Virus record (IMG/VR): IMGVR_UViG_3300028268_000002
Location: 1-48,824 of that record
Source: a virus
Strand: one strand, 5' to 3'
Length of the DNA stretch: 48,824 nt
Positions 1 to 48,824 of this stretch are shown piece after piece. A program made the translations under genes and the position numbers. The notes under the pieces were generated by a model. That model saw nothing but the letters and a program-made list of their open reading frames with translations, did no database searches and had not been told where the DNA came from. Numbering within the stretch: position 1 is the stretch's first letter; each line of letters starts with the position of its first letter.

Positions 1-213
1 GTGGTGAACTTGAAGGGGGTGGGGAAGAGGCGGGTTCCGTCAGATTATCAGTTAACGGACTACAGCCCGGTATTTGATGGAACGGGGACGGCGGCCAGGA
101 TGCACGAGGATGGGGTAGCACCAGAAGAGATCACAGCGGAGTCGATGGCGCAGTACGAGGCCGAGCAGGAAGATATGGAGTCGGACGACCAGAACAGTTG
201 GCTTTACCAGTAA
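1..213 (+). CDS. Hypothetical acidic protein, possibly 5'-truncated
   Basis: The frame opens with GTG at base 1 and runs 70 codons to TAA. Because it begins at the window edge, the true start may lie upstream. The product is polar, with a basic N-terminus (KGVGKRRVPSDY) and an acidic C-terminal third rich in Glu, Asp and Gln. No domain was recognised. The stop is followed after a few bases by the ribosome binding site of a tiny membrane-protein ORF, so it is probably the end of a run of small phage genes. Confidence 0.55.
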   Translation: MVNLKGVGKRRVPSDYQLTDYSPVFDGTGTAARMHEDGVAPEEITAESMAQYEAEQEDMESDDQNSWLYQ

Positions 214-226
214 CCGAGGGGAAGAG

Positions 227-316
227 ATGGAAAATGGTGGATGGATGGTAGTTGTTATCGTGGGCGGTGTCATGATCGGGATACTGCTCTACGAAGAGTT
301 TTGGATAAGAAGATAG
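227..316 (+). CDS. 29-residue single-span membrane peptide
   Basis: ATG at 227 follows a good purine-rich Shine-Dalgarno (GAGGGGAAGAG). The product is MENGGWMVVVIVGGVMIGIL followed by LYEEFWIRR. The middle 17 or so residues are hydrophobic and glycine-rich, and the C-terminus has two arginines, which fits one transmembrane helix with a cytoplasmic tail. Its function is unknown; very short membrane peptides of phages include lysis and exclusion proteins, but nothing here identifies either. It fits exactly between two neighbours with their own ribosome binding sites. Confidence 0.5.
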   Translation: MENGGWMVVVIVGGVMIGILLYEEFWIRR

Positions 317-327
317 GGAGGGGAACA

Positions 328-528
328 ATGGAAAACCAGATGAAGATCTGCTTTGTAACTCTTGGGGATTTTAACCGGATGTGGGCGAAGGCGATGCCTC
401 AAGAACGCTTCAGCGCGGATATTCCTACGCTGAATTTCCTGTACAAAAAACACAACACTCTATTCATCGTCGGCAGGCAAGAAGATTTTATCGCGTCGGT
501 GTATGAGATCAACCCAAAGACTTTCTGA
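328..528 (+). CDS. Hypothetical protein, 66 residues
   Basis: ATG at 328 is chosen because GGAGGGG lies just upstream; a longer in-frame version from 241 has no ribosome binding site and would overlap the membrane peptide. The product starts MENQMKICFVTLGDF and looks like a small alpha/beta protein, with the strands KICFVTL and TLFIVG. No family was recognised. Its TGA overlaps the first base of the repeated junction element at 528-547. Confidence 0.6.
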   Translation: MENQMKICFVTLGDFNRMWAKAMPQERFSADIPTLNFLYKKHNTLFIVGRQEDFIASVYEINPKTF

Positions 529-547
529 GTCCAAATTTTGGAGTAAC
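528..547 (+). promoter_or_regulatory. Palindromic junction element, copy 1
   Basis: Sequence AGTCCAAATTTTGGAGTAAC, overlapping the stop of the upstream gene and directly followed by AGGAGGAG, the Shine-Dalgarno of the 559 gene. The core TCCAAA-T-TTTGGA is an inverted repeat. The same element recurs at 9672, 16637, 20744, 26070, 43135 (degenerate) and 46883, always in the same orientation at a gene junction. Confidence 0.7.
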
Positions 548-558
548 AGGAGGAGAGA

Positions 559-750
559 ATGAACCCGGTAGGACTTCCAGAACGAGTGATCTGCCGTCAT
601 TGCGGAATAGCTTTGATGTTTGCGGTAAACAGAGACTTCTCAGGGGATATCTCAAAATGGACAGCGAAGCACGAAATTACGGGATACTGTCCCAATGACA
701 ACCGGACGTACTTGATCCCCACGATCGAGTGCAATCCAATCGAAGAGTAA
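559..750 (+). CDS. Small zinc-ribbon-like protein
   Basis: A 63-residue protein starting MNPVGLPERVICRHCGIALM. CRHC near residue 12 and a C-terminal GYCPNDNRT could supply zinc ligands, although only three cysteines are present, so the ribbon may be incomplete (His14 could be a fourth ligand). The next gene (764-949) has a similar layout, with CVSCG and FCPNNG, and is probably a paralogue. Translation starts at ATG 559 behind AGGAGGAGAGA, immediately after junction element copy 1. Role unknown. Confidence 0.6.
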   Translation: MNPVGLPERVICRHCGIALMFAVNRDFSGDISKWTAKHEITGYCPNDNRTYLIPTIECNPIEE

Positions 751-763
751 CAGAAGGGGAAAG

Positions 764-949
764 ATGCAGCCAGTAGCCTATCAGTCAGTGAGGTGCGTAT
801 CGTGCGGGACGATTCTTCCCGTAGCGTGGGTGAACGGGGAGTGTGTTGCGTACCATAACTCTCCGGTGTTTTGCCCGAACAATGGAACGAGTTGGAAAGT
901 TCCAACGGTCCAACTTCAGCCGTACACGAACCCAGGAACCACGAGTTAG
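764..949 (+). CDS. Small zinc-ribbon-like protein, paralogue of the upstream gene
   Basis: A 61-residue protein, MQPVAYQSVRCVSCGTILPV..., with CVSCG near the N-terminus and FCPNNGTSW towards the C-terminus, the same spacing pattern as in the 559-750 product. It starts at ATG 764 behind GAAGGGGAAAG. Both look like short treble-clef or ribbon proteins of the type phages use as nucleic-acid or polymerase modulators. That role is inference from the fold only; no specific family was recognised. Confidence 0.6.
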   Translation: MQPVAYQSVRCVSCGTILPVAWVNGECVAYHNSPVFCPNNGTSWKVPTVQLQPYTNPGTTS

Positions 950-985
950 AGGAGGAGAAAGATGCCACAGATTAGGAGTAGAATA

Positions 986-1053
986 GGGGTGTCGGGAGCG
1001 GTGAACTCCCGGTAAAAATCGCCAACAAGAACTGGAGGTTCTGATGACACCCC
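986..1053 (+). ncRNA. Three-way-junction 5'UTR RNA enclosing RBS and start codon, copy 1
   Basis: P1 GGGGTGTC (986-993) pairs with GACACCCC (1046-1053). P2 GGGAG (994-998) pairs with CTCCC (1006-1010). P3 AGAAC (1028-1032) pairs with GTTCT (1038-1042) and has loop TGGAG, which carries the Shine-Dalgarno. ATG 1044-1046 sits between P3 and the 3' strand of P1. A second copy at 12856-12922 keeps all segment lengths (17 nt between P2 and P3, 3 nt between P3 and P1'), with compensatory changes at one P2 pair and four P3 pairs. This supports a real cis-acting RNA controlling translation. No known riboswitch class was recognised. Confidence 0.75.
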
Positions 1054-1085
1054 AAGAAATGATTATCCCACGCAGTATATTGTGA
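1044..1085 (+). CDS. 13-residue peptide under the structured RNA leader
   Basis: ATG ACA CCC CAA GAA opens a 13-codon ORF (MTPQEMIIPRSIL, stop TGA). Its first five codons match those of the 40-residue protein behind RNA copy 2 (12913). It may be a leader peptide, a decayed relative of that protein, or simply the coding part of the RNA element. The start is inside the junction of the structured RNA. Confidence 0.4.
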   Translation: MTPQEMIIPRSIL

Positions 1086-1141
1086 GGCAGTCAAACAACT
1101 ACACGGAGAATTCGCAAGAGCAGCATGAAAGAGAGGAAATA

Positions 1142-1771
1142 ATGCCGACACTGAAGACAGAATTCGCTTGCAGTTTATGCGAAAAACAAACAGGTAAGCA
1201 GGTCCAGATTCTCGCAACAGAGGGAAGGTTGATCTGCCCCGAGAACTCAAATCACAGATGGACAGATACGGCAGACTTCTATGCCAGCAACCCGAAGCTA
1301 GTCTTCAAAGTTGGACCAGCCAAGTTTCCGTCTCCAGAGGGGCAGACGACGATCACCCTGAAGATTCCTCAGAGGATCAAGGATGCTCTCGACGGGCGGT
1401 ATGCCACGGGGCTGGAGTCGGTGGTGGCGAACGTCTTGCTTCAGTTGGTAGACGGTGATGTGATGGTTGTCGGGGAGACGGACAAGAACCGCCTGTTCGA
1501 GCAGCTGGGCCAAAATTTTACAAATTCGAGTGAACTTGTTGGCGTGGTCTGGGCTAAGATGTGTGAAGTGGACGAGGCCAAGGCGGAAGCGCAGGCGGCC
1601 ACGGAAGACCTCAAGGCATACGAGAGCCGTTCGCCAGGGCGTATCGTGGTTGACCTCGGAGACGAGTACGAGCCGGCCAAGGAGAGGGCAAAGAACTCCG
1701 AGCCTCCGATGCCTCTCAAGATGTTTATTGAGGAAAAATTGCGGATGGCGCTCAAGGAAAACTGGTTTTAG
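1142..1771 (+). CDS. Hypothetical protein with N-terminal zinc-knuckle-like region
   Basis: ATG 1142 is preferred because GAGAGGA lies at proper spacing; the longer in-frame ORF from 1082 lacks one. The 209-residue product has CSLCEKQ near residue 11 and LICPENSNH near residue 33, a possible short zinc site. A central part (TTITLKIPQRIKDALDGRYA) resembles a ribbon-helix-helix segment, followed by helical, Ala/Glu-rich sequence to the C-terminus (VDEAKAEAQAATEDLKAY). It lies directly upstream of the portal gene, where a small terminase or head-assembly gene often sits. That position is suggestive only and no family was recognised. Confidence 0.6.
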   Translation: MPTLKTEFACSLCEKQTGKQVQILATEGRLICPENSNHRWTDTADFYASNPKLVFKVGPAKFPSPEGQTTITLKIPQRIKDALDGRYATGLESVVANVLLQLVDGDVMVVGETDKNRLFEQLGQNFTNSSELVGVVWAKMCEVDEAKAEAQAATEDLKAYESRSPGRIVVDLGDEYEPAKERAKNSEPPMPLKMFIEEKLRMALKENWF

Positions 1772-1786
1772 AAAGAAAGGGTCACA

Positions 1787-3616
1787 GTGATTGAAGAATT
1801 CCCGGAGATAAGGCCAAAGCCGGACGAGGACGACAAACGAACCACGTCACGACTTGAGTATTACACCCAACTCAACGATTGGTGCGATGCGGCAGTTGAG
1901 GAAGGTATTGCTCTTCAGCAGGACGTTCCTGAACTCCGGGACATTCAAAACGCTCTCGACTATCTGGTAGGGATGCAGTGGAAGGACGCGATGCCCTCCT
2001 ACCGGGCAAAGCCAGTCAGCAACGAGTTTCTGTCGATGTTCTGGGAGACGATCGGCCTCATCACAGACATCCGGCCAGTCTCGCACATCGTCGATATTGC
2101 CAACGACGGGAAGTATTCCGAGATCGAGAAGATCCTCAACAACTTGAACAAGGGCTGGGTGTCAACGTCTGGGTACGAGCGCCGGATGGCTTTCTGCATC
2201 ATGTGGGCGATGTTCACCTCGGCGCCGGCCAAGCTCTATTGGAACCCGTTCGCCAGAGGGGACAGCGGAGATCCTTCAGACGGAGACTTGAGTCTGGAGG
2301 CTTTGCCGCCGAGTTCGATTCTGCGGCTGGGGATGGGCGACGATCTTCAGGAAGACGAGTGCGTAGTCTATCGGAGGATGCGGACACTCTCATGGATCAA
2401 GAGAGCCTACCCGACGATGGGGAAGTACGTCAGGGCTGAAGAGCAGAAGAGCCGGTACACGGTTGACGTGCAGGGTCCAACGGGAGCGCCTCAACTGTTC
2501 CCCCCCCTGTCACCCGGCATGAAGAGGTTGCTGGGCGCTGGAGACAAGCAATCCTATTCGAGCCAGTTTCCCCAGGCAGAGACGCAGGAGTTCTGGAGGA
2601 AGGACGACTCGATCAACGAATCGCGTGAGCGGGTTTGGATGGGGCCGAAGGGCGCGGCGTGGGGATACTGGGTCGAGCCGGGGAAGAAACTGTACCCCCG
2701 CGGCCGAGTTTTCATCAGGGCCGGCAGGGTGACGCTGTACGACTATCCGAGTCCCTACTTCCACCGCAAGAAGCCGTTCGCCAGCCTTGGACTCTACGCA
2801 GTGCCGTGGCAGCAGTACGCATTGAGCGTGGTAAAGCCGTGGATGTCCCAGCAGGATATTCTCAACCAGATGATGTCGGGGATGCTCCAGACGGTCAAGA
2901 AGGCCATCAGTCCGGCTTTGATGGCGGCCAAGAGCGCGATCAATCCGGCGGCGATGAAGGCGATCGACAGTTCCAAACCGAACCTGAAGATCACCTACAG
3001 CCAGAACGCGCCTCACCCTCCAACGTGGCAGGCACCTCCAGTGCTTCCGACCTACGTCCTGCAAATCTACACGCAGATCCTCCAGTCGATGAAGCAGAGT
3101 TCCGGCGCATCGGCTGTGGGAGATGCCCTTGGGAAGAAGCAGGTTCCTTCAGGGGACTCCCTCGACAAGATCCAGATGGCGAAGAACACGCCGATCCGCG
3201 TGATGGGCCGAAGTGTCGAATGGTTCAACGACGAAATCGGTCAGCAGTGGGCAGCCGACGCTTTGCAGTTCTACGACGCGGAGCGCAGGATGGAGTTACT
3301 CGGATCAGCAGGACTGGCGAGGGAAGACATGGACGACAAGCCAGGGACGCTTATACCGGACGGAATCCAATCTGAGGCGTTCGTTCGCCGGTATCACTAC
3401 AAGACTGAGCGCGGTACGTTGCTTCATATCCAGCAGCAGGAGCGCATCCCGATCGCCTTCCAGATGCGGAAGGTCCACGACTTATCTCGCAAGCAGACGT
3501 TCAAAATTCTCAACTGGAACATTGATGAGAAGGAGAACGATGAGGAATTGAAGATGGAGGCCGCGGCGATGGCTCAGGCACAAGCTGGCGCACCACCGAA
3601 GGGCGGCCATAAATGA
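1787..3616 (+). CDS. Portal protein
   Basis: A 609-residue protein starting at GTG 1787 behind GAAAGAAAGGG. Size, the acidic N-terminus, a long mixed alpha/beta body, the helical part with the QQDILNQMMSGMLQTVKK segment (likely portal stem or clip) and the C-terminal Ala/Gln-rich tail (AAAMAQAQAGAPP) fit the phage portal family. The portal forms the dodecameric ring at the capsid vertex through which DNA is packaged. It is the first large gene of the head module and is followed by scaffold-like and capsid genes, which supports the call. The stop overlaps the ATG of the next gene (AAATGA), so translation is coupled. Confidence 0.75.
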   Translation: MIEEFPEIRPKPDEDDKRTTSRLEYYTQLNDWCDAAVEEGIALQQDVPELRDIQNALDYLVGMQWKDAMPSYRAKPVSNEFLSMFWETIGLITDIRPVSHIVDIANDGKYSEIEKILNNLNKGWVSTSGYERRMAFCIMWAMFTSAPAKLYWNPFARGDSGDPSDGDLSLEALPPSSILRLGMGDDLQEDECVVYRRMRTLSWIKRAYPTMGKYVRAEEQKSRYTVDVQGPTGAPQLFPPLSPGMKRLLGAGDKQSYSSQFPQAETQEFWRKDDSINESRERVWMGPKGAAWGYWVEPGKKLYPRGRVFIRAGRVTLYDYPSPYFHRKKPFASLGLYAVPWQQYALSVVKPWMSQQDILNQMMSGMLQTVKKAISPALMAAKSAINPAAMKAIDSSKPNLKITYSQNAPHPPTWQAPPVLPTYVLQIYTQILQSMKQSSGASAVGDALGKKQVPSGDSLDKIQMAKNTPIRVMGRSVEWFNDEIGQQWAADALQFYDAERRMELLGSAGLAREDMDDKPGTLIPDGIQSEAFVRRYHYKTERGTLLHIQQQERIPIAFQMRKVHDLSRKQTFKILNWNIDEKENDEELKMEAAAMAQAQAGAPPKGGHK

Positions 3617-3783
3617 GCACGGCAGAGGCGAGCAAGAAGGTAGCCGAGCAGGACATTCCAAAGATTCTGGCGGCGATCCAGTCAGCGATCGAGGCTAAGA
3701 GGAAGTGGACGCTTGTTGTTGAAGGAAGTGACAACGGCGGGATAATGGACATTCAACTGACGCAGAAAAAGTCATACAAGTAG
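3613..3783 (+). CDS. Hypothetical 56-residue protein coupled to portal
   Basis: ATG 3613 overlaps the portal stop. The product MSTAEASKKVAEQDIPKILA... is an amphipathic helix followed by a beta hairpin (KRKWTLVVEGSDNGGIMDIQ). The tight overlap indicates translational coupling to the portal and hence a role in head assembly, but no family was recognised. It ends at TAG just before a long gene-free, hairpin-rich stretch. Confidence 0.6.
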   Translation: MSTAEASKKVAEQDIPKILAAIQSAIEAKRKWTLVVEGSDNGGIMDIQLTQKKSYK

Positions 3784-3810
3784 TTTTTTTCATTGCACTG
3801 CAAAAAGTCG

Positions 3811-3836
3811 TTGACAGAAGTTCAGCGACGGATAAT
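3811..3836 (+). promoter_or_regulatory. Possible sigma70-type promoter
   Basis: TTGACA at 3811-3816 and GATAAT at 3831-3836, with a spacer of only 14 nt, which is short. TTGACA also lies in the loop of a TCGTTG/CAGCGA hairpin (3808-3828). If active, a transcript would begin about 50 nt before the terminator at 3889, giving either a roughly 90-nt small RNA or an attenuator leader for the capsid genes. Confidence 0.3.
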
Positions 3837-3888
3837 GATTCTGACAGGGCAAGAGTAGCGATTACCGGGAAACCGGAGAGATTGCGGC

Positions 3889-3929
3889 AGCCGCGAGTGG
3901 GAGAAATCCCGTCCGCGGCTTTTTCTTTT
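3889..3929 (+). terminator. Rho-independent terminator after the portal operon
   Basis: AGCCGCG (3889-3895) pairs with CGCGGCT (3914-3920). An inner GGGA/TCCC stem carries a GAAA tetraloop, and TTTTTCTTTT follows. The hairpin plus U-run is a textbook terminator. It separates the portal module from the scaffold and capsid genes, implying a fresh promoter or antitermination for the latter. Confidence 0.85.
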
Positions 3930-3939
3930 GTCCGAGAGG

Positions 3940-4024
3940 CCCAGAATCTTTCCCTGGGGAACCTCAGCGGTGGAGGCCGCCAGCCGAGCAATCGGCTGCA
4001 ATAAAAAACCCAGGGGGAAACCCC
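3940..4024 (+). other. Four-hairpin leader before the 18-residue basic peptide
   Basis: Consecutive perfect hairpins lie between the terminator and the next ATG: CCCAG/CTGGG (3940-3958), CCTC/GAGG (3962-3976), CAGCCGA-GCAA-TCGGCTG (3981-3998, 7 bp with a GNRA loop) and GGGG-AAA-CCCC (4014-4024). None has a U-run, so these are not terminators. The stretch 3784-4040 has no convincing gene. A structured leader or small RNA is likely; function unknown. Confidence 0.5.
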
Positions 4025-4040
4025 GGAAAGGATATACACC

Positions 4041-4097
4041 ATGGCTCGTCACAAGGGCAAGCGCAAGGGTGGCCGGAAGGCCAAGGGCCGCAAGTAG
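4041..4097 (+). CDS. 18-residue extremely basic peptide
   Basis: ATG 4041 follows GGAAAGGATATACACC, a good Shine-Dalgarno. The product is MARHKGKRKGGRKAKGRK: eleven of eighteen residues are Lys or Arg. Its composition matches the tails of the basic proteins at 8843-9673, which end in similar KGRK or GRS motifs. A DNA- or RNA-neutralising role in the head is an inference from charge only. It is shorter than annotation programs normally report, but the ribosome binding site and Lys/Gly codon pattern support it. Confidence 0.5.
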   Translation: MARHKGKRKGGRKAKGRK

Positions 4098-4119
4098 TTT
4101 TACGGCTTCAGCAGTGAAC

Positions 4120-4143
4120 GAGGGGCGTTTCACCGCGCCCCTC
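4120..4143. other. Strong 8-bp hairpin
   Basis: GAGGGGCG (4120-4127) pairs perfectly with CGCCCCTC (4136-4143) across an 8-nt loop. No U-run follows on either strand, so it is not a standard terminator. It lies between the basic peptide and the 4167 gene and resembles the stem of the terminator at 8796. Confidence 0.5.
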
Positions 4144-4166
4144 CACACCATCGCAAGGGGATCATC

Positions 4167-4364
4167 ATGGCAAAGAGCAGCGGAATGGCCGAGTCGATTG
4201 AGCAAGGCCACTTTCTTCATACCTCCTCCCCGAAATTGGGCAAGGGAACCTTCGATCCGGTTGGTACATTCATCGACGAGGGCGAGATGACCACGATCAC
4301 TCCGAAAGCTACGAGTGTCAACGTGAAGACCGGCAAGCTCCAAAACAACGAGAACGGATTCTAA
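4167..4364 (+). CDS. Hypothetical 65-residue protein
   Basis: ATG 4167 lies behind AAGGGGATCATC. The product MAKSSGMAESIEQGHFLHTS... is polar with no hydrophobic core and ends in KTGKLQNNENGF. It sits between the portal and scaffold genes and could be a minor head or scaffold component. No family was recognised. Confidence 0.6.
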   Translation: MAKSSGMAESIEQGHFLHTSSPKLGKGTFDPVGTFIDEGEMTTITPKATSVNVKTGKLQNNENGF

Positions 4365-4367
4365 CTC

Positions 4368-4697
4368 ATGCCTCCAATGACACAGCCGCCGATGGCGCCG
4401 GACGTACAAGCCCAGATGGGTCCAGGGCCGGCATTTGGTGCTCTGGCTGGGCAGGCACAGGGTCAGATGGGGAAGAGTCCCATCGAGACCGCTGTGGGGA
4501 CCGTGGAAAAGATTCTCAGCGGAATTCAGGATGAGGCGATGCGCCCCTTCATCCAGAAGGCCATAGCCACTTTGAAGGTGGGGATGGCACAGTCGGCGCA
4601 AAAGCAACCACAGTCGGCGGGTATGGGGGCACCACCTCCGGGTGGCGGACCTCCTCAGATACCGACGCCACCGACTCCGGGGCAGATGCCGGGGTAG
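4368..4697 (+). CDS. Pro/Gly/Gln/Met-rich structural-type protein
   Basis: A 109-residue protein with disordered ends (PPMTQPPMAPDVQAQMGPG at the start, APPPGGGPPQIPTPPTPG at the end) around one amphipathic helical centre (ETAVGTVEKILSGIQDEAMR). Such flanking disorder is common in phage head-assembly proteins encoded next to scaffolds. The start ATG is 4 nt after the preceding stop, so it is probably translationally coupled. No specific function is visible. Confidence 0.65.
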   Translation: MPPMTQPPMAPDVQAQMGPGPAFGALAGQAQGQMGKSPIETAVGTVEKILSGIQDEAMRPFIQKAIATLKVGMAQSAQKQPQSAGMGAPPPGGGPPQIPTPPTPGQMPG

Positions 4698-4703
4698 GGC
4701 AAC

Positions 4704-4764
4704 GATAACAGGTAAGAAGTCGGAAACGGCAGTCTTATCCGAAGCCCCGCGAAGCCCGAAAGGG
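4704..4764 (+). other. Small structured gap before scaffold gene
   Basis: The 86-nt gap contains GATAA (4704-4708) pairing with TTATC (4735-4739), or alternatively TAAGA/TCTTA, and CCC-GAAA-GGG (4755-4764). GAAGCC/GAAGCG repeats occur here as in the leader before the capsid gene (5723-5949). It is probably part of the same family of structured leaders, but the pairing evidence is weaker. Confidence 0.3.
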
Positions 4765-4783
4765 AAGCGAGGAAGGATGCGAG

Positions 4784-5722
4784 ATGGCAGTCCAAACGTG
4801 GGAAGAGATTTTAGCGGCAGCGCGGCTTAGTGCTGAGGAACGCAAGGTCATTGACAACATCGTGCAGAAAGTCCCCGAGTTCAAAGACGGGCGGCTTCGG
4901 CAAGCGGACTACGACCGTAACATTCAGAAGTTGAAAACTCAGGAAAAGGAATATTCCGAAGCTCTTGAGTACAACGCACGGATGAAGGCGTGGGCTGACG
5001 AGAAGGTTCCGATCTGGGAGACCCTAGTGGAAGAGGGTGTGATCGATGAGGAATCGAAACCGTTGTGGCCTGGACAAAAGGCCGAGCTTGAGAAGCAGCT
5101 TGAAGAAGCCCGAAAGGCGGCAGTTGGAGGCGATATGGACCCGGCAGAGTTGGACAAGCGCGTGAAGGCAATCGTGGCGGATTCGGGCATGAGCCTGAAC
5201 GCCGAGCAATACCGGAACCTGTACGCCAGCGAGGGCAAGAAGCTGGTAGAGGAGACGGTCAACGCAAAGTACAAAGAGTTCGAGACCGACTTCAACTCCA
5301 ATCGAGTTCCTTTCCTTGGCGGGTTCGCGGCCAGCACAGCACTTGCGGCAATGCGATACGAGAAGGAAACCGGAAAGACGTTTGACGTTGAGGCTCGAAA
5401 CAATCTTTTCAACACCATGACCAAAGAGCAGAGTTTCGATGCGATGGTGGTTATGGAGAAGATTCTTGAGCCGATAGCCCGCGAGAAGAAGACGGCGGCC
5501 GACATTGAGCGGTTGGCGGAAGAGCGGGCGCAAAAGATTATTGCCGAGCGCGGCGGTATGCCGGGTGGCGGCAGCGAGGGTCAATTCCCAACTGGCGGGG
5601 CCAGGGGCAGTCTGCAAAAGATGTTGGAAGAAAGTGCGGCGTCTGAGGGCGATGTTGAGTCTTTGACGATGGCCGCGGCAAGAACGGCATCGGCGGAATT
5701 GAGAGCCGCCGGCAAGTTTTAA
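4784..5722 (+). CDS. Probable capsid scaffolding protein
   Basis: A 312-residue, strongly charged, almost wholly helical protein: an N-terminal heptad-rich part (RQADYDRNIQKLKTQEKEYS), a second coiled stretch (QKAELEKQLEEARKAA), and a C-terminal Gly-rich hinge (RGGMPGGGSEGQFPTGG) followed by a short helix. This layout, together with its place directly upstream of the major capsid gene, is typical of phage scaffolds, which bind the capsid protein through the C-terminal helix and leave before packaging. No protease domain is visible. ATG 4784 is the only good start; AGGAAGGATG lies just upstream. Confidence 0.65.
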   Translation: MAVQTWEEILAAARLSAEERKVIDNIVQKVPEFKDGRLRQADYDRNIQKLKTQEKEYSEALEYNARMKAWADEKVPIWETLVEEGVIDEESKPLWPGQKAELEKQLEEARKAAVGGDMDPAELDKRVKAIVADSGMSLNAEQYRNLYASEGKKLVEETVNAKYKEFETDFNSNRVPFLGGFAASTALAAMRYEKETGKTFDVEARNNLFNTMTKEQSFDAMVVMEKILEPIAREKKTAADIERLAEERAQKIIAERGGMPGGGSEGQFPTGGARGSLQKMLEESAASEGDVESLTMAAARTASAELRAAGKF

Positions 5723-5735
5723 GGCATTGAGGTAG

Positions 5736-5906
5736 GCGGGACACCTTGAGTTCCCGCACTGCATCTCCATAGGAAGCATGGTTCCCATGCGAAGCCTTCA
5801 GGGATAGCAGGGGTGAGTTGACTAGGAAGCCGATAGGCGAAGCCTGGGAGACTAGGGCGACAACGGCGCAAGCCGCGGTTTTCAATCATCTCTGGCCCGA
5901 ATGGGC
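5736..5906 (+). ncRNA. Multi-hairpin leader RNA of the major capsid gene
   Basis: The 227-nt gap 5723-5949 has no convincing ORF but at least five hairpins: GCGGGA/TCCCGC (5736-5757), GCATGG-TTC-CCATGC (5776-5790), CTAGG/CCTGG enclosing GCC-GATA-GGC (5822-5847), CGGC-GCAA-GCCG (5864-5875) and GCCC-GAAT-GGGC (5895-5906). GAAGCC is repeated three times in and between them. The density of short perfect stems with tetraloops supports a folded RNA in the capsid mRNA leader. Possible roles are mRNA stabilisation, translation control or an independent small RNA. No known class was recognised. Confidence 0.5.
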
Positions 5907-5949
5907 GCATCGGCGAGGCAAAAGCTGAACCGAAGAAAGCAAAGGACTT

Positions 5950-6921
5950 ATGGCCCTCACATGGAACGATTTAACGGGGAAGACGAATGATCATATCGTC
6001 CCCATCATCACCGACAACGTGTTCAAGTCTTCGCCGGTATTCACCCGCCTCCGCAAAAAGCGGAGATTCGCATTTCCCGGCGGCTTGACCATTCGCCACA
6101 ACATCATGTACGCGCCTCTGAAGGGTGGGTTCTTCCAGCGCGGCCAAGCCTTTGACACCTCGGCAGTCCAGACGGACACAGCCCTCCAGTTCAACCTGAA
6201 GTACGCCTACACTAACATCACGCTGTACGGTGTGGATCAGGTTCTCAACCGCGGGACGGAAGCGGCCATGAGTTACGTTTCCTCGAAGATGGTCAACGCT
6301 TCGGGAACGATGGCTCAGATCCTTGGCACTTCAGTCTTCGGTGACGGCCAGGGTACGTTGAACTCGACTCTTGAGTTGGACGGATTCTCGGCGGCCGTTG
6401 ACAACGGTGTGAACTACCTGACCTACGGCGGCATCACCCGGTCGGATATTTCCAGCGTAGCCAACACGGGCATCAACTCCTACTACGCGGCTCCTTCGGC
6501 CTTCAACCTGTCAACCGTCCAGACGGCCTTCGGTGCGTCCTGGTTCGGTCAGGAGAAGCCGGATATGCTGGCGACCACACAGCCGGTGTGGGATGCGTTC
6601 TGGATCAAGCTCCAGCCGCAGCAACGGTTCAATGACGAGACCTCCGACGTTCACGTTGGGTTCAAGTCGTTCAACTGGAACGGAGCGCAGGTGGTGGTCG
6701 ATCAGTACCTTTCGGTTCTGGGCGGCACCTACACGATGTTTGGTTTGAACACCAACTACATCTACCTGTACGTCTCCGACGTGCCGAAGTACCAGTTTGG
6801 ATTCACGGGCTGGAAAGAATCGCAGAGCACTGATGACATGGCCGGACAGTATATGTTCGGTGGCAACATGGTTGTTGCCGCACCGCGTCTCATGTTCAGA
6901 GAGGCATTCTCCGCCCTGTAA
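5950..6921 (+). CDS. Major capsid protein
   Basis: A 323-residue protein with features of HK97-fold coat proteins: an N-terminal MALTWNDLTGKTNDHIVPII segment, a beta-rich E-loop-like region (FAFPGGLTIRHNIMYAPLKG), a long spine-type helix (AAMSYVSSKMVNASGTMAQI) and a C-terminal P-domain-like part ending PRLMFREAFSAL. It follows the scaffold and precedes decoration-type proteins. ATG 5950 lies behind AAAGGAC. The long structured leader suggests special control of this most abundant product. It is about the usual length for compact coats without a cleaved N-arm. Confidence 0.85.
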   Translation: MALTWNDLTGKTNDHIVPIITDNVFKSSPVFTRLRKKRRFAFPGGLTIRHNIMYAPLKGGFFQRGQAFDTSAVQTDTALQFNLKYAYTNITLYGVDQVLNRGTEAAMSYVSSKMVNASGTMAQILGTSVFGDGQGTLNSTLELDGFSAAVDNGVNYLTYGGITRSDISSVANTGINSYYAAPSAFNLSTVQTAFGASWFGQEKPDMLATTQPVWDAFWIKLQPQQRFNDETSDVHVGFKSFNWNGAQVVVDQYLSVLGGTYTMFGLNTNYIYLYVSDVPKYQFGFTGWKESQSTDDMAGQYMFGGNMVVAAPRLMFREAFSAL

Positions 6922-6945
6922 TTGGGCTGAAGAGAGGACACGACA

Positions 6946-7569
6946 ATGGCATTTTTTAATCCGTCAAATCAGCTTATCCAGATCGACACTGGAAACGTGC
7001 TCACGTATATGTTCAACCCGGCGTCTTCGCCGATTTCGGTCTATGCGAATATCGGAGAGATTCAGGTTCTCGGACAGCGGTACGTGGGCATCAACGCGAT
7101 CACAACGGCCAATCCGTCCGGTTCGCCAGCAATCTACGTGTTGGCGAAGATGCTTGCGACCTCGGCCGCGACTCTTGCTGCATGGCAGACCGCAAACGCT
7201 CCGGCTCCGGTCTACTGGACGGACACCACCTTCACCACCGTTTCCCCGATCATGTCGGAAGGCTTCGGCGGGTTGCAGGCGAGTGTCGCCGGCTACTGGA
7301 TGCCGAACTACGCATCTCTTCCGAAAGTGACGCTGGCGCAGTTGCAGGGTGCCTACGGTCTGGTTCAGGTGGCTGGATACCTTCCCGGTGCGTACTGCCC
7401 CGCGAACGGAACTCTGGCGGCTGGCAACTGGCTCATCGGCAATGCAGGCTCCTATCAGTCCGCTGGTGTGGCGGCTGCTTCTGGTCCGGGGTATCGCGCT
7501 CTGGGTATCCAGATTGCAGCGGCTTCGAGCAACTTGGCGAACGTACTTGTCCTGTCGGACATCATCTAA
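6946..7569 (+). CDS. Virion structural protein, probable capsid decoration or head protein
   Basis: A 207-residue Ala/Gly/Thr-rich beta protein with few charged residues, typical of virion surface proteins. It is spaced 24 nt from the major capsid gene with its own GAGAGGA site, so the two are likely co-transcribed. The N-terminal half (FNPSNQLIQIDTGNVLTYMF) and the repeated Ala-rich turns suggest a compact beta barrel. Decoration is the best inference from position and composition; no family was firmly recognised. Confidence 0.6.
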   Translation: MAFFNPSNQLIQIDTGNVLTYMFNPASSPISVYANIGEIQVLGQRYVGINAITTANPSGSPAIYVLAKMLATSAATLAAWQTANAPAPVYWTDTTFTTVSPIMSEGFGGLQASVAGYWMPNYASLPKVTLAQLQGAYGLVQVAGYLPGAYCPANGTLAAGNWLIGNAGSYQSAGVAAASGPGYRALGIQIAAASSNLANVLVLSDII

Positions 7570-7581
7570 CCGGAGGGAATC

Positions 7582-8772
7582 ATGGCTTACACAGTAACGA
7601 AGAATCCCGATGGAGATGTGAACCTTGGCAACTTGGCTGGAGAGTTTGTTACCCTCCAGCCGGCGGCCTCGGATTATCCTTTGGGAGGGTATGCTCTGGT
7701 CGGCGGTGAGACGGCAAACACCAACTCGACTCCGAACCTCATTAACGTCGATCTCTGGAGAATCTTGACTGCGCTTCCCGTAGGCAGTCAAGGCGGTTTG
7801 GCGCCAGTTTGGAATCCAACTACACAGAAGGTTCAGATTTACGGGGAGGGACCGAACCCTGGAATTACCCTGGGTCTTGGTCCGGTATCAGCGGCAAAGT
7901 CAACGACTATCGGTGTGACATCAAACGTCATCACCGTGACGATCGCCAACAACCTTGTCGCGGGTCAGTTTGTGTACTTGCAGTCGTTCACGGCGGGTGG
8001 AGCCCTCAACGGCCTCATTGTGCAGGTGGCGACGGCGAGTGCAACGCAGTTCACGGCCAACTACCCGACGCCAAACATCACGGCGGCTACGGCCGATACA
8101 ACCGGAACCTACCAGTTGATTCAGGCAGGAACCGGAAACCTGTTGACGACTGGAACGGTAGCCAACATCACGAACTCTCTGTCCACCTCGTCACTGTTGA
8201 CGATGACCTGCGCAAACACGTTCACGCCAGGGCAATTTGTCATCATTCAGGGGTTGACGAACGGTGCCACGGCAAACGGTGTCATTGCCCAGATTGCGAC
8301 AGCTTCGGCAACGCAGTTCACGGCAAACTGGACAGGCACTTCATTCACCACGGCGGCCGACGTTGGTACGGCATCGTTGTTGGTCACGTCAGGCAATGCT
8401 CCTGTCAACTCTGGAGACATTACTGCCTCGATCACGAACTCTTTGGCAACAGCATCTTCTGCGGGTACGGCCGGAGTTGTTACGTTGACAGATCTTCAAA
8501 GCTTCCTGCCGGGTTACATTACCGTCATTCAGGGACTCACGAACGGCGCTGGAGTAAACGGCGATCTCTTGGTTGTGAATGCTGCTAGTTTGACCAACAA
8601 GATTTTTGTTGGCAATACGAAGAACGCAGGGTTTACGACTGCGTCGGATTCTGGGACCGCGGCTGTTCTTGTAACCGGAGCGCCTTCTGGGCTGAGTTCG
8701 TCATCGGGTGAAGTTCAACCTGGAACGGATCTTTCGGGTTACGCATTCCAACTGCTGTTGCTTGGGTACTAA
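7582..8772 (+). CDS. Repeat-containing structural protein (decoration or head fibre)
   Basis: A 396-residue protein with an N-terminal domain of about 110 residues followed by three copies of a roughly 85-residue beta repeat. Each copy contains a variant of FVIIQGLTNGATANGVIAQI, then a TASATQFTANW-type strand (absent or diverged in the third), and ends near TTAADVGTASLLVTSG. This pattern is typical of immunoglobulin-like surface repeats that bind carbohydrate or decorate capsids. The gene starts behind TAACCGGAGGG and ends just before a strong terminator, so it closes the capsid operon. Confidence 0.65.
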   Translation: MAYTVTKNPDGDVNLGNLAGEFVTLQPAASDYPLGGYALVGGETANTNSTPNLINVDLWRILTALPVGSQGGLAPVWNPTTQKVQIYGEGPNPGITLGLGPVSAAKSTTIGVTSNVITVTIANNLVAGQFVYLQSFTAGGALNGLIVQVATASATQFTANYPTPNITAATADTTGTYQLIQAGTGNLLTTGTVANITNSLSTSSLLTMTCANTFTPGQFVIIQGLTNGATANGVIAQIATASATQFTANWTGTSFTTAADVGTASLLVTSGNAPVNSGDITASITNSLATASSAGTAGVVTLTDLQSFLPGYITVIQGLTNGAGVNGDLLVVNAASLTNKIFVGNTKNAGFTTASDSGTAAVLVTGAPSGLSSSSGEVQPGTDLSGYAFQLLLLGY

Positions 8773-8795
8773 GCCCTACGGGGCAACTAACCGGA

Positions 8796-8828
8796 GGGGC
8801 GGCTCGAAAGAGTGCGCCCCTTTCGTTT
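8796..8828 (+). terminator. Rho-independent terminator after capsid/decoration genes
   Basis: GGGGCG (8796-8801) pairs with CGCCCC (8815-8820). An inner CTC/GAG stem carries a GAAA tetraloop, and TTTCGTTT follows. It lies 24 nt after the stop of the repeat protein and separates the capsid genes from the cluster of basic proteins. Confidence 0.75.
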
Positions 8829-8842
8829 GAAGGGAGTGTGTT

Positions 8843-9190
8843 ATGGCTGACGAAGACAGTGATGATTCTTCCAGTTCTGAAGGAAGCTCCAGGTGGAAAG
8901 ACAGCGGTGCCGCTAAAAAGTTGGGCGCGGCCGGGAAGTCGTTGTCCAAGTCTGGACAGAAAGAAACCGACCGCTCTGCCGCGCTCACTTCGAGCATTCA
9001 ACCAGTGGCCTACCGGAAGGGCGGAAAAGTCCGCAAGACCGGCCCAGCCATCGTTCACCGCAACGAGCGTGTAATCCCTGCCAGTAAGCGCAAGAAGGCC
9101 GAGAAGGTCATGCGGAAGGCCGGGATGAGTCTGACGAACAAGAAGCGCGGGAAGAAGCGGAAGGCGGGGCGCTCGGGCGGGAGGTCGTAG
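8843..9190 (+). CDS. Bipolar protein with acidic head and Lys/Arg-rich tail
   Basis: A 115-residue protein. Residues 1-20 are acidic and serine-rich (MADEDSDDSSSSEGSSRW), and the last 45 are very basic (KRGKKRKAGRSGGRS at the end). A central AYRKGGKVRKTGPAIVHRNE is shared in style with other small phage proteins carrying a KGGxVxKTGxAxVH-type motif. The charge pattern suggests packaging- or DNA-associated virion roles. TAG overlaps the GTG of the next gene. It starts the four-gene basic cluster and is preceded by a terminator. Confidence 0.65.
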   Translation: MADEDSDDSSSSEGSSRWKDSGAAKKLGAAGKSLSKSGQKETDRSAALTSSIQPVAYRKGGKVRKTGPAIVHRNERVIPASKRKKAEKVMRKAGMSLTNKKRGKKRKAGRSGGRS

Positions 9191-9360
9191 TGCCTTTCAA
9201 GAGTAAAGCCCAGCAGCGGTATATGTTTGCGGCTGAGAAGCGCGGGGAACTGAAGAAGGGAACCGCAAAGCGTTGGGCGCATGAGACGAAGAACATCAAT
9301 CGTCTTCCCAACAAAAAGAAGAAGAGCAAGCGGTCGAAGGGCCGCACGAAAGGAAGGTAG
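9190..9360 (+). CDS. DUF3008-like small basic protein
   Basis: GTG 9190 overlaps the preceding stop (TAGTG). The 56-residue product begins VPFKSKAQQRYMFAAEKRGE and continues with AKRWAHETKNINRLP, the pattern of the widespread short DUF3008 proteins (PFKSKAQQRWMFA...AKRWADET...LP). The C-terminus is an added basic tail (KKKKSKRSKGRTKGR). The molecular role of DUF3008 is not known. Tight overlap with the neighbours implies coordinated expression with the other basic proteins. Confidence 0.75.
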   Translation: MPFKSKAQQRYMFAAEKRGELKKGTAKRWAHETKNINRLPNKKKKSKRSKGRTKGR

Positions 9361-9362
9361 TC

Positions 9363-9524
9363 ATGGCAGGAACAGTGAAGAGGGCGTTGGCAGATCAGGA
9401 AGTGGTCAAACCGAAGGCTCGTGGCACGGTCAAGAAGGCACTGGCTGACCGCGAGGAAGTCAAACCGAAGAGTTCACGCGGGAAGGTTCGCAAGGCTCTT
9501 GGCCGCAAGTCTGGGAGGTCGTAA
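9363..9524 (+). CDS. Small basic protein of three tandem 18-residue repeats
   Basis: A 53-residue product made of near-identical units: GTVKRALADQEVVKPKAR, GTVKKALADREEVKPKSS and a shortened GKVRKALGRK, ending SGRS. The repeats are also visible in the DNA. Highly basic with regular acidic pairs; each unit could form one short helix binding DNA or capsid. No family recognised. TAATG overlaps the next gene. Confidence 0.65.
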   Translation: MAGTVKRALADQEVVKPKARGTVKKALADREEVKPKSSRGKVRKALGRKSGRS

Positions 9525-9673
9525 TGGCGATGCGTGAACAAGACGAAAAGCCTGAAGATGAGGCGAGGAGCCATAGTGTTGGTTTCCTGAAGAAGGCCGA
9601 GCGGATTGCGAAGAAGAAGGGCAAGCGCGGCAAGAAGCGTGGCGGCAAGGGACGCAAGACAGCGAAGCGATAG
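9524..9673 (+). CDS. Small Lys/Arg/Gly-rich basic protein
   Basis: A 49-residue product. The first 17 residues are polar and acidic, then comes a helix (VGFLKKAERIAKKKGKRG) and a GGKGRKTAKR tail that resembles the 18-residue peptide at 4041 and the C-termini of the neighbouring basic proteins. It may neutralise packaged DNA or help head-tail joining; this is inference from charge and location. Its TAG is inside junction element copy 2. Confidence 0.6.
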   Translation: MAMREQDEKPEDEARSHSVGFLKKAERIAKKKGKRGKKRGGKGRKTAKR

Positions 9674-9691
9674 TCCAAATTTTGGAGTGAG
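9672..9691 (+). promoter_or_regulatory. Palindromic junction element, copy 2
   Basis: AGTCCAAATTTTGGAGTGAG overlaps the stop codon of the upstream gene and lies 3 nt before the ATG of the 9695 gene. The GGAGTGAG half supplies the Shine-Dalgarno. It has the same core as the copy at 528. Confidence 0.7.
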
Positions 9692-9694
9692 ACG

Positions 9695-10672
9695 ATGCCT
9701 GTGGTGATTACGCAGAACCCAAACTTTCCGATGCAGGTGGGACCGAACGGTTCGCAGGCGTATGTTCAATCTCTCAATTTCCGCCAGTGCATCAATGAGG
9801 TGTGTCTCTGGAATCCAGATCTTGATCCAATGATCGCTGGCAGGTTCATCAACAACGCTCTACGCGAAGTGGTGGACAGTTATCAGTGGTATGCCCTCAA
9901 GGTGCGCGGGGTCATCAACGTCCCGCGGATCACGGTTTCAGGAACTTGCACTCTCACTCAAGGAAGCAACATCGTTCAGGGAATAGGAACGGCATGGACG
10001 AACACGCTTATCGGATTGCAGTTCCGTGGCGGCTTTCAGGGACCGTGGCGGACAGTGAACAATGTCAACGCTCTTGCTCAGACTCTCACAATCGACACTC
10101 CGTATGGCGGACCCACTCGGACGGGCGGATACCAGATGGCCCAGGTCTATGCAACGCTTGGGGCGAACGTCAAGTACCTTCTCAACGCGAAGAATCAGAA
10201 CATGGGCTGGCCGATAGAGGTCAACGGCAACGAAGAGACTCTCGACAATTGGGATACGTGGAGAATCTCTTTCGGATGGACGACCTACTTTGCAACGATG
10301 CCTCCAACCCCGGACGGACAGTTTCAAATTGAGATGTGGCCCACCCCGTACTCCGCACAGGTCTTTCCCTTCCAGGCGTACATCCAGCCGCCGGACATGG
10401 TTCTTGACACCGACTCGCCTCCATCGTTCATCAGGGCGGACGTGCTTGTGCGGAGAGCCATTGCCGACGCGAAGATCTTTGGCGGCCGCACCAGCAAATA
10501 CTACGATCCCACGGTATCGGCTCAGAAGATGGGAGAGTTCAGGACCACTCTTGAGCAGATGCAGAACGCCTCAAATATGCTCGACCAGACCGACGTTACT
10601 TGGAGCTATGGAGGGGAAAGCGGCCAGGGCGGCGGCCAGGGATCCACTTGGCAGCAGAATCACGACTGCTAA
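9695..10672 (+). CDS. Adaptor-like head-tail connector protein (1 of 3)
   Basis: A 325-residue protein. The N-terminal helical part (RQCINEVCLWNPDLDPMIAG, then ALREVVDSYQWYAL) is followed by a beta domain with the W...P.G.FQIEMWPTP signature and a C-terminal helix pair (VLVRRAIADAKIFGGRTS). The same helix, beta (WP), helix order is seen in the products at 12143 and 14121. This is the architecture of podovirus-type connector and head-completion proteins that sit under the portal. The C-terminus is Gly/Gln-rich. Call based on layout and module position. Confidence 0.55.
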   Translation: MPVVITQNPNFPMQVGPNGSQAYVQSLNFRQCINEVCLWNPDLDPMIAGRFINNALREVVDSYQWYALKVRGVINVPRITVSGTCTLTQGSNIVQGIGTAWTNTLIGLQFRGGFQGPWRTVNNVNALAQTLTIDTPYGGPTRTGGYQMAQVYATLGANVKYLLNAKNQNMGWPIEVNGNEETLDNWDTWRISFGWTTYFATMPPTPDGQFQIEMWPTPYSAQVFPFQAYIQPPDMVLDTDSPPSFIRADVLVRRAIADAKIFGGRTSKYYDPTVSAQKMGEFRTTLEQMQNASNMLDQTDVTWSYGGESGQGGGQGSTWQQNHDC

Positions 10673-10728
10673 AAGAATCCGGTAGCGCCGTCGCTGAAGA
10701 TTCCCCATAATGATTGCAGGAGGTTCCC

Positions 10729-11235
10729 ATGACCGGAACAGAAGAGATCGTAGAAGCAGGACCGCTTACCTCGTTTGGGGAAGAAGTAAAGGCGGCAGTT
10801 GAAGATTCATTTGTTGAAAACTACATGAAGGGCGGTCGGCGCCGTGGGGTTCTCTGTGCGAACCCGGATTGCCGCTGGCACAAAGAAGTGAAGGGTGGAT
10901 CATTCTCGTACTCCGCAGAGAGGCACGGATTCTTTTGTGATGACTGCTTTTTTGTTAAGCCCCTCCTGAGCGACTGCAAGAACCTCTGGGAGTTCGACAC
11001 AACCCACTTCAACGGTCAGAAGATTCACGTTCGAGACAGGAACCATTTGGATTTACTCTGCAAGCAGTTTGGAGTCAGCAACCATGCCAGAGAGTTCAAT
11101 CGTTCCAATTGGGACTCCCCTCCTTCGGTGCGGCCACAGGAAACGAATCGCGAGCTTGACCGGATGCTCGGCAAGGCGCGTGAGATGGGCCAGCGGGACA
11201 GGGGCCATCGGGTATCGGGCGGTTTCCAAGAATAG
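10729..11235 (+). CDS. Zinc-finger hypothetical protein
   Basis: ATG 10729 follows AGGAGGTTCCC, a strong Shine-Dalgarno. The 168-residue product has CANPDC near residue 45 and CDDC about 30 residues later, a likely structural C4 zinc site in a ribbon (GVLCANPDCRWHKEV, GFFCDDCFF). The C-terminal third is basic and Arg-rich (MLGKAREMGQRDRGHRV). It lies inside the head-tail module, so it could be virion-associated or regulatory. No family recognised. Confidence 0.6.
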   Translation: MTGTEEIVEAGPLTSFGEEVKAAVEDSFVENYMKGGRRRGVLCANPDCRWHKEVKGGSFSYSAERHGFFCDDCFFVKPLLSDCKNLWEFDTTHFNGQKIHVRDRNHLDLLCKQFGVSNHAREFNRSNWDSPPSVRPQETNRELDRMLGKAREMGQRDRGHRVSGGFQE

Positions 11236-11268
11236 GGAAGTGGCCCACAGGCCGAAGGAGACAAATCA

Positions 11269-11589
11269 GTGAAGAAGACAGGCCAGCAATCAATCGAGAC
11301 GCACAACCTCTCGTCAAGGCAGTTTCCCATGCCGGGGACGGACCTGGGAACCACAAACGCCATTCCGTTCAATGACGCCTATGATGTGGATATGAGCGGC
11401 GGTCACCAGAGCGAGTATTGCCTTGGCCGTGGAGACGAAGACAGCAATATGTCACGGCGCGTACAGGGCAACCTAGAGGAATTGAAGCCAGCCAGCAACC
11501 CAACACGGCTTCCCCGTGAGCGGTATTCATGGGAAGGCGAGGATATGACGGTGGCTAGTGCGCCAACGCCATCGAGAAAGAGGAAGTAA
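11269..11589 (+). CDS. Hypothetical polar protein
   Basis: GTG 11269 lies behind GGAGACAAATCA. The 106-residue product is polar and probably disordered, with SRQFPMPGTDLGTTNAIPFN in the middle and a basic end (PTPSRKRK). No domain recognised. It is placed between connector genes and is followed two bases later by the next gene, so it is part of the structural operon. Confidence 0.55.
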   Translation: MKKTGQQSIETHNLSSRQFPMPGTDLGTTNAIPFNDAYDVDMSGGHQSEYCLGRGDEDSNMSRRVQGNLEELKPASNPTRLPRERYSWEGEDMTVASAPTPSRKRK

Positions 11590-11591
11590 CC

Positions 11592-12131
11592 ATGTTCAGA
11601 ACCTTCGGACTTCAAACATTGACGGGAAGCGCCCAGCCGTTGTTTGGCGACAATTTGACGGCGGCCTTGCCGATCCCCCCGGCTGGCATAGACGCGATTG
11701 CTACGGTAGCGAATACGGCGATCTATCAGGCGGGGGACAGAATCAACATAGACCCCGGTCTGGCGTCTCAGGACACGCTACTGGTGACGACCATCCTCAG
11801 TGGTACGACGATGCAGGTCACGTCACAGGGCGGGGCTCCGCAACACGCACACACAAACGGAGCCCTTATATCTTTGTCGATTTCGGCGGCTGAGGTCATT
11901 GTTCAATTGAAGGATGGGACGGCAGCAAACGCGGTCATTGGCGCTGATAATACCGTGACAGCCGTACCGGGAGGGAATGTCATTCAAATCCTCTACAAGA
12001 CGGCGGCTTCAACTCCTACGGTTCCCTTCAGGTTCACGAACAGCATGTCGTTCAACACGGTTCGGACAGATGATGCTTGGATCATCGGTACGGCGGCAGA
12101 CACCTTCATTGCAACGGCAGAGATCGTCTAA
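11592..12131 (+). CDS. Virion structural beta protein
   Basis: A 179-residue Ala/Thr/Ile-rich protein with alternating hydrophobic beta strands (VIVQLKDGTAANAVIGADNT) and almost no helix. Composition and size resemble phage decoration or small tail proteins, and it is related in style to the 6946-7569 product. The C-terminal ATAEIV ends 11 nt before the next gene. Function inferred from position only. Confidence 0.55.
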   Translation: MFRTFGLQTLTGSAQPLFGDNLTAALPIPPAGIDAIATVANTAIYQAGDRINIDPGLASQDTLLVTTILSGTTMQVTSQGGAPQHAHTNGALISLSISAAEVIVQLKDGTAANAVIGADNTVTAVPGGNVIQILYKTAASTPTVPFRFTNSMSFNTVRTDDAWIIGTAADTFIATAEIV

Positions 12132-12142
12132 GGTGGAGAAGC

Positions 12143-12850
12143 ATGGCGATCACGCTGGCAAATCTTTTAACAGATCTAGCAGGGCGCGTTGAGGAGATAA
12201 ATCCCAACGCGCCTGTGTTTTGGTCGTTGACCTACGAGTTCCTTCCTGCTTTGGTCGATGCAATGTTTGAGGCGGCTCTCATCACGGGAACCGTTCAGGC
12301 AGTTAATATCCCGGTGACTCTGCCGGCTAACACCACGTATATCTCACTTCAAAACAACGCGACGATTGGAATACCGGCGGGGGTGATAGCGGCTTTGCGG
12401 TTGCGTCAGCCGTTCCCCGTGAGGAAGACTTCACTGAAGGCTTTGGACGACATGAACCCGTCCTGGCAGAAGGCGGCGGCGGGGACGCAGTTGCAAAGCT
12501 GGTTTCCTCTGGGCGTTTCTCAGTTCGGAATCTACCCGCAGTTGAGTTCCCCGATCACTGCCCTCATGGATTTCATCGTCAGCCCGGTCACGGTAGCGCG
12601 GCCGTACACGACCAGTATTCCAGTCCCATTCTTGACTGAATTTGTCGATGCTTTCAGCATGGCGGCGGCCGTAACTCTCCGTGCAAAAGAATTAGGACAG
12701 GAAGCAGAGGAAGCATCCCAGACCATGAACGACTATCTCCAACAGATGAAGGCGCTGTCTCTCTGGCAGAATCGTTTGGATTCTCTAGTCCTGACAAGTG
12801 CGTATGGAGCTAAAGCAAGGACCGCTACTCAGAAGCGCGATTTGGTGTGA
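12143..12850 (+). CDS. Adaptor-like head-tail connector protein (2 of 3)
   Basis: ATG 12143 follows AGGTGGAGAAGC. The 235-residue product has N-terminal helices (ITLANLLTDLAGRVEEINPN, then LPALVDAMFEAALITG), a beta region with SWFPLGVSQFGIYPQL and C-terminal helices (MAAAVTLRAKELGQEAEEAS). The order matches the proteins at 9695 and 14121, suggesting three related connector subunits or paralogues. It ends 5 nt before structured RNA copy 2. Confidence 0.55.
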   Translation: MAITLANLLTDLAGRVEEINPNAPVFWSLTYEFLPALVDAMFEAALITGTVQAVNIPVTLPANTTYISLQNNATIGIPAGVIAALRLRQPFPVRKTSLKALDDMNPSWQKAAAGTQLQSWFPLGVSQFGIYPQLSSPITALMDFIVSPVTVARPYTTSIPVPFLTEFVDAFSMAAAVTLRAKELGQEAEEASQTMNDYLQQMKALSLWQNRLDSLVLTSAYGAKARTATQKRDLV

Positions 12851-12855
12851 TAATA

Positions 12856-12922
12856 GGGGTGTCGGGTGTAGAAGCACCCGGCGGAACTCAGCCCTATCGT
12901 CTGGAGGACGACATGACACCCC
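12856..12922 (+). ncRNA. Three-way-junction 5'UTR RNA enclosing RBS and start codon, copy 2
   Basis: P1 GGGGTGTC (12856-12863) pairs with GACACCCC (12915-12922). P2 is GGGTG/CACCC (12864-12868/12875-12879). P3 is TCGTC/GACGA (12897-12901/12907-12911) with loop TGGAG. ATG 12913 lies between P3 and P1'. Compared with the copy at 986, P1 is invariant because part of it is coding, P2 has one A-U to U-A swap, and P3 has four compensated pairs, while the loop TGGAG and the linker lengths are kept. The Shine-Dalgarno and start codon are inside the fold, so ligand- or protein-dependent translation control is the natural reading. Confidence 0.75.
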
Positions 12923-13035
12923 AAGAAACAACTGTACCAGTATGCCGCTATTGCGGTCCAGAGTGCCTTATTGAATACGGTCTTTGCCACTTTAGCATCG
13001 CGCAGGTGAAATCGGTAGACGTTCCCTTAGAATGA
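12913..13035 (+). CDS. 40-residue zinc-finger-like protein under structured RNA
   Basis: ATG ACA CCC CAA GAA (MTPQE) matches the start of the peptide at 1044. The product continues VPVCRYCGPECLIEYGLCHF, with CxxC, CxxxC and a CH pair that could bind zinc, and ends VDVPLE. The SD is presented in the P3 loop of the RNA leader. A small zinc protein that binds its own leader is one possible feedback arrangement, but nothing in the sequence proves it. Confidence 0.6.
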   Translation: MTPQETTVPVCRYCGPECLIEYGLCHFSIAQVKSVDVPLE

Positions 13036-13042
13036 GGTGAAA

Positions 13043-13066
13043 ATAGGGTTTGGAGACGAACCCTAT
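13043..13066 (+). promoter_or_regulatory. Hairpin presenting the Shine-Dalgarno of the 13065 gene
   Basis: ATAGGGTT (13043-13050) pairs perfectly with AACCCTAT (13059-13066) around loop TGGAGACG, which contains GGAG. The first two bases of the ATG at 13065 are the last pair of the stem. The leading AATAGGG and the TGGAG loop repeat motifs of the three-way-junction RNA just upstream, so this may be a reduced version of it. Confidence 0.65.
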
Positions 13067-14111
13067 GAAAAAGATTGTTCTCGCCCTCACCATGTTCCTT
13101 GCAGTCACCGCGGCGGCCCAAACGGGTTGCACGACCTCTGGCGGCGTAACGTGTACCGGGAATTTGAATTTGTGGCTTCTTCCCCCTCACTACACGAACT
13201 GGGGAGTGCCCTGGAACGCCAATGCGACGGCCGTGGACACTCTGGCAGGTGCAGTGGTCCTCAAAGCCCCCACGGCCTCCCAGACGGTCACGCAGCCCTA
13301 CCTGACGTACACCAGCTTCAATGCTCCATTCGTGTTCGGAACGGTTCCCGTCCTTCGGTTCGGTGTGGCGGCTGGGACGTTCGATTCAGCTTTGACGAGG
13401 ACCGGGGCAGGAGCGTTCTCTCTGGACGCTGGGACAATCGGATCTGGAGGAGCTACGCTCTCCTTGGCCGGCCTGACGGTAGGAGGATCTGGCGGAACCA
13501 TTGGTCAGTGCTTGGGGTCAAACGGGACAATCTGGAATACTCCGATCAACTGTGTCACCTCCATCGGTTCGATCTACTACCAGACGGTCCAATTCAACAA
13601 TAGCCCTGTGGCCCAGGCCGCGGCGTTGAACTTCACAAGTCCTCTCACCGTGACTCCCGCATCCGGGAATACGACCATCGGGATAAGTAAGACGGGAACC
13701 GAGAACGAGGTTGTCACAGCTTCAGCGGCCGGCACAAACGGGAACTGTGTCCAGTGGAATGCGAGTGGAGGGGCTGGAGACTCAGGAGCACCATGCAGAA
13801 ACACTTATGCTAGTCACGGTATTGTTGCGGTTTGGAATGGTGCATCTGGGGTTCTGGTCGATAGCGGTAACGGCGGTTCTGCGTGGCAGAGTGGGGCTAC
13901 CAGTTGGGGTACGGTAATCGCTGGTTCCTACCAAGTTATTTGCACCACGACCGGATGGCCGAGTGGAAGCTATGTCGGGGATGTAGTGGGATGGTCTGTC
14001 GTGGGAACCCCGATCGACGGCACCTATTTTTCTTTCGGAGTAAACGGGGCAGAGATCAATCACGCACGAGGCTACACTCTTCCCAGCGTTACCTGCATCG
14101 CGGTTCAATAA
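13065..14111 (+). CDS. Secreted-type or fibre-like structural protein with signal peptide
   Basis: A 348-residue protein with a typical signal peptide: MKKIVLALTMFLAVTAAAQ, probable cleavage after AAA or AAAQ. The mature part has six or more cysteines (QTGCTTSGGVTC, IGQCLG, PINCVTS), a PHYTNWGVPWNANATAVDTL segment reminiscent of phage and prophage fibre N-termini, and Gly/Ser/Thr-rich beta repeats. It could be a fibre exported to the periplasm or cell surface, a superinfection or adhesion factor, or a host-derived protein. The ATG at 13065 is set by the SD hairpin; an in-frame ATG at 13050 would fall inside it. Confidence 0.6.
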   Translation: MKKIVLALTMFLAVTAAAQTGCTTSGGVTCTGNLNLWLLPPHYTNWGVPWNANATAVDTLAGAVVLKAPTASQTVTQPYLTYTSFNAPFVFGTVPVLRFGVAAGTFDSALTRTGAGAFSLDAGTIGSGGATLSLAGLTVGGSGGTIGQCLGSNGTIWNTPINCVTSIGSIYYQTVQFNNSPVAQAAALNFTSPLTVTPASGNTTIGISKTGTENEVVTASAAGTNGNCVQWNASGGAGDSGAPCRNTYASHGIVAVWNGASGVLVDSGNGGSAWQSGATSWGTVIAGSYQVICTTTGWPSGSYVGDVVGWSVVGTPIDGTYFSFGVNGAEINHARGYTLPSVTCIAVQ

Positions 14112-14120
14112 GGAGCAAGG

Positions 14121-15041
14121 ATGCCAGTTCAAGGTGTAGGGGCGCTGATCGTCAATGACCTGCTTACTGACGTGAGCTACGCTCTTTTTCAGCCTGTAGT
14201 CAACACGACCATCACGACCTTCACGGTCCCTGCCGGCTACGGCGATGGAGGGTTCGGAGACGGCGGCTACGGAGACGGCACGGGCCTTGTTGTCACAGTG
14301 GGTTCGGTTGCTTCGTTGTACGTCGGCGCCCAGGTCATCGTGGGGCTTGGGTTGGGAACCGAGGAAGTGGTTACGATAACCCAGGTGGACGCGGGGGACT
14401 TCGTAGCGGCCTTCGTCAACGCTCACAATCCGGGGGAGATTGTGGTGGGAGCGACGTTCCCGTACCAGAACGCGGCGGGAGACCCGATGTTTACTCAGTC
14501 GGAGATGCTCGGCTACGTCAGCGAGGCTTTGAATGATTTCCTACTTCGGGTGCCTTTGGTGATTGCGGTCACGACTTCCATCTCAATGCCGCCGACACAG
14601 CCGTTCACGGCATTGCCTTCGGACTGCATGAAGCCTGTTCGCGTGGCGGCCTTCGGCGTCGGCCTGCGGGAGAGTTCTCAAAGCAACCTCGATGGCTGTG
14701 ACTGGCGCTGGCAGCAGGAGACGGGCAACCCGCCCCAGGCATACTACCGCGACAAGATCGGTCTTCAGCAGGTGGGCGTGTGGCCTGTGCAGAGCAATAC
14801 GACTCCGCTTGAGATCGTGTACGAACAGCGGTCAGCGCAACTGATAGGGCTGGCAGACGGATTTGTTCTTCCTGATCCGTTCATTCCGACAATCAAGGCG
14901 CGGGTGTTGAGCACGGCTTACAGTAAAGATGGTGACCAGCGAGCGCCGGCACTTGCGAAGTCCTGGGGAGATCGTTACGAAGCCGGCGTGAAGGTGGCGG
15001 GAGTGATTCTTGAAGTCATTAACGCTCAGGAGATGCAGTAG
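14121..15041 (+). CDS. Adaptor-like head-tail connector protein (3 of 3)
   Basis: A 306-residue protein. The N-terminus has a Gly/Asp-rich insertion (AGYGDGGFGDGGYGDGTG) and a small beta domain. Helices (MLGYVSEALNDFLLRVPLVI) follow, then a beta domain with DKIGLQQVGVWPVQSNTTPL and a final helix (ALAKSWGDRYEAGVKVAGVI). The latter two-thirds resemble the products at 9695 and 12143. It begins behind AAGGAGCAAGG, and its 3' end overlaps the 3' end of the opposite-strand deformylase gene by 23 nt. Confidence 0.55.
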   Translation: MPVQGVGALIVNDLLTDVSYALFQPVVNTTITTFTVPAGYGDGGFGDGGYGDGTGLVVTVGSVASLYVGAQVIVGLGLGTEEVVTITQVDAGDFVAAFVNAHNPGEIVVGATFPYQNAAGDPMFTQSEMLGYVSEALNDFLLRVPLVIAVTTSISMPPTQPFTALPSDCMKPVRVAAFGVGLRESSQSNLDGCDWRWQQETGNPPQAYYRDKIGLQQVGVWPVQSNTTPLEIVYEQRSAQLIGLADGFVLPDPFIPTIKARVLSTAYSKDGDQRAPALAKSWGDRYEAGVKVAGVILEVINAQEMQ

Positions 15042-15495
15042 CCCCATCCGCTTCCGAAGTGAAGAGGACGCCTCGAAGATGAGACGCCTCATGCTGGAAG
15101 CACCTCGCCTCCATTCCCCTCAGATCCCCGTGGATGTACTCACCCCTCACCCCGCGGCTTCGGAATCCTACACGGGCAGGACGGGTCACGGGAAGGAAGA
15201 CTCCAGGGATTGAGAGGCACCCTTCCACTTCGGTCAGAGTCTCCAGTGTGGTGCAGAGGACCGAGGGGTTGATAAAGCAGAGCGGGTTGTGCGGCTTCTT
15301 CCCCTTGCGGACATCGATCACGAAGACGTTCAGGAGAACTCCCACCTGCGGGGCGGCCAGCCCAACGCCATCGGCGGAGTACATGGTCTCGAACAGGTCT
15401 TCCACCAGCGTGTCCAGGCTCTTGTCGAACGCGGTCACTGATTTGCATGGTGTGATGAGAATATCGTTTGGAATTGTGAGTATCGCTCTAATCAT
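15019..15495 (-). CDS. def: Peptide deformylase
   Basis: A 158-residue reverse-strand gene. The three deformylase motifs are all present: GVGLAAPQVG (motif 1), EGCLSIP (motif 2, metal-ligand Cys) and QHEASHLRGVLF (motif 3, HExxH). The enzyme removes the formyl group from nascent N-formyl-Met peptides at the ribosome exit. Length matches the short phage and bacterial type 1B forms. The start is set at ATG 15495; an upstream extension to 15738 would code through the divergent promoter region. The gene is isolated, opposite to its neighbours, and has its own putative promoter, like an acquired moron. A phage initiator-like tRNA at 19462 makes the pairing notable. Confidence 0.9.
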   Translation of the reverse strand: MIRAILTIPNDILITPCKSVTAFDKSLDTLVEDLFETMYSADGVGLAAPQVGVLLNVFVIDVRKGKKPHNPLCFINPSVLCTTLETLTEVEGCLSIPGVFLPVTRPARVGFRSRGVRGEYIHGDLRGMEARCFQHEASHLRGVLFTSEADGATASPER

Positions 15496-15600
15496 TGTGT
15501 CGACCCCGGAAAAGAATAGCACAAACACGTCGGCCCTCAGATTTCTCTGAAGGCCGGTGTGCAGGAGGGGAATGACGAACCAACGAGTGACGCAGATTGA

Positions 15601-15629
15601 ATAGTACACCCTGGAAAAAGATTTTGCAA
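15601..15629 (-). promoter_or_regulatory. Putative promoter for peptide deformylase
   Basis: On the reverse strand, TTGCAA (15629-15624) and TACTAT (15606-15601) are separated by 17 nt. The leader of about 100 nt to the deformylase ATG contains a strong hairpin (CGGCC/GGCCG with TCAG/CTGA, 15531-15556). Confidence 0.45.
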
Positions 15630-15636
15630 ATACGGC

Positions 15637-15665
15637 TTGACGTGAGAAGTATTGTCCAGTACAGT
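15637..15665 (+). promoter_or_regulatory. Promoter of the DnaD-like gene (leaderless)
   Basis: TTGACG (15637-15642), 17-nt spacer, TACAGT (15660-15665). The ATG of the gene is at 15673, only 7 nt downstream of the -10 box, and no Shine-Dalgarno is present, so transcription should start at or next to the start codon (leaderless mRNA). The -10 box lies in an operator-like repeat shared with 16107-16123. Confidence 0.6.
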
Positions 15666-15666
15666 C
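15653..15666 (+). promoter_or_regulatory. Operator-like repeat, copy 1
   Basis: TGTCCAGTACAGTC, covering the -10 box of the DnaD-like gene promoter. It is identical over 14 nt to the copy downstream of the gene at 16110-16123. The imperfect dyad ATTGT-N5-ACAGT would let a bound repressor block the promoter. Confidence 0.5.
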
Positions 15667-15672
15667 AGCACC

Positions 15673-16065
15673 ATGTTTGCTAAAGTGTTTTTTCAAATTT
15701 TCGAGTCCTCGATTTCGGACGATTATCTGGCGCGTCACGTTTTTATGGACATGCTAGTACTCTCCGACGAGGAAGGTGTGGTGGACAAAACGCCACGAGC
15801 GATCTCAAGGATCACGAACGTACCCTTGGAAATAGTCGAGAGGGGAATAGCTAAGTTGAGCGCAGCGGACCCAGACAGCCGGACTCCAGATGAGGACGGA
15901 CGGAGAATCGTTCTCATAGACGAGAATAGGACTTGGGGATGGAGAATTGTCAACTATCTGAAATATAGACAGATACGAGACGAGGAAGCCCGTCGTATTT
16001 CTAATAGGTCGTACAAGCGCGACCAGAGGGCCAAGGAAAAAGCGGCCGCAGCGTTACAGGCGTGA
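15673..16065 (+). CDS. DnaD-like / replisome-organiser N-terminal domain protein
   Basis: A 130-residue protein from ATG 15673. The sequence MFAKVFFQIFESSISDDYLA, then DEEGVVDKTPRAISRITNVP and a WGWRIVNYLKYRQIRDEEAR segment follow a pattern common in phage replication-initiation proteins, with a winged-helix N-terminal domain. The C-terminus is basic (RSYKRDQRAKEKAAAALQA), and the usual C-terminal domain is absent or encoded separately. The gene has its own promoter with an overlapping operator-like repeat and a second repeat after the stop. It likely directs or controls replication; specific partners are not visible. Confidence 0.65.
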   Translation: MFAKVFFQIFESSISDDYLARHVFMDMLVLSDEEGVVDKTPRAISRITNVPLEIVERGIAKLSAADPDSRTPDEDGRRIVLIDENRTWGWRIVNYLKYRQIRDEEARRISNRSYKRDQRAKEKAAAALQA

Positions 16066-16106
16066 CGCGAAACATAACGTCCTGTACACACCGCTGACGC
16101 GATGCT

Positions 16107-16123
16107 GACTGTCCAGTACAGTC
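16107..16123 (+). promoter_or_regulatory. Operator-like dyad, copy 2
   Basis: GACTGT-CCAGT-ACAGTC is a perfect 6-bp inverted repeat with a 5-nt spacer, extendable to 9 bp with one wobble (GCT/GGC flanks). It shares 14 nt with the site over the -10 box at 15653. The region 16066-16241 otherwise holds a purine-rich GAGAGGAAGAAG tract and no convincing gene. Confidence 0.55.
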
Positions 16124-16241
16124 GGCGAATGTCAGCACAGGGAGAGGGAGAGGAAGAAGCAGAGGCAGAGAAAGAGTAAGAAGAAAGATGCAGAAACAAA
16201 CCATCGACCACCGCCGAGCGAAGCGACGGCTGTGAAGCAGG

Positions 16242-16655
16242 GTGTGGGGTGCAACCCCACAAAAGCTAAGAGTAGTGGAATACGCGAGGAAAACCGCTGC
16301 GCTAGGCTTCAAGTCCGCCGAAAAGCACGGCGGCCTTGGGAGTTTCTTGGAGGGGTTTGAAATAAACCGACTCGGGGGATTGACACCGCTTCCAACTGAG
16401 TTACTATTGAGGTGGGGATTACCAGACAAGGGGAGGGGTATGGAAGAGGCCGCGAGAATCAGGCGAATGCTTTTGGATGTGATCGATGACTGCAAAGAGA
16501 CACCTCCAGAGCAGATGAAGATTCAACTCCTGGCCGCCGGGTGGAAGCCTGTAAACCAGAGTGTCTGGAGGCACCCCAACGGTTCAATGCACATGGGTCC
16601 GTATGGGGCATGGAAGAAGATGTGCGCTGAGATTCGAGTCCAAAATTTGCAGTAA
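16242..16655 (+). CDS. Hypothetical protein; start uncertain
   Basis: A 137-residue ORF from GTG 16242; ATG 16440 is an alternative start. The product has a basic N-terminal part (LRVVEYARKTAALGFKSAEK) and a C-terminal half (AARIRRMLLDVIDDCKETPP, then KIQLLAAGWKPVNQSVWRHP) that looks like a small helix-sheet domain binding nucleic acid. GTG lies in a perfect stem-loop (TGTGGGGT-GCA-ACCCCACA, 16243-16261). It follows the DnaD-like gene and may be the rest of the replication unit. The last codons run through junction element copy 3. Confidence 0.5.
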   Translation: MWGATPQKLRVVEYARKTAALGFKSAEKHGGLGSFLEGFEINRLGGLTPLPTELLLRWGLPDKGRGMEEAARIRRMLLDVIDDCKETPPEQMKIQLLAAGWKPVNQSVWRHPNGSMHMGPYGAWKKMCAEIRVQNLQ

Positions 16656-16656
16656 C
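16637..16656 (+). promoter_or_regulatory. Palindromic junction element, copy 3
   Basis: AGTCCAAAATTTGCAGTAAC; one base differs from the consensus GGAGT. The upstream gene codes through it (VQNLQ then stop TAA). ACCGGAGGAGAG follows as the Shine-Dalgarno of the 16673 gene. Confidence 0.65.
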
Positions 16657-16672
16657 ACCGGAGGAGAGATCA

Positions 16673-17164
16673 ATGGGGAACGAGAAATACACCAGTGAGT
16701 TTGATGCACGGAAACGAGTTCTGGCTGTTTATTCGGGAGCAGTAGAGATGCCCGACCAAAGCGGTGCGCCAAGCGCGGATTACTGCATCATGCGACCTGC
16801 CACGAAAGAGGACTGGCCGGAAAACAAGTGGGTCCAAATCGGCCCTTACGTCAGAGAGTTCCCTTGGGAGGCTGCTGCGTCGAAACTATTCGGTGGGGAA
16901 TATCCAATAGGCATTACTCCGATGGTCGTTTCTGAGAGGATGTGCTATCCAGTGCAGGGTTATGTAACGTCGGAGGAACTGGATGTAAGGTTCAACGGCC
17001 CTCACATCCTCACAGATCGTTACGGAAGGTCGGCACGGTGTTGTGGAGATCCGAACGGATGCAAGTGGTGTGCAGATGACTGGAAGCACAACGGAGGTTT
17101 GGAGAACCCCGTTCCGAAGGGATGGCCGGGAGGGATCAACACAAAATATGGGGGTGAAAAATGA
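16673..17164 (+). CDS. Hypothetical protein with Cys-rich C-terminus
   Basis: ATG 16673 behind GGAGGAGAGATCA. The 163-residue protein has a C-terminal CCGDPNGCKWCADDWKHN knot that could bind zinc, and the middle part is Trp/Pro-rich (ENKWVQIGPYVREFPWEAAA). No known family. It is the first gene of an overlapping run (16673-19444) with stop-start overlaps, so it is likely co-transcribed with the RNA-repair genes further on. Confidence 0.6.
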   Translation: MGNEKYTSEFDARKRVLAVYSGAVEMPDQSGAPSADYCIMRPATKEDWPENKWVQIGPYVREFPWEAAASKLFGGEYPIGITPMVVSERMCYPVQGYVTSEELDVRFNGPHILTDRYGRSARCCGDPNGCKWCADDWKHNGGLENPVPKGWPGGINTKYGGEK

Positions 17165-17343
17165 GGGTCTGGATCATAGAGCGCGATCACGTTCCGCTCG
17201 ATGTAGTTTGTGCATTTCGTGACGATAAGGAAGGCACGGCCGCGATGAAGGAATTTCTGAACAACTTCGACACGAGCCAAGAGCATCACTACTACGACGC
17301 GGTGCTGTACGAGCGGATTGAGCCGGGACCGAAGGAGGGGTAA
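17161..17343 (+). CDS. Hypothetical 60-residue protein
   Basis: Starts at ATG 17161, overlapping the upstream stop (AAATGA). The product is MRVWIIERDHVPLDVVCAFR followed by a charged helix and a beta strand (YDAVLYERIEPG). A compact alpha/beta mini-protein; no family recognised. It overlaps the next gene (TAATG) by one base. Confidence 0.6.
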   Translation: MRVWIIERDHVPLDVVCAFRDDKEGTAAMKEFLNNFDTSQEHHYYDAVLYERIEPGPKEG

Positions 17344-17585
17344 TGAGCAACTGGGTTTACGAAACATGGATCAAGGGGATGGAAGCAAAAGAAAGGCGAT
17401 CATCTGAGGGGTTTAGGTTTGAATTTCTTCATGGCGATTGGCCGATAAACAGAGCGGTCTACAGCCGAGAGGAGGTTGAGAATATGGTAGGCCGGGGGGA
17501 GATTTCCCCTCAATGTGCCGAGGCGTTACTTCAACTCAGGTACGCGGTGACCAGTAAAGGGGAGAAAGTGGTGGAGTCTGTATGA
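17343..17585 (+). CDS. Hypothetical 80-residue protein
   Basis: ATG 17343 overlaps the previous stop, behind GGAGGGGT. The product is charged and mostly helical, with NWVYETWIKGMEAKERRSSE at the N-terminus and EVENMVGRGEISPQCAEALL later. No domain recognised. It overlaps the following gene by 4 nt. Confidence 0.6.
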   Translation: MSNWVYETWIKGMEAKERRSSEGFRFEFLHGDWPINRAVYSREEVENMVGRGEISPQCAEALLQLRYAVTSKGEKVVESV

Positions 17586-17848
17586 AGATACAACTCGAAC
17601 TCGAAGACTTCCGCTTTGTGACGACGCGAGACAGTTTCACAGGAGAGAATCGGTGGCTTCTTGTAAAGATCAGCCAGAGAGAGTTTTTCGTAAAGAGGAA
17701 CACGTCTCTCGGACAATCCAAACAAGAAGAAGAATGGGTAGACCGCTTTCTTGTCGAGAAGATGGAGTTCATGCTCCGCAAGGTGTTTGTGGACGCTTGT
17801 GCGGCTACCCCACTGGGGACACAGCTTCTTGACGAGGAAGCACGGTGA
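17582..17848 (+). CDS. Hypothetical 88-residue protein
   Basis: ATG 17582 overlaps the upstream TGA. The N-terminal half is beta (MKIQLELEDFRFVTTRDSFT) and the C-terminal half helical (WVDRFLVEKMEFMLRKVF). It sits next to the phosphatase-like fragment but carries no HAD nucleophile motif, so it does not complete that domain. Function unknown. Confidence 0.6.
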   Translation: MKIQLELEDFRFVTTRDSFTGENRWLLVKISQREFFVKRNTSLGQSKQEEEWVDRFLVEKMEFMLRKVFVDACAATPLGTQLLDEEAR

Positions 17849-18027
17849 CCTATCTTGGAATCGACCGCAGTGACGGCAAGACGGCCGAGCAGAAGGCTGA
17901 CATCCTGAAGTATCTTCCGAAGGAGAAGATTGCCTTCGTAATCGACGATCGCCCGTCTGTCATCCGGATGTGGCGCGAGAATGGCTTGAGCGTGATTCCG
18001 GTGCGCGGAGCCTGTGAGGAGTTTTGA
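17845..18027 (+). CDS. C-terminal part of a Pnkp-type HAD phosphatase (truncated)
   Basis: A 60-residue ORF from GTG 17845. AFVIDDRPSVIRMWRENGLS matches the conserved final segment of the phosphatase domain of T4-like polynucleotide kinase/phosphatase (DDRxxVxxMWRxxG). The catalytic DxDGT motif and the kinase P-loop of full Pnkp are missing here and in the upstream gene, so it cannot be an active phosphatase alone. It is translated by overlap directly into the RNA ligase gene (TGATG), keeping the T4 order of end-healing and end-sealing genes. It could be a degenerate remnant or a small regulator. Confidence 0.65.
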   Translation: MTYLGIDRSDGKTAEQKADILKYLPKEKIAFVIDDRPSVIRMWRENGLSVIPVRGACEEF

Positions 18028-19133
18028 TGCAGATATTTGATTATGTTGACCGCGAGAGACTGATGCAGCAGATCACCGATGGGATGGTGAAAGAGCAGGT
18101 CCACCCGTCACTTCCTCTGCGGATTTTGAACTATACACAGAAGGCCCAGTACACCCCGGAGCTATGGAACGAGGTGACTGACAAGTGCCGCGGCCTGATA
18201 TTCAATTCGCAGACCGGCGAGATCATTGCGCGTCCGTTTGTAAAATTCTGGAATTACTCAGACCAGCGCCATCCTGAGACGATGCCTGAGAACTATCCCG
18301 CAACCGTGCCGACAATCACACGGAAGATGGATGGGAGTCTCGGAATCCTGTATTGCTACGAGGGCGAGTGGGCCGTGGCGACCCGTGGATCGTTCACATC
18401 CGATCAGGCGAAGTGGGCTACCTCTGTTCTCGGCTTGCATCACCCTAACTTCAGGTGGGTGGACGGGTTCACCCCGATCGTAGAGATCATCTACCCAGAA
18501 AACCAGATAGTCGTCAAGTACGATTGGGCTGATCTTGTTCTTCTGTCGGGAGTAAGAAACAGAACCGGCGAAGAGATGACCCGCGAGGTGCTTGAGGAGT
18601 TGGCGATCAAGAATCGTCTTCGCCTAGTTGATGCTTTCGATAAGAGCATCGAGATTTGCGCGTCAGAGGACATCGAGAACGAAGAGGGATACGTTGTGGC
18701 GTGGAATCGACCTGGAACATGGCCTCTGCGGGTCAAGGTGAAAATGGCGACCTACTGTAGACTTCATCGGTTGTTGACCGGGACTAACCCGGTAACGGTT
18801 TGGGAGATGCTGAGGGATGGACTTGACTTGACGACGGTGACAACGGACGTGCCGGCCGATTTTGTGGTGTGGATCGACAGCGTGGAGAGTTCACTTCGCA
18901 AATCCTATAAGGTGATCGAGGATGCGGCTTTGGTTGCAATGCTGGAATACGAGGGGGAGAAGATCATCGCAACCCCAGAGCAGCGCAAGCAGTTCGCCCT
19001 CTATGCGGTGACAAAACAGCCAGTGACGCCGATTCTCTTTGCGATGCTCGACGGAAATAATTACGCGCCGATCATCTGGAAAATGGTGAGGCCGAAGGCA
19101 ACCGATACATTCAAAACTGACGAGGAGGGGTGA
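18027..19133 (+). CDS. rnlA: RNA ligase, T4 Rnl1 family
   Basis: A 368-residue protein. The nucleotidyltransferase motif I is KMDGSLG (KxDG, adenylated lysine). Downstream come motif III-like TPIVEIIYPENQIVVKYD, motif IV NEEGYVVAW and motif V VKVKMATY. The helical C-terminal region matches the Rnl1 layout and T4 Rnl1 length (about 370). The enzyme seals 5'-phosphate and 3'-hydroxyl RNA ends, in T4 to repair tRNA cut by host anticodon nucleases. ATG 18027 overlaps the preceding stop, and its own stop overlaps the next ATG. Two tRNA genes lie downstream. Confidence 0.88.
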   Translation: MQIFDYVDRERLMQQITDGMVKEQVHPSLPLRILNYTQKAQYTPELWNEVTDKCRGLIFNSQTGEIIARPFVKFWNYSDQRHPETMPENYPATVPTITRKMDGSLGILYCYEGEWAVATRGSFTSDQAKWATSVLGLHHPNFRWVDGFTPIVEIIYPENQIVVKYDWADLVLLSGVRNRTGEEMTREVLEELAIKNRLRLVDAFDKSIEICASEDIENEEGYVVAWNRPGTWPLRVKVKMATYCRLHRLLTGTNPVTVWEMLRDGLDLTTVTTDVPADFVVWIDSVESSLRKSYKVIEDAALVAMLEYEGEKIIATPEQRKQFALYAVTKQPVTPILFAMLDGNNYAPIIWKMVRPKATDTFKTDEEG

Positions 19134-19444
19134 TGAAGCAGACAAAGAAATTCCTTCGGTCTAAGCAGTTGCTTCGGGATATGCAGACCTTCCGTCGCGG
19201 TTTTTTGCAGGGATGGAATCAACATGATCTCCTCGGAAGCGGCGTGTGGGCGACGAACGGGAGGTCAGCGGTGTTGCAGGCGCCGATCACGATTGAGAGT
19301 CTTGAGAAGATGGTGAAAGAGATGAATGCGGCGATGAACCAAGTTCGTGAGGTCTTCGAGTTCTCTATGAGTCTTCCGTTGGACTGGATGCTGCAACGTC
19401 CAATCGGTCCAAGATCTATCATTCAGGGGATGGACGGCGTGTAA
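19133..19444 (+). CDS. Hypothetical 103-residue protein
   Basis: ATG 19133 overlaps the RNA ligase stop, with GAGGAGGGG upstream. The product is basic at the N-terminus (KQTKKFLRSKQLLRDMQTFR) and helical in the middle (LEKMVKEMNAAMNQVREVFE). It could be an RNA-binding or structural partner of the ligase, but no family is recognised. It is the last gene before the tRNA pair. Confidence 0.6.
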   Translation: MKQTKKFLRSKQLLRDMQTFRRGFLQGWNQHDLLGSGVWATNGRSAVLQAPITIESLEKMVKEMNAAMNQVREVFEFSMSLPLDWMLQRPIGPRSIIQGMDGV

Positions 19445-19447
19445 CCG

Positions 19448-19456
19448 TGCTATGCT
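19448..19456 (+). promoter_or_regulatory. Possible extended -10 promoter for the tRNA pair
   Basis: TGCTATGCT matches an extended -10 box (TGnTATnnT). It ends 5 nt before the tRNA-fMet 5' end, so transcripts would start almost at the mature tRNA. No good -35 box is seen. Confidence 0.3.
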
Positions 19457-19461
19457 GGATT

Positions 19462-19536
19462 CGCGGGGTGGAGAAGTGGTATCTCGGTGCGCTCATAACG
19501 CACAGGTCGCTGGTTCGAGTCCAGCCTCCGCAACCA
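19462..19536 (+). tRNA. tRNA-fMet-like (anticodon CAT), encoded CCA
   Basis: A complete 75-nt cloverleaf: acceptor CGCGGGG/CTCCGCA, D arm GAGA-AGTGGTA-TCTC, anticodon arm GTGCG-CTCATAA-CGCAC (CAT at 19494-19496), T arm GCTGG-TTCGAGT-CCAGC, then ACCA. It shows initiator hallmarks: an unpaired C1/A72, an A11:T24 D-stem pair, and three consecutive G/C pairs at 29-31, although the middle pair is inverted (C30-G40) compared with the classical GGG/CCC. The acceptor and D/anticodon context resemble bacterial tRNA-fMet. An elongator-Met or Ile2 role cannot be excluded but would not need C1/A72. Confidence 0.85.
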
Positions 19537-19613
19537 GGGCGCGTAGCTCAGTTGGAAGCAGCAATTCCCTCTTAAGGAAAAGGTCGAAGGTTCGATCCCT
19601 TCCGCGCCCACCA
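19537..19613 (+). tRNA. tRNA-Lys (anticodon CTT), encoded CCA
   Basis: A 77-nt cloverleaf abutting the previous tRNA: acceptor GGGCGCG/CGCGCCC, T arm GAAGG-TTCGATC-CCTTC, anticodon arm ATTCC-CTCTTAA-GGAAA (CTT at 19571-19573, reads AAG), then ACCA. The outermost anticodon-stem pair is A-A mismatched and the D arm is slightly irregular. AAG is heavily used in this phage, notably in the basic proteins. Confidence 0.85.
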
Positions 19614-19633
19614 CGATTGCACGAGGAGTTACA

Positions 19634-19831
19634 ATGGGGAAGGCAGATCCGCTTGAGAAGGCGCAAGCACTGATTGAATGGCAGGGCGAACCTGTTATCT
19701 ACCACGGCCAAAAGTGGTACTGGTTTCAGAGGTGGAGTCCTTCCCGCAGGCGGGCTGTAGAGGTGCTTGAGGACGCTGGCAGGCTGGTACGGTGGAGCGA
19801 CAAGACGACGGGGTTGGTGAGGTTGGTTTGA
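19634..19831 (+). CDS. Hypothetical 65-residue protein
   Basis: ATG 19634 behind GAGGAGTTACA. The product is rich in aromatic and basic residues (HGQKWYWFQRWSPSRRRAVE) with a final beta hairpin (LVRWSDKTTGLVRLV), possibly a small nucleic-acid-binding protein. It sits between the tRNAs and the terminase, a position often held by small terminase-associated genes, but no HTH is recognisable. Confidence 0.55.
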   Translation: MGKADPLEKAQALIEWQGEPVIYHGQKWYWFQRWSPSRRRAVEVLEDAGRLVRWSDKTTGLVRLV

Positions 19832-19841
19832 GGAGGGGTTT

Positions 19842-20633
19842 ATGGGATTGACGATGGATATGCTGAAGGTGATGACCTCGGAAGGTAAAATCGTGTCAGT
19901 CGGCGAGGGTCATTGGGGAGCGATCTACGCGGACTACCTGAAACACGCTGGCAGGAAGAATATCGTCAGGAAATGCCGGCAGATGGGTATGACGACGTTT
20001 GCTTTGGCGCGTGGATTTATGGCGGCGTCCGAGGGGAAGACTTGCGTTGTAGTGGCCCAGCGACACAATGTGGCGGATTATATGTGGAACACGGTTCGAG
20101 GATTTATCCAAAACCTTCTCACACCACCTCCTATCAAATGGACATTTACAAACCGTCACGCATTCGGACTGGAAGGTTGTATCCCTCATCAATATCAGAT
20201 TTTTAATTCCGATAGATTTCACAGCGGACTTGGGATGAAAGTTGACTTCGTTCACTTCCAAGAGTTCGCGTGGTGGTCAAGAGATGATCAGGAGACGGTG
20301 TGGAATAGCCTGATGCCCTGCTTGAGTCCCGATGCGGAAGTAATTATCGAGTCCCATCCTCAATTCGGGGACAGCGGAAAGTTTGATGATGTTTGGGTGG
20401 GAGCCGAGCAGTACGGTTTTGTGCGACACTTCTTTCCGTGGTGGAAGAACCCGATCTGCGTTGGCGCACCGATTGATCCGAATACGATTACTCTGAAGGA
20501 AGAGACGATGATGGTGATGAACGGACTGTCTCTGGAGCAGATGGGGTGGAGGCGAAAAGCGTTAGGGTATTACAAAGCCATGTTTGGAGGCGACAAGGAA
20601 TTCAAAAGAGAGTACGGAGAGAATTTGATTTGA
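19842..20633 (+). CDS. terL: Terminase large subunit, ATPase domain only
   Basis: A 263-residue protein. RKCRQMGMTTFALARGFMAA is the terminase-type P-loop (R-rich Walker A), CVVVAQRHNVADYM the following Q-like strand, KVDFVHFQEFAWWS the Walker B region, and EVIIESHPQFGDSGKFDDVW the coupling motif (normally STP.G). It ends at KEFKREYGENLI, which corresponds to the F..EYP junction after which the RNaseH-like nuclease domain should begin. The nuclease (about 200 residues) is absent here and not found elsewhere in the window, so this is a truncated, split or unusual TerL. ATP-driven DNA packaging is the family role. Confidence 0.75.
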   Translation: MGLTMDMLKVMTSEGKIVSVGEGHWGAIYADYLKHAGRKNIVRKCRQMGMTTFALARGFMAASEGKTCVVVAQRHNVADYMWNTVRGFIQNLLTPPPIKWTFTNRHAFGLEGCIPHQYQIFNSDRFHSGLGMKVDFVHFQEFAWWSRDDQETVWNSLMPCLSPDAEVIIESHPQFGDSGKFDDVWVGAEQYGFVRHFFPWWKNPICVGAPIDPNTITLKEETMMVMNGLSLEQMGWRRKALGYYKAMFGGDKEFKREYGENLI

Positions 20634-20743
20634 AGCGTCTTCGACCGGGGATTCTGAGGTGGTGGCTCTGGCATCAGGAAGGCCGCAGGCTGTTTCGTTG
20701 GACGCGGGAGTATCGGGAGTTCATTGAGGGAAAGTGGAAAGTA

Positions 20744-20763
20744 AGTCCAAAATTCGGAGTAAG
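20744..20763 (+). promoter_or_regulatory. Palindromic junction element, copy 4
   Basis: AGTCCAAAATTCGGAGTAAG followed by GAGAG and the ATG of the metallopeptidase gene at 20773. The C in AATTC is a variant shared with the copy at 46883. It lies at the end of the 110-nt stretch following terL. Confidence 0.7.
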
Positions 20764-20772
20764 GAGAGTGAC

Positions 20773-21351
20773 ATGGGTAAACGAGGATTTGGAAAGACGA
20801 AGAAGAAGAAGCTGCCTCCGTTCGAGTTGATCGATCACGAGGCGAAGCCGCAACTTGAGCCGTACAAACTGATGGCCGAGATCAGGAAGGCCCACCACCC
20901 GGACATCAAGGACGCGAAGATCTGTCTGGCGTACCAGAAGGGCTTGAAGGCTGACGTAGACGGCCATGTGACGCTGGGGAAGTGCATCAAAGCGTCGGAC
21001 CTTCAGCGGGAATTGGTGGCATGGGATTTTGTGATTCTGCTGAACTTCGAGATGTGGACTTCCACCGGATTCACCAAAGAGAAGAAGATGGCCTTGCTGG
21101 ACCACGAGCTTTGCCACGCTGACGTTGCGCTCGACAAGGATGGTGAGCCGAAGGTGGACGCGGCCGGCAGGAAGACGTACCGGATTCGCAAACACGACTA
21201 TCAGGAGTTTCATGCGATCATCGAGCGGCACGGTCTGTGGGACAGAGACCTGAAGCGGTTGGGCGACACGATCATCAAGCAGGCCCAGGCGACGTTGACG
21301 TTCCCTCCTCCGGTTGAGGCTGCGGCCAGCGGACAGGTGACGGTGCAATGA
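20773..21351 (+). CDS. Putative phage metallopeptidase (Phage_metallopep-like)
   Basis: ATG 20773 (MGKRGFGKTKKKKLPPFELI) is preferred over 20734, which would read through the junction element. The 192-residue protein carries LLDHELCHADVAL, a zincin HExxH site, and a following EFHAIIERHGLW segment with a candidate third ligand. This matches the small putative phage metallopeptidase family. The substrate is unknown; roles in head maturation or host-protein cleavage are inference. The C-terminus is Ala/Pro-rich. Its stop overlaps the next ATG. Confidence 0.75.
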   Translation: MGKRGFGKTKKKKLPPFELIDHEAKPQLEPYKLMAEIRKAHHPDIKDAKICLAYQKGLKADVDGHVTLGKCIKASDLQRELVAWDFVILLNFEMWTSTGFTKEKKMALLDHELCHADVALDKDGEPKVDAAGRKTYRIRKHDYQEFHAIIERHGLWDRDLKRLGDTIIKQAQATLTFPPPVEAAASGQVTVQ

Positions 21352-21560
21352 AGTTTCCGGGGAATTGCCTTATCGTATCGGTTATCTCAGCGGCGTTCCC
21401 CGGAAATTCTTTGAAGTGGAAGCGTAACCGTATGGGTCGTTTACACTTTTATTGGCAAGATAGAAAAGGAAGATCGTGGGAATTTTACAAGCGTGGATCG
21501 TCTGGGAAGTCATACTTCCAGAACTCGTTTTATGTAGGGGAAGTGAAAAGGATAGATTAG
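21348..21560 (+). CDS. Hypothetical small phage protein (KFPGN type)
   Basis: A 70-residue protein overlapping the metallopeptidase stop. MKFPGNCLIVSVISAAFPGN opens with a motif seen in many short phage proteins, followed by beta strands rich in aromatic and basic residues (RLHFYWQDRKGRSWEFYKRG). Function unknown. It is followed by a strong hairpin before the tail-hub gene. Confidence 0.6.
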   Translation: MKFPGNCLIVSVISAAFPGNSLKWKRNRMGRLHFYWQDRKGRSWEFYKRGSSGKSYFQNSFYVGEVKRID

Positions 21561-21573
21561 AAATCGGATGAAA

Positions 21574-21597
21574 GTCTACCAGAACAGGGGTAGACTC
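21574..21597 (+). promoter_or_regulatory. Hairpin containing the Shine-Dalgarno of the tail-hub gene
   Basis: AGTCTACC (21574-21581) pairs perfectly with GGTAGACT (21590-21597) around AGAACAGG. The only purine-rich site before ATG 21603 (AGGGG) lies across loop and stem, so the hairpin should influence translation of the 1074-residue protein. Confidence 0.6.
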
Positions 21598-21602
21598 ATT
21601 TC

Positions 21603-24600
21603 ATGTCGGATTCTCCCTACAGTTCGCAGAATTTCTTGTTCTCCAGCAAAGGAGTAATAGCCCACGCTGTCGAGGACTCCGCCCCTCCAGGGACATATTT
21701 GTCACTTCTCAACGTCGAAGAAATTGAGGAGAATGGGTTGGCGACCCGTCTCGGGACAACCATCCTCAGCGCGGCTGAAGGGATCGTCAAGCCCCTTGGA
21801 GGGTCGGCCGGGGTAGTTCACAGCCTGAGCAGATTGCCGGGTCTAACGGGGAGCAGTTGGCGTTACGCCGGCAAGGGGAATGGCCTGTATCGCATCTCAG
21901 GGGACGCTCCGGGCGAATACTCAAAGCTCTCCGATTCCATGAGCGGCCAGCCGTGGACAGCAGCCCAATTTCAGCCGGTTGTATCGTCCGCACCACTCTT
22001 ATTTATCGCCGACATGAACGGCGTCCAGAAGGATAACGGGACCAACTCCGCTCCGCAGAATGCAGGAATCCTCCAACCGCATTACCCGGTAGCCGCGCAA
22101 GCGCAGGCGCCGGACGTAATCATTCTTGCCCCGTTTTATAACCCGATGCTCTCCATCTACACCTCGTCGGCGGTGGCTACTGGCCTTCAGAGCGTGTCTG
22201 TAACAGATCCGTCAGTGATTGGACTATTCCAGTCTCTTGTGATTGATACGGGTTCTCAGCAGGAGACGGTTCTTGTAATTGCAACGTCGGATACGGGGTT
22301 TACAGCGAACTTCACGAAGACGCACTCTTCGGGGGCTTTGATACAAGAGTACGGAGATTCGACTCCAGTATCAGCGTCTTCGACGGCGACGATCAGCAAC
22401 TCGATTTCCACCTCCATCTCGACTTGGCCGAAAACGCTGGAGCAGGCAGATTACATCGGTCTGTGGATATACGTGGGCGATCCCAACGCCATCGACTCGA
22501 TAACCCTGAAGTTCTACACGTCAAACGGAGCCTACTTCTACCGGACCATCGGCCAGGGTCCGTTGCAGGCTACCCTGAATGCCTCCACGGACAGCACTAC
22601 GGCCGCAGCAGACGCGGTATTGTCGTCAAATTTGGGCCTATACACGATGGGAGCAGGAGGGGTAACGGGTCTAAATACAAGCCCGGGGTGGACTCCGATC
22701 CTTTTGCAGCTATCGGACTTCTCCGCATCGGGAGGAGCGGATTTCAACGACTCTACAAAGAACTGGCAGAATGTTACTAGCTATGAGGTAGAAACCACAA
22801 CAGGGGAGGGAATCTCCACCACATCATTCCCTATTCTGATCCAGGTAGCTTCTCTTATTCTCTTTGGTGGAGCAGGTCCAGACAGCCTCGCTGGAGTGAG
22901 CTACGACTACATGGTGACGCTGTTCAACATCAATGATTACACTGAGTCAAATCCATCAATGACTATGTCGGATGTTGATCCTCCGACGCTGACTAACCGA
23001 GTATTGCCGCGTCGTCAACCGATCCTGTTAAGTTGGGAGAACAGTAATAGCGATACCCAGGCAACGCACTGGAGGGTGTATCGCCGGGGAGGGACACTGG
23101 CGAATAATTATCTTAGAATCGACCAGATACCGATCACGACCGCTATGGGAGGGATAGAGAATTACAGAGACCTCTGGAGTGATTTGGAGATTCAGCAGGC
23201 GACCCCAATATCTTTCACGAACGATGTGCCGGTGACCTCCACACTTCCAGTCCCGGTGAACACGACCTTGACGGCTGACATCGGAACTCCGGGGAGCGCG
23301 GTAAACTCAGTCCAAGTGATTATTCCGGCATCGATGCAGAGTATCTCCGTGAACCAGCAGGTGAATATAGGGAACGTCTTAGACGCTACCTTTGAGACAG
23401 TGATAGTCACTTCTATCTCGGGTCCGAGGTTCAGAGCCTACGTGCAGAACTACCATGCGGCCGGGGAGTCAGTGTCGGCTACGGCGGCCTACGCCCAGCC
23501 GGTGAACATTATTGCGGTGGCTTTTGACCAAGGACTGTACGCGGGTGACCCGAACAATCCGTCGTACCTCTACACTTCGGAGAAGTCGAATATCCAAGCG
23601 GTGAGCAGTGCGGCGTACACGCAGGTGAACGTCCCATCAGATCCAATCACTGCGATTGTGCAGAGCAGCGGAAACGTCTTTGTGAGCACTTTGCAGCGGT
23701 GGTGGACAGGAAGCCCAGGGAGCCAGCCAGGGCAGCCCGTTACTACATATCCAACGAAAGCCGATCACGGCGTAGTGGGAAAAAACGCATGGGTTTTAAG
23801 GGATGGTGTAGTCTACTATCTCGGAACGGACGGACTGCGGATATTCACGGGAGGATCTGGAGACTATATCTCAGAGATCATCGAGGCGGTGTGGCAGAAC
23901 ACCAGCCCGACTCCTCTTCCGATTGCGGACCCAGCCTACTTCTCGACGGTCCAATGTTCCACGTGGAACAGGTGGGTGTTCTTCAGCTACCAGGCTCTTG
24001 ACGGGAATCGGTATCGAATCATTCTTGATTGCGTGAACAAACGGTATCGGAACGACTCTCTGGATGCTCAGAGTATGTTCTTGGAGTCCGACACCAACCA
24101 GCTTGTCTGGGGGGACTCGCAGGGTCTTGTTCACCTCGACAGGCAGTTGACGAGCACGGATGAGGCCAACGAGCAGGGAGTTGTAGTTCCGTTGCCGATC
24201 GCGTTCACGGTGCAGACTCCGTACAGCGATTCTGGTTCGCCTCAGATTCAGAAAAACTATGCAGAGTTTACGCTCGACGCGAACACAAACGGGAACCCGG
24301 TAACAGTCCAACTTGTGTTCAACGATGGAGCTTTCACGGAGACTCTGGGGACCATCACGACCACTTCGAGGCAGAGAGTAAATCTTGCGCTCAACAACGG
24401 GGAAGGGTTCCAAGCCTTCAAGGTAAGCATGATCTTGACTGGCAGCGGAGCAAGCAGGGTGTTTTTGTATCAGGCAAAGATTCGACACTTGCCACTGGGC
24501 GAAACACGCACCAGCTTCGATTCATACGATCTGCGTCTTGGGACTGAGGAAAGTAAGGTTCTAAAACAGATTTATTGCGAGACGACAGCCACAGCGGATA

Positions 24601-24827
24601 TAACTTGCAACGTCTACTACGATGGGACTCTGGGTTACACGTTCACCATTCCAACACTTGGAGGGGTGAGAAACGCCTTGCGGGTTAGGATGCCGGCAAT
24701 ACAATTCAGAATCGTGCGCTTTGTGATGACATCGACTTCCGACTTCATTCTGTGGGAGACGAGTAAGTATGAGTACAAGCCCTTGTGTGCCGGTAAAAGT
24801 TACAGCACGGCATTGTTAATGCCGTAA
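21603..24827 (+). CDS. Large tail hub / tail-tube-like protein (P22 gp10-type layout)
   Basis: A 1074-residue protein, almost wholly beta. The N-terminal part (PGTYLSLLNVEEIEENGLAT) and the central VVGKNAWVLRDGVVYYLGTD and TWNRWVFFSYQALDGNRYRI blade-like repeats resemble a beta-propeller tail needle or hub protein. The last 300 residues are beta sandwich-like (FTETLGTITTTSRQRVNLAL). Several internal segments (residues about 195-260 and 555-635) are Ig-like inserts. In podoviruses such proteins form the tail tube or hub and bind receptor-binding fibres. Start ATG 21603 is set by the SD hairpin. Confidence 0.6.
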   Translation: MSDSPYSSQNFLFSSKGVIAHAVEDSAPPGTYLSLLNVEEIEENGLATRLGTTILSAAEGIVKPLGGSAGVVHSLSRLPGLTGSSWRYAGKGNGLYRISGDAPGEYSKLSDSMSGQPWTAAQFQPVVSSAPLLFIADMNGVQKDNGTNSAPQNAGILQPHYPVAAQAQAPDVIILAPFYNPMLSIYTSSAVATGLQSVSVTDPSVIGLFQSLVIDTGSQQETVLVIATSDTGFTANFTKTHSSGALIQEYGDSTPVSASSTATISNSISTSISTWPKTLEQADYIGLWIYVGDPNAIDSITLKFYTSNGAYFYRTIGQGPLQATLNASTDSTTAAADAVLSSNLGLYTMGAGGVTGLNTSPGWTPILLQLSDFSASGGADFNDSTKNWQNVTSYEVETTTGEGISTTSFPILIQVASLILFGGAGPDSLAGVSYDYMVTLFNINDYTESNPSMTMSDVDPPTLTNRVLPRRQPILLSWENSNSDTQATHWRVYRRGGTLANNYLRIDQIPITTAMGGIENYRDLWSDLEIQQATPISFTNDVPVTSTLPVPVNTTLTADIGTPGSAVNSVQVIIPASMQSISVNQQVNIGNVLDATFETVIVTSISGPRFRAYVQNYHAAGESVSATAAYAQPVNIIAVAFDQGLYAGDPNNPSYLYTSEKSNIQAVSSAAYTQVNVPSDPITAIVQSSGNVFVSTLQRWWTGSPGSQPGQPVTTYPTKADHGVVGKNAWVLRDGVVYYLGTDGLRIFTGGSGDYISEIIEAVWQNTSPTPLPIADPAYFSTVQCSTWNRWVFFSYQALDGNRYRIILDCVNKRYRNDSLDAQSMFLESDTNQLVWGDSQGLVHLDRQLTSTDEANEQGVVVPLPIAFTVQTPYSDSGSPQIQKNYAEFTLDANTNGNPVTVQLVFNDGAFTETLGTITTTSRQRVNLALNNGEGFQAFKVSMILTGSGASRVFLYQAKIRHLPLGETRTSFDSYDLRLGTEESKVLKQIYCETTATADITCNVYYDGTLGYTFTIPTLGGVRNALRVRMPAIQFRIVRFVMTSTSDFILWETSKYEYKPLCAGKSYSTALLMP
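24807..24825 (+). other. 8-bp hairpin at the end of the hub gene
   Basis: ACGGCATT (24807-24814) pairs with AATGCCGT (24818-24825) around GTT; the last base is the first of the stop codon TAA. No U-run follows, so termination is unlikely. It may protect the mRNA or insulate the next RBS (GGAGGGG). Confidence 0.45.
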
Positions 24828-24845
24828 GATGGTGGAGGGGAACAA

Positions 24846-25778
24846 ATGGCACAACAAAATCAACTCGCAAAGCCCGTGCTTCCAGAACTCTCTTCGCAGC
24901 ACCAGCAGTTCTTGAGCCAGATGGTCGATACGATCAACAGCCTCCAGGGTTACAACGGGCCTACCAAACTCAATAACCACCTTGACCTCAACGGGTATCA
25001 GGTGAAGAACGTCGGCGCTCCCACCTCTTCTACGGACGCCATTACGCACGGTGTAGCCGAGGCATCCTATTCGGCAGACGCACTGGCTCCGAAGTTAGAG
25101 TCTACAGGTAAGAACTCTTTGAAGACGATGCGGCAGTTGAACTCTCCGGTGCAGCGTGAGCAGACTAGTTCATTCTTGAATGACCTGATGAGTTCTGTCC
25201 CCAACGCCAACGCGATAGTTCCCCTCCTGACAAACATAGGCTCTCCTGCTACTGGAGTGCAGTGCGTCATTCCTGCCGGACCATTCACATTTGTTGATGG
25301 AAGCACGGTGATGCTTCAGGGAAGGACGGACTTATTTTCTCTTCCTACCTCGTATGCGATATCTTCAATATCGTGCGTGGGAAACGTGGTGACGGTCGCA
25401 TCGACGGCTCCGGTGACTGAGGGGCAGGCGATTACGATTGCCGGAGTGTCCCCTTCGAGCTTCAACGGGTCAGTTACGGTGTCGAGTGCGGGTAGTGGGA
25501 GCTTCACCTATCAGGCCGACCTGGGGACGTTATCTGGTTCTGGTGGGCGGGTTGAGGAGAACGGCGTCCACTATTACGCTGTACGGAAGCGGAGTGGAAG
25601 TGTTATTCTTCTCCCACAGCAGTCTGGCGACACGATGGCGAACCGCCTACACGCGAACCTCGATGGATCACAAATTGTCGCAGTGGTGGTGGTGAATGCT
25701 TCAGGGTTCCAGGTATCGCAGAGTGGTGGCGGCGGGTCAGCTATAGTCGGCAGCCCAACGGCAGGATCGTTCTTCTGA
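24846..25778 (+). CDS. Probable tail fibre or appendage protein
   Basis: A 310-residue protein. After an N-terminal helix (PELSSQHQQFLSQMVDTINS) comes LDLNGYQVKNVGAPTSSTDA, a hallmark of phage fibre and tail-appendage proteins. Later, TEGQAITIAGVSPSSFNGSV is one copy of the Ig-like repeat also found in the 7582 product. The C-terminus is Gly/Ser-rich (SQSGGGGSAIVGSPTAGSFF). It follows the hub gene with a GGAGGGG site; host attachment is the likely role. Confidence 0.65.
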   Translation: MAQQNQLAKPVLPELSSQHQQFLSQMVDTINSLQGYNGPTKLNNHLDLNGYQVKNVGAPTSSTDAITHGVAEASYSADALAPKLESTGKNSLKTMRQLNSPVQREQTSSFLNDLMSSVPNANAIVPLLTNIGSPATGVQCVIPAGPFTFVDGSTVMLQGRTDLFSLPTSYAISSISCVGNVVTVASTAPVTEGQAITIAGVSPSSFNGSVTVSSAGSGSFTYQADLGTLSGSGGRVEENGVHYYAVRKRSGSVILLPQQSGDTMANRLHANLDGSQIVAVVVVNASGFQVSQSGGGGSAIVGSPTAGSFF

Positions 25779-25789
25779 GGAGGGGTAGG

Positions 25790-26068
25790 ATGGCAGACGG
25801 GACACAAATCATTGTTGACGATGTGCGGGTCGATCAGGCGAGCGGCCACATCAGCATCCGAGTCCATTCGGTGACGACTAACGGCGAGAAGACGTGGAAC
25901 GGCCCGGTGCGGGGATACGGGATGGATGCAGCGCAGTTCAAGCATCAGTTTAACCACGACATCGAGCGGGTGAAGCAGTGGGTTGTGAGTCAGCACGTTG
26001 GATTCCACGGAGCGCACGAGTCGGTGGTCGCGGAGTTGGGGAAGTTGACTGGGCAGGTAATCGGGTAG
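25790..26068 (+). CDS. Hypothetical 92-residue protein
   Basis: ATG 25790 behind GAGGAGGGG. The N-terminal half is beta (DGTQIIVDDVRVDQASGHIS) and the C-terminal half helical with several His (FKHQFNHDIERVKQWVVSQH). It is placed after the fibre gene, where fibre chaperones or short tail proteins are common, but no family is recognised. Ends just before junction element copy 5. Confidence 0.6.
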   Translation: MADGTQIIVDDVRVDQASGHISIRVHSVTTNGEKTWNGPVRGYGMDAAQFKHQFNHDIERVKQWVVSQHVGFHGAHESVVAELGKLTGQVIG

Positions 26069-26069
26069 G

Positions 26070-26089
26070 AGTCCAAAATTTGGAGTGAG
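26070..26089 (+). promoter_or_regulatory. Palindromic junction element, copy 5
   Basis: AGTCCAAAATTTGGAGTGAG, the consensus form, 1 nt after the TAG of the upstream gene and continuing into GAGGAGGG, the Shine-Dalgarno of the acetyltransferase gene. Confidence 0.75.
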
Positions 26090-26099
26090 GAGGGTGGGG

Positions 26100-26708
26100 A
26101 TGGATCAAAAAAATCACTGGAGTTGGTACGGTACGAAGAACTTGCAGGTATGTCCGTTCATGGACGGCACTCCCGTTTATCTTGATGGGATGCTTCCGCA
26201 TCTCTATTACAAGACGAGGGAAGAGAACAACATCGCCACGACATTCTGCGGCCAGGACAAGACGCTCGGCCAGTTTGTTCATTACTTTGAGTCCCTGAAG
26301 ACAATGCAGGTTTGCTGTGAAATCGCCGAGGAGGAGAAGTTGATTCCTGTCGGGTTCACGTGGGTGAGTAACCCCTATGGAGTGGACGGAGCGAGGGCGG
26401 CGCAGCCGGGGATGTGCTTCTTTGGCGGAGCGGGGAAGCGGGGGACGGCTCAGAGTTTGGCGAAACTGGCTCTGGCTTACGCGATGGTGGCTTTGCGGAT
26501 TAACGTCTTGCTCGGAGAGCAGGTGTACAGCAACTACGCGGCGCGGAACTTTGCTCTGCGTTTGGGGTTTAAGGAAGTGGCCCGGATACCTAATCGCCAC
26601 GTCATCGACGGCCGGTTTGAGGATGGCCGGGTGGTGATGTTGAAGGATGATGACTTCCTACCGAAGTTCTTTGAGTGGAAGGAAAAACAGCCCAAGATAG
26701 AGGGGTGA
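26100..26708 (+). CDS. GNAT-family N-acetyltransferase
   Basis: ATG 26100 is chosen behind GAGGAGGGTGGGG. The 202-residue protein has a GNAT layout. Strand 4 with a probable acetyl-CoA-binding turn (GMCFFGGAGKRGTAQSLAKL) is followed by a helix, VLLGEQVYSNYAARNFALRL and GFKEVARIPNRHVIDGRFED, the usual motif B and final strand (N..A...LGF). The substrate is unknown; phage GNATs can modify host polymerase, toxins or virion proteins. Located between tail and ejection-protein genes. Confidence 0.7.
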   Translation: MDQKNHWSWYGTKNLQVCPFMDGTPVYLDGMLPHLYYKTREENNIATTFCGQDKTLGQFVHYFESLKTMQVCCEIAEEEKLIPVGFTWVSNPYGVDGARAAQPGMCFFGGAGKRGTAQSLAKLALAYAMVALRINVLLGEQVYSNYAARNFALRLGFKEVARIPNRHVIDGRFEDGRVVMLKDDDFLPKFFEWKEKQPKIEG

Positions 26709-26713
26709 TGGGG

Positions 26714-27055
26714 ATGAGCCAAGCGGCCGGTGAAAATGGTAAGTGGATGTTCAAGGTGCCGTGTCCGAAGTGTTCTGCTCTGGTAGGTGCGAAGTGTTTT
26801 ATTCGCGGTACGAGATCACTACCAGGGTACTGCCATGCACTCAGGCGATATGCGGCCCAAGCGGCAGGTCTGATGCCGGAGATGAAAATCTTCGGATTGA
26901 GAACCAAGAGGGAGCCGTACTTTAAGAAGAAGATTCCCGGAACAGGCGCTCCGCACGAGGAGGGATGGTGTTCAAAACCTTGTGAGAGGGGAAACCACGC
27001 GATGTGTTTTTCTCGGCAATGTAAGTGTTTTTGCCACAGTATAGGAGGGGGGTAG
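26714..27055 (+). CDS. Cys-rich zinc-binding protein
   Basis: ATG 26714 fits the Shine-Dalgarno (GAGGGG) better than ATG 26708. The 113-residue product has PCPKCSALVGAKC near the N-terminus and a dense C-terminal CSKPCERGNHAMCFSRQCKC followed by FCH. With ten cysteines, two zinc sites are plausible. The basic middle part (GLRTKREPYFKKKIPGTG) could contact nucleic acid. No named family recognised. Confidence 0.6.
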   Translation: MSQAAGENGKWMFKVPCPKCSALVGAKCFIRGTRSLPGYCHALRRYAAQAAGLMPEMKIFGLRTKREPYFKKKIPGTGAPHEEGWCSKPCERGNHAMCFSRQCKCFCHSIGGG

Positions 27056-27058
27056 GTT

Positions 27059-27244
27059 ATGGGAAAGAGATGTAGGGGAATGATAGATTCAGAAAAACCA
27101 CTCGTAGTTCTCGATCGAGTCGAACGGTTTGCCAAAGAATGTCGGGATAGAGGCGAGGGAGATGCTTGTTACGCAATGCCCTTGAAATGGATATTGAGCA
27201 TTGCGGAAATCATCAGAGAGAAAGATCGGAAGAATGTGTCCTAA
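27059..27244 (+). CDS. Hypothetical 61-residue protein
   Basis: Starts at ATG 27059, 3 nt after the preceding stop. The product is charged, with a helical segment (PLVVLDRVERFAKECRDRGE) and a second helix (PLKWILSIAEIIREKDRKN). A small helix bundle is possible; no function recognised. Confidence 0.55.
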   Translation: MGKRCRGMIDSEKPLVVLDRVERFAKECRDRGEGDACYAMPLKWILSIAEIIREKDRKNVS

Positions 27245-27274
27245 ATAGTAAAAACTGGTAGAAAAGTCTTCTCA

Positions 27275-27304
27275 GGCATTGTACCCTCCTTTCAGGAGTA
27301 TGCC
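27275..27304 (+). promoter_or_regulatory. Nested hairpin sequestering the RBS of the 27307 gene
   Basis: Outer stem GGCAT (27275-27279) pairs with ATGCC (27300-27304). Inner stem CTCCT (27286-27290) pairs with AGGAG (27294-27298) across TTC. AGGAG is the only Shine-Dalgarno for GTG 27307, so it is masked unless the stem opens. Confidence 0.6.
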
Positions 27305-27306
27305 CT

Positions 27307-28086
27307 GTGAGCAGCAAGCCCGAATCGAGCGCAGCAGCGCAAGCAAGCCAAGCCAATCTTGCAAACCAGATGGCAGCCACCGGAGCTACGGAGACGGCTG
27401 AGGGTACAAAGTTGTTCAATATGGCCCTTCCCGGCCTTGAGCAGTCTGAGTCCTACTATGGAAAACTAGCCTCTGGTGACCCGAACGCGCTGGCGAGGGC
27501 GAATGCCCCGGCGATTCAAGCGATCACGCAGTCCACGGACAAAGCCAAGCAAAACATTATGCAGAGCAGTCCGAGAGGAGGAGAACGAAACCTTGCTCTT
27601 GAAGAGGCTGATTTGTCGAAGGGCGCTCAGGTGGGGCAGCTTGAGACGGGATCGTACACGTCGTCCTTTGGTTCGCTGGCCGGCCTTGGAGGGCAGAACG
27701 TGGGCCAAGGAACGGCGGCTCAATCGGCGGGTACTCAAGGGATGAACGCGGCTTCCAACCAGTACCAAAACATTCAGAATACAAATGCGGCGGCGAAGTC
27801 GCAGCAGATGGGGTTGTGGTCTGACGTTGCAGGAACGGGCATGGAAGTGGCCTCGATGTGCTGGATTGCTGCTTCGCTTTGGAGCGGATGGAACGACCGC
27901 AGGACGCGGCTGGTTCAATTCTGGTTGCGGAACGTCTACTCGAAGACGATATTTGGGAATCTGTTCTGCCGCTTGTATTCCCGGTACGGTGAGCGGGTGG
28001 CGGAACAGGTTCGGAAGAGGTCGGTAGCTCGGTCGGTGGCCGAGCCTCTGTTTGGCTGGTTCCTCTTGAAAGCGCAGGAGGTTTAG
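27307..28086 (+). CDS. Internal virion (ejection-type) protein with membrane-like C-terminus
   Basis: A 259-residue protein from GTG 27307. The N-terminal 165 residues are Ala/Gln/Gly-rich and probably helical (AAAQASQANLANQMAATGAT). The C-terminal 80 residues contain MCWIAASLWSGWNDRRTRLV, LWSGW/FWLR and GNLFCRLYSRYGERVAEQVR, a pattern typical of phage ejection proteins (CWxAxxxxG...W...LYxxYGE). Such proteins leave the virion with the DNA and cross the host envelope. It precedes two further large internal proteins. Its translation start is hidden in a hairpin. Confidence 0.7.
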   Translation: MSSKPESSAAAQASQANLANQMAATGATETAEGTKLFNMALPGLEQSESYYGKLASGDPNALARANAPAIQAITQSTDKAKQNIMQSSPRGGERNLALEEADLSKGAQVGQLETGSYTSSFGSLAGLGGQNVGQGTAAQSAGTQGMNAASNQYQNIQNTNAAAKSQQMGLWSDVAGTGMEVASMCWIAASLWSGWNDRRTRLVQFWLRNVYSKTIFGNLFCRLYSRYGERVAEQVRKRSVARSVAEPLFGWFLLKAQEV

Positions 28087-30009
28087 ATGGCTGGCTTTGA
28101 GACTCCTCAAATATCGGTTACCCCCTACGAATCGAAGGTTCCCCTCGTCCAAATGCCCGAGCGCGACTTGCAGACCGCGCCAACCCCCGGCGCGATCTAC
28201 AGCAAGGGTGGAGGAATAGCCACGCTCGCGGACGGGATGATGAAGGGGATGCTCCGCGGCCTCCAGATGAAGGAGGAGAAGAAGTATAAGACGGCTGAGG
28301 CGACGATGGCTGCTCAGGATGCCGTGATCTCCGCCGCGAAGAAGAACTACGAAAATATGCTGACGACGAAGGGTGCGTTTGAGGCTGACGGGAAGACACC
28401 GAAGGCAGAGACGCAGGCAGCTTATACGGCGTGGCAACAGTCTGTGAACACAGCGGCAGAACAGCGGCAAGCGTTTGCGATCCCTGAGAAGACGGCAAAG
28501 CAACCGAAGGGTCAGAAGAAGGACAAGAAGGCACCGGACGGAGCGCCGGCGGCGGGAGGATTCGGAGCCGGTCTAAAGCAGTTCTTTGAGAGGAACCCGC
28601 ACATCCTTCCCGAACTGGCGATCATCGGAATGAAGTCGCAGGTTACTCCCTACGGCCAGATGGCGCCAGAGCAGCAAGAGGCGAAGATAAAACTAGACTC
28701 CGCACAGCGCGGAGAGGAAATCCAGAAGGTGATTGATACTGCAACTCTGACCCGTGATAAATATGCCGGTAGAGGAGAAGCAGAGCTTGAGAAGATGCCT
28801 CCAAGTGAGGGAGGAAAGAAGGCGGGATTCAAGAACGCTCTTGAAGAGTACAACAACGCCCTCGCGGTGATGAATCCCCCCAAGCCAGTACCGGCGTCTA
28901 AGGCGGGGACCATAGGAGCCTATTACGACAAGAAAGCTCAGGAACTCGGAAAAGATGTGAGCGATCTGACGAGCGAAGAGCAACTGGACGCAAAGAAAGA
29001 ATTTCAAGAGGCCGGAAGGGCGGAATCGCAGTCTAATCTTTATTACGATGCCGCAGCAAGGGAGTGGGGAACTACTAGAGATAAACTGACGCGGCCACAA
29101 CTCGAATACATTGACGCAAGACGGGCGCGTTCTCAAGCTCAAGCGAAGGGGCAGACAACCTACAGTTACAGAACGACAGACGCGAACGGGAATAGCTCTA
29201 CGGTTACGAAGAAGGTATCCGAACCGATTGCTACGCCCCAAGGCGTCAAGGCTCTCCCTAAAGAGACATTCAACGACGGTCAAGAGGATGCGGGTTCTCA
29301 GCAAGGCACATCATCGTCTTCAAAGGCAGGAGGAACTAGATTCAATCAAGTGCCGAGATCGCCGGGCGCCGGTCGCGGGAGGATGGATGCTGCTCCAACG
29401 CAAGGTGGTGGTGTAACTCCAATGCGGACGAAATCTGATCTGACGTTAGAGAAGGCTGTCAGCGACGAATACGGAAAGGCTGATACCCATTTTAACGAAG
29501 AGCTTGACAAGATCGATCAGGCGGCTCATCAAGCCAACAATCCTATTACTCCGGCAGAGGCGAAGACAAGGACAGACCGTGTAACGCAGGCGTACAACGA
29601 CGAGAATGCTCGTATTACTCGCGCCAGGGTATCTCAGATTGAAGCCGCAGGAGGAGACCCTTGGAAGCGGAGAGCTAAGGATGATAAAGGCAACGAGATT
29701 GGTACGATGGACGACGTGAGTTGGAAGAACACGAGGACCGGGTACGACGTACCAGCACCTTCAGGTGGACCCCAAGCGGCTCCAACGGCGACCCAGGGAG
29801 CGGCGGCGGGCCAAAAAAAAGAGCCTAATCCCGCAAAGAAAACCGAAGCAGGGAGCGAGATTAAAAGTTATGGTGATCCAGGTCCGGGGAAGAAAGCATA
29901 CATCATTAGATGCGCGGACGGATCAGAAGCGAGATTGTACTTGGATGAAAAAGGGTTGGCTATAATCAAAAGCCATCCAACAACCGCGGGTGTCGTTGAA
30001 GATAACTAA
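28087..30009 (+). CDS. Internal virion protein, 640 residues
   Basis: Starts at ATG 28087 behind GGAGGTTT, directly after the previous stop. It is mostly helical and hydrophilic, with LQMKEEKKYKTAEATMAAQD (coiled coil), a Lys-rich linker (KQPKGQKKDKKAPDGAP) and a low-complexity disordered region around residues 390-450 (GSQQGTSSSSKAGGTRFNQV). The C-terminal 40 residues form a small beta domain (KKAYIIRCADGSEARLYLDE). Located between the ejection protein and the giant polyvalent protein, it is probably part of the same ejectosome. Confidence 0.6.
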   Translation: MAGFETPQISVTPYESKVPLVQMPERDLQTAPTPGAIYSKGGGIATLADGMMKGMLRGLQMKEEKKYKTAEATMAAQDAVISAAKKNYENMLTTKGAFEADGKTPKAETQAAYTAWQQSVNTAAEQRQAFAIPEKTAKQPKGQKKDKKAPDGAPAAGGFGAGLKQFFERNPHILPELAIIGMKSQVTPYGQMAPEQQEAKIKLDSAQRGEEIQKVIDTATLTRDKYAGRGEAELEKMPPSEGGKKAGFKNALEEYNNALAVMNPPKPVPASKAGTIGAYYDKKAQELGKDVSDLTSEEQLDAKKEFQEAGRAESQSNLYYDAAAREWGTTRDKLTRPQLEYIDARRARSQAQAKGQTTYSYRTTDANGNSSTVTKKVSEPIATPQGVKALPKETFNDGQEDAGSQQGTSSSSKAGGTRFNQVPRSPGAGRGRMDAAPTQGGGVTPMRTKSDLTLEKAVSDEYGKADTHFNEELDKIDQAAHQANNPITPAEAKTRTDRVTQAYNDENARITRARVSQIEAAGGDPWKRRAKDDKGNEIGTMDDVSWKNTRTGYDVPAPSGGPQAAPTATQGAAAGQKKEPNPAKKTEAGSEIKSYGDPGPGKKAYIIRCADGSEARLYLDEKGLAIIKSHPTTAGVVEDN

Positions 30010-30020
30010 CCGGAGGAGAG

Positions 30021-33000
30021 ATGGCACAGGCGGATGAGCTTTACAAAGAAGTCGTTAAGCCTAATGCGGAAGCTCGTCCGAAAACAAGCCAAGCAGATGC
30101 GTTAGCTATGTCTGTTTTAGGCCACGAGACCCCAAAGCAAGAGGGTAAAAATGCAAAGGTGCCCACTCAGAAGGCAAGCCAAGCAGATGCGTTAGCTATG
30201 TCGATTTTGGGACATGAAACTCCTTTGCAGACGAGCACATCTCCATCTACAGCGACCCAACCGGACTACCGCAAGCAGATCCACGACTCGACAATCGGGG
30301 AAGGTTACAGTGAAGAGCAAGCGCAACAGCGGTTGCACGAGTACGACTATTCCATTAGCCGAGATTTGTCGCCATATAACGCGTTCAATCTGGCGTCTTC
30401 CGTGGCGTTTGACAAGGCCGAGAAGAAGATACTGAGTAGCCAAGAGCGGGGTACAGTCTACCAGCAGGCGAAAAAGCACGCCGAAGAGATTCTGGAGGCC
30501 AACCGAAACACTCCTATCTCGGATAACTCCACATTAAACACGGAAGCATTTAAGATTGTTGCGGCTGGAGGACCGGATGCGTGGGCGAAGGGATATACGG
30601 AAAACTACGCTCGTTCCAAGTCGAAGAGGTACAACGAAACAGATGCTAGGGCGCACGCCGGGGGAGAGATTGACGAGTCGGTTTACGATTTCCTTCAATC
30701 GACAGGGTTTAGTTCTGACCATTCATATCTACTGTCTGATAAGGGCGAAAGGTACATCAGGTTCTCTGTCGCCAAGACAGCGGATTCTCTGGAAAAAAGC
30801 GGACACCCCTACGTTGGGGCGTTCCTTCAAGGACTGACGGAGATGGGGATTGGCCTCACCACTCCGAGCATGGTGGCGATAGGTCTGGCAACGAAGGGCG
30901 CTGGAGCATTCTCCAAAGTAGAGCCGTTTGCGGAAGTAGCCACGGCAGAGGGAACGGAAGACGCAGCCAAGGCAACGTCCATAGCCGGGCGCTGGCGCCG
31001 TGCCTACAAAGCGGCGAAGGCGACTACAGCAGCCGCCGCAAGGAAGGCAGCCGTATCAACTGCTAAGAGTGCCGGTGAGACGTTTGCGAAGGTAGCTCCA
31101 GACAGCGCGGCAGGAGTTGCGGAGGCTACAGGGAAGGCTTCGGAGAGTGTTGCGAAGGCGACTGAGGCTATTCGCGGTGCAAAGCTCCCGGTGAGCGCAG
31201 TCCATGTGGCAAGGACGATCAACGAGGCCACTCATGCGTATTTCTCTGCTCAGATGACGATGGGCGCGATGCAAGGCGCAGAGCGGTTTGGCGAGGGGAC
31301 GAAAGCAGAACTTGAGAGAGTAGGAGCGATAGGCAAAGGAGCTGAGGGAGCGACTCTTTCAGAGAAGGCGTTACGCGCTTATGGCGGGGACTATTCCAAG
31401 CCTGTCGCTGCGCTTTTGGTCAACACGGTCATCGGCGGACTCATGGCCTACGGCGGCGCGAAGTCACTGATCGAAGCGGAAGGCTTCAAAATCAAAGCCG
31501 ATGCGATGACAGAGAAGTTGTACGGTACTCCGGGGGAAGTCGAGGGCGAAGGACCGAAAGAAAGACCGGCAAGCAAGTTTTCCGACCTGAATGATTACCA
31601 GCAGGCCGTTGTGCTGACGAAACTTATTGAGGAAGATCCGGCGTACAGCCATGCTTGGGTTGAGACGAAGAAAGAACATGATCGCCGGATGAAGAAGTTG
31701 AACTACCGTTACAACCAGAATCTTCAGAAAGCGTGGAACCCGGACGCAGTTCAAAGAGCAGTTCGGGTGATTGACTACCACCAAGCATTCGCAGAGTGGG
31801 AGGATGAAGCCCGCGCTCACTACCTGAAGCAGATCACGAAACTTATTAACCTCCACAAACAGGACAGGGCAGATGAAGCAGAGCTTGCGGAGTATGAGCA
31901 AGAGCGCCGGGCCGCAGGAAGAGAAGGCCGCCCGGTACGGAAGACGGAAGCTGCCAGGAAAAGAGAAGAGGCCCGCAAGGTCACGCTGACAAACGCGGCA
32001 CAGATTGCCGAAGCGCGGCAGGGCGCAGGGACCGCCCGCGAGGAAGCGGACAGGGAAACGGCCGCTCAAGAGCAGGAAGCGGCAGAGACACTGGCTCAGA
32101 TCAAATCCCTTCGGGTAAATGCCGACTACGCTCTTGAGGAGCATGGCTCGACGCCGGAGCGAGAAGCGGAACGCACGCTACTCCGAAATTTGGAGCGGCA
32201 ACTGGTAGACGGCGAGATTACCGGGGAGCAGGCGCGGAAGGGAGCCGGTCTGCCGGAAGAGAAGTCGGAAGAGGAAGAGCGGAGGTCCACCACATATCAG
32301 GAGATCGAGGCCGCCAGAGCAGGGGCATTGTATGGGCTTCTTTATGGACGGACGATAGCGCAGTTTGAGGACGATTTCCTTTCCGAACTGGAGAGTGCCG
32401 GCTGGAATCCCGAAGACATCGAAGCAGCTATCGACACCATTGGTCCCACTCTTCGGATGGAGGCCGAGAACAACCTGCACTACGTAGGAAAATCTGGAGA
32501 CTACATTGTTTCCAAGAAGGGCGTCACCTGGAGACTCGACAAATACGGGATGCTTCAGCCGGACGGTTTTGCGGTTGCGCCGATTCCGTTGATGAAGAAT
32601 GGCCGATACACGGCACAGGCGATCGACCTTGCAATGTCGGGGAAGGTTGGTTTTGGTCGTAGCCCCCTAGAGGAACAGAGAGTAGAGGTGGCGAAGGAAC
32701 ACACGGCCGCCCAGATGCTCGACAATCTTTCACAGGCCGAGAAAGATGAACTTGAAAGGGCCGTCAGACTGTCGCAGCAAAACGAAGGGTTGCTACTGGA
32801 AGCAGGCGAACTGCCGGCGGAGAAACCAGTTCCGAACAGGAAGAAGGGATTCGCTCCTCCAGTTGAGCGTCCGACTCCAGAGATGGAGGAGGATCGCACC
32901 GTAGACGAAGGTTATGATCCACTGATCGAAGCCATTGGCTCCCAGATAGAGAACCCTGAATCTCACGCGAAGGGGCCGGGAATTATTGCGCGGATAGCGA

Positions 33001-36000
33001 AGAATAGCGGCCTGACTCCAGCGCAGGTCGTTGGATTGTTCCGTGAATCGGAGGCCAAGCCGGACACTCTGAAAGGGAAGATCGAGTGGCTGCGGGTTGG
33101 AGACACTATCTCCGACAAGATGGGACTCCCTTGGGTAGTGGAGGGTGACGCGAACGGGAAGTTGTATCTCCGCAAAGGTGAGGGCGGAGCCAGAATCCCA
33201 TTTGACAAGGACAAGCCGAGCGATACCGTGCGAAGAATAGTCGGCAACGGTGAAGTGCAATCTACGGCCCGTACACAGTACACACAAGAGGACGCACGTC
33301 GCATTGTGTTTGAATCCTCGATCGTCATTGCTCAGAATGAGGCGATAGAGAGAGTCAAGGAATTGGCGGAGAACCCACCTCCACCGCCACGGACGCAGGA
33401 GCAGGCTGAAGAGCAGGTCAAGCAGGCAGAGGCCCGTGAGGCACAAGTCAACGACGCAGCCGTGGAAGCTATTGCGGCGGCGGTTGACCCTACCCCAAAG
33501 GCGACCGACGAAGAGATCGACAAGGCTGTTGCGAAGGCCGAGGAGTTGCGAAAGGTAGCCGAGGCTGCGGCGAAGCAGACGGCGGAAGCGCAGGGTCGTG
33601 CCGCAGGTCCGGGAGACTATCCTCAGAAAGCTCCGATCACCTCGAAGCGAGTCCCACGGATGGCGTGGGCAGTCGGGCATGAAGGGTATATCCAGACGAA
33701 CGCCAGCAAGATCCCCATGCACCGCGAACTCGTCAAGTTGAGCCAACTCACCCCGTCTTTTAGGTGGAACGGGAATATGTTGGAGCGGGTTCCTGAGTAC
33801 CCGGAACAGATGCAGGACGTTCCACCGGACGAAGCGACACGCCAGCAAGTTTTGGCAGATGCTCAGCCTGTTCGGTACGACGTTGACCATTATCTCGATC
33901 CTGGTCATGGCCCAGAGCGGGGACCGGCCATTGTCGATGGTGGCGGCGACGTGGCGGGAGGGAATCGCCGTCTGTTGAGGATGATGAAGTATCTGGAGTT
34001 GATACAAGACGACAAGGTTGCTCTTGCTCAGTTCCGTGCGAAGATGGCCGATTACGCCCAAAAGAACGGGATGATTTACCCGGAGGGAGATGAAATCTAC
34101 ATCCCAGTCAGGATGATGGATGAACCTATTGGCACTATAGCCAAGGCGACTAAGTTAGGAAACCTGTTCAACAAGAAAGCATCGCACGGCATTGACGAGA
34201 ACGCGAAGTCGATCACTTACGGACGGATGCTCTACGAGGCCCAAAGGGCTGAAGAGGCAGTAGGGCGCAATGGAGTTTTGGATCGTATCGCCGATGAGTT
34301 CAACAGCGCCGACACGCCGCGAGACGCAATGGCAAACAGACCTGAATTCTTTGCCAACATAGTGCGTAAAGAACTTGGGATCGGCGGTGAGGATCAAGCA
34401 GACTGGTTTAACAAGAACGCACAGGGAGAGTATGAATTCTTGAGTACAAACGGCAAGGAGAAGTTAGAGAAAGCCCTGCTTGCTACGGTACTGAAGAATC
34501 CTTCCACGCTCGATACGTTGGGAACCTCGACGGCCTACGATTCTCTGTTGAAGTCGATCGGCCCAATGACCCGGCTTCGCGCCGTGCCGGACAAGGACAT
34601 CACCGGAATCATCGAACAGGCGATTCAGGCGACGGCGGTCACGGAGAGAATGAAGGCCGCGGGAGACTCGCCGAGGGCGCGGTGGAACAAGGCGTTTGCT
34701 GAGCATGATTTCTTTTCTGAAGACCCACAACTGCCGGAGCCGGACAGGATGGTGGAAGCTGTCTGGAGGTCGCTGCATGATCGAAAGACGACCCGCTTCA
34801 AAAACGCTCTTAATGATTATCTGGTTGGAGAGGGAATCCAGAAGGGTTTCTTTGATCCGGCAGAGCATGGCCTGAATACGCCTGCTGATTTGTTCAACGC
34901 AGCCTTCGAGGACGAACTGAAGGACGTGAAAGATTCGCGTGGCGTAAATAGTGAAGAGGCTCGTGGCAAGAAGGGCCATGATGCTATGCAGGAATATCTG
35001 AAGTCTCTTCCGTGGGAGTTAACTCAAGACCAGTTCGACGCTGCGATGCGGAACGAGCCGGAGGCGGGAGATTCGATTGCGAAGCTGGTTGAGGAGGGAG
35101 TGCCACGCAGGCCGGATAAGAAAGCGGAAAGGAGAGCAGGGGGCAAGGAAGAGACGAGACAGGAGCGTGAGGAATACATCAAATTCACAGATTCCTTAAT
35201 CTCGAAACTGAGAAAGATGGGGCTTGTTCCCGGAACTCCAGATTGGGATATTGAAGAGGCCGATGCGGATCGCAGGTTTGAATCGGGAGAGAAAAATGTA
35301 GTAGAGAAACTTGGTAAGCGTGAGGCTCAAAATATCCCAGAGAGGATTCATAGTTATGCCGACGACCTGACTAGCTCGAAAGGGGGAACCGCTCCCATCG
35401 TAAACGCAGTACAGGCTATCACATCTGAAAAATTAGGGGAACCTGCACTGACGTTGATTTACGACCTTGGGAATATAGAACTCCCGAGAAGCAGCGAGTC
35501 TGCCGAGCAGAGAGTTGGCGAGTTACTTGGGAAAACGAGTGTCGATCATACAGGCGATCCTGAAGGCATAGCGAAGGTAAGCGGAAGATATTTCCGTATT
35601 ACGCCGCAAGAAGCGCCTAAAGGAGAAATGCCACACGAGGAAGTTGCGGCAGGATCGCCAGAGGGGATCGAATACTTTGTAGAAGTCAAAGAGGTTCCAG
35701 GTTTTGCGGAGAAGATGCAGGGCAAGAACCGCAGACACTTATCTGGAAGAGAAACTACGCCACCAGGCTACATCTCCCGCTTTGAGGAATTGATTAGCAG
35801 GGAACTTGAGGACCGCCGTGTAAGTGGTCAAGGTTTTGACATTGATGACGAGACATTAAGTAGGTTGAGTAAGAAGGCGGAATACGAGGCGGAAATTGCA
35901 GCTTCAAAAGGACAATCTATCGACGAATATCCGACGCAAGAAGAAGTTGATTCTGCCATTTCCAGATTAGAAGCGATGGCGAAAGGAGAGACGCTCGAAG

Positions 36001-39000
36001 AAAAGCCGAAGGAAACAACAGTCGAGGGCGGATCGAAGAAAATGTTTGTCACAAAGCGTGACGAACTCGATCTGAAGGGGCTTGGGTGGAAGCAAGACCA
36101 GATCAACAAAATGACCCCAGAGGAAGCGGAGAATATTCTTTCTCTTGGGACGCGGGCGCCGAAGGGATTCAAGCCTCCAGAGGCTCCAGCACCGAAGCCA
36201 GAAGTTGACCTGTCGGCGTCCAAGGCAGAGAAGGGCTACGTCACCCCCGACGAACTGGAGAAGGCTCTTTACGCGAACCATGTCACGGCGAAGAATGCCC
36301 CTGAATTTATTCATGCAGCAGGGATAATGGCTCAAGGGTGGTGGGATTTGCAGGATGATGTCCCGACAGGTTATGAGAGAAAGGATGCTCTAGCTTGGCT
36401 CTTGAGAGAGATAGGGTTCCGGGGCATTCAATCTGGGGAGAAGGGGGCAAGGGGAGAATACGACTTTGCGACGGGGATGATGCGAGTGATGGAAGCGGCA
36501 GACGCCACAACATTCTGGCATGAGTGGTTCCACGCAATATCTCCAATGCTGACTGCGAAGGATTGGGAAGCGGTAGACACTATCGAGATCGATCCTACGG
36601 CGTTTAAGCGCGAGTACGGCAAGAAGTGGGAGTTCCCCAAGTGGGACAAGAAGTACGATGCTCAGGGAAATCTTTTAATGCCCAAAGGAAAGGAATTGGA
36701 TGGTCTTCGGGAGAAGTTGTCTTACGGGTCAGAGAAATACCATCGGGACGAGAACCTCCACGACTTCCATATCACCTATGAAGCGCGAGAGATATTGAAG
36801 AAGATCAAGAAACTCTTCGTCGAAACGTACAAGAAATGGCTTCCGGGCGACCCTCTATCTCCATTCAAACTCAGCGAGGAGGCGAAGGGGCTTTACGACA
36901 GTCTTTATGGTGTGGAGGGCCATAAACTTTCTGACGACTGGAACGAGAAAGTCAAGGAAGCCCGAAAAGCGGAGGCCAAGCAAAAGAAAGGCATGGTCAA
37001 GCCTGAAGAGGCATTGCATCCGGTTATTAAGATCGCCAAGGATCTAGGCCCGACGCCCACTCATATATCGCGTGGAAGCGAGTGGCCGATAGTCGAGTCT
37101 GACGGTGATCGTGTTGCCTACGAGAAGACTAATAACACAGTTGTTTTAGAGTACCCGGATGAAGAGAATGCCGCACACGCCTATGTGCAGGCGACTATGG
37201 AAGGCAGCGGAATATCGGGAGTAGAGGAACTGAAGGGACCGGACGGCAAGTTTGCTATTCGTTTTAACTGGGGTCTGCCTGAAAAGGGGTCGAAAGAAAA
37301 GCCCAAGGAGATCCCAAACAGCATCCTCTACCAAGAGGTTCCGAAGCGGAATGAGCAACTTCAGATTGAGAAGTTGGAAGATTTGCTCAAGAAGACTTCA
37401 GCCCCTTTCATGCAGCAATTCGTGAGAACGCAGATTAAGAAGTTAGAGTCAGAGATTCGCGCCAAGTACGGGGTAGAGAGCCCAAAAATTGGACTCGACC
37501 CGGAGGCAGCGAGAAAAGCAATAGCGGAGGTGAAGCGTGGCACAGCAGGGAGAACGTCAGACGCAGGAAGAGAGAGGGTATCCGACTTACGAGGAGTACC
37601 TGATGGACCTCTTGGGGATGGAAAGCAAAGCGGAGTTGGACGCCTTTCTAAACCGCCCGTCGTGGGGATGCCTGGATATGCAGGTGCCAGAGGTGCCACC
37701 GATCGAACTGGACCCGGAAGAGGAAATGCTCAACCAGTTAACCTCGCAAACGTAGCGCCGGTCAAGCTGAATCCATTACCGGAGCGCGGGGCGCCGGTAG
37801 GGATCATGGCGGGTGAAGCGTTCGACGAGAAGGCATGGAGGGACGGACTGAAGAGGGCTGGACTCCCGGAGAATATGCCTGCGCCGACAGTGACGCTCTC
37901 TCCAGAAGTTGCCCGGACGTTAAAGTATGCAGGTCAGAAGCAAATTGTCCAGACGGTTCTCTCCGCATTGGAGCAGGGCGACGGGGCTGTGATCGCTTCC
38001 GTGGCGGGTTCAGGCAAGACTTGGACCGAGATGGGTGTGGTGAAGGAGACGATCCTTCGGAACCCCGATGCGAAGATTCTTGTCGTTACGATGAATCGGG
38101 GACTACTCGAAGATGGCGACGATGCCGTTAGGCAGGTTGCGAAGAACGGCTATGATCTGAAGGTAGAAACCGACATCATCGACAAGCCTCCAGAGCCGGG
38201 AGTCTACGGGGCAACATATCAGCGGTTGCTTAACAACTCCATCTACTCGAAAACTCCATGGGACTTGGTGATTGCTGACGAAGCCGGAGCAGCACGCAAC
38301 TGGTACAGAGACGAAAACCAGCAAGGCAAACTTTTGAAGGTTGTGATGGAAAACTCCAAAAAGGGAGTTTACGTTTCAGCTACTCCATTCCATTCTCCCA
38401 ACGAGTACGGCTATGCGGAGAAGTTGAACCTGTGGCCGAAGGGCGGTTTTGAGGGATGGATAAAAGAAAACTTTGCTCACGAGAAGGTGGGCGACAAGAT
38501 CGTTGCGAAGCTCGACCCGGCGAAGCAGGCAAAACTACGTGAGCAGATGGTTGAGCGTGGACAGTTCATCTCGCAGCAAATCTCCTATGATGGATTTTCT
38601 GTTCACTTTGGAGTGGTCCCTGTAACCGACGTGGTGGAACGGAAGTTGGACCGCATTCATCAAGGTGTAGCGGTGATGAAGAGGGAGTTATTGAAGCAAG
38701 GAAAGAAGGGACTCTCCGAGAGAGTATCTGCTTTTGAGGCGACATACACGAAAGCCTACCTTGAGAGGTCGAGACTGCCAGAAGCAATCCAACTTATCAA
38801 GAGAGCGAGAGCGCAGGGTTGGCAAGTCGCGGTATTCTCAGAGACCACATCGGAGGACTTGTTCCGTCGGCCGGTTGGACCAAAAGAAGAGCCGGGAACG
38901 TATCGGTTGCTTGATGAAGAGACTGGTGGGCAGATAGGGCGCATCATGCCGGAGTTCGTAAACATTGCAGATCAACTTCGCGCAGAGTTTGGCGACGAGA

Positions 39001-42000
39001 TGGGCGACTACAGTGGAGTAGGAAACACCGACGCACAGCGCGAAGAGGCAAAACAGGCTTTCTTGAAGGGAGAAAAGAAGATACTGTACACGTCCTATGC
39101 CGCAGGAGGAATAGGGATAAACTTGCAGGACAAAGACGGAGATAAACCGCGGTTGTCGATATTCCTTGGACCACCGTATTCTGGTATCTTGCTTGAGCAA
39201 TCATTGGCGAGGACGTGGCGGCTTGGCGTGAAGTCGAACGCGAGGGCGGTATTCCTTGCGACAGACTCAGAGCCGGATATTCGCCTTATGTCAACCAAGA
39301 TTGGGCCTCGCATGAGGGCGTTAAGCGCGGCGGTTCTAGGAGATAGAGATTCATTGGCTTCGGTCATGTCGAACTACTCCGACGAAGAGAAGATGCGCGA
39401 ACATCAGGACATGATGGCGTTCGACCAAGGCAACGAAATAAAAGTCGATGCTCAAGGATTCCAAGTCCGCAGCAAGCGCAAGGTCAACTTCGACAACTGG
39501 AGTTCGATCACCTTCCCGAACGCGGAAGAGGCAAAGAACAAGGGGATGCAGGTAGAGATGTCCGGCGGCGGGAAGGGAAGTGACTGGGCTACGCTCTATC
39601 AGGAGAAGCCGAAGCGGTGGGAGCCACCGAACAGACCTTTGACGATTGAGGACATTCGCATCCGGCGGGCGGTGAACGCGGCGGCGGACAAGGCGGCGGC
39701 GAACCCTCAGATCCCCCACGAAGAGATCACCATGACGGCTGTGAGGGCCGAGGAAGTGGCGAAGGCCGCGCCGGAGGGAGTGGACAAGGAAGCTGTAGCG
39801 CGAGACACCGTACAGATGCACCTGAAGGGCATGGGGTTCGAGCAGGACAACGCTACAGGCGGTTACACCCGGATGAAGAGCGAGAAGGAGCTTGAAAAAG
39901 AATCTGGGATGACGGACGAGGAACGGGCTAAGAATGACAAATTCAAGCCTGCTCCAGAGCCAGTGAAGGACGAGAAGTACACTGGCGCCCTGGGTCTGCT
40001 CAGTTCTCAAGAGAACAACCTGCAATCTCAGGACAGACAGTTCGCTTCACATTACAAGAAGAACCACATTGAGCCTGTCGGAAGGATTCTCGTCACAAAG
40101 ACGCGGGCGTGGTATGCGGGACAAAAAGTTCATCTTGCCGGCCTGCGAACGGACTTCACAAAGATTATGCAGGAGGCAAAACTTGACCACACAGACAAGC
40201 GGGTGATGCGTGACCTCTTCGATGTAGTGATGAACAAGAGAGCGGTGTCTGACCCTGCGATCAACAAGGCGGCAGGGAAACTCAGAGAGTTCATGGCGAA
40301 GATTCACCAAATGGGAGCCGAGGGAAATCTTGCGGTGATAACCCCAGATGGTCGGGTTGTGTCGTGGAAGGACTTCATGGACGATCCGAGTTATATGCCG
40401 CGTATTGCAGACTGGGACTTGAAGTTCACCGATGGAGATAAGACCTACACTCTCAGGGAGCTTATGGGAGGGACGTTCAGCGAACTGAAGGCCAAGGAAC
40501 TTATTGCCAAGAAACTCAAAGAGGAGGGCAGGACCGATATTACGGATGACAAAGCATACGACCTTATCAAACGTGATCGTTTGAGGGCACCTATGCAGGG
40601 CAACACCCAGTGGACGAACGAAGTCAACTTCCCGTTCATCAAGAAGGACTATGAGGCGCTTGACAGTTACTTCAGGCAGTTCGCAAAGTCGATGGCGACC
40701 GAAAAAGAGTTTGGAGCGGACCTTGGGAAGTTGAAGAAGGAGATTGCAAAGATCCCGAACAAGCAGGCCCGGACGGATGTAGAGGGCATGTTCGGCTATA
40801 TGTTCACACCGCAGAATTGGGATAGCCCCATGAGCAAGACGTACAATCGTTTGGCGGCTGCTGAGACTGCGACGAAGATGTTCCCATTTTCGGTTACGAA
40901 GTTGCCGTTCCATATAGCCAACGGGGCGGCGATTATGGCGAAGACCGGCCACTATATGCCGTATGCAAGGGCGATAGTGGATTTGGCGGCAAACTGGAAA
41001 AACGTGAAGGAGTACAGTTACTTCAACGGCATAGTGATGCACGGGATTGATCCGGCTGTTATGGCAATGCCGGAAACTCGCAGTCAACACGCGCTTTTTA
41101 AGTGGACCGGATTTGAGTATATGTACAACATGGGAAGGATGATTTCCGGCAGGGCGGCGAAGTCTTATCTTGACCTGTACGCTATGGGAGACCTGAAGAA
41201 AGGTGGCAATACCGCGGAGAGAGCGCGGCGTCTTATCAAGAACAGCTTCCTCATTGGAGATCACGCGATTGATGAGGCTGTTAGGACCGGGAAGTGGAAT
41301 GAGGAGGATTACAAACTAGCCCAGGTTGCGTTCACAGATGAGTCGATGTTCTCTGAGAACCCTATGCAGATGCCTGCACTGTCAAGAAAGAGGGTATCTG
41401 GAGAGGGACTGACAACACTTGACAAGAATTTTGCGATAGCGGCCAGGGCAGCGTGGTCTCTTGGGTCATTCTCCACGAAGGCGTACAACGTGCTTCGAGA
41501 GCATCTGTGGGACGAGGTGATGGTTTACGGAAACCTTAGACCTTTGGCATACGTGGCGCTTGTTTCTCCGATTATGGGGCAGATATTGCAGGGAACTTCA
41601 GCCGCGGCGAAGGGCGGGGTTCACCGTGTCGCACAGTGGGGGATGGGCAAGCAGCACACAGAGGATTCGTGGGACAAATACCTATCGCAATTTGACGGGA
41701 TGGAGGAGCATCCTGCGGCGACGTTCCTGAAGATCTACATTGACGGCATTTGCGCTCAGTGGGCTTTGGAAAGAACGAAGCGGTATGCAGACGCTTTCCT
41801 AAATCTAGCGATCGACGACAAGCCGAGCCTAGATAAAGCGAAGGACATGGGAACGTATCTCCTTGAGGATGAAGCAGAGGGGACTATCGGGCCGATGTGG
41901 ACAGACACGGTGCTGCATCCGATGAAGCTCACTGCGGAGGAAATCTATGCGTTAGCCATCAGTCGAGAGCGGCAGTTGAAGGGCAAGCCGGGATCGTTCT

Positions 42001-42140
42001 GGCCGAGAACCGGGAAGAATGTGTTACGCATGACCAGGGACACGTTGTCGCTGTTGCGCCAGGAGCCGCTTACGGAAGAGGAACTTGCGCCGAAAAAGAA
42101 AAAAGGTATGCAAGCTGCGCCGGAGCGTTGGTATAAGTAA
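30021..42140 (+). CDS. Giant polyvalent ejected protein (ParB-like, metallopeptidase, SF2 helicase domains)
   Basis: A 4039-residue protein, a quarter of the window. Seen: a duplicated N-terminal peptide; hydrophobic stretches near residues 270-300 and 455-490; coiled coil around 530-760; a DdrB/ParB-like segment near 1280-1330 (GGNRRL); a zincin site HEWFH at 2167-2171; an SF2 helicase with VAGSGKT at 2661-2667, DEAG at 2753, SATP at 2786 and motif VI QSLARTWRLG at 3060-3069; then a long helical C-terminus with a hydrophobic segment near 3840-3860. This is the layout of phage polyvalent proteins delivered with DNA to protect it and act on the host. Residues 2500-2590 are low-complexity and cover a better ORF in another frame. 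Confidence 0.75.
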   Translation: MAQADELYKEVVKPNAEARPKTSQADALAMSVLGHETPKQEGKNAKVPTQKASQADALAMSILGHETPLQTSTSPSTATQPDYRKQIHDSTIGEGYSEEQAQQRLHEYDYSISRDLSPYNAFNLASSVAFDKAEKKILSSQERGTVYQQAKKHAEEILEANRNTPISDNSTLNTEAFKIVAAGGPDAWAKGYTENYARSKSKRYNETDARAHAGGEIDESVYDFLQSTGFSSDHSYLLSDKGERYIRFSVAKTADSLEKSGHPYVGAFLQGLTEMGIGLTTPSMVAIGLATKGAGAFSKVEPFAEVATAEGTEDAAKATSIAGRWRRAYKAAKATTAAAARKAAVSTAKSAGETFAKVAPDSAAGVAEATGKASESVAKATEAIRGAKLPVSAVHVARTINEATHAYFSAQMTMGAMQGAERFGEGTKAELERVGAIGKGAEGATLSEKALRAYGGDYSKPVAALLVNTVIGGLMAYGGAKSLIEAEGFKIKADAMTEKLYGTPGEVEGEGPKERPASKFSDLNDYQQAVVLTKLIEEDPAYSHAWVETKKEHDRRMKKLNYRYNQNLQKAWNPDAVQRAVRVIDYHQAFAEWEDEARAHYLKQITKLINLHKQDRADEAELAEYEQERRAAGREGRPVRKTEAARKREEARKVTLTNAAQIAEARQGAGTAREEADRETAAQEQEAAETLAQIKSLRVNADYALEEHGSTPEREAERTLLRNLERQLVDGEITGEQARKGAGLPEEKSEEEERRSTTYQEIEAARAGALYGLLYGRTIAQFEDDFLSELESAGWNPEDIEAAIDTIGPTLRMEAENNLHYVGKSGDYIVSKKGVTWRLDKYGMLQPDGFAVAPIPLMKNGRYTAQAIDLAMSGKVGFGRSPLEEQRVEVAKEHTAAQMLDNLSQAEKDELERAVRLSQQNEGLLLEAGELPAEKPVPNRKKGFAPPVERPTPEMEEDRTVDEGYDPLIEAIGSQIENPESHAKGPGIIARIAKNSGLTPAQVVGLFRESEAKPDTLKGKIEWLRVGDTISDKMGLPWVVEGDANGKLYLRKGEGGARIPFDKDKPSDTVRRIVGNGEVQSTARTQYTQEDARRIVFESSIVIAQNEAIERVKELAENPPPPPRTQEQAEEQVKQAEAREAQVNDAAVEAIAAAVDPTPKATDEEIDKAVAKAEELRKVAEAAAKQTAEAQGRAAGPGDYPQKAPITSKRVPRMAWAVGHEGYIQTNASKIPMHRELVKLSQLTPSFRWNGNMLERVPEYPEQMQDVPPDEATRQQVLADAQPVRYDVDHYLDPGHGPERGPAIVDGGGDVAGGNRRLLRMMKYLELIQDDKVALAQFRAKMADYAQKNGMIYPEGDEIYIPVRMMDEPIGTIAKATKLGNLFNKKASHGIDENAKSITYGRMLYEAQRAEEAVGRNGVLDRIADEFNSADTPRDAMANRPEFFANIVRKELGIGGEDQADWFNKNAQGEYEFLSTNGKEKLEKALLATVLKNPSTLDTLGTSTAYDSLLKSIGPMTRLRAVPDKDITGIIEQAIQATAVTERMKAAGDSPRARWNKAFAEHDFFSEDPQLPEPDRMVEAVWRSLHDRKTTRFKNALNDYLVGEGIQKGFFDPAEHGLNTPADLFNAAFEDELKDVKDSRGVNSEEARGKKGHDAMQEYLKSLPWELTQDQFDAAMRNEPEAGDSIAKLVEEGVPRRPDKKAERRAGGKEETRQEREEYIKFTDSLISKLRKMGLVPGTPDWDIEEADADRRFESGEKNVVEKLGKREAQNIPERIHSYADDLTSSKGGTAPIVNAVQAITSEKLGEPALTLIYDLGNIELPRSSESAEQRVGELLGKTSVDHTGDPEGIAKVSGRYFRITPQEAPKGEMPHEEVAAGSPEGIEYFVEVKEVPGFAEKMQGKNRRHLSGRETTPPGYISRFEELISRELEDRRVSGQGFDIDDETLSRLSKKAEYEAEIAASKGQSIDEYPTQEEVDSAISRLEAMAKGETLEEKPKETTVEGGSKKMFVTKRDELDLKGLGWKQDQINKMTPEEAENILSLGTRAPKGFKPPEAPAPKPEVDLSASKAEKGYVTPDELEKALYANHVTAKNAPEFIHAAGIMAQGWWDLQDDVPTGYERKDALAWLLREIGFRGIQSGEKGARGEYDFATGMMRVMEAADATTFWHEWFHAISPMLTAKDWEAVDTIEIDPTAFKREYGKKWEFPKWDKKYDAQGNLLMPKGKELDGLREKLSYGSEKYHRDENLHDFHITYEAREILKKIKKLFVETYKKWLPGDPLSPFKLSEEAKGLYDSLYGVEGHKLSDDWNEKVKEARKAEAKQKKGMVKPEEALHPVIKIAKDLGPTPTHISRGSEWPIVESDGDRVAYEKTNNTVVLEYPDEENAAHAYVQATMEGSGISGVEELKGPDGKFAIRFNWGLPEKGSKEKPKEIPNSILYQEVPKRNEQLQIEKLEDLLKKTSAPFMQQFVRTQIKKLESEIRAKYGVESPKIGLDPEAARKAIAEVKRGTAGRTSDAGRERVSDLRGVPDGPLGDGKQSGVGRLSKPPVVGMPGYAGARGATDRTGPGRGNAQPVNLANVAPVKLNPLPERGAPVGIMAGEAFDEKAWRDGLKRAGLPENMPAPTVTLSPEVARTLKYAGQKQIVQTVLSALEQGDGAVIASVAGSGKTWTEMGVVKETILRNPDAKILVVTMNRGLLEDGDDAVRQVAKNGYDLKVETDIIDKPPEPGVYGATYQRLLNNSIYSKTPWDLVIADEAGAARNWYRDENQQGKLLKVVMENSKKGVYVSATPFHSPNEYGYAEKLNLWPKGGFEGWIKENFAHEKVGDKIVAKLDPAKQAKLREQMVERGQFISQQISYDGFSVHFGVVPVTDVVERKLDRIHQGVAVMKRELLKQGKKGLSERVSAFEATYTKAYLERSRLPEAIQLIKRARAQGWQVAVFSETTSEDLFRRPVGPKEEPGTYRLLDEETGGQIGRIMPEFVNIADQLRAEFGDEMGDYSGVGNTDAQREEAKQAFLKGEKKILYTSYAAGGIGINLQDKDGDKPRLSIFLGPPYSGILLEQSLARTWRLGVKSNARAVFLATDSEPDIRLMSTKIGPRMRALSAAVLGDRDSLASVMSNYSDEEKMREHQDMMAFDQGNEIKVDAQGFQVRSKRKVNFDNWSSITFPNAEEAKNKGMQVEMSGGGKGSDWATLYQEKPKRWEPPNRPLTIEDIRIRRAVNAAADKAAANPQIPHEEITMTAVRAEEVAKAAPEGVDKEAVARDTVQMHLKGMGFEQDNATGGYTRMKSEKELEKESGMTDEERAKNDKFKPAPEPVKDEKYTGALGLLSSQENNLQSQDRQFASHYKKNHIEPVGRILVTKTRAWYAGQKVHLAGLRTDFTKIMQEAKLDHTDKRVMRDLFDVVMNKRAVSDPAINKAAGKLREFMAKIHQMGAEGNLAVITPDGRVVSWKDFMDDPSYMPRIADWDLKFTDGDKTYTLRELMGGTFSELKAKELIAKKLKEEGRTDITDDKAYDLIKRDRLRAPMQGNTQWTNEVNFPFIKKDYEALDSYFRQFAKSMATEKEFGADLGKLKKEIAKIPNKQARTDVEGMFGYMFTPQNWDSPMSKTYNRLAAAETATKMFPFSVTKLPFHIANGAAIMAKTGHYMPYARAIVDLAANWKNVKEYSYFNGIVMHGIDPAVMAMPETRSQHALFKWTGFEYMYNMGRMISGRAAKSYLDLYAMGDLKKGGNTAERARRLIKNSFLIGDHAIDEAVRTGKWNEEDYKLAQVAFTDESMFSENPMQMPALSRKRVSGEGLTTLDKNFAIAARAAWSLGSFSTKAYNVLREHLWDEVMVYGNLRPLAYVALVSPIMGQILQGTSAAAKGGVHRVAQWGMGKQHTEDSWDKYLSQFDGMEEHPAATFLKIYIDGICAQWALERTKRYADAFLNLAIDDKPSLDKAKDMGTYLLEDEAEGTIGPMWTDTVLHPMKLTAEEIYALAISRERQLKGKPGSFWPRTGKNVLRMTRDTLSLLRQEPLTEEELAPKKKKGMQAAPERWYK
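30085..30202 (+). repeat. 28-nt direct repeat in the 5' end of the giant gene
   Basis: The sequence at 30085-30112 is repeated exactly at 30175-30202 (begins CAAGCCAAGCAGATGCG), in frame 90 nt apart. It encodes two copies of SQADALAMSxLGHETP. It could be a targeting or processing signal used twice, or a recent duplication. Confidence 0.75.
37537..37755 (+). CDS. Candidate nested gene inside the giant gene (+1 frame)
   Basis: A 72-codon ORF from GTG 37537 with GGAGGTGAAGC as Shine-Dalgarno. The product looks like a normal acidic protein (YPTYEEYLMDLLGMESKAEL, then PPIELDPEEEMLNQL). The giant gene frame over the same bases is Gly/Arg/Ser/Pro-rich and unlike a folded protein (TAGRTSDAGRERVSDLRGVP). 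This suggests the nested frame is real and older, or that the giant gene arose by fusing two genes across a small one. Experimental support is lacking. Confidence 0.45.
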   Translation: MAQQGERQTQEERGYPTYEEYLMDLLGMESKAELDAFLNRPSWGCLDMQVPEVPPIELDPEEEMLNQLTSQT

Positions 42141-42143
42141 GTT

Positions 42144-42183
42144 GGTGTATACTTCGAGTATCTCCAAACAGGAGATGAGGAGG
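42144..42183 (+). repeat. Tandem-hairpin repeat C, copy 1
   Basis: 40 nt directly after the giant gene stop: GGTGTATACTTCGAGTATC..., forming ATACT-TCG-AGTAT (42149-42161) and TCTCC-AAACA-GGAGA (42161-42175), then TGAGGAGG as a free Shine-Dalgarno. Copy 2 at 42765-42804 differs at two positions only. Confidence 0.75.
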
Positions 42184-42192
42184 ATGAAGCGT

Positions 42193-42447
42193 ATGGCTTT
42201 GAAGCATATCGCACTAACGCAGAAACAGTGGAACGAAACGTGGAACGCGCTGCCGCCTCATTTGAGGTTTTATGGCGAGGAGAGCGCCCGAGCGAAGGCT
42301 GGGTTCAATGTCTACCCCGTCGGGAACCTTCTGGTGTGGTGGGACTATTTGATGCCAGAAGATCAGTGGAGCGAGGAGGTTGAACGTGAGCTTGGGAGAG
42401 TTTTAATCCTGGAGGGTCAACGCGCTACAAGAGGAGAAGGCGTATGA
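42193..42447 (+). CDS. Hypothetical 84-residue protein
   Basis: ATG 42193 is preferred because GAGGAGG ends 9 nt upstream; ATG 42184 would be too close. The product begins MALKHIALTQKQWNETWNAL and is Trp-rich (NLLVWWDYLMPEDQWSEEVE) with a helical end. No family recognised. It is preceded by structured repeat C and overlaps the next gene by 4 nt. Confidence 0.55.
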   Translation: MALKHIALTQKQWNETWNALPPHLRFYGEESARAKAGFNVYPVGNLLVWWDYLMPEDQWSEEVERELGRVLILEGQRATRGEGV

Positions 42448-42701
42448 AAGATAGAAAAATTCAAATGAATTTCGGTAACGTAGTGTGTCACGGAGAGTGT
42501 GGAGGAACCTTCACCAGCAAAGGGCTTGCAACATACCCGAACGGGGAGTTTGGGCAAGTTTTATTCAATGCCGTTCCTGTCCCAGATGTGGGGGTAAAAT
42601 CCATTAGACCATGTGCGTCATGTCTCAAGGAATTACAGGACAACGAACGGAAGTTCATTAAGGTCTGGAAGTTCTTTGTGGATACGTGTATGGAGCCCTA
42701 G
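42444..42701 (+). CDS. Zinc-ribbon-like protein, 85 residues
   Basis: ATG 42444 overlaps the previous TGA. VVCHGECGGTF near residue 14 and RPCASCLKELQDNERKFIKV near residue 55 give a CxxxC...CxxC arrangement that probably binds one zinc ion. The C-terminal helix is charged. A small regulator or nucleic-acid-binding protein is likely; the exact role is unknown. Confidence 0.6.
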   Translation: MKDRKIQMNFGNVVCHGECGGTFTSKGLATYPNGEFGQVLFNAVPVPDVGVKSIRPCASCLKELQDNERKFIKVWKFFVDTCMEP

Positions 42702-42723
42702 CCTTATATTGAGGAGTTGGTGT

Positions 42724-42760
42724 CTCCTAAGAAGAAGACCGGGAAGTGACAGGTTCCGTA
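42724..42760 (+). repeat. Structured repeat B, copy 1
   Basis: 37 nt (CTCCTAAGAAGAAGACCGGG...), identical except for one base to 43658-43694. A CGGGAA/TTCCG hairpin is inside it, and the 5' CTCCT can pair with AGGAG at 42712-42716. It lies 4 nt before repeat C copy 2. Confidence 0.75.
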
Positions 42761-42764
42761 AGAG

Positions 42765-42804
42765 GGTGTATACTGCGAGTATCTCCAAACAGGAGACGAG
42801 GAGG
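42765..42804 (+). repeat. Tandem-hairpin repeat C, copy 2
   Basis: GGTGTATACTGCGAGTATC...; stems ATACT-GCG-AGTAT and TCTCC-AAACA-GGAGA are kept, while the two changes relative to copy 1 fall in unpaired positions. Ends in GAGGAGG, 2 nt before ATG 42807. Confidence 0.75.
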
Positions 42805-42806
42805 TA

Positions 42807-43136
42807 ATGGGGATGGCAAACAGTCGGATGTACATGGTGTGTCTGCATTGTATGTGGGACGCCGAGATTCCTTTGGACGACTGTCGGGAATATGTCGCAA
42901 AGTATTATCCGCCACCGACCGGATGGTACACGACGCGGGATGATGTGAAGGGAAGCCTCGACGCCTTTTTCGACAAGCATCAACACAAGGAGACATGGGA
43001 GCAGTCGATGTTTGGGGACCACTTCACCGTGATGACGGAATCTCTCCTAAAGGCCGGGGATGACATGGCAGCCGCCAAGAGGGAAGTCTTGGGTATCATT
43101 CAAAAGGGATTCGAAGAAGGAAGAATGGGCCGATAG
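42807..43136 (+). CDS. Hypothetical 109-residue protein with CxxC
   Basis: ATG 42807, behind GAGGAGG of repeat C copy 2. MYMVCLHCMWDAEIPLDDCR has a CxxC plus a later Cys, perhaps an incomplete zinc site. The rest is helical (DDVKGSLDAFFDKHQHKETW; AAAKREVLGIIQKGFEEGRM). No family recognised. Its TAG precedes junction element copy 6. Confidence 0.6.
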   Translation: MGMANSRMYMVCLHCMWDAEIPLDDCREYVAKYYPPPTGWYTTRDDVKGSLDAFFDKHQHKETWEQSMFGDHFTVMTESLLKAGDDMAAAKREVLGIIQKGFEEGRMGR

Positions 43137-43154
43137 TCAAAACCTGGAGTGAGG
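43135..43154 (+). promoter_or_regulatory. Palindromic junction element, copy 6 (degenerate)
   Basis: AGTCAAAACCTGGAGTGAGG: AGTC, AAAA and TGGAGTGAGG are kept but the palindrome is broken in the middle. It overlaps the upstream stop and supplies GAGGAGG for the 43162 gene. Confidence 0.5.
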
Positions 43155-43161
43155 AGGAAGC

Positions 43162-43347
43162 ATGGGAATCAGGATAACCAAAGAGAAAGTGGATCACGGG
43201 GGCGGGAAGATCTGGAGGATTATGGCGACTTGGGACAACTCACGTGGAGGGACATCATCTGCGGTGAAGTTCTGCAAGACTCTTGCCGCTCAGAGGCGAA
43301 TCGTCTACGGGTTTAAGATGAAGTGGAGAATGGGAGAGTACGACTAA
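43162..43347 (+). CDS. Hypothetical 61-residue protein
   Basis: ATG 43162 behind GAGGAGGAAGC. Basic, with a beta N-terminus (MGIRITKEKVDHGGGKIWRI) and a helix (SSAVKFCKTLAAQRRIVYGF). Possible nucleic-acid-binding mini-protein; no family recognised. Confidence 0.55.
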   Translation: MGIRITKEKVDHGGGKIWRIMATWDNSRGGTSSAVKFCKTLAAQRRIVYGFKMKWRMGEYD

Positions 43348-43373
43348 CCGTGTAACAAGAAGGGAGTATGAAC

Positions 43374-43619
43374 ATGGAACAAACAGAAAGAACGATCAAA
43401 CGTGGACTGCCGGTAGGTATGAGAATTATTTCCGAGCACAAGGTTGTTGGGATATGGAGAAGCGAGATCCAGAAAAACAAAGGGGAAGTTGTTTCTGAGT
43501 ATTATGTTGAGGTTGACCACAATCGAGTCGGCAACAAACTCCACATCTCCAAAGACGAGTACGACGGGACAAATGTGGGCGACATTTTTCAAGTAGCTAA
43601 GTTGACGGAGAAGGCATAA
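43374..43619 (+). CDS. Hypothetical 81-residue beta protein
   Basis: ATG 43374 is preferred over 43368 because AGGGAG is 7 nt upstream. The product begins MEQTERTIKRGLPVGMRIIS and has alternating beta strands (EVVSEYYVEVDHNRVGNKLH), like a small barrel. No family recognised. A 208-nt gap with structured repeats follows. Confidence 0.6.
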   Translation: MEQTERTIKRGLPVGMRIISEHKVVGIWRSEIQKNKGEVVSEYYVEVDHNRVGNKLHISKDEYDGTNVGDIFQVAKLTEKA

Positions 43620-43657
43620 CGATCTCCTCGTTCCGCAACCGGAGGGTGTAGGGGCTA

Positions 43658-43694
43658 CTCCTAAGAAGAAGACCGGGAAGTGGCAGGTTCCGTA
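43658..43694 (+). repeat. Structured repeat B, copy 2
   Basis: 36 of 37 nt match the copy at 42724. Just upstream, GTAG-GGG-CTAC (43648-43658) and GGAG/CTCC (43641-43661) give extra stems. It is followed within 12 nt by the closed RNA at 43706. Confidence 0.75.
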
Positions 43695-43705
43695 GTATGA
43701 TGTAC

Positions 43706-43805
43706 GTGAGCGGAGGCGCATAATTCACTGGCGGTATGGGAAAGCTAAGACTACCCAGACGTGCAGAACTCGCCGAAAGGTTAGCCGTTGCAGTGGTCCG
43801 CTCAC
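43706..43805 (+). ncRNA. Candidate pseudoknotted structured RNA, about 100 nt
   Basis: A perfect 9-bp closing stem GTGAGCGGA (43706-43714)/TCCGCTCAC (43797-43805). Inside lie CACTG (43726-43730)/CAGTG (43791-43795), GCG (43731-43733)/CGC (43771-43773), and a TGGG (43737-43740)/CCCA (43754-43757) hairpin. Its loop GCTAA (43744-43748) can pair with TTAGC (43781-43785) outside, forming a pseudoknot. It lies 22 nt before ATG 43828, whose Shine-Dalgarno (GAGGAGG) is free. GGGAAAG and CACTG recall parts of cobalamin riboswitch cores but the required boxes are absent. A riboswitch-like or ribozyme role is open. Confidence 0.6.
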
Positions 43806-43827
43806 TTAATTCAAACGAGGAGGATGT

Positions 43828-44130
43828 ATGAGAGAAGTAATGTCAAGAACCAACAGCGAACAATCAGGTGCTCCGCTCGGCGATGGGTGGGTTCGAGCCA
43901 TTTGGCTGCGTATCGAGAAGGATAGTAATTGTGGTGTGATTTACCGGCAGGGTCATCACTATCTGGTTCAATCTGATAACCAAATCGACCTTTTGATTGC
44001 TGAGAACGGTCGTCTTGTCCACACGGCCAGCGTCAACGATGTGCGGAGTTTTGAAGAGGTTGTTGCCCCACCGTCCTTGGATTCACCAGATAACCCTGTT
44101 GATGGACCGAAGAATGATGAGATCTTCTAA
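43828..44130 (+). CDS. Hypothetical 100-residue protein downstream of the pseudoknot RNA
   Basis: ATG 43828 behind GAGGAGGATGT. The N-terminal 70 residues look like a small beta barrel (WVRAIWLRIEKDSNCGVIYR, GHHYLVQSDNQIDLLIAENG), and the last 25 are Pro/Asp-rich and disordered. No family recognised. It is the last gene of the forward operon before a terminator, and the only one directly behind the 100-nt RNA, so it may be what that RNA controls. Confidence 0.6.
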   Translation: MREVMSRTNSEQSGAPLGDGWVRAIWLRIEKDSNCGVIYRQGHHYLVQSDNQIDLLIAENGRLVHTASVNDVRSFEEVVAPPSLDSPDNPVDGPKNDEIF

Positions 44131-44153
44131 CCTGACACCTGCGAGATGAAGGC

Positions 44154-44183
44154 AAGGCCCAGCTAGTTCAGTGGGCCTTTTCC
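44154..44183 (+). terminator. Rho-independent terminator ending the forward operon
   Basis: AAGGCCCA (44154-44161) pairs with TGGGCCTT (44172-44179); TTTTCC runs from 44178. It separates the forward operon from the convergent DNA-binding gene, whose stop codon lies in its loop. The reverse direction has no clear U-run. Confidence 0.75.
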
Positions 44184-44831
44184 TCGCCCCAAAATTTGGA
44201 CTATTTGCTGTGCTAGTTTTACCTTCTGAGCGAAGTCGGATTTCTGTGATTGAGTGACGATCTTTGAAAGCCGCTTCTGGAGGGATTCGTCTGCGAGGAA
44301 CTCTTTATCTGTGGGGATGCTGGAGACCTCTTCCGACAGGCGGGACCGGAATAACTCCACGAGTTCAGGAATCAGGAACGGAGCGAGTTTGGAACTGAGC
44401 GGTTCTTTATCCTTCCAATACCGTTCACCGGATCGCCGTTGCAGCATAATCTTTCTGACCATCACGGGGGAGTACAGGAAATGACTCCTATCTACTCGGA
44501 TAGCGGGAGGGAAGAAGTTCTTCTTCACGTAGTCGTCCAACGTCTTCAATTTCATGTTGAGGAGTTCAGCGCACTCAGCGCGGGTGAGGAGGGCTTTCTC
44601 GGAGAGGCCGGCGGGGATGGGAAAGTGTCTTTGGTGGATGATGGCGCCCAGGCGAAGCTGTTCGGCATATTCGGGAGTAGGGTCCAAGAACCGATCAGCA
44701 ACCCGCATCTTCCCTTTGATGATGGCGAGGCACCCCTTCTTGGCAAGAGTTTTGACTTGATACGGGGAGAGCCGGAGCTTATCGCAGATACCAGAGAGGG
44801 AGAGCCATTGCTGGGGTTCATGGTTTGACAT
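44163..44831 (-). CDS. DNA-binding protein with two helix-turn-helix (MerR/excisionase-type) units
   Basis: A 222-residue reverse-strand protein. LSLSGICDKLRLSPYQVKTL and LTRAECAELLNMKLKTLDDY are two HTH units of the kind found in MerR and excisionase-like proteins; the second is followed by a beta wing (PAIRVDRSHFLYSP). The C-terminus is basic and helical (RLSKIVTQSQKSDFAQKVKL). Its Shine-Dalgarno lies in GGAGG-AA-CCTCC (44832-44843), a self-complementary sequence that may limit translation. The last codons carry a junction-element-like core (44187-44202). Probably a regulator of the divergent early region. Confidence 0.65.
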   Translation of the reverse strand: MSNHEPQQWLSLSGICDKLRLSPYQVKTLAKKGCLAIIKGKMRVADRFLDPTPEYAEQLRLGAIIHQRHFPIPAGLSEKALLTRAECAELLNMKLKTLDDYVKKNFFPPAIRVDRSHFLYSPVMVRKIMLQRRSGERYWKDKEPLSSKLAPFLIPELVELFRSRLSEEVSSIPTDKEFLADESLQKRLSKIVTQSQKSDFAQKVKLAQQIVQILGRGKGPLN

Positions 44832-45021
44832 GGAGGTTCCTCCGAGGATGGGAAGCTGAAGCCATTGCGCTGAAGGTATCCGAAGGCAGGTTGCGCTTGG
44901 CGGCGGACACCTCGCCGAGCTTGCGAAAGAAGTTAGGGTCGGCCTTGGTCAGCTTCACCTTTGGTTTGGAAGGGGCTTCTTTGACGAGCGGGGGTGGGGT
45001 TAGAACTCGGATGCGCTTCAT
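44818..45021 (-). CDS. Small basic protein, possible repressor partner
   Basis: A 67-residue reverse-strand ORF from ATG 45021. The start is only 6 nt after a TATTAT box, so its message is probably leaderless. The product is basic and Pro/Lys-rich (IRVLTPPPLVKEAPSKPKVK) with a short helix (FFRKLGEVSAAKRNLPSDTF). It overlaps the start of the downstream two-HTH gene by 14 nt. No family recognised. Being the first gene of the leftward transcript opposite a Cro-like gene, it may be regulatory. Confidence 0.5.
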   Translation of the reverse strand: MKRIRVLTPPPLVKEAPSKPKVKLTKADPNFFRKLGEVSAAKRNLPSDTFSAMASASHPRRNLHVKP

Positions 45022-45027
45022 GTGAAA

Positions 45028-45053
45028 ATAATATCTCAGATGGGGGTTGACAA
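45028..45053 (-). promoter_or_regulatory. Putative leftward promoter of the switch region
   Basis: On the reverse strand, TTGTCA (45053-45048) and TATTAT (45033-45028), with a 14-nt spacer that is shorter than usual. The ATG of the leftward gene (45021) is 6 nt beyond the -10 box. It overlaps the rightward promoter, so the two probably exclude each other. Confidence 0.4.
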
Positions 45054-45076
45054 ACGTTCGCAACTTAGCTTACAGT
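45047..45076 (+). promoter_or_regulatory. Rightward promoter of the Cro-like gene (leaderless)
   Basis: TTGACA (45047-45052), 18-nt spacer, TACAGT (45071-45076). ATG 45084 follows after 7 nt with no Shine-Dalgarno, exactly the geometry of the promoter at 15637-15665. AACGTT (45054-45059) in the spacer is palindromic and could be an operator half. Confidence 0.65.
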
Positions 45077-45083
45077 TTTGTTC

Positions 45084-45299
45084 ATGGGAAAAACGTACCT
45101 GACAGAAAACGAAGTTCGGGAAGAAATCCGCGAGAAGACGAAGGCCAGTTCCTTGCGTCGGACAGCCAAGGAGTATGGCTTGAGTGCGGCTTACCTTTCG
45201 GACATTCTTGCGGATCAAAGGGACGTGAGCGAGCGCGTGGCTGGCCTGTTTGGGTTTGACAAGTTGGTTACGACCGAAGTTAAGTTCCAGAGGAAATAG
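45084..45299 (+). CDS. Cro/XRE-like DNA-binding protein
   Basis: A 71-residue protein from ATG 45084 (an in-frame upstream ATG at 45078 lies within the promoter). SSLRRTAKEYGLSAAYLSDI is a canonical helix-turn-helix, followed by LADQRDVSERVAGLFGFDKL as later helices, the size and layout of small Cro-like regulators. It is transcribed divergently from the two reverse-strand genes, as in a phage lysis-lysogeny or early-late switch. Absence of integrase in the window leaves the lifestyle open. Confidence 0.7.
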   Translation: MGKTYLTENEVREEIREKTKASSLRRTAKEYGLSAAYLSDILADQRDVSERVAGLFGFDKLVTTEVKFQRK

Positions 45300-45308
45300 G
45301 AGGGCGGG

Positions 45309-45530
45309 ATGCAGGTAGACCGCAAGTGCGAGAACAAGAAGTGCGGGATGCCTTTCAAGGCTCGTTCTGCTGATGTGAAGAGGGGTTGGGCGCGGTTCTG
45401 CTCGAAGTCTTGCAAGGCGACGGCGCAGGAGGCGAGGACGGGGCAGTTTGCGCGAGTCCTGGCTGGTGGGTCTGGTGGAGAGGATATTGATTACGAGGGT
45501 GGGGGATGGGACGCCCACAAAAACGCATAA
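45309..45530 (+). CDS. Zinc-finger protein, 73 residues
   Basis: ATG 45309 behind AGGAGGGCGGG. RKCENKKCGMPFKARSADVK and RGWARFCSKSCKATAQEART give a CxxxxC...CxxxC zinc-binding motif common in small phage zinc-finger proteins (C...C.....F....GRG.FCS..C). The C-terminus is Gly/Asp-rich. Role unknown; genes with this fold are often near early regulators. Confidence 0.65.
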   Translation: MQVDRKCENKKCGMPFKARSADVKRGWARFCSKSCKATAQEARTGQFARVLAGGSGGEDIDYEGGGWDAHKNA

Positions 45531-45563
45531 CCGGCCTCCGCAGAGGCAAGAGAGCAGGGAAAG

Positions 45564-45887
45564 ATGGCAGAAGTGAAGGCAGTACCGGCGAAGCGGATCG
45601 TGAGAAAACGAGCAGGCTACAGGCGTGTGATGGTGACATTGACTGAGGAGCGGGCGAAGGTGTTGGACGAACTGGCGGCGGCGGATATGCGCCAGGGCGG
45701 GGCGACGGAAATTTTGTCGGTCATGGTCGCTCGGAACTTCGATGCTTTGGTGAGGGCAACCGCTCCAGTGCAGGCGCAGTTCACGGGGTTCAAGCAACCC
45801 ATTCCCAAGAACCCGAACGTGACCCTACTTTCCACCATTGGAAGTACGGACGACAAACCGTACACGATCAACGACCCGAAGGAGTAA
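45564..45887 (+). CDS. Hypothetical protein with ribbon-helix-helix-like part
   Basis: A 107-residue protein. The N-terminus is basic (AVPAKRIVRKRAGYRRVMVT), then a strand-helix-helix pattern (VMVTLTEERAKVLDELAAAD, ATEILSVMVARNFDALVRAT) that could be ribbon-helix-helix. The C-terminal part is Pro/Asn-rich and disordered. No family confirmed. Located in the early operon after the Cro-like gene. Confidence 0.55.
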   Translation: MAEVKAVPAKRIVRKRAGYRRVMVTLTEERAKVLDELAAADMRQGGATEILSVMVARNFDALVRATAPVQAQFTGFKQPIPKNPNVTLLSTIGSTDDKPYTINDPKE

Positions 45888-45890
45888 CCC

Positions 45891-46271
45891 ATGTGGACAG
45901 AGCTTTACTGGTATTGGAGGGCTGTTCTGTGGGGACTCTTCCATCCCTTTGCTACGGAGGAGCAGCACCTTCGTAGGGCGCAGTGGGCGGCTCGTGAGCA
46001 GGAGAAGAGGAACCCTCCAGATGACGACGGCTTCGAGACGGCCTGGGCATTGCGCCGTTGCATCGAAGGATGGACGTGCTGGCGGTATCATATTCCACCG
46101 CGGGGAGTTCTGATTCAGGTGTGGAGGTTTGAGTGGCCGGAGCCGAGGATGGTGACGACCGAAAAATTTGGGAACAGGTTGCAGGAAATGAACACTTGCG
46201 GTATGTACTGGCGGTTGACGGGGATCGGGAAGGAGTCGTTATATGGGGCTTTGGGAAGCATACGAACCTGA
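45891..46271 (+). CDS. Hypothetical Trp-rich protein
   Basis: A 126-residue protein with an unusually high Trp content (TELYWYWRAVLWGLFHPFAT; GWTCWRYHIPPRGVLIQVWR). The first 20 residues might form a membrane anchor or amphipathic helix. No family recognised. The last 29 nt overlap the start of the acidic zinc-ribbon gene. Confidence 0.55.
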   Translation: MWTELYWYWRAVLWGLFHPFATEEQHLRRAQWAAREQEKRNPPDDDGFETAWALRRCIEGWTCWRYHIPPRGVLIQVWRFEWPEPRMVTTEKFGNRLQEMNTCGMYWRLTGIGKESLYGALGSIRT

Positions 46272-46470
46272 AGAAGACAGCGACGAGGACGAGTTTGAAG
46301 ATGATCTTGAAGAGGACGACGACGACCTGGACATAGATCAGCTTTACGCAGCCTGTCCTGAGTGCGGTAGCGACGATCTGGAGTACCTCGATTCAACGGA
46401 AGATGGGGACGAGTATCTCTGCAATGATTGTGGGGAGAGATTCGTGGAGGGGGAGGAAGACGATGAGTAA
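46243..46470 (+). CDS. Acidic protein with C-terminal zinc ribbon
   Basis: ATG 46243, with AGGAG 8 nt upstream. Residues 8-33 are nearly all Asp and Glu (a DNA-mimic-like stretch), followed by a C4 zinc ribbon CPECGSDDLEYLDSTEDGDE...LCNDCGERF. Acidic proteins with a zinc ribbon can bind RNA polymerase or nucleases. This is inference; the family is not known. Overlaps the upstream gene by 29 nt and the downstream gene by 8 nt. Confidence 0.6.
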   Translation: MGLWEAYEPEEDSDEDEFEDDLEEDDDDLDIDQLYAACPECGSDDLEYLDSTEDGDEYLCNDCGERFVEGEEDDE

Positions 46471-46660
46471 GATTCGCAAATTTCTGAGTGCTCCTGAACT
46501 TGCTGCACTGCTGAAGGACAAGGCGGACGTGGAGGTGGTGGATTGGGCTGTTACAAGAGAGCAGAGTCCACGTCATTGCCAAGGCGGATCGCGTTACGTG
46601 GATGTACTTGCTGGCGCGACAATCGAGATGGACGGCGAAGAGGAGGGTGAAGATGCCTGA
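46463..46660 (+). CDS. Hypothetical 65-residue protein
   Basis: ATG 46463 behind GGAGGAAGACG, overlapping the previous stop. The product is MSKIRKFLSAPELAALLKDK, a beta segment (EVVDWAVTREQSPRHCQGGS) and an acidic end (EMDGEEEGEDA). No domain recognised. Confidence 0.55.
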   Translation: MSKIRKFLSAPELAALLKDKADVEVVDWAVTREQSPRHCQGGSRYVDVLAGATIEMDGEEEGEDA

Positions 46661-46883
46661 GATATGGTTGACGGACATCGAGCAGACGAAGAAGATACTT
46701 GTTTTGGAGGAGTCTATCAAGGAACTCCGGGCCGAGTTGAAGCAGCTTCGCACGGACTACGGGCGGACGCGGGAGATCGTGGACGAGTTGGTGGTGAAGT
46801 TCCTGGGGCACGCTCACGCATACGCGGCAGACTTTCAAGGCAACACGAAGTTGATACACTTCACATTACCGCCTGTGAAGTAA
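46653..46883 (+). CDS. Coiled-coil hypothetical protein
   Basis: ATG 46653 behind GGAGGGTGAAG, overlapping the previous stop. The 76-residue product has a central heptad-rich helix (TKKILVLEESIKELRAELKQ, then LRTDYGRTREIVDELVVKFL). The C-terminus is His/Phe-rich (GHAHAYAADF). Likely forms a dimer; role unknown. The stop overlaps junction element copy 7. Confidence 0.55.
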   Translation: MPEIWLTDIEQTKKILVLEESIKELRAELKQLRTDYGRTREIVDELVVKFLGHAHAYAADFQGNTKLIHFTLPPVK

Positions 46884-46902
46884 GTCCAAAATTCGGAGTA
46901 AG
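46883..46902 (+). promoter_or_regulatory. Palindromic junction element, copy 7
   Basis: AGTCCAAAATTCGGAGTAAG, identical to the copy at 20744, followed by AGGAGAG as the Shine-Dalgarno of the exonuclease gene (ATG 46914). Confidence 0.7.
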
Positions 46903-46913
46903 AGGAGAGTGCG

Positions 46914-47630
46914 ATGGGGAAGTTAGTCGTTGGGATCGATCTGGAGACCACAGGATTGTCGGCCACGGATGATCGGATCACGGAAATTGGCGGGGCGCTT
47001 GTTGATTGGGATACTCAGACCCCGTTGAAGGTTATGTCCACATTGGTCAACCCAGGGCGCCCGATACCGGAGGAGATAACGAAGCTCACTGATATCACCG
47101 ACGAGATGGTGGACCTGTACGGGAAGTCGGAGAAGGTGGCGTTCGCGGAACTGCATGACCTGATGAGCTACGCGGACTATGCGGCCGCGTTCAACGGTTC
47201 CAGGTTCGACCAACCGTTTTATTTGGCGGCTTGCGCGAGGTTGAAAGTGGAGCCTTCGGGTATATTCTGGCTTGACTTGAGTTCGGATGTGAAGTACCCG
47301 CCGGAGATTACGACTCGCAACCTGAATCATCTGGCGAGTGAGTTTGGATTTTGCAATCCCTTCCGTCACAGATCTTTATTTGATGTTATGACGATGTTCA
47401 AGATTGCGAAGAACTACGACCTAGACAGCATCATTGCACGAGCGCAGGAGCCTACGGTTTACGTTCAGGCGATGGTTGACTTCAACAACAACCAGAAGGC
47501 GAAGGATTTCTCTTTCAGGTGGAACCCAGCGTCGAAGGCATGGTGGAAGGCGCTCAAGAGTTCTGATTTTGAGGCAGAGAAGAGCCTTTGGCAATTCACA
47601 TCGCGGATGCTGTCTGGGCCTCTGGAGTAG
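46914..47630 (+). CDS. DEDDh 3'-5' exonuclease (DnaQ-like)
   Basis: A 238-residue protein. Exo I is VVGIDLETTGLSATDDRITE (DxE), Exo II is AAFNGSRFDQPFYLA (NxxxxD) and Exo III is FRHRSLFDVM (HxxxxD). These are the catalytic residues of the DnaQ superfamily, with the histidine of the DEDDh subtype. The C-terminal extension (KAKDFSFRWNPASKAWWKAL) recalls exonuclease X-like C-termini. It lies beside a Bet annealing protein, so it may process DNA ends for recombination or act in proofreading or repair. Start ATG 46914. Confidence 0.85.
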   Translation: MGKLVVGIDLETTGLSATDDRITEIGGALVDWDTQTPLKVMSTLVNPGRPIPEEITKLTDITDEMVDLYGKSEKVAFAELHDLMSYADYAAAFNGSRFDQPFYLAACARLKVEPSGIFWLDLSSDVKYPPEITTRNLNHLASEFGFCNPFRHRSLFDVMTMFKIAKNYDLDSIIARAQEPTVYVQAMVDFNNNQKAKDFSFRWNPASKAWWKALKSSDFEAEKSLWQFTSRMLSGPLE

Positions 47631-47632
47631 GG

Positions 47633-47839
47633 ATGAAGACACAGTTCACAGTAGACGGAGCGAAGTTGACGACCGCGAGGATCGAGGCGGGGATGAGCAT
47701 GGAAGACGTGGCGGCCAATATCGGAGGGAATAAGAGCAGCCTGAGCCGCTGGGAGAGGGGTATTGTGCATCCCACGGAACGTGCTATATTGAAACTCGCA
47801 GTGTTACTCAACAGGGCAGATTTCATCAAGGAGAGGTAG
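47633..47839 (+). CDS. XRE-family DNA-binding protein
   Basis: A 68-residue protein. LTTARIEAGMSMEDVAANIG and GNKSSLSRWERGIVHPTERA form a classic XRE helix-turn-helix (SxLSRWERG). It starts 2 nt after the exonuclease stop at ATG 47633. Probably regulates the early operon or, as a short phage antirepressor type, another switch protein. The target is not identifiable. Confidence 0.75.
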   Translation: MKTQFTVDGAKLTTARIEAGMSMEDVAANIGGNKSSLSRWERGIVHPTERAILKLAVLLNRADFIKER

Positions 47840-47849
47840 AGGAGGGGTT

Positions 47850-48824
47850 ATGGGAACAGCATCATTGGTAACAACGCAAAGGGAAAACCGGCTGGCGATG
47901 CCGGCGCCGGAGTATTCCACAGAGCAAATCAAGCTCTTAGCTGAGACGGTCGCAAAGGGCTGCGACCAAAACGAATTGGCGTTTTTCTTGCAGGTGGCGA
48001 AGCTCAAGCGGCTGGACCCGTTCACTGGGCAGATTCATGTGGTGAAGCGGTGGGATAGTTCGCTAGGGAAAGAGAAGATCAGCATCCAAACAGGCGTGGA
48101 CGGCTACCGCGCGATCGCAAGCCGAACAGGAGACTTGGCCGGCATTGACGATCCTGAGTATGACTCTGAAGTTGAGGAACATCCGAACTGGTCGAAGATC
48201 ACCGTCTACCGCTACGGCCGCGGCGATGAAAAGGTTCCCTACCGGGCGACGGCGCGTTGGGGAGAGTACGTTCAGACCTACAAGGACAAGCAGACCGGCG
48301 AACTGAAGCCGAATCCAATGTGGAAACGTATGCCCTATCTAATGTTAGGGAAAGTCGCGGAAAGTTTAGCTCTCCGCAAGGCATTCCCGGATGAGTTGAG
48401 TGGCATGTACACGAACGAGGAGATGGGGCAAGCTGACAACGAGACTCCGGGCGTGACTCCCAATTCCGTGATGGGAAAGCCGCAGGTGCAGATGCCGAAG
48501 AGCACGGACGAGAAGAAGCCTCCAGTGCAGACGGGGAAGGCGGAAACAACGCAGCAATTCGGCCCACCGGAAGGTGCCAACGCTCGTGGCCCGTCTTATG
48601 ACCCCAGCAAAGAGTCCACGAAGGGCCAGCAGACGCAGCAGGTGGCCTCCCAGGGGAAGCAGGATGTTAAGGGAGTGACAGAGATCAGCGGTGAGATCAC
48701 CAACGCCAAACTCGGAACGGGGACTGCGGAGGAGATTTTATTTCTGGTCGTTGATGGCAAGGTGGTGAGCGTTCCGAAGCACCTGATTGACGCCGAGATG
48801 GTGGTGGGCGCGAAGGTACTCATC
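47850..48824 (+). CDS. bet: Phage recombination protein Bet (RecT/Red-beta-like), 3'-truncated
   Basis: Runs 325 codons from ATG 47850 (behind AGGAGGGG) to the window end without a stop. QNELAFFLQVAKLKRLDPFT, then IHVVKRWDS and KISIQTGVDGYRAIASRTGD, are the signature of the Bet/RecT single-strand annealing family. After residue 200 comes a long Gln/Lys/Pro-rich disordered linker (PQVQMPKSTDEKKPPVQTGK), then a beta domain (SGEITNAKLGTGTAEEILFL). Bet anneals complementary strands during recombination and replication. The adjacent DEDDh exonuclease may be its partner; no lambda Exo-like gene is visible. Confidence 0.85.
   Translation, partial: MGTASLVTTQRENRLAMPAPEYSTEQIKLLAETVAKGCDQNELAFFLQVAKLKRLDPFTGQIHVVKRWDSSLGKEKISIQTGVDGYRAIASRTGDLAGIDDPEYDSEVEEHPNWSKITVYRYGRGDEKVPYRATARWGEYVQTYKDKQTGELKPNPMWKRMPYLMLGKVAESLALRKAFPDELSGMYTNEEMGQADNETPGVTPNSVMGKPQVQMPKSTDEKKPPVQTGKAETTQQFGPPEGANARGPSYDPSKESTKGQQTQQVASQGKQDVKGVTEISGEITNAKLGTGTAEEILFLVVDGKVVSVPKHLIDAEMVVGAKVLI

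Follow-up and report, generated by a model that had tools for sequence, protein, structure and literature searches.

Leader RNAs that sequester the ribosome-binding site have been described for several genes, viz. those of I-TevI, I-TevII, I-TevIII, segB, Aeh1 mobE and gene e (PMC2988022, PMC3014915). If a gene of this kind is transcribed by read-through, then a helix in the RNA hides its translation start, whereas the transcripts from the gene's own promoter lack the 5' arm of this helix (PMC2988022, PMC3014915). Selfish nucleases persist in phages only when their expression causes little harm, and in T4 this has been solved gene by gene with hairpins and a late promoter; the sequestering helices or hairpins of the T4-type leaders have likewise been described gene by gene, together with T4 middle or late promoters. 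The leader RNA reported here was found in a stretch of viral DNA of 48,824 nucleotides (IMG/VR record IMGVR_UViG_3300028268_000002, positions 1 to 48,824; the whole of this stretch is referred to as the window), and it resembles the T4-type leaders in having a homing-type nuclease downstream and a helix that hides the start in silico; its putative promoter is inferred to be placed so as to skip the 5' arm. However, it differs from them in that the 3' arm of its helix P1 extends into the coding sequence, in that its box is TATAAT-like and lacks a -35 element, and in that a single conserved RNA with four helices is shared by nuclease families that are unrelated to each other, as well as by other genes; its apparent reuse in many phages points to a safety catch for mobile nucleases that is standard and transferable. 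The T4 late promoter TATAAATA (gp55) is not matched by this TATAAT-like box, which makes membership in the T4 set less probable but does not lessen the likeness in manner of working. By this comparison, the mode of action of the leader seems to be that of the T4 start-site-dependent leaders, but the leader is a multi-helix module, both conserved and portable, and has another type of promoter. The first-pass annotation knew of no class with this layout; a close functional precedent, which it did not name, exists in the T4-type leaders (PMC2988022, PMC3014915).

The window contains two copies of the leader, both on the + strand, at 986-1053 (copy 1) and 12856-12922 (copy 2). In copy 1, the helices are P1 (986-993/1046-1053), P2 (994-998/1006-1010), P2b (1011-1013/1021-1023) and P3 (1028-1032/1038-1042), with the loop TGGAG at 1033-1037 and the start codon at 1044-1046 (+); in copy 2 they are P1 (12856-12863/12915-12922), P2 (12864-12869/12874-12879), P2b (12880-12882/12891-12893) and P3 (12897-12901/12907-12911), with the loop TGGAG at 12902-12906 and the start codon at 12913-12915 (+). 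The layout initially described for the two copies, comprising an 8-bp P1, a 5-bp P2, a 17-nt linker, a 5-bp P3, the TGGAG loop and 3 nt before P1', proved to be exact, as did the compensated changes between them, which affect a single pair of P2 (A-U to U-A) and four of P3. These helices form the minimum free energy (MFE) fold of both copies (z -3.7 and -4.95), with none of 200 shuffles folding as well, and the G of the start ATG is in both cases paired within P1. The RNA had been described as a three-way junction; its helices hold, but their count does not, as there are four of them with P2b, a mini-hairpin of 2-3 bp (GGN...N'CC) in the 17-nt linker that is seen in both window MFE folds and in most homologues. 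By eye, both window copies could form a pseudoknot between the P2 loop and the linker, but this idea was dropped as the homologues are inconsistent in this regard.

The first search for relatives, in which a pattern of P1 plus the start codon was sought in IMG/VR, returned real relatives mixed with chance matches. A model built from three relatives of equal length (R1) already recovers both window copies, and a second model (R2), based on 12 relatives with the window copies excluded, recovers 12856-12922 at E 8.4e-9 and 986-1053 at E 8.6e-6; the bit scores of the window copies under R2 are 34.8 and 46.4, compared with at most 28.4 for chance sequences preselected for P1. Two other searches were independent of the P1 sequence. 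A search with the AP2/HNH proteins alone led to 80 loci, in 14 of which, 12 of them new, the leader lies directly at the start codon of the nuclease, and a scan for the P2/linker core, in which only the GTC of P1 was fixed, gave more copies; additional copies came from scans of whole contigs. Altogether about 41 distinct leader sequences of 62-69 nt were identified, all of them in phage contigs, several of which hold two or three. The covariance search proposed at first, which would have refuted the RNA had it found no further homologues, thus found them in number, and no family of Rfam 15, HEARO included, reaches its gathering score. The sample consists throughout of uncultured phage contigs whose hosts are unidentified. 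A search of 85k bacterial genomes with a 19-base P1 pattern yielded only chance matches, a search of 396 genomes of one phylum yielded no leader but carries no weight as evidence, blastn of phage and plasmid records for the leader gave nothing convincing, the leader is absent from four cultured phages that have distant HNH relatives, and no paper on it was seen in the literature searched, which covered few subscription journals. Judged from the sequences, the RNA family is well supported, and it is a new, previously uncatalogued one.

Covariation is observed in all three of the helices P1, P2 and P3. Because MAFFT alone misaligned P2 and P3, model-fitted alignments were used instead; since these are biased in favour of the structure, they were complemented by swap controls and by the scan that is independent of P1. 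In an alignment of 28 copies, 96.1% of the cells are paired compared with 79.9% after shuffling, ten pairs have changed on both sides (63 double-change cells in the 28 sequences), and none of 500 shuffles reaches any of the covariation measures; when the partners are slid by 1-3 columns, the signal collapses. Across 40 copies, pairing holds in 300 of the 320 cells of P1; swapping the 3' arms among copies leaves 251 paired on average and 270 at most. The first-pass annotation regarded P1 as invariant, which is true between the window copies but is not a trait of the family, where 24 different P1 combinations occur among the 40 copies (e.g. AAGGGGTC/GACCCCTT, ATGGGGTC/GACCCCAT, GGTTTGTC/GACAAACC and GGAGGGTC/GACCCTTC); in the variant GGCCATC/GATGGCC, the entire ATG is inside the helix. 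Among the 20 unpaired P1 cells, 16 are A-C. A C-A mismatch recurs at position 4 of P1 (GGGCTGTC/GACAACCC) in one group of copies (L220, L197, L209, L193, L301 and L303), where it perhaps tunes the strength of P1. The support for P2b is weaker, with GG..CC in 23 of the 28 copies and three or more pairs in 15, compared with 5.2 expected after shuffling of the linker. The junction core GUC..GG...CCGGC.AAGCCU is conserved, inspection of the sequences shows that the first and last bases of the P2 loop are in most cases U/G or C/A, two combinations that resemble wobble pairs, and the Shine-Dalgarno sequence is inside or beside the P3 loop in nearly all copies.

An association of the leader with particular genes is also observed. 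The downstream genes start at an ATG, GTG or TTG within the leader, and in most copies they encode a nuclease of homing type, as assigned by family, homing activity itself being inferred. They include, according to Pfam/PHROGs, HNH nucleases (phrog_99, phrog_374, phrog_3377, HNH_3), AP2/HNH nucleases, endonuclease VII (E 1e-12 to 1e-13) and a PD-(D/E)XK nuclease, and occasionally non-nuclease genes, viz. an N4/N6 DNA methylase and a PAPS-reductase-like protein. These unrelated proteins have the leader and the first codons in common, and many of the leaders lie 7-31 nt after a long open frame that points in the same direction.

In the window, both leaders precede remains of such genes. Copy 1 leads into a 13-codon ORF (MTPQEMIIPRSIL; 1044..1085, +), an N-terminal relic of an AP2/HNH nuclease resembling MTPHEDIIPYG of the homologue L112, and a C-terminal relic of the same nuclease (YCEAVKQLHGEFARAA, then a stop) follows in another frame at 1063..1128 (+), as detected by tblastn, for which leader-linked nucleases served as queries (best E 1.25e-4; identity to several of them 56-67%). 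Going by these two remnants, the interior of the copy 1 nuclease gene is deleted. The possibility that copy 1 and the next gene are translationally coupled via a GTGA overlap at 1082 was considered and rejected, as this stretch is the C-terminal relic. Copy 2 leads into a 40-aa ORF (12913..13035, +), which is a truncated N-terminal zinc domain of an HNH nuclease family (alignment; tblastn E 0.001). The suggestion that the phage's small zinc proteins act as regulators is therefore not borne out, as those beside the leaders are relics of nuclease genes. Copy 1 is unchanged in eight close relatives, 89%-identical relatives carry other genes at that place, and there are phages related at the copy 2 site that are without copy 2. 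As far as a nuclease is concerned, the window copies have probably become vestigial, yet P3 of copy 1 has kept all of its pairs. In addition, a strong Shine-Dalgarno sequence (GAGGAGGAG) and an ATG open a 17-codon ORF (962-1015, +) which crosses both P1 and P2 of copy 1; in a relative (L187) a real gene begins at this ATG, and due to this the cassette seems to have been inserted in, or substituted for, that gene.

Upstream of the leader, the 40 copies have only one conserved element in common, a TATAAT-like hexamer ending 0-3 nt before P1, the flanks being otherwise unrelated. Its match to TATAAT averages 5.2 of 6 positions compared with 2.45 at control positions, TANNNT is present in 38 of the 40 copies, and a -10-like box is observed at this distance in 38-39 of 40. 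In the window, the boxes are TAGAAT (979..984, +) for copy 1 and GATAAT (12849..12854, +) for copy 2, the latter overlapping the stop codon of the preceding gene. Promoter activity is inferred, and so is the start site, which is unmapped; sigma-70 spacing would place it inside the 5' arm of P1 (near 991 in copy 1 and near 12861 in copy 2), with a predicted 5'-GUC in 31 of 40 copies. No -35 element is visible in the upstream flanks, nor is there a consistent extended -10; lacking a -35, the box may depend on a factor from the phage, or it may be no promoter at all.

On balance, we consider it fairly probable that promoter and leader together form a conserved cassette, carried by phages at the 5' end of nuclease genes that are free-standing and of homing type, and that the start is hidden upon read-through. 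If a transcript comes from the upstream gene, then it would carry the whole of P1, the start codon and the next codons would be locked in the 8-bp helix, and no nuclease would be made. However, if the transcript originates at the embedded promoter, then it would begin within the 5' arm of P1, some 7 nt past the -10 box (the usual 5' ends being 5'-GUCGGG or 5'-GUCAGG), would be unable to form the full P1 and would be translated, with P3 presenting the Shine-Dalgarno sequence and P2 lying near the 5' end. Synthesis of the nuclease would thereby be tied to the time at which the embedded promoter is used, and both window leaders would be instances that persist before decayed nuclease genes. The covarying P1 includes the G of the start codon and codons 2-3. 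In silico, the mean energy needed to open the start region is 7.1 kcal/mol in the read-through RNA, compared with 2.8 if the RNA begins at the inferred start and 3.1 if the read-through RNA has an altered P1 5' arm, and the direction is as expected in 37 of 40 copies, with little or no predicted switch in L193, L216, L301, L299 and L287. This should be regarded only as a consistency check, because the loss of P1 upon truncation follows from geometry. The original proposal of a cis-regulatory RNA enclosing the Shine-Dalgarno sequence and the start codon is upheld by about 41 copies with heavy covariation, but the control of translation, in terms of both repression and relief, is inferred from layout and folding.

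Among the observations that count against this start-site-dependent switch are the 20 unpaired cells among the 320 of P1 and the conserved junction core, which exceeds the needs of a plain sequestering helix. The core lends weight to a ligand- or protein-binding switch, in which P1 would be stabilised or opened by a metabolite, by a host factor or by the nuclease itself, bound to the core and the P2 loop. Like translational riboswitches, the leader is a multi-helix junction enclosing the ribosome-binding site and the start codon, its start-codon helix could serve as the expression platform, the P2 loop ends mostly alternate between U/G and C/A, and one leader on many nucleases could answer one signal. 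However, although a conserved junction core with covarying helices meets the criterion for a riboswitch aptamer core, this feature is not specific to riboswitches. There is no evidence of a ligand and no match to an Rfam riboswitch, no common metabolic pathway links the downstream genes, the sharing of the leader by unrelated nuclease folds argues against autoregulation by the product, and the -10-like box embedded at the 5' edge is left unexplained, so that we regard a switch of this kind as rather unlikely. In the case of HEARO (OMEGA RNA, IscB-associated), too, mobile elements have a structured RNA before an ORF with an HNH domain. HEARO RNAs are much longer and are guide RNAs of IscB-type proteins, whereas the leader is of 62-69 nt, has no Rfam match and is linked to AP2/HNH, HNH_3, endonuclease VII or PD-(D/E)XK nucleases.

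The predicted start a few nt before P2, together with a Shine-Dalgarno sequence that almost always lies within or beside the P3 loop, would also suit a translation enhancer or mRNA stabiliser, where the GUC and the P2 hairpin of the own-promoter message protect its 5' end, P3 displays the Shine-Dalgarno sequence and P1 is secondary. However, the promoter-proximal half of P1 would be outside that message and it nevertheless covaries with the coding strand, which is otherwise unexpected unless longer transcripts also matter; we find this explanation improbable. A site acting at the DNA level (operator, recombination or homing target) is brought to mind by the -10-like box, since I-TevI also binds an operator overlapping its late promoter (PMC2988022), but a DNA site would keep its sequence and not its complementarity, and in view of the RNA-like compensated changes in three helices with variable loops, very little room remains for it. 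That the similarity is due to chance, or to two recent functionless duplicates, is hardly conceivable: while both window ORFs behind the leaders are relics, the approximately 41 divergent copies are mostly before intact genes, no shuffle in 500 matched the covariation, and a model free of the window finds the window. Chance is already refuted for the family, although the two window copies could themselves be vestigial.

An extension of the start-site-dependent reading, which can be put forward only tentatively, is that the promoter and the four-helix RNA form a portable module that recombines onto unrelated nuclease and moron genes in different phages and permits translation only after reading both the origin of the transcript and a factor bound via the junction core. 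The covariance model provides a tool for finding such nuclease genes and their relics, and the leader is a small natural element, the output of which is expected to vary with the transcript start.

Other features of the window were also seen. A simple hairpin at 13048-13066 (+), ATAGGGTTT-GGAGAC-GAACCCTAT, has a Shine-Dalgarno sequence in its loop and a stem overlapped by the ATG of the next gene; an A-rich hexamer, GAAAAT, stands directly before its 5' arm, and due to this the hairpin may work in the same way as a start-site-dependent leader. The 24-nt palindrome AGTCCAAAWTTTGGAGTRA, present in six copies just 5' of gene starts (528, 9672, 16637, 20744, 26070 and 46883, +), is possibly a second kind of shared leader or an operator. 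A 47-nt repeat (42137-42183 and 42758-42804, +; copies 91% identical) ends in a Shine-Dalgarno sequence and can form two hairpins, ATACT/AGTAT and CTCC/GGAG. Two adjacent tRNA genes (19462-19610, +) are located near an RNA ligase / tail-fibre attachment gene (phrog_562; 18024-19130, +), and a single open reading frame of 4039 codons (30021-42140, +) takes up about one-quarter of the contig.
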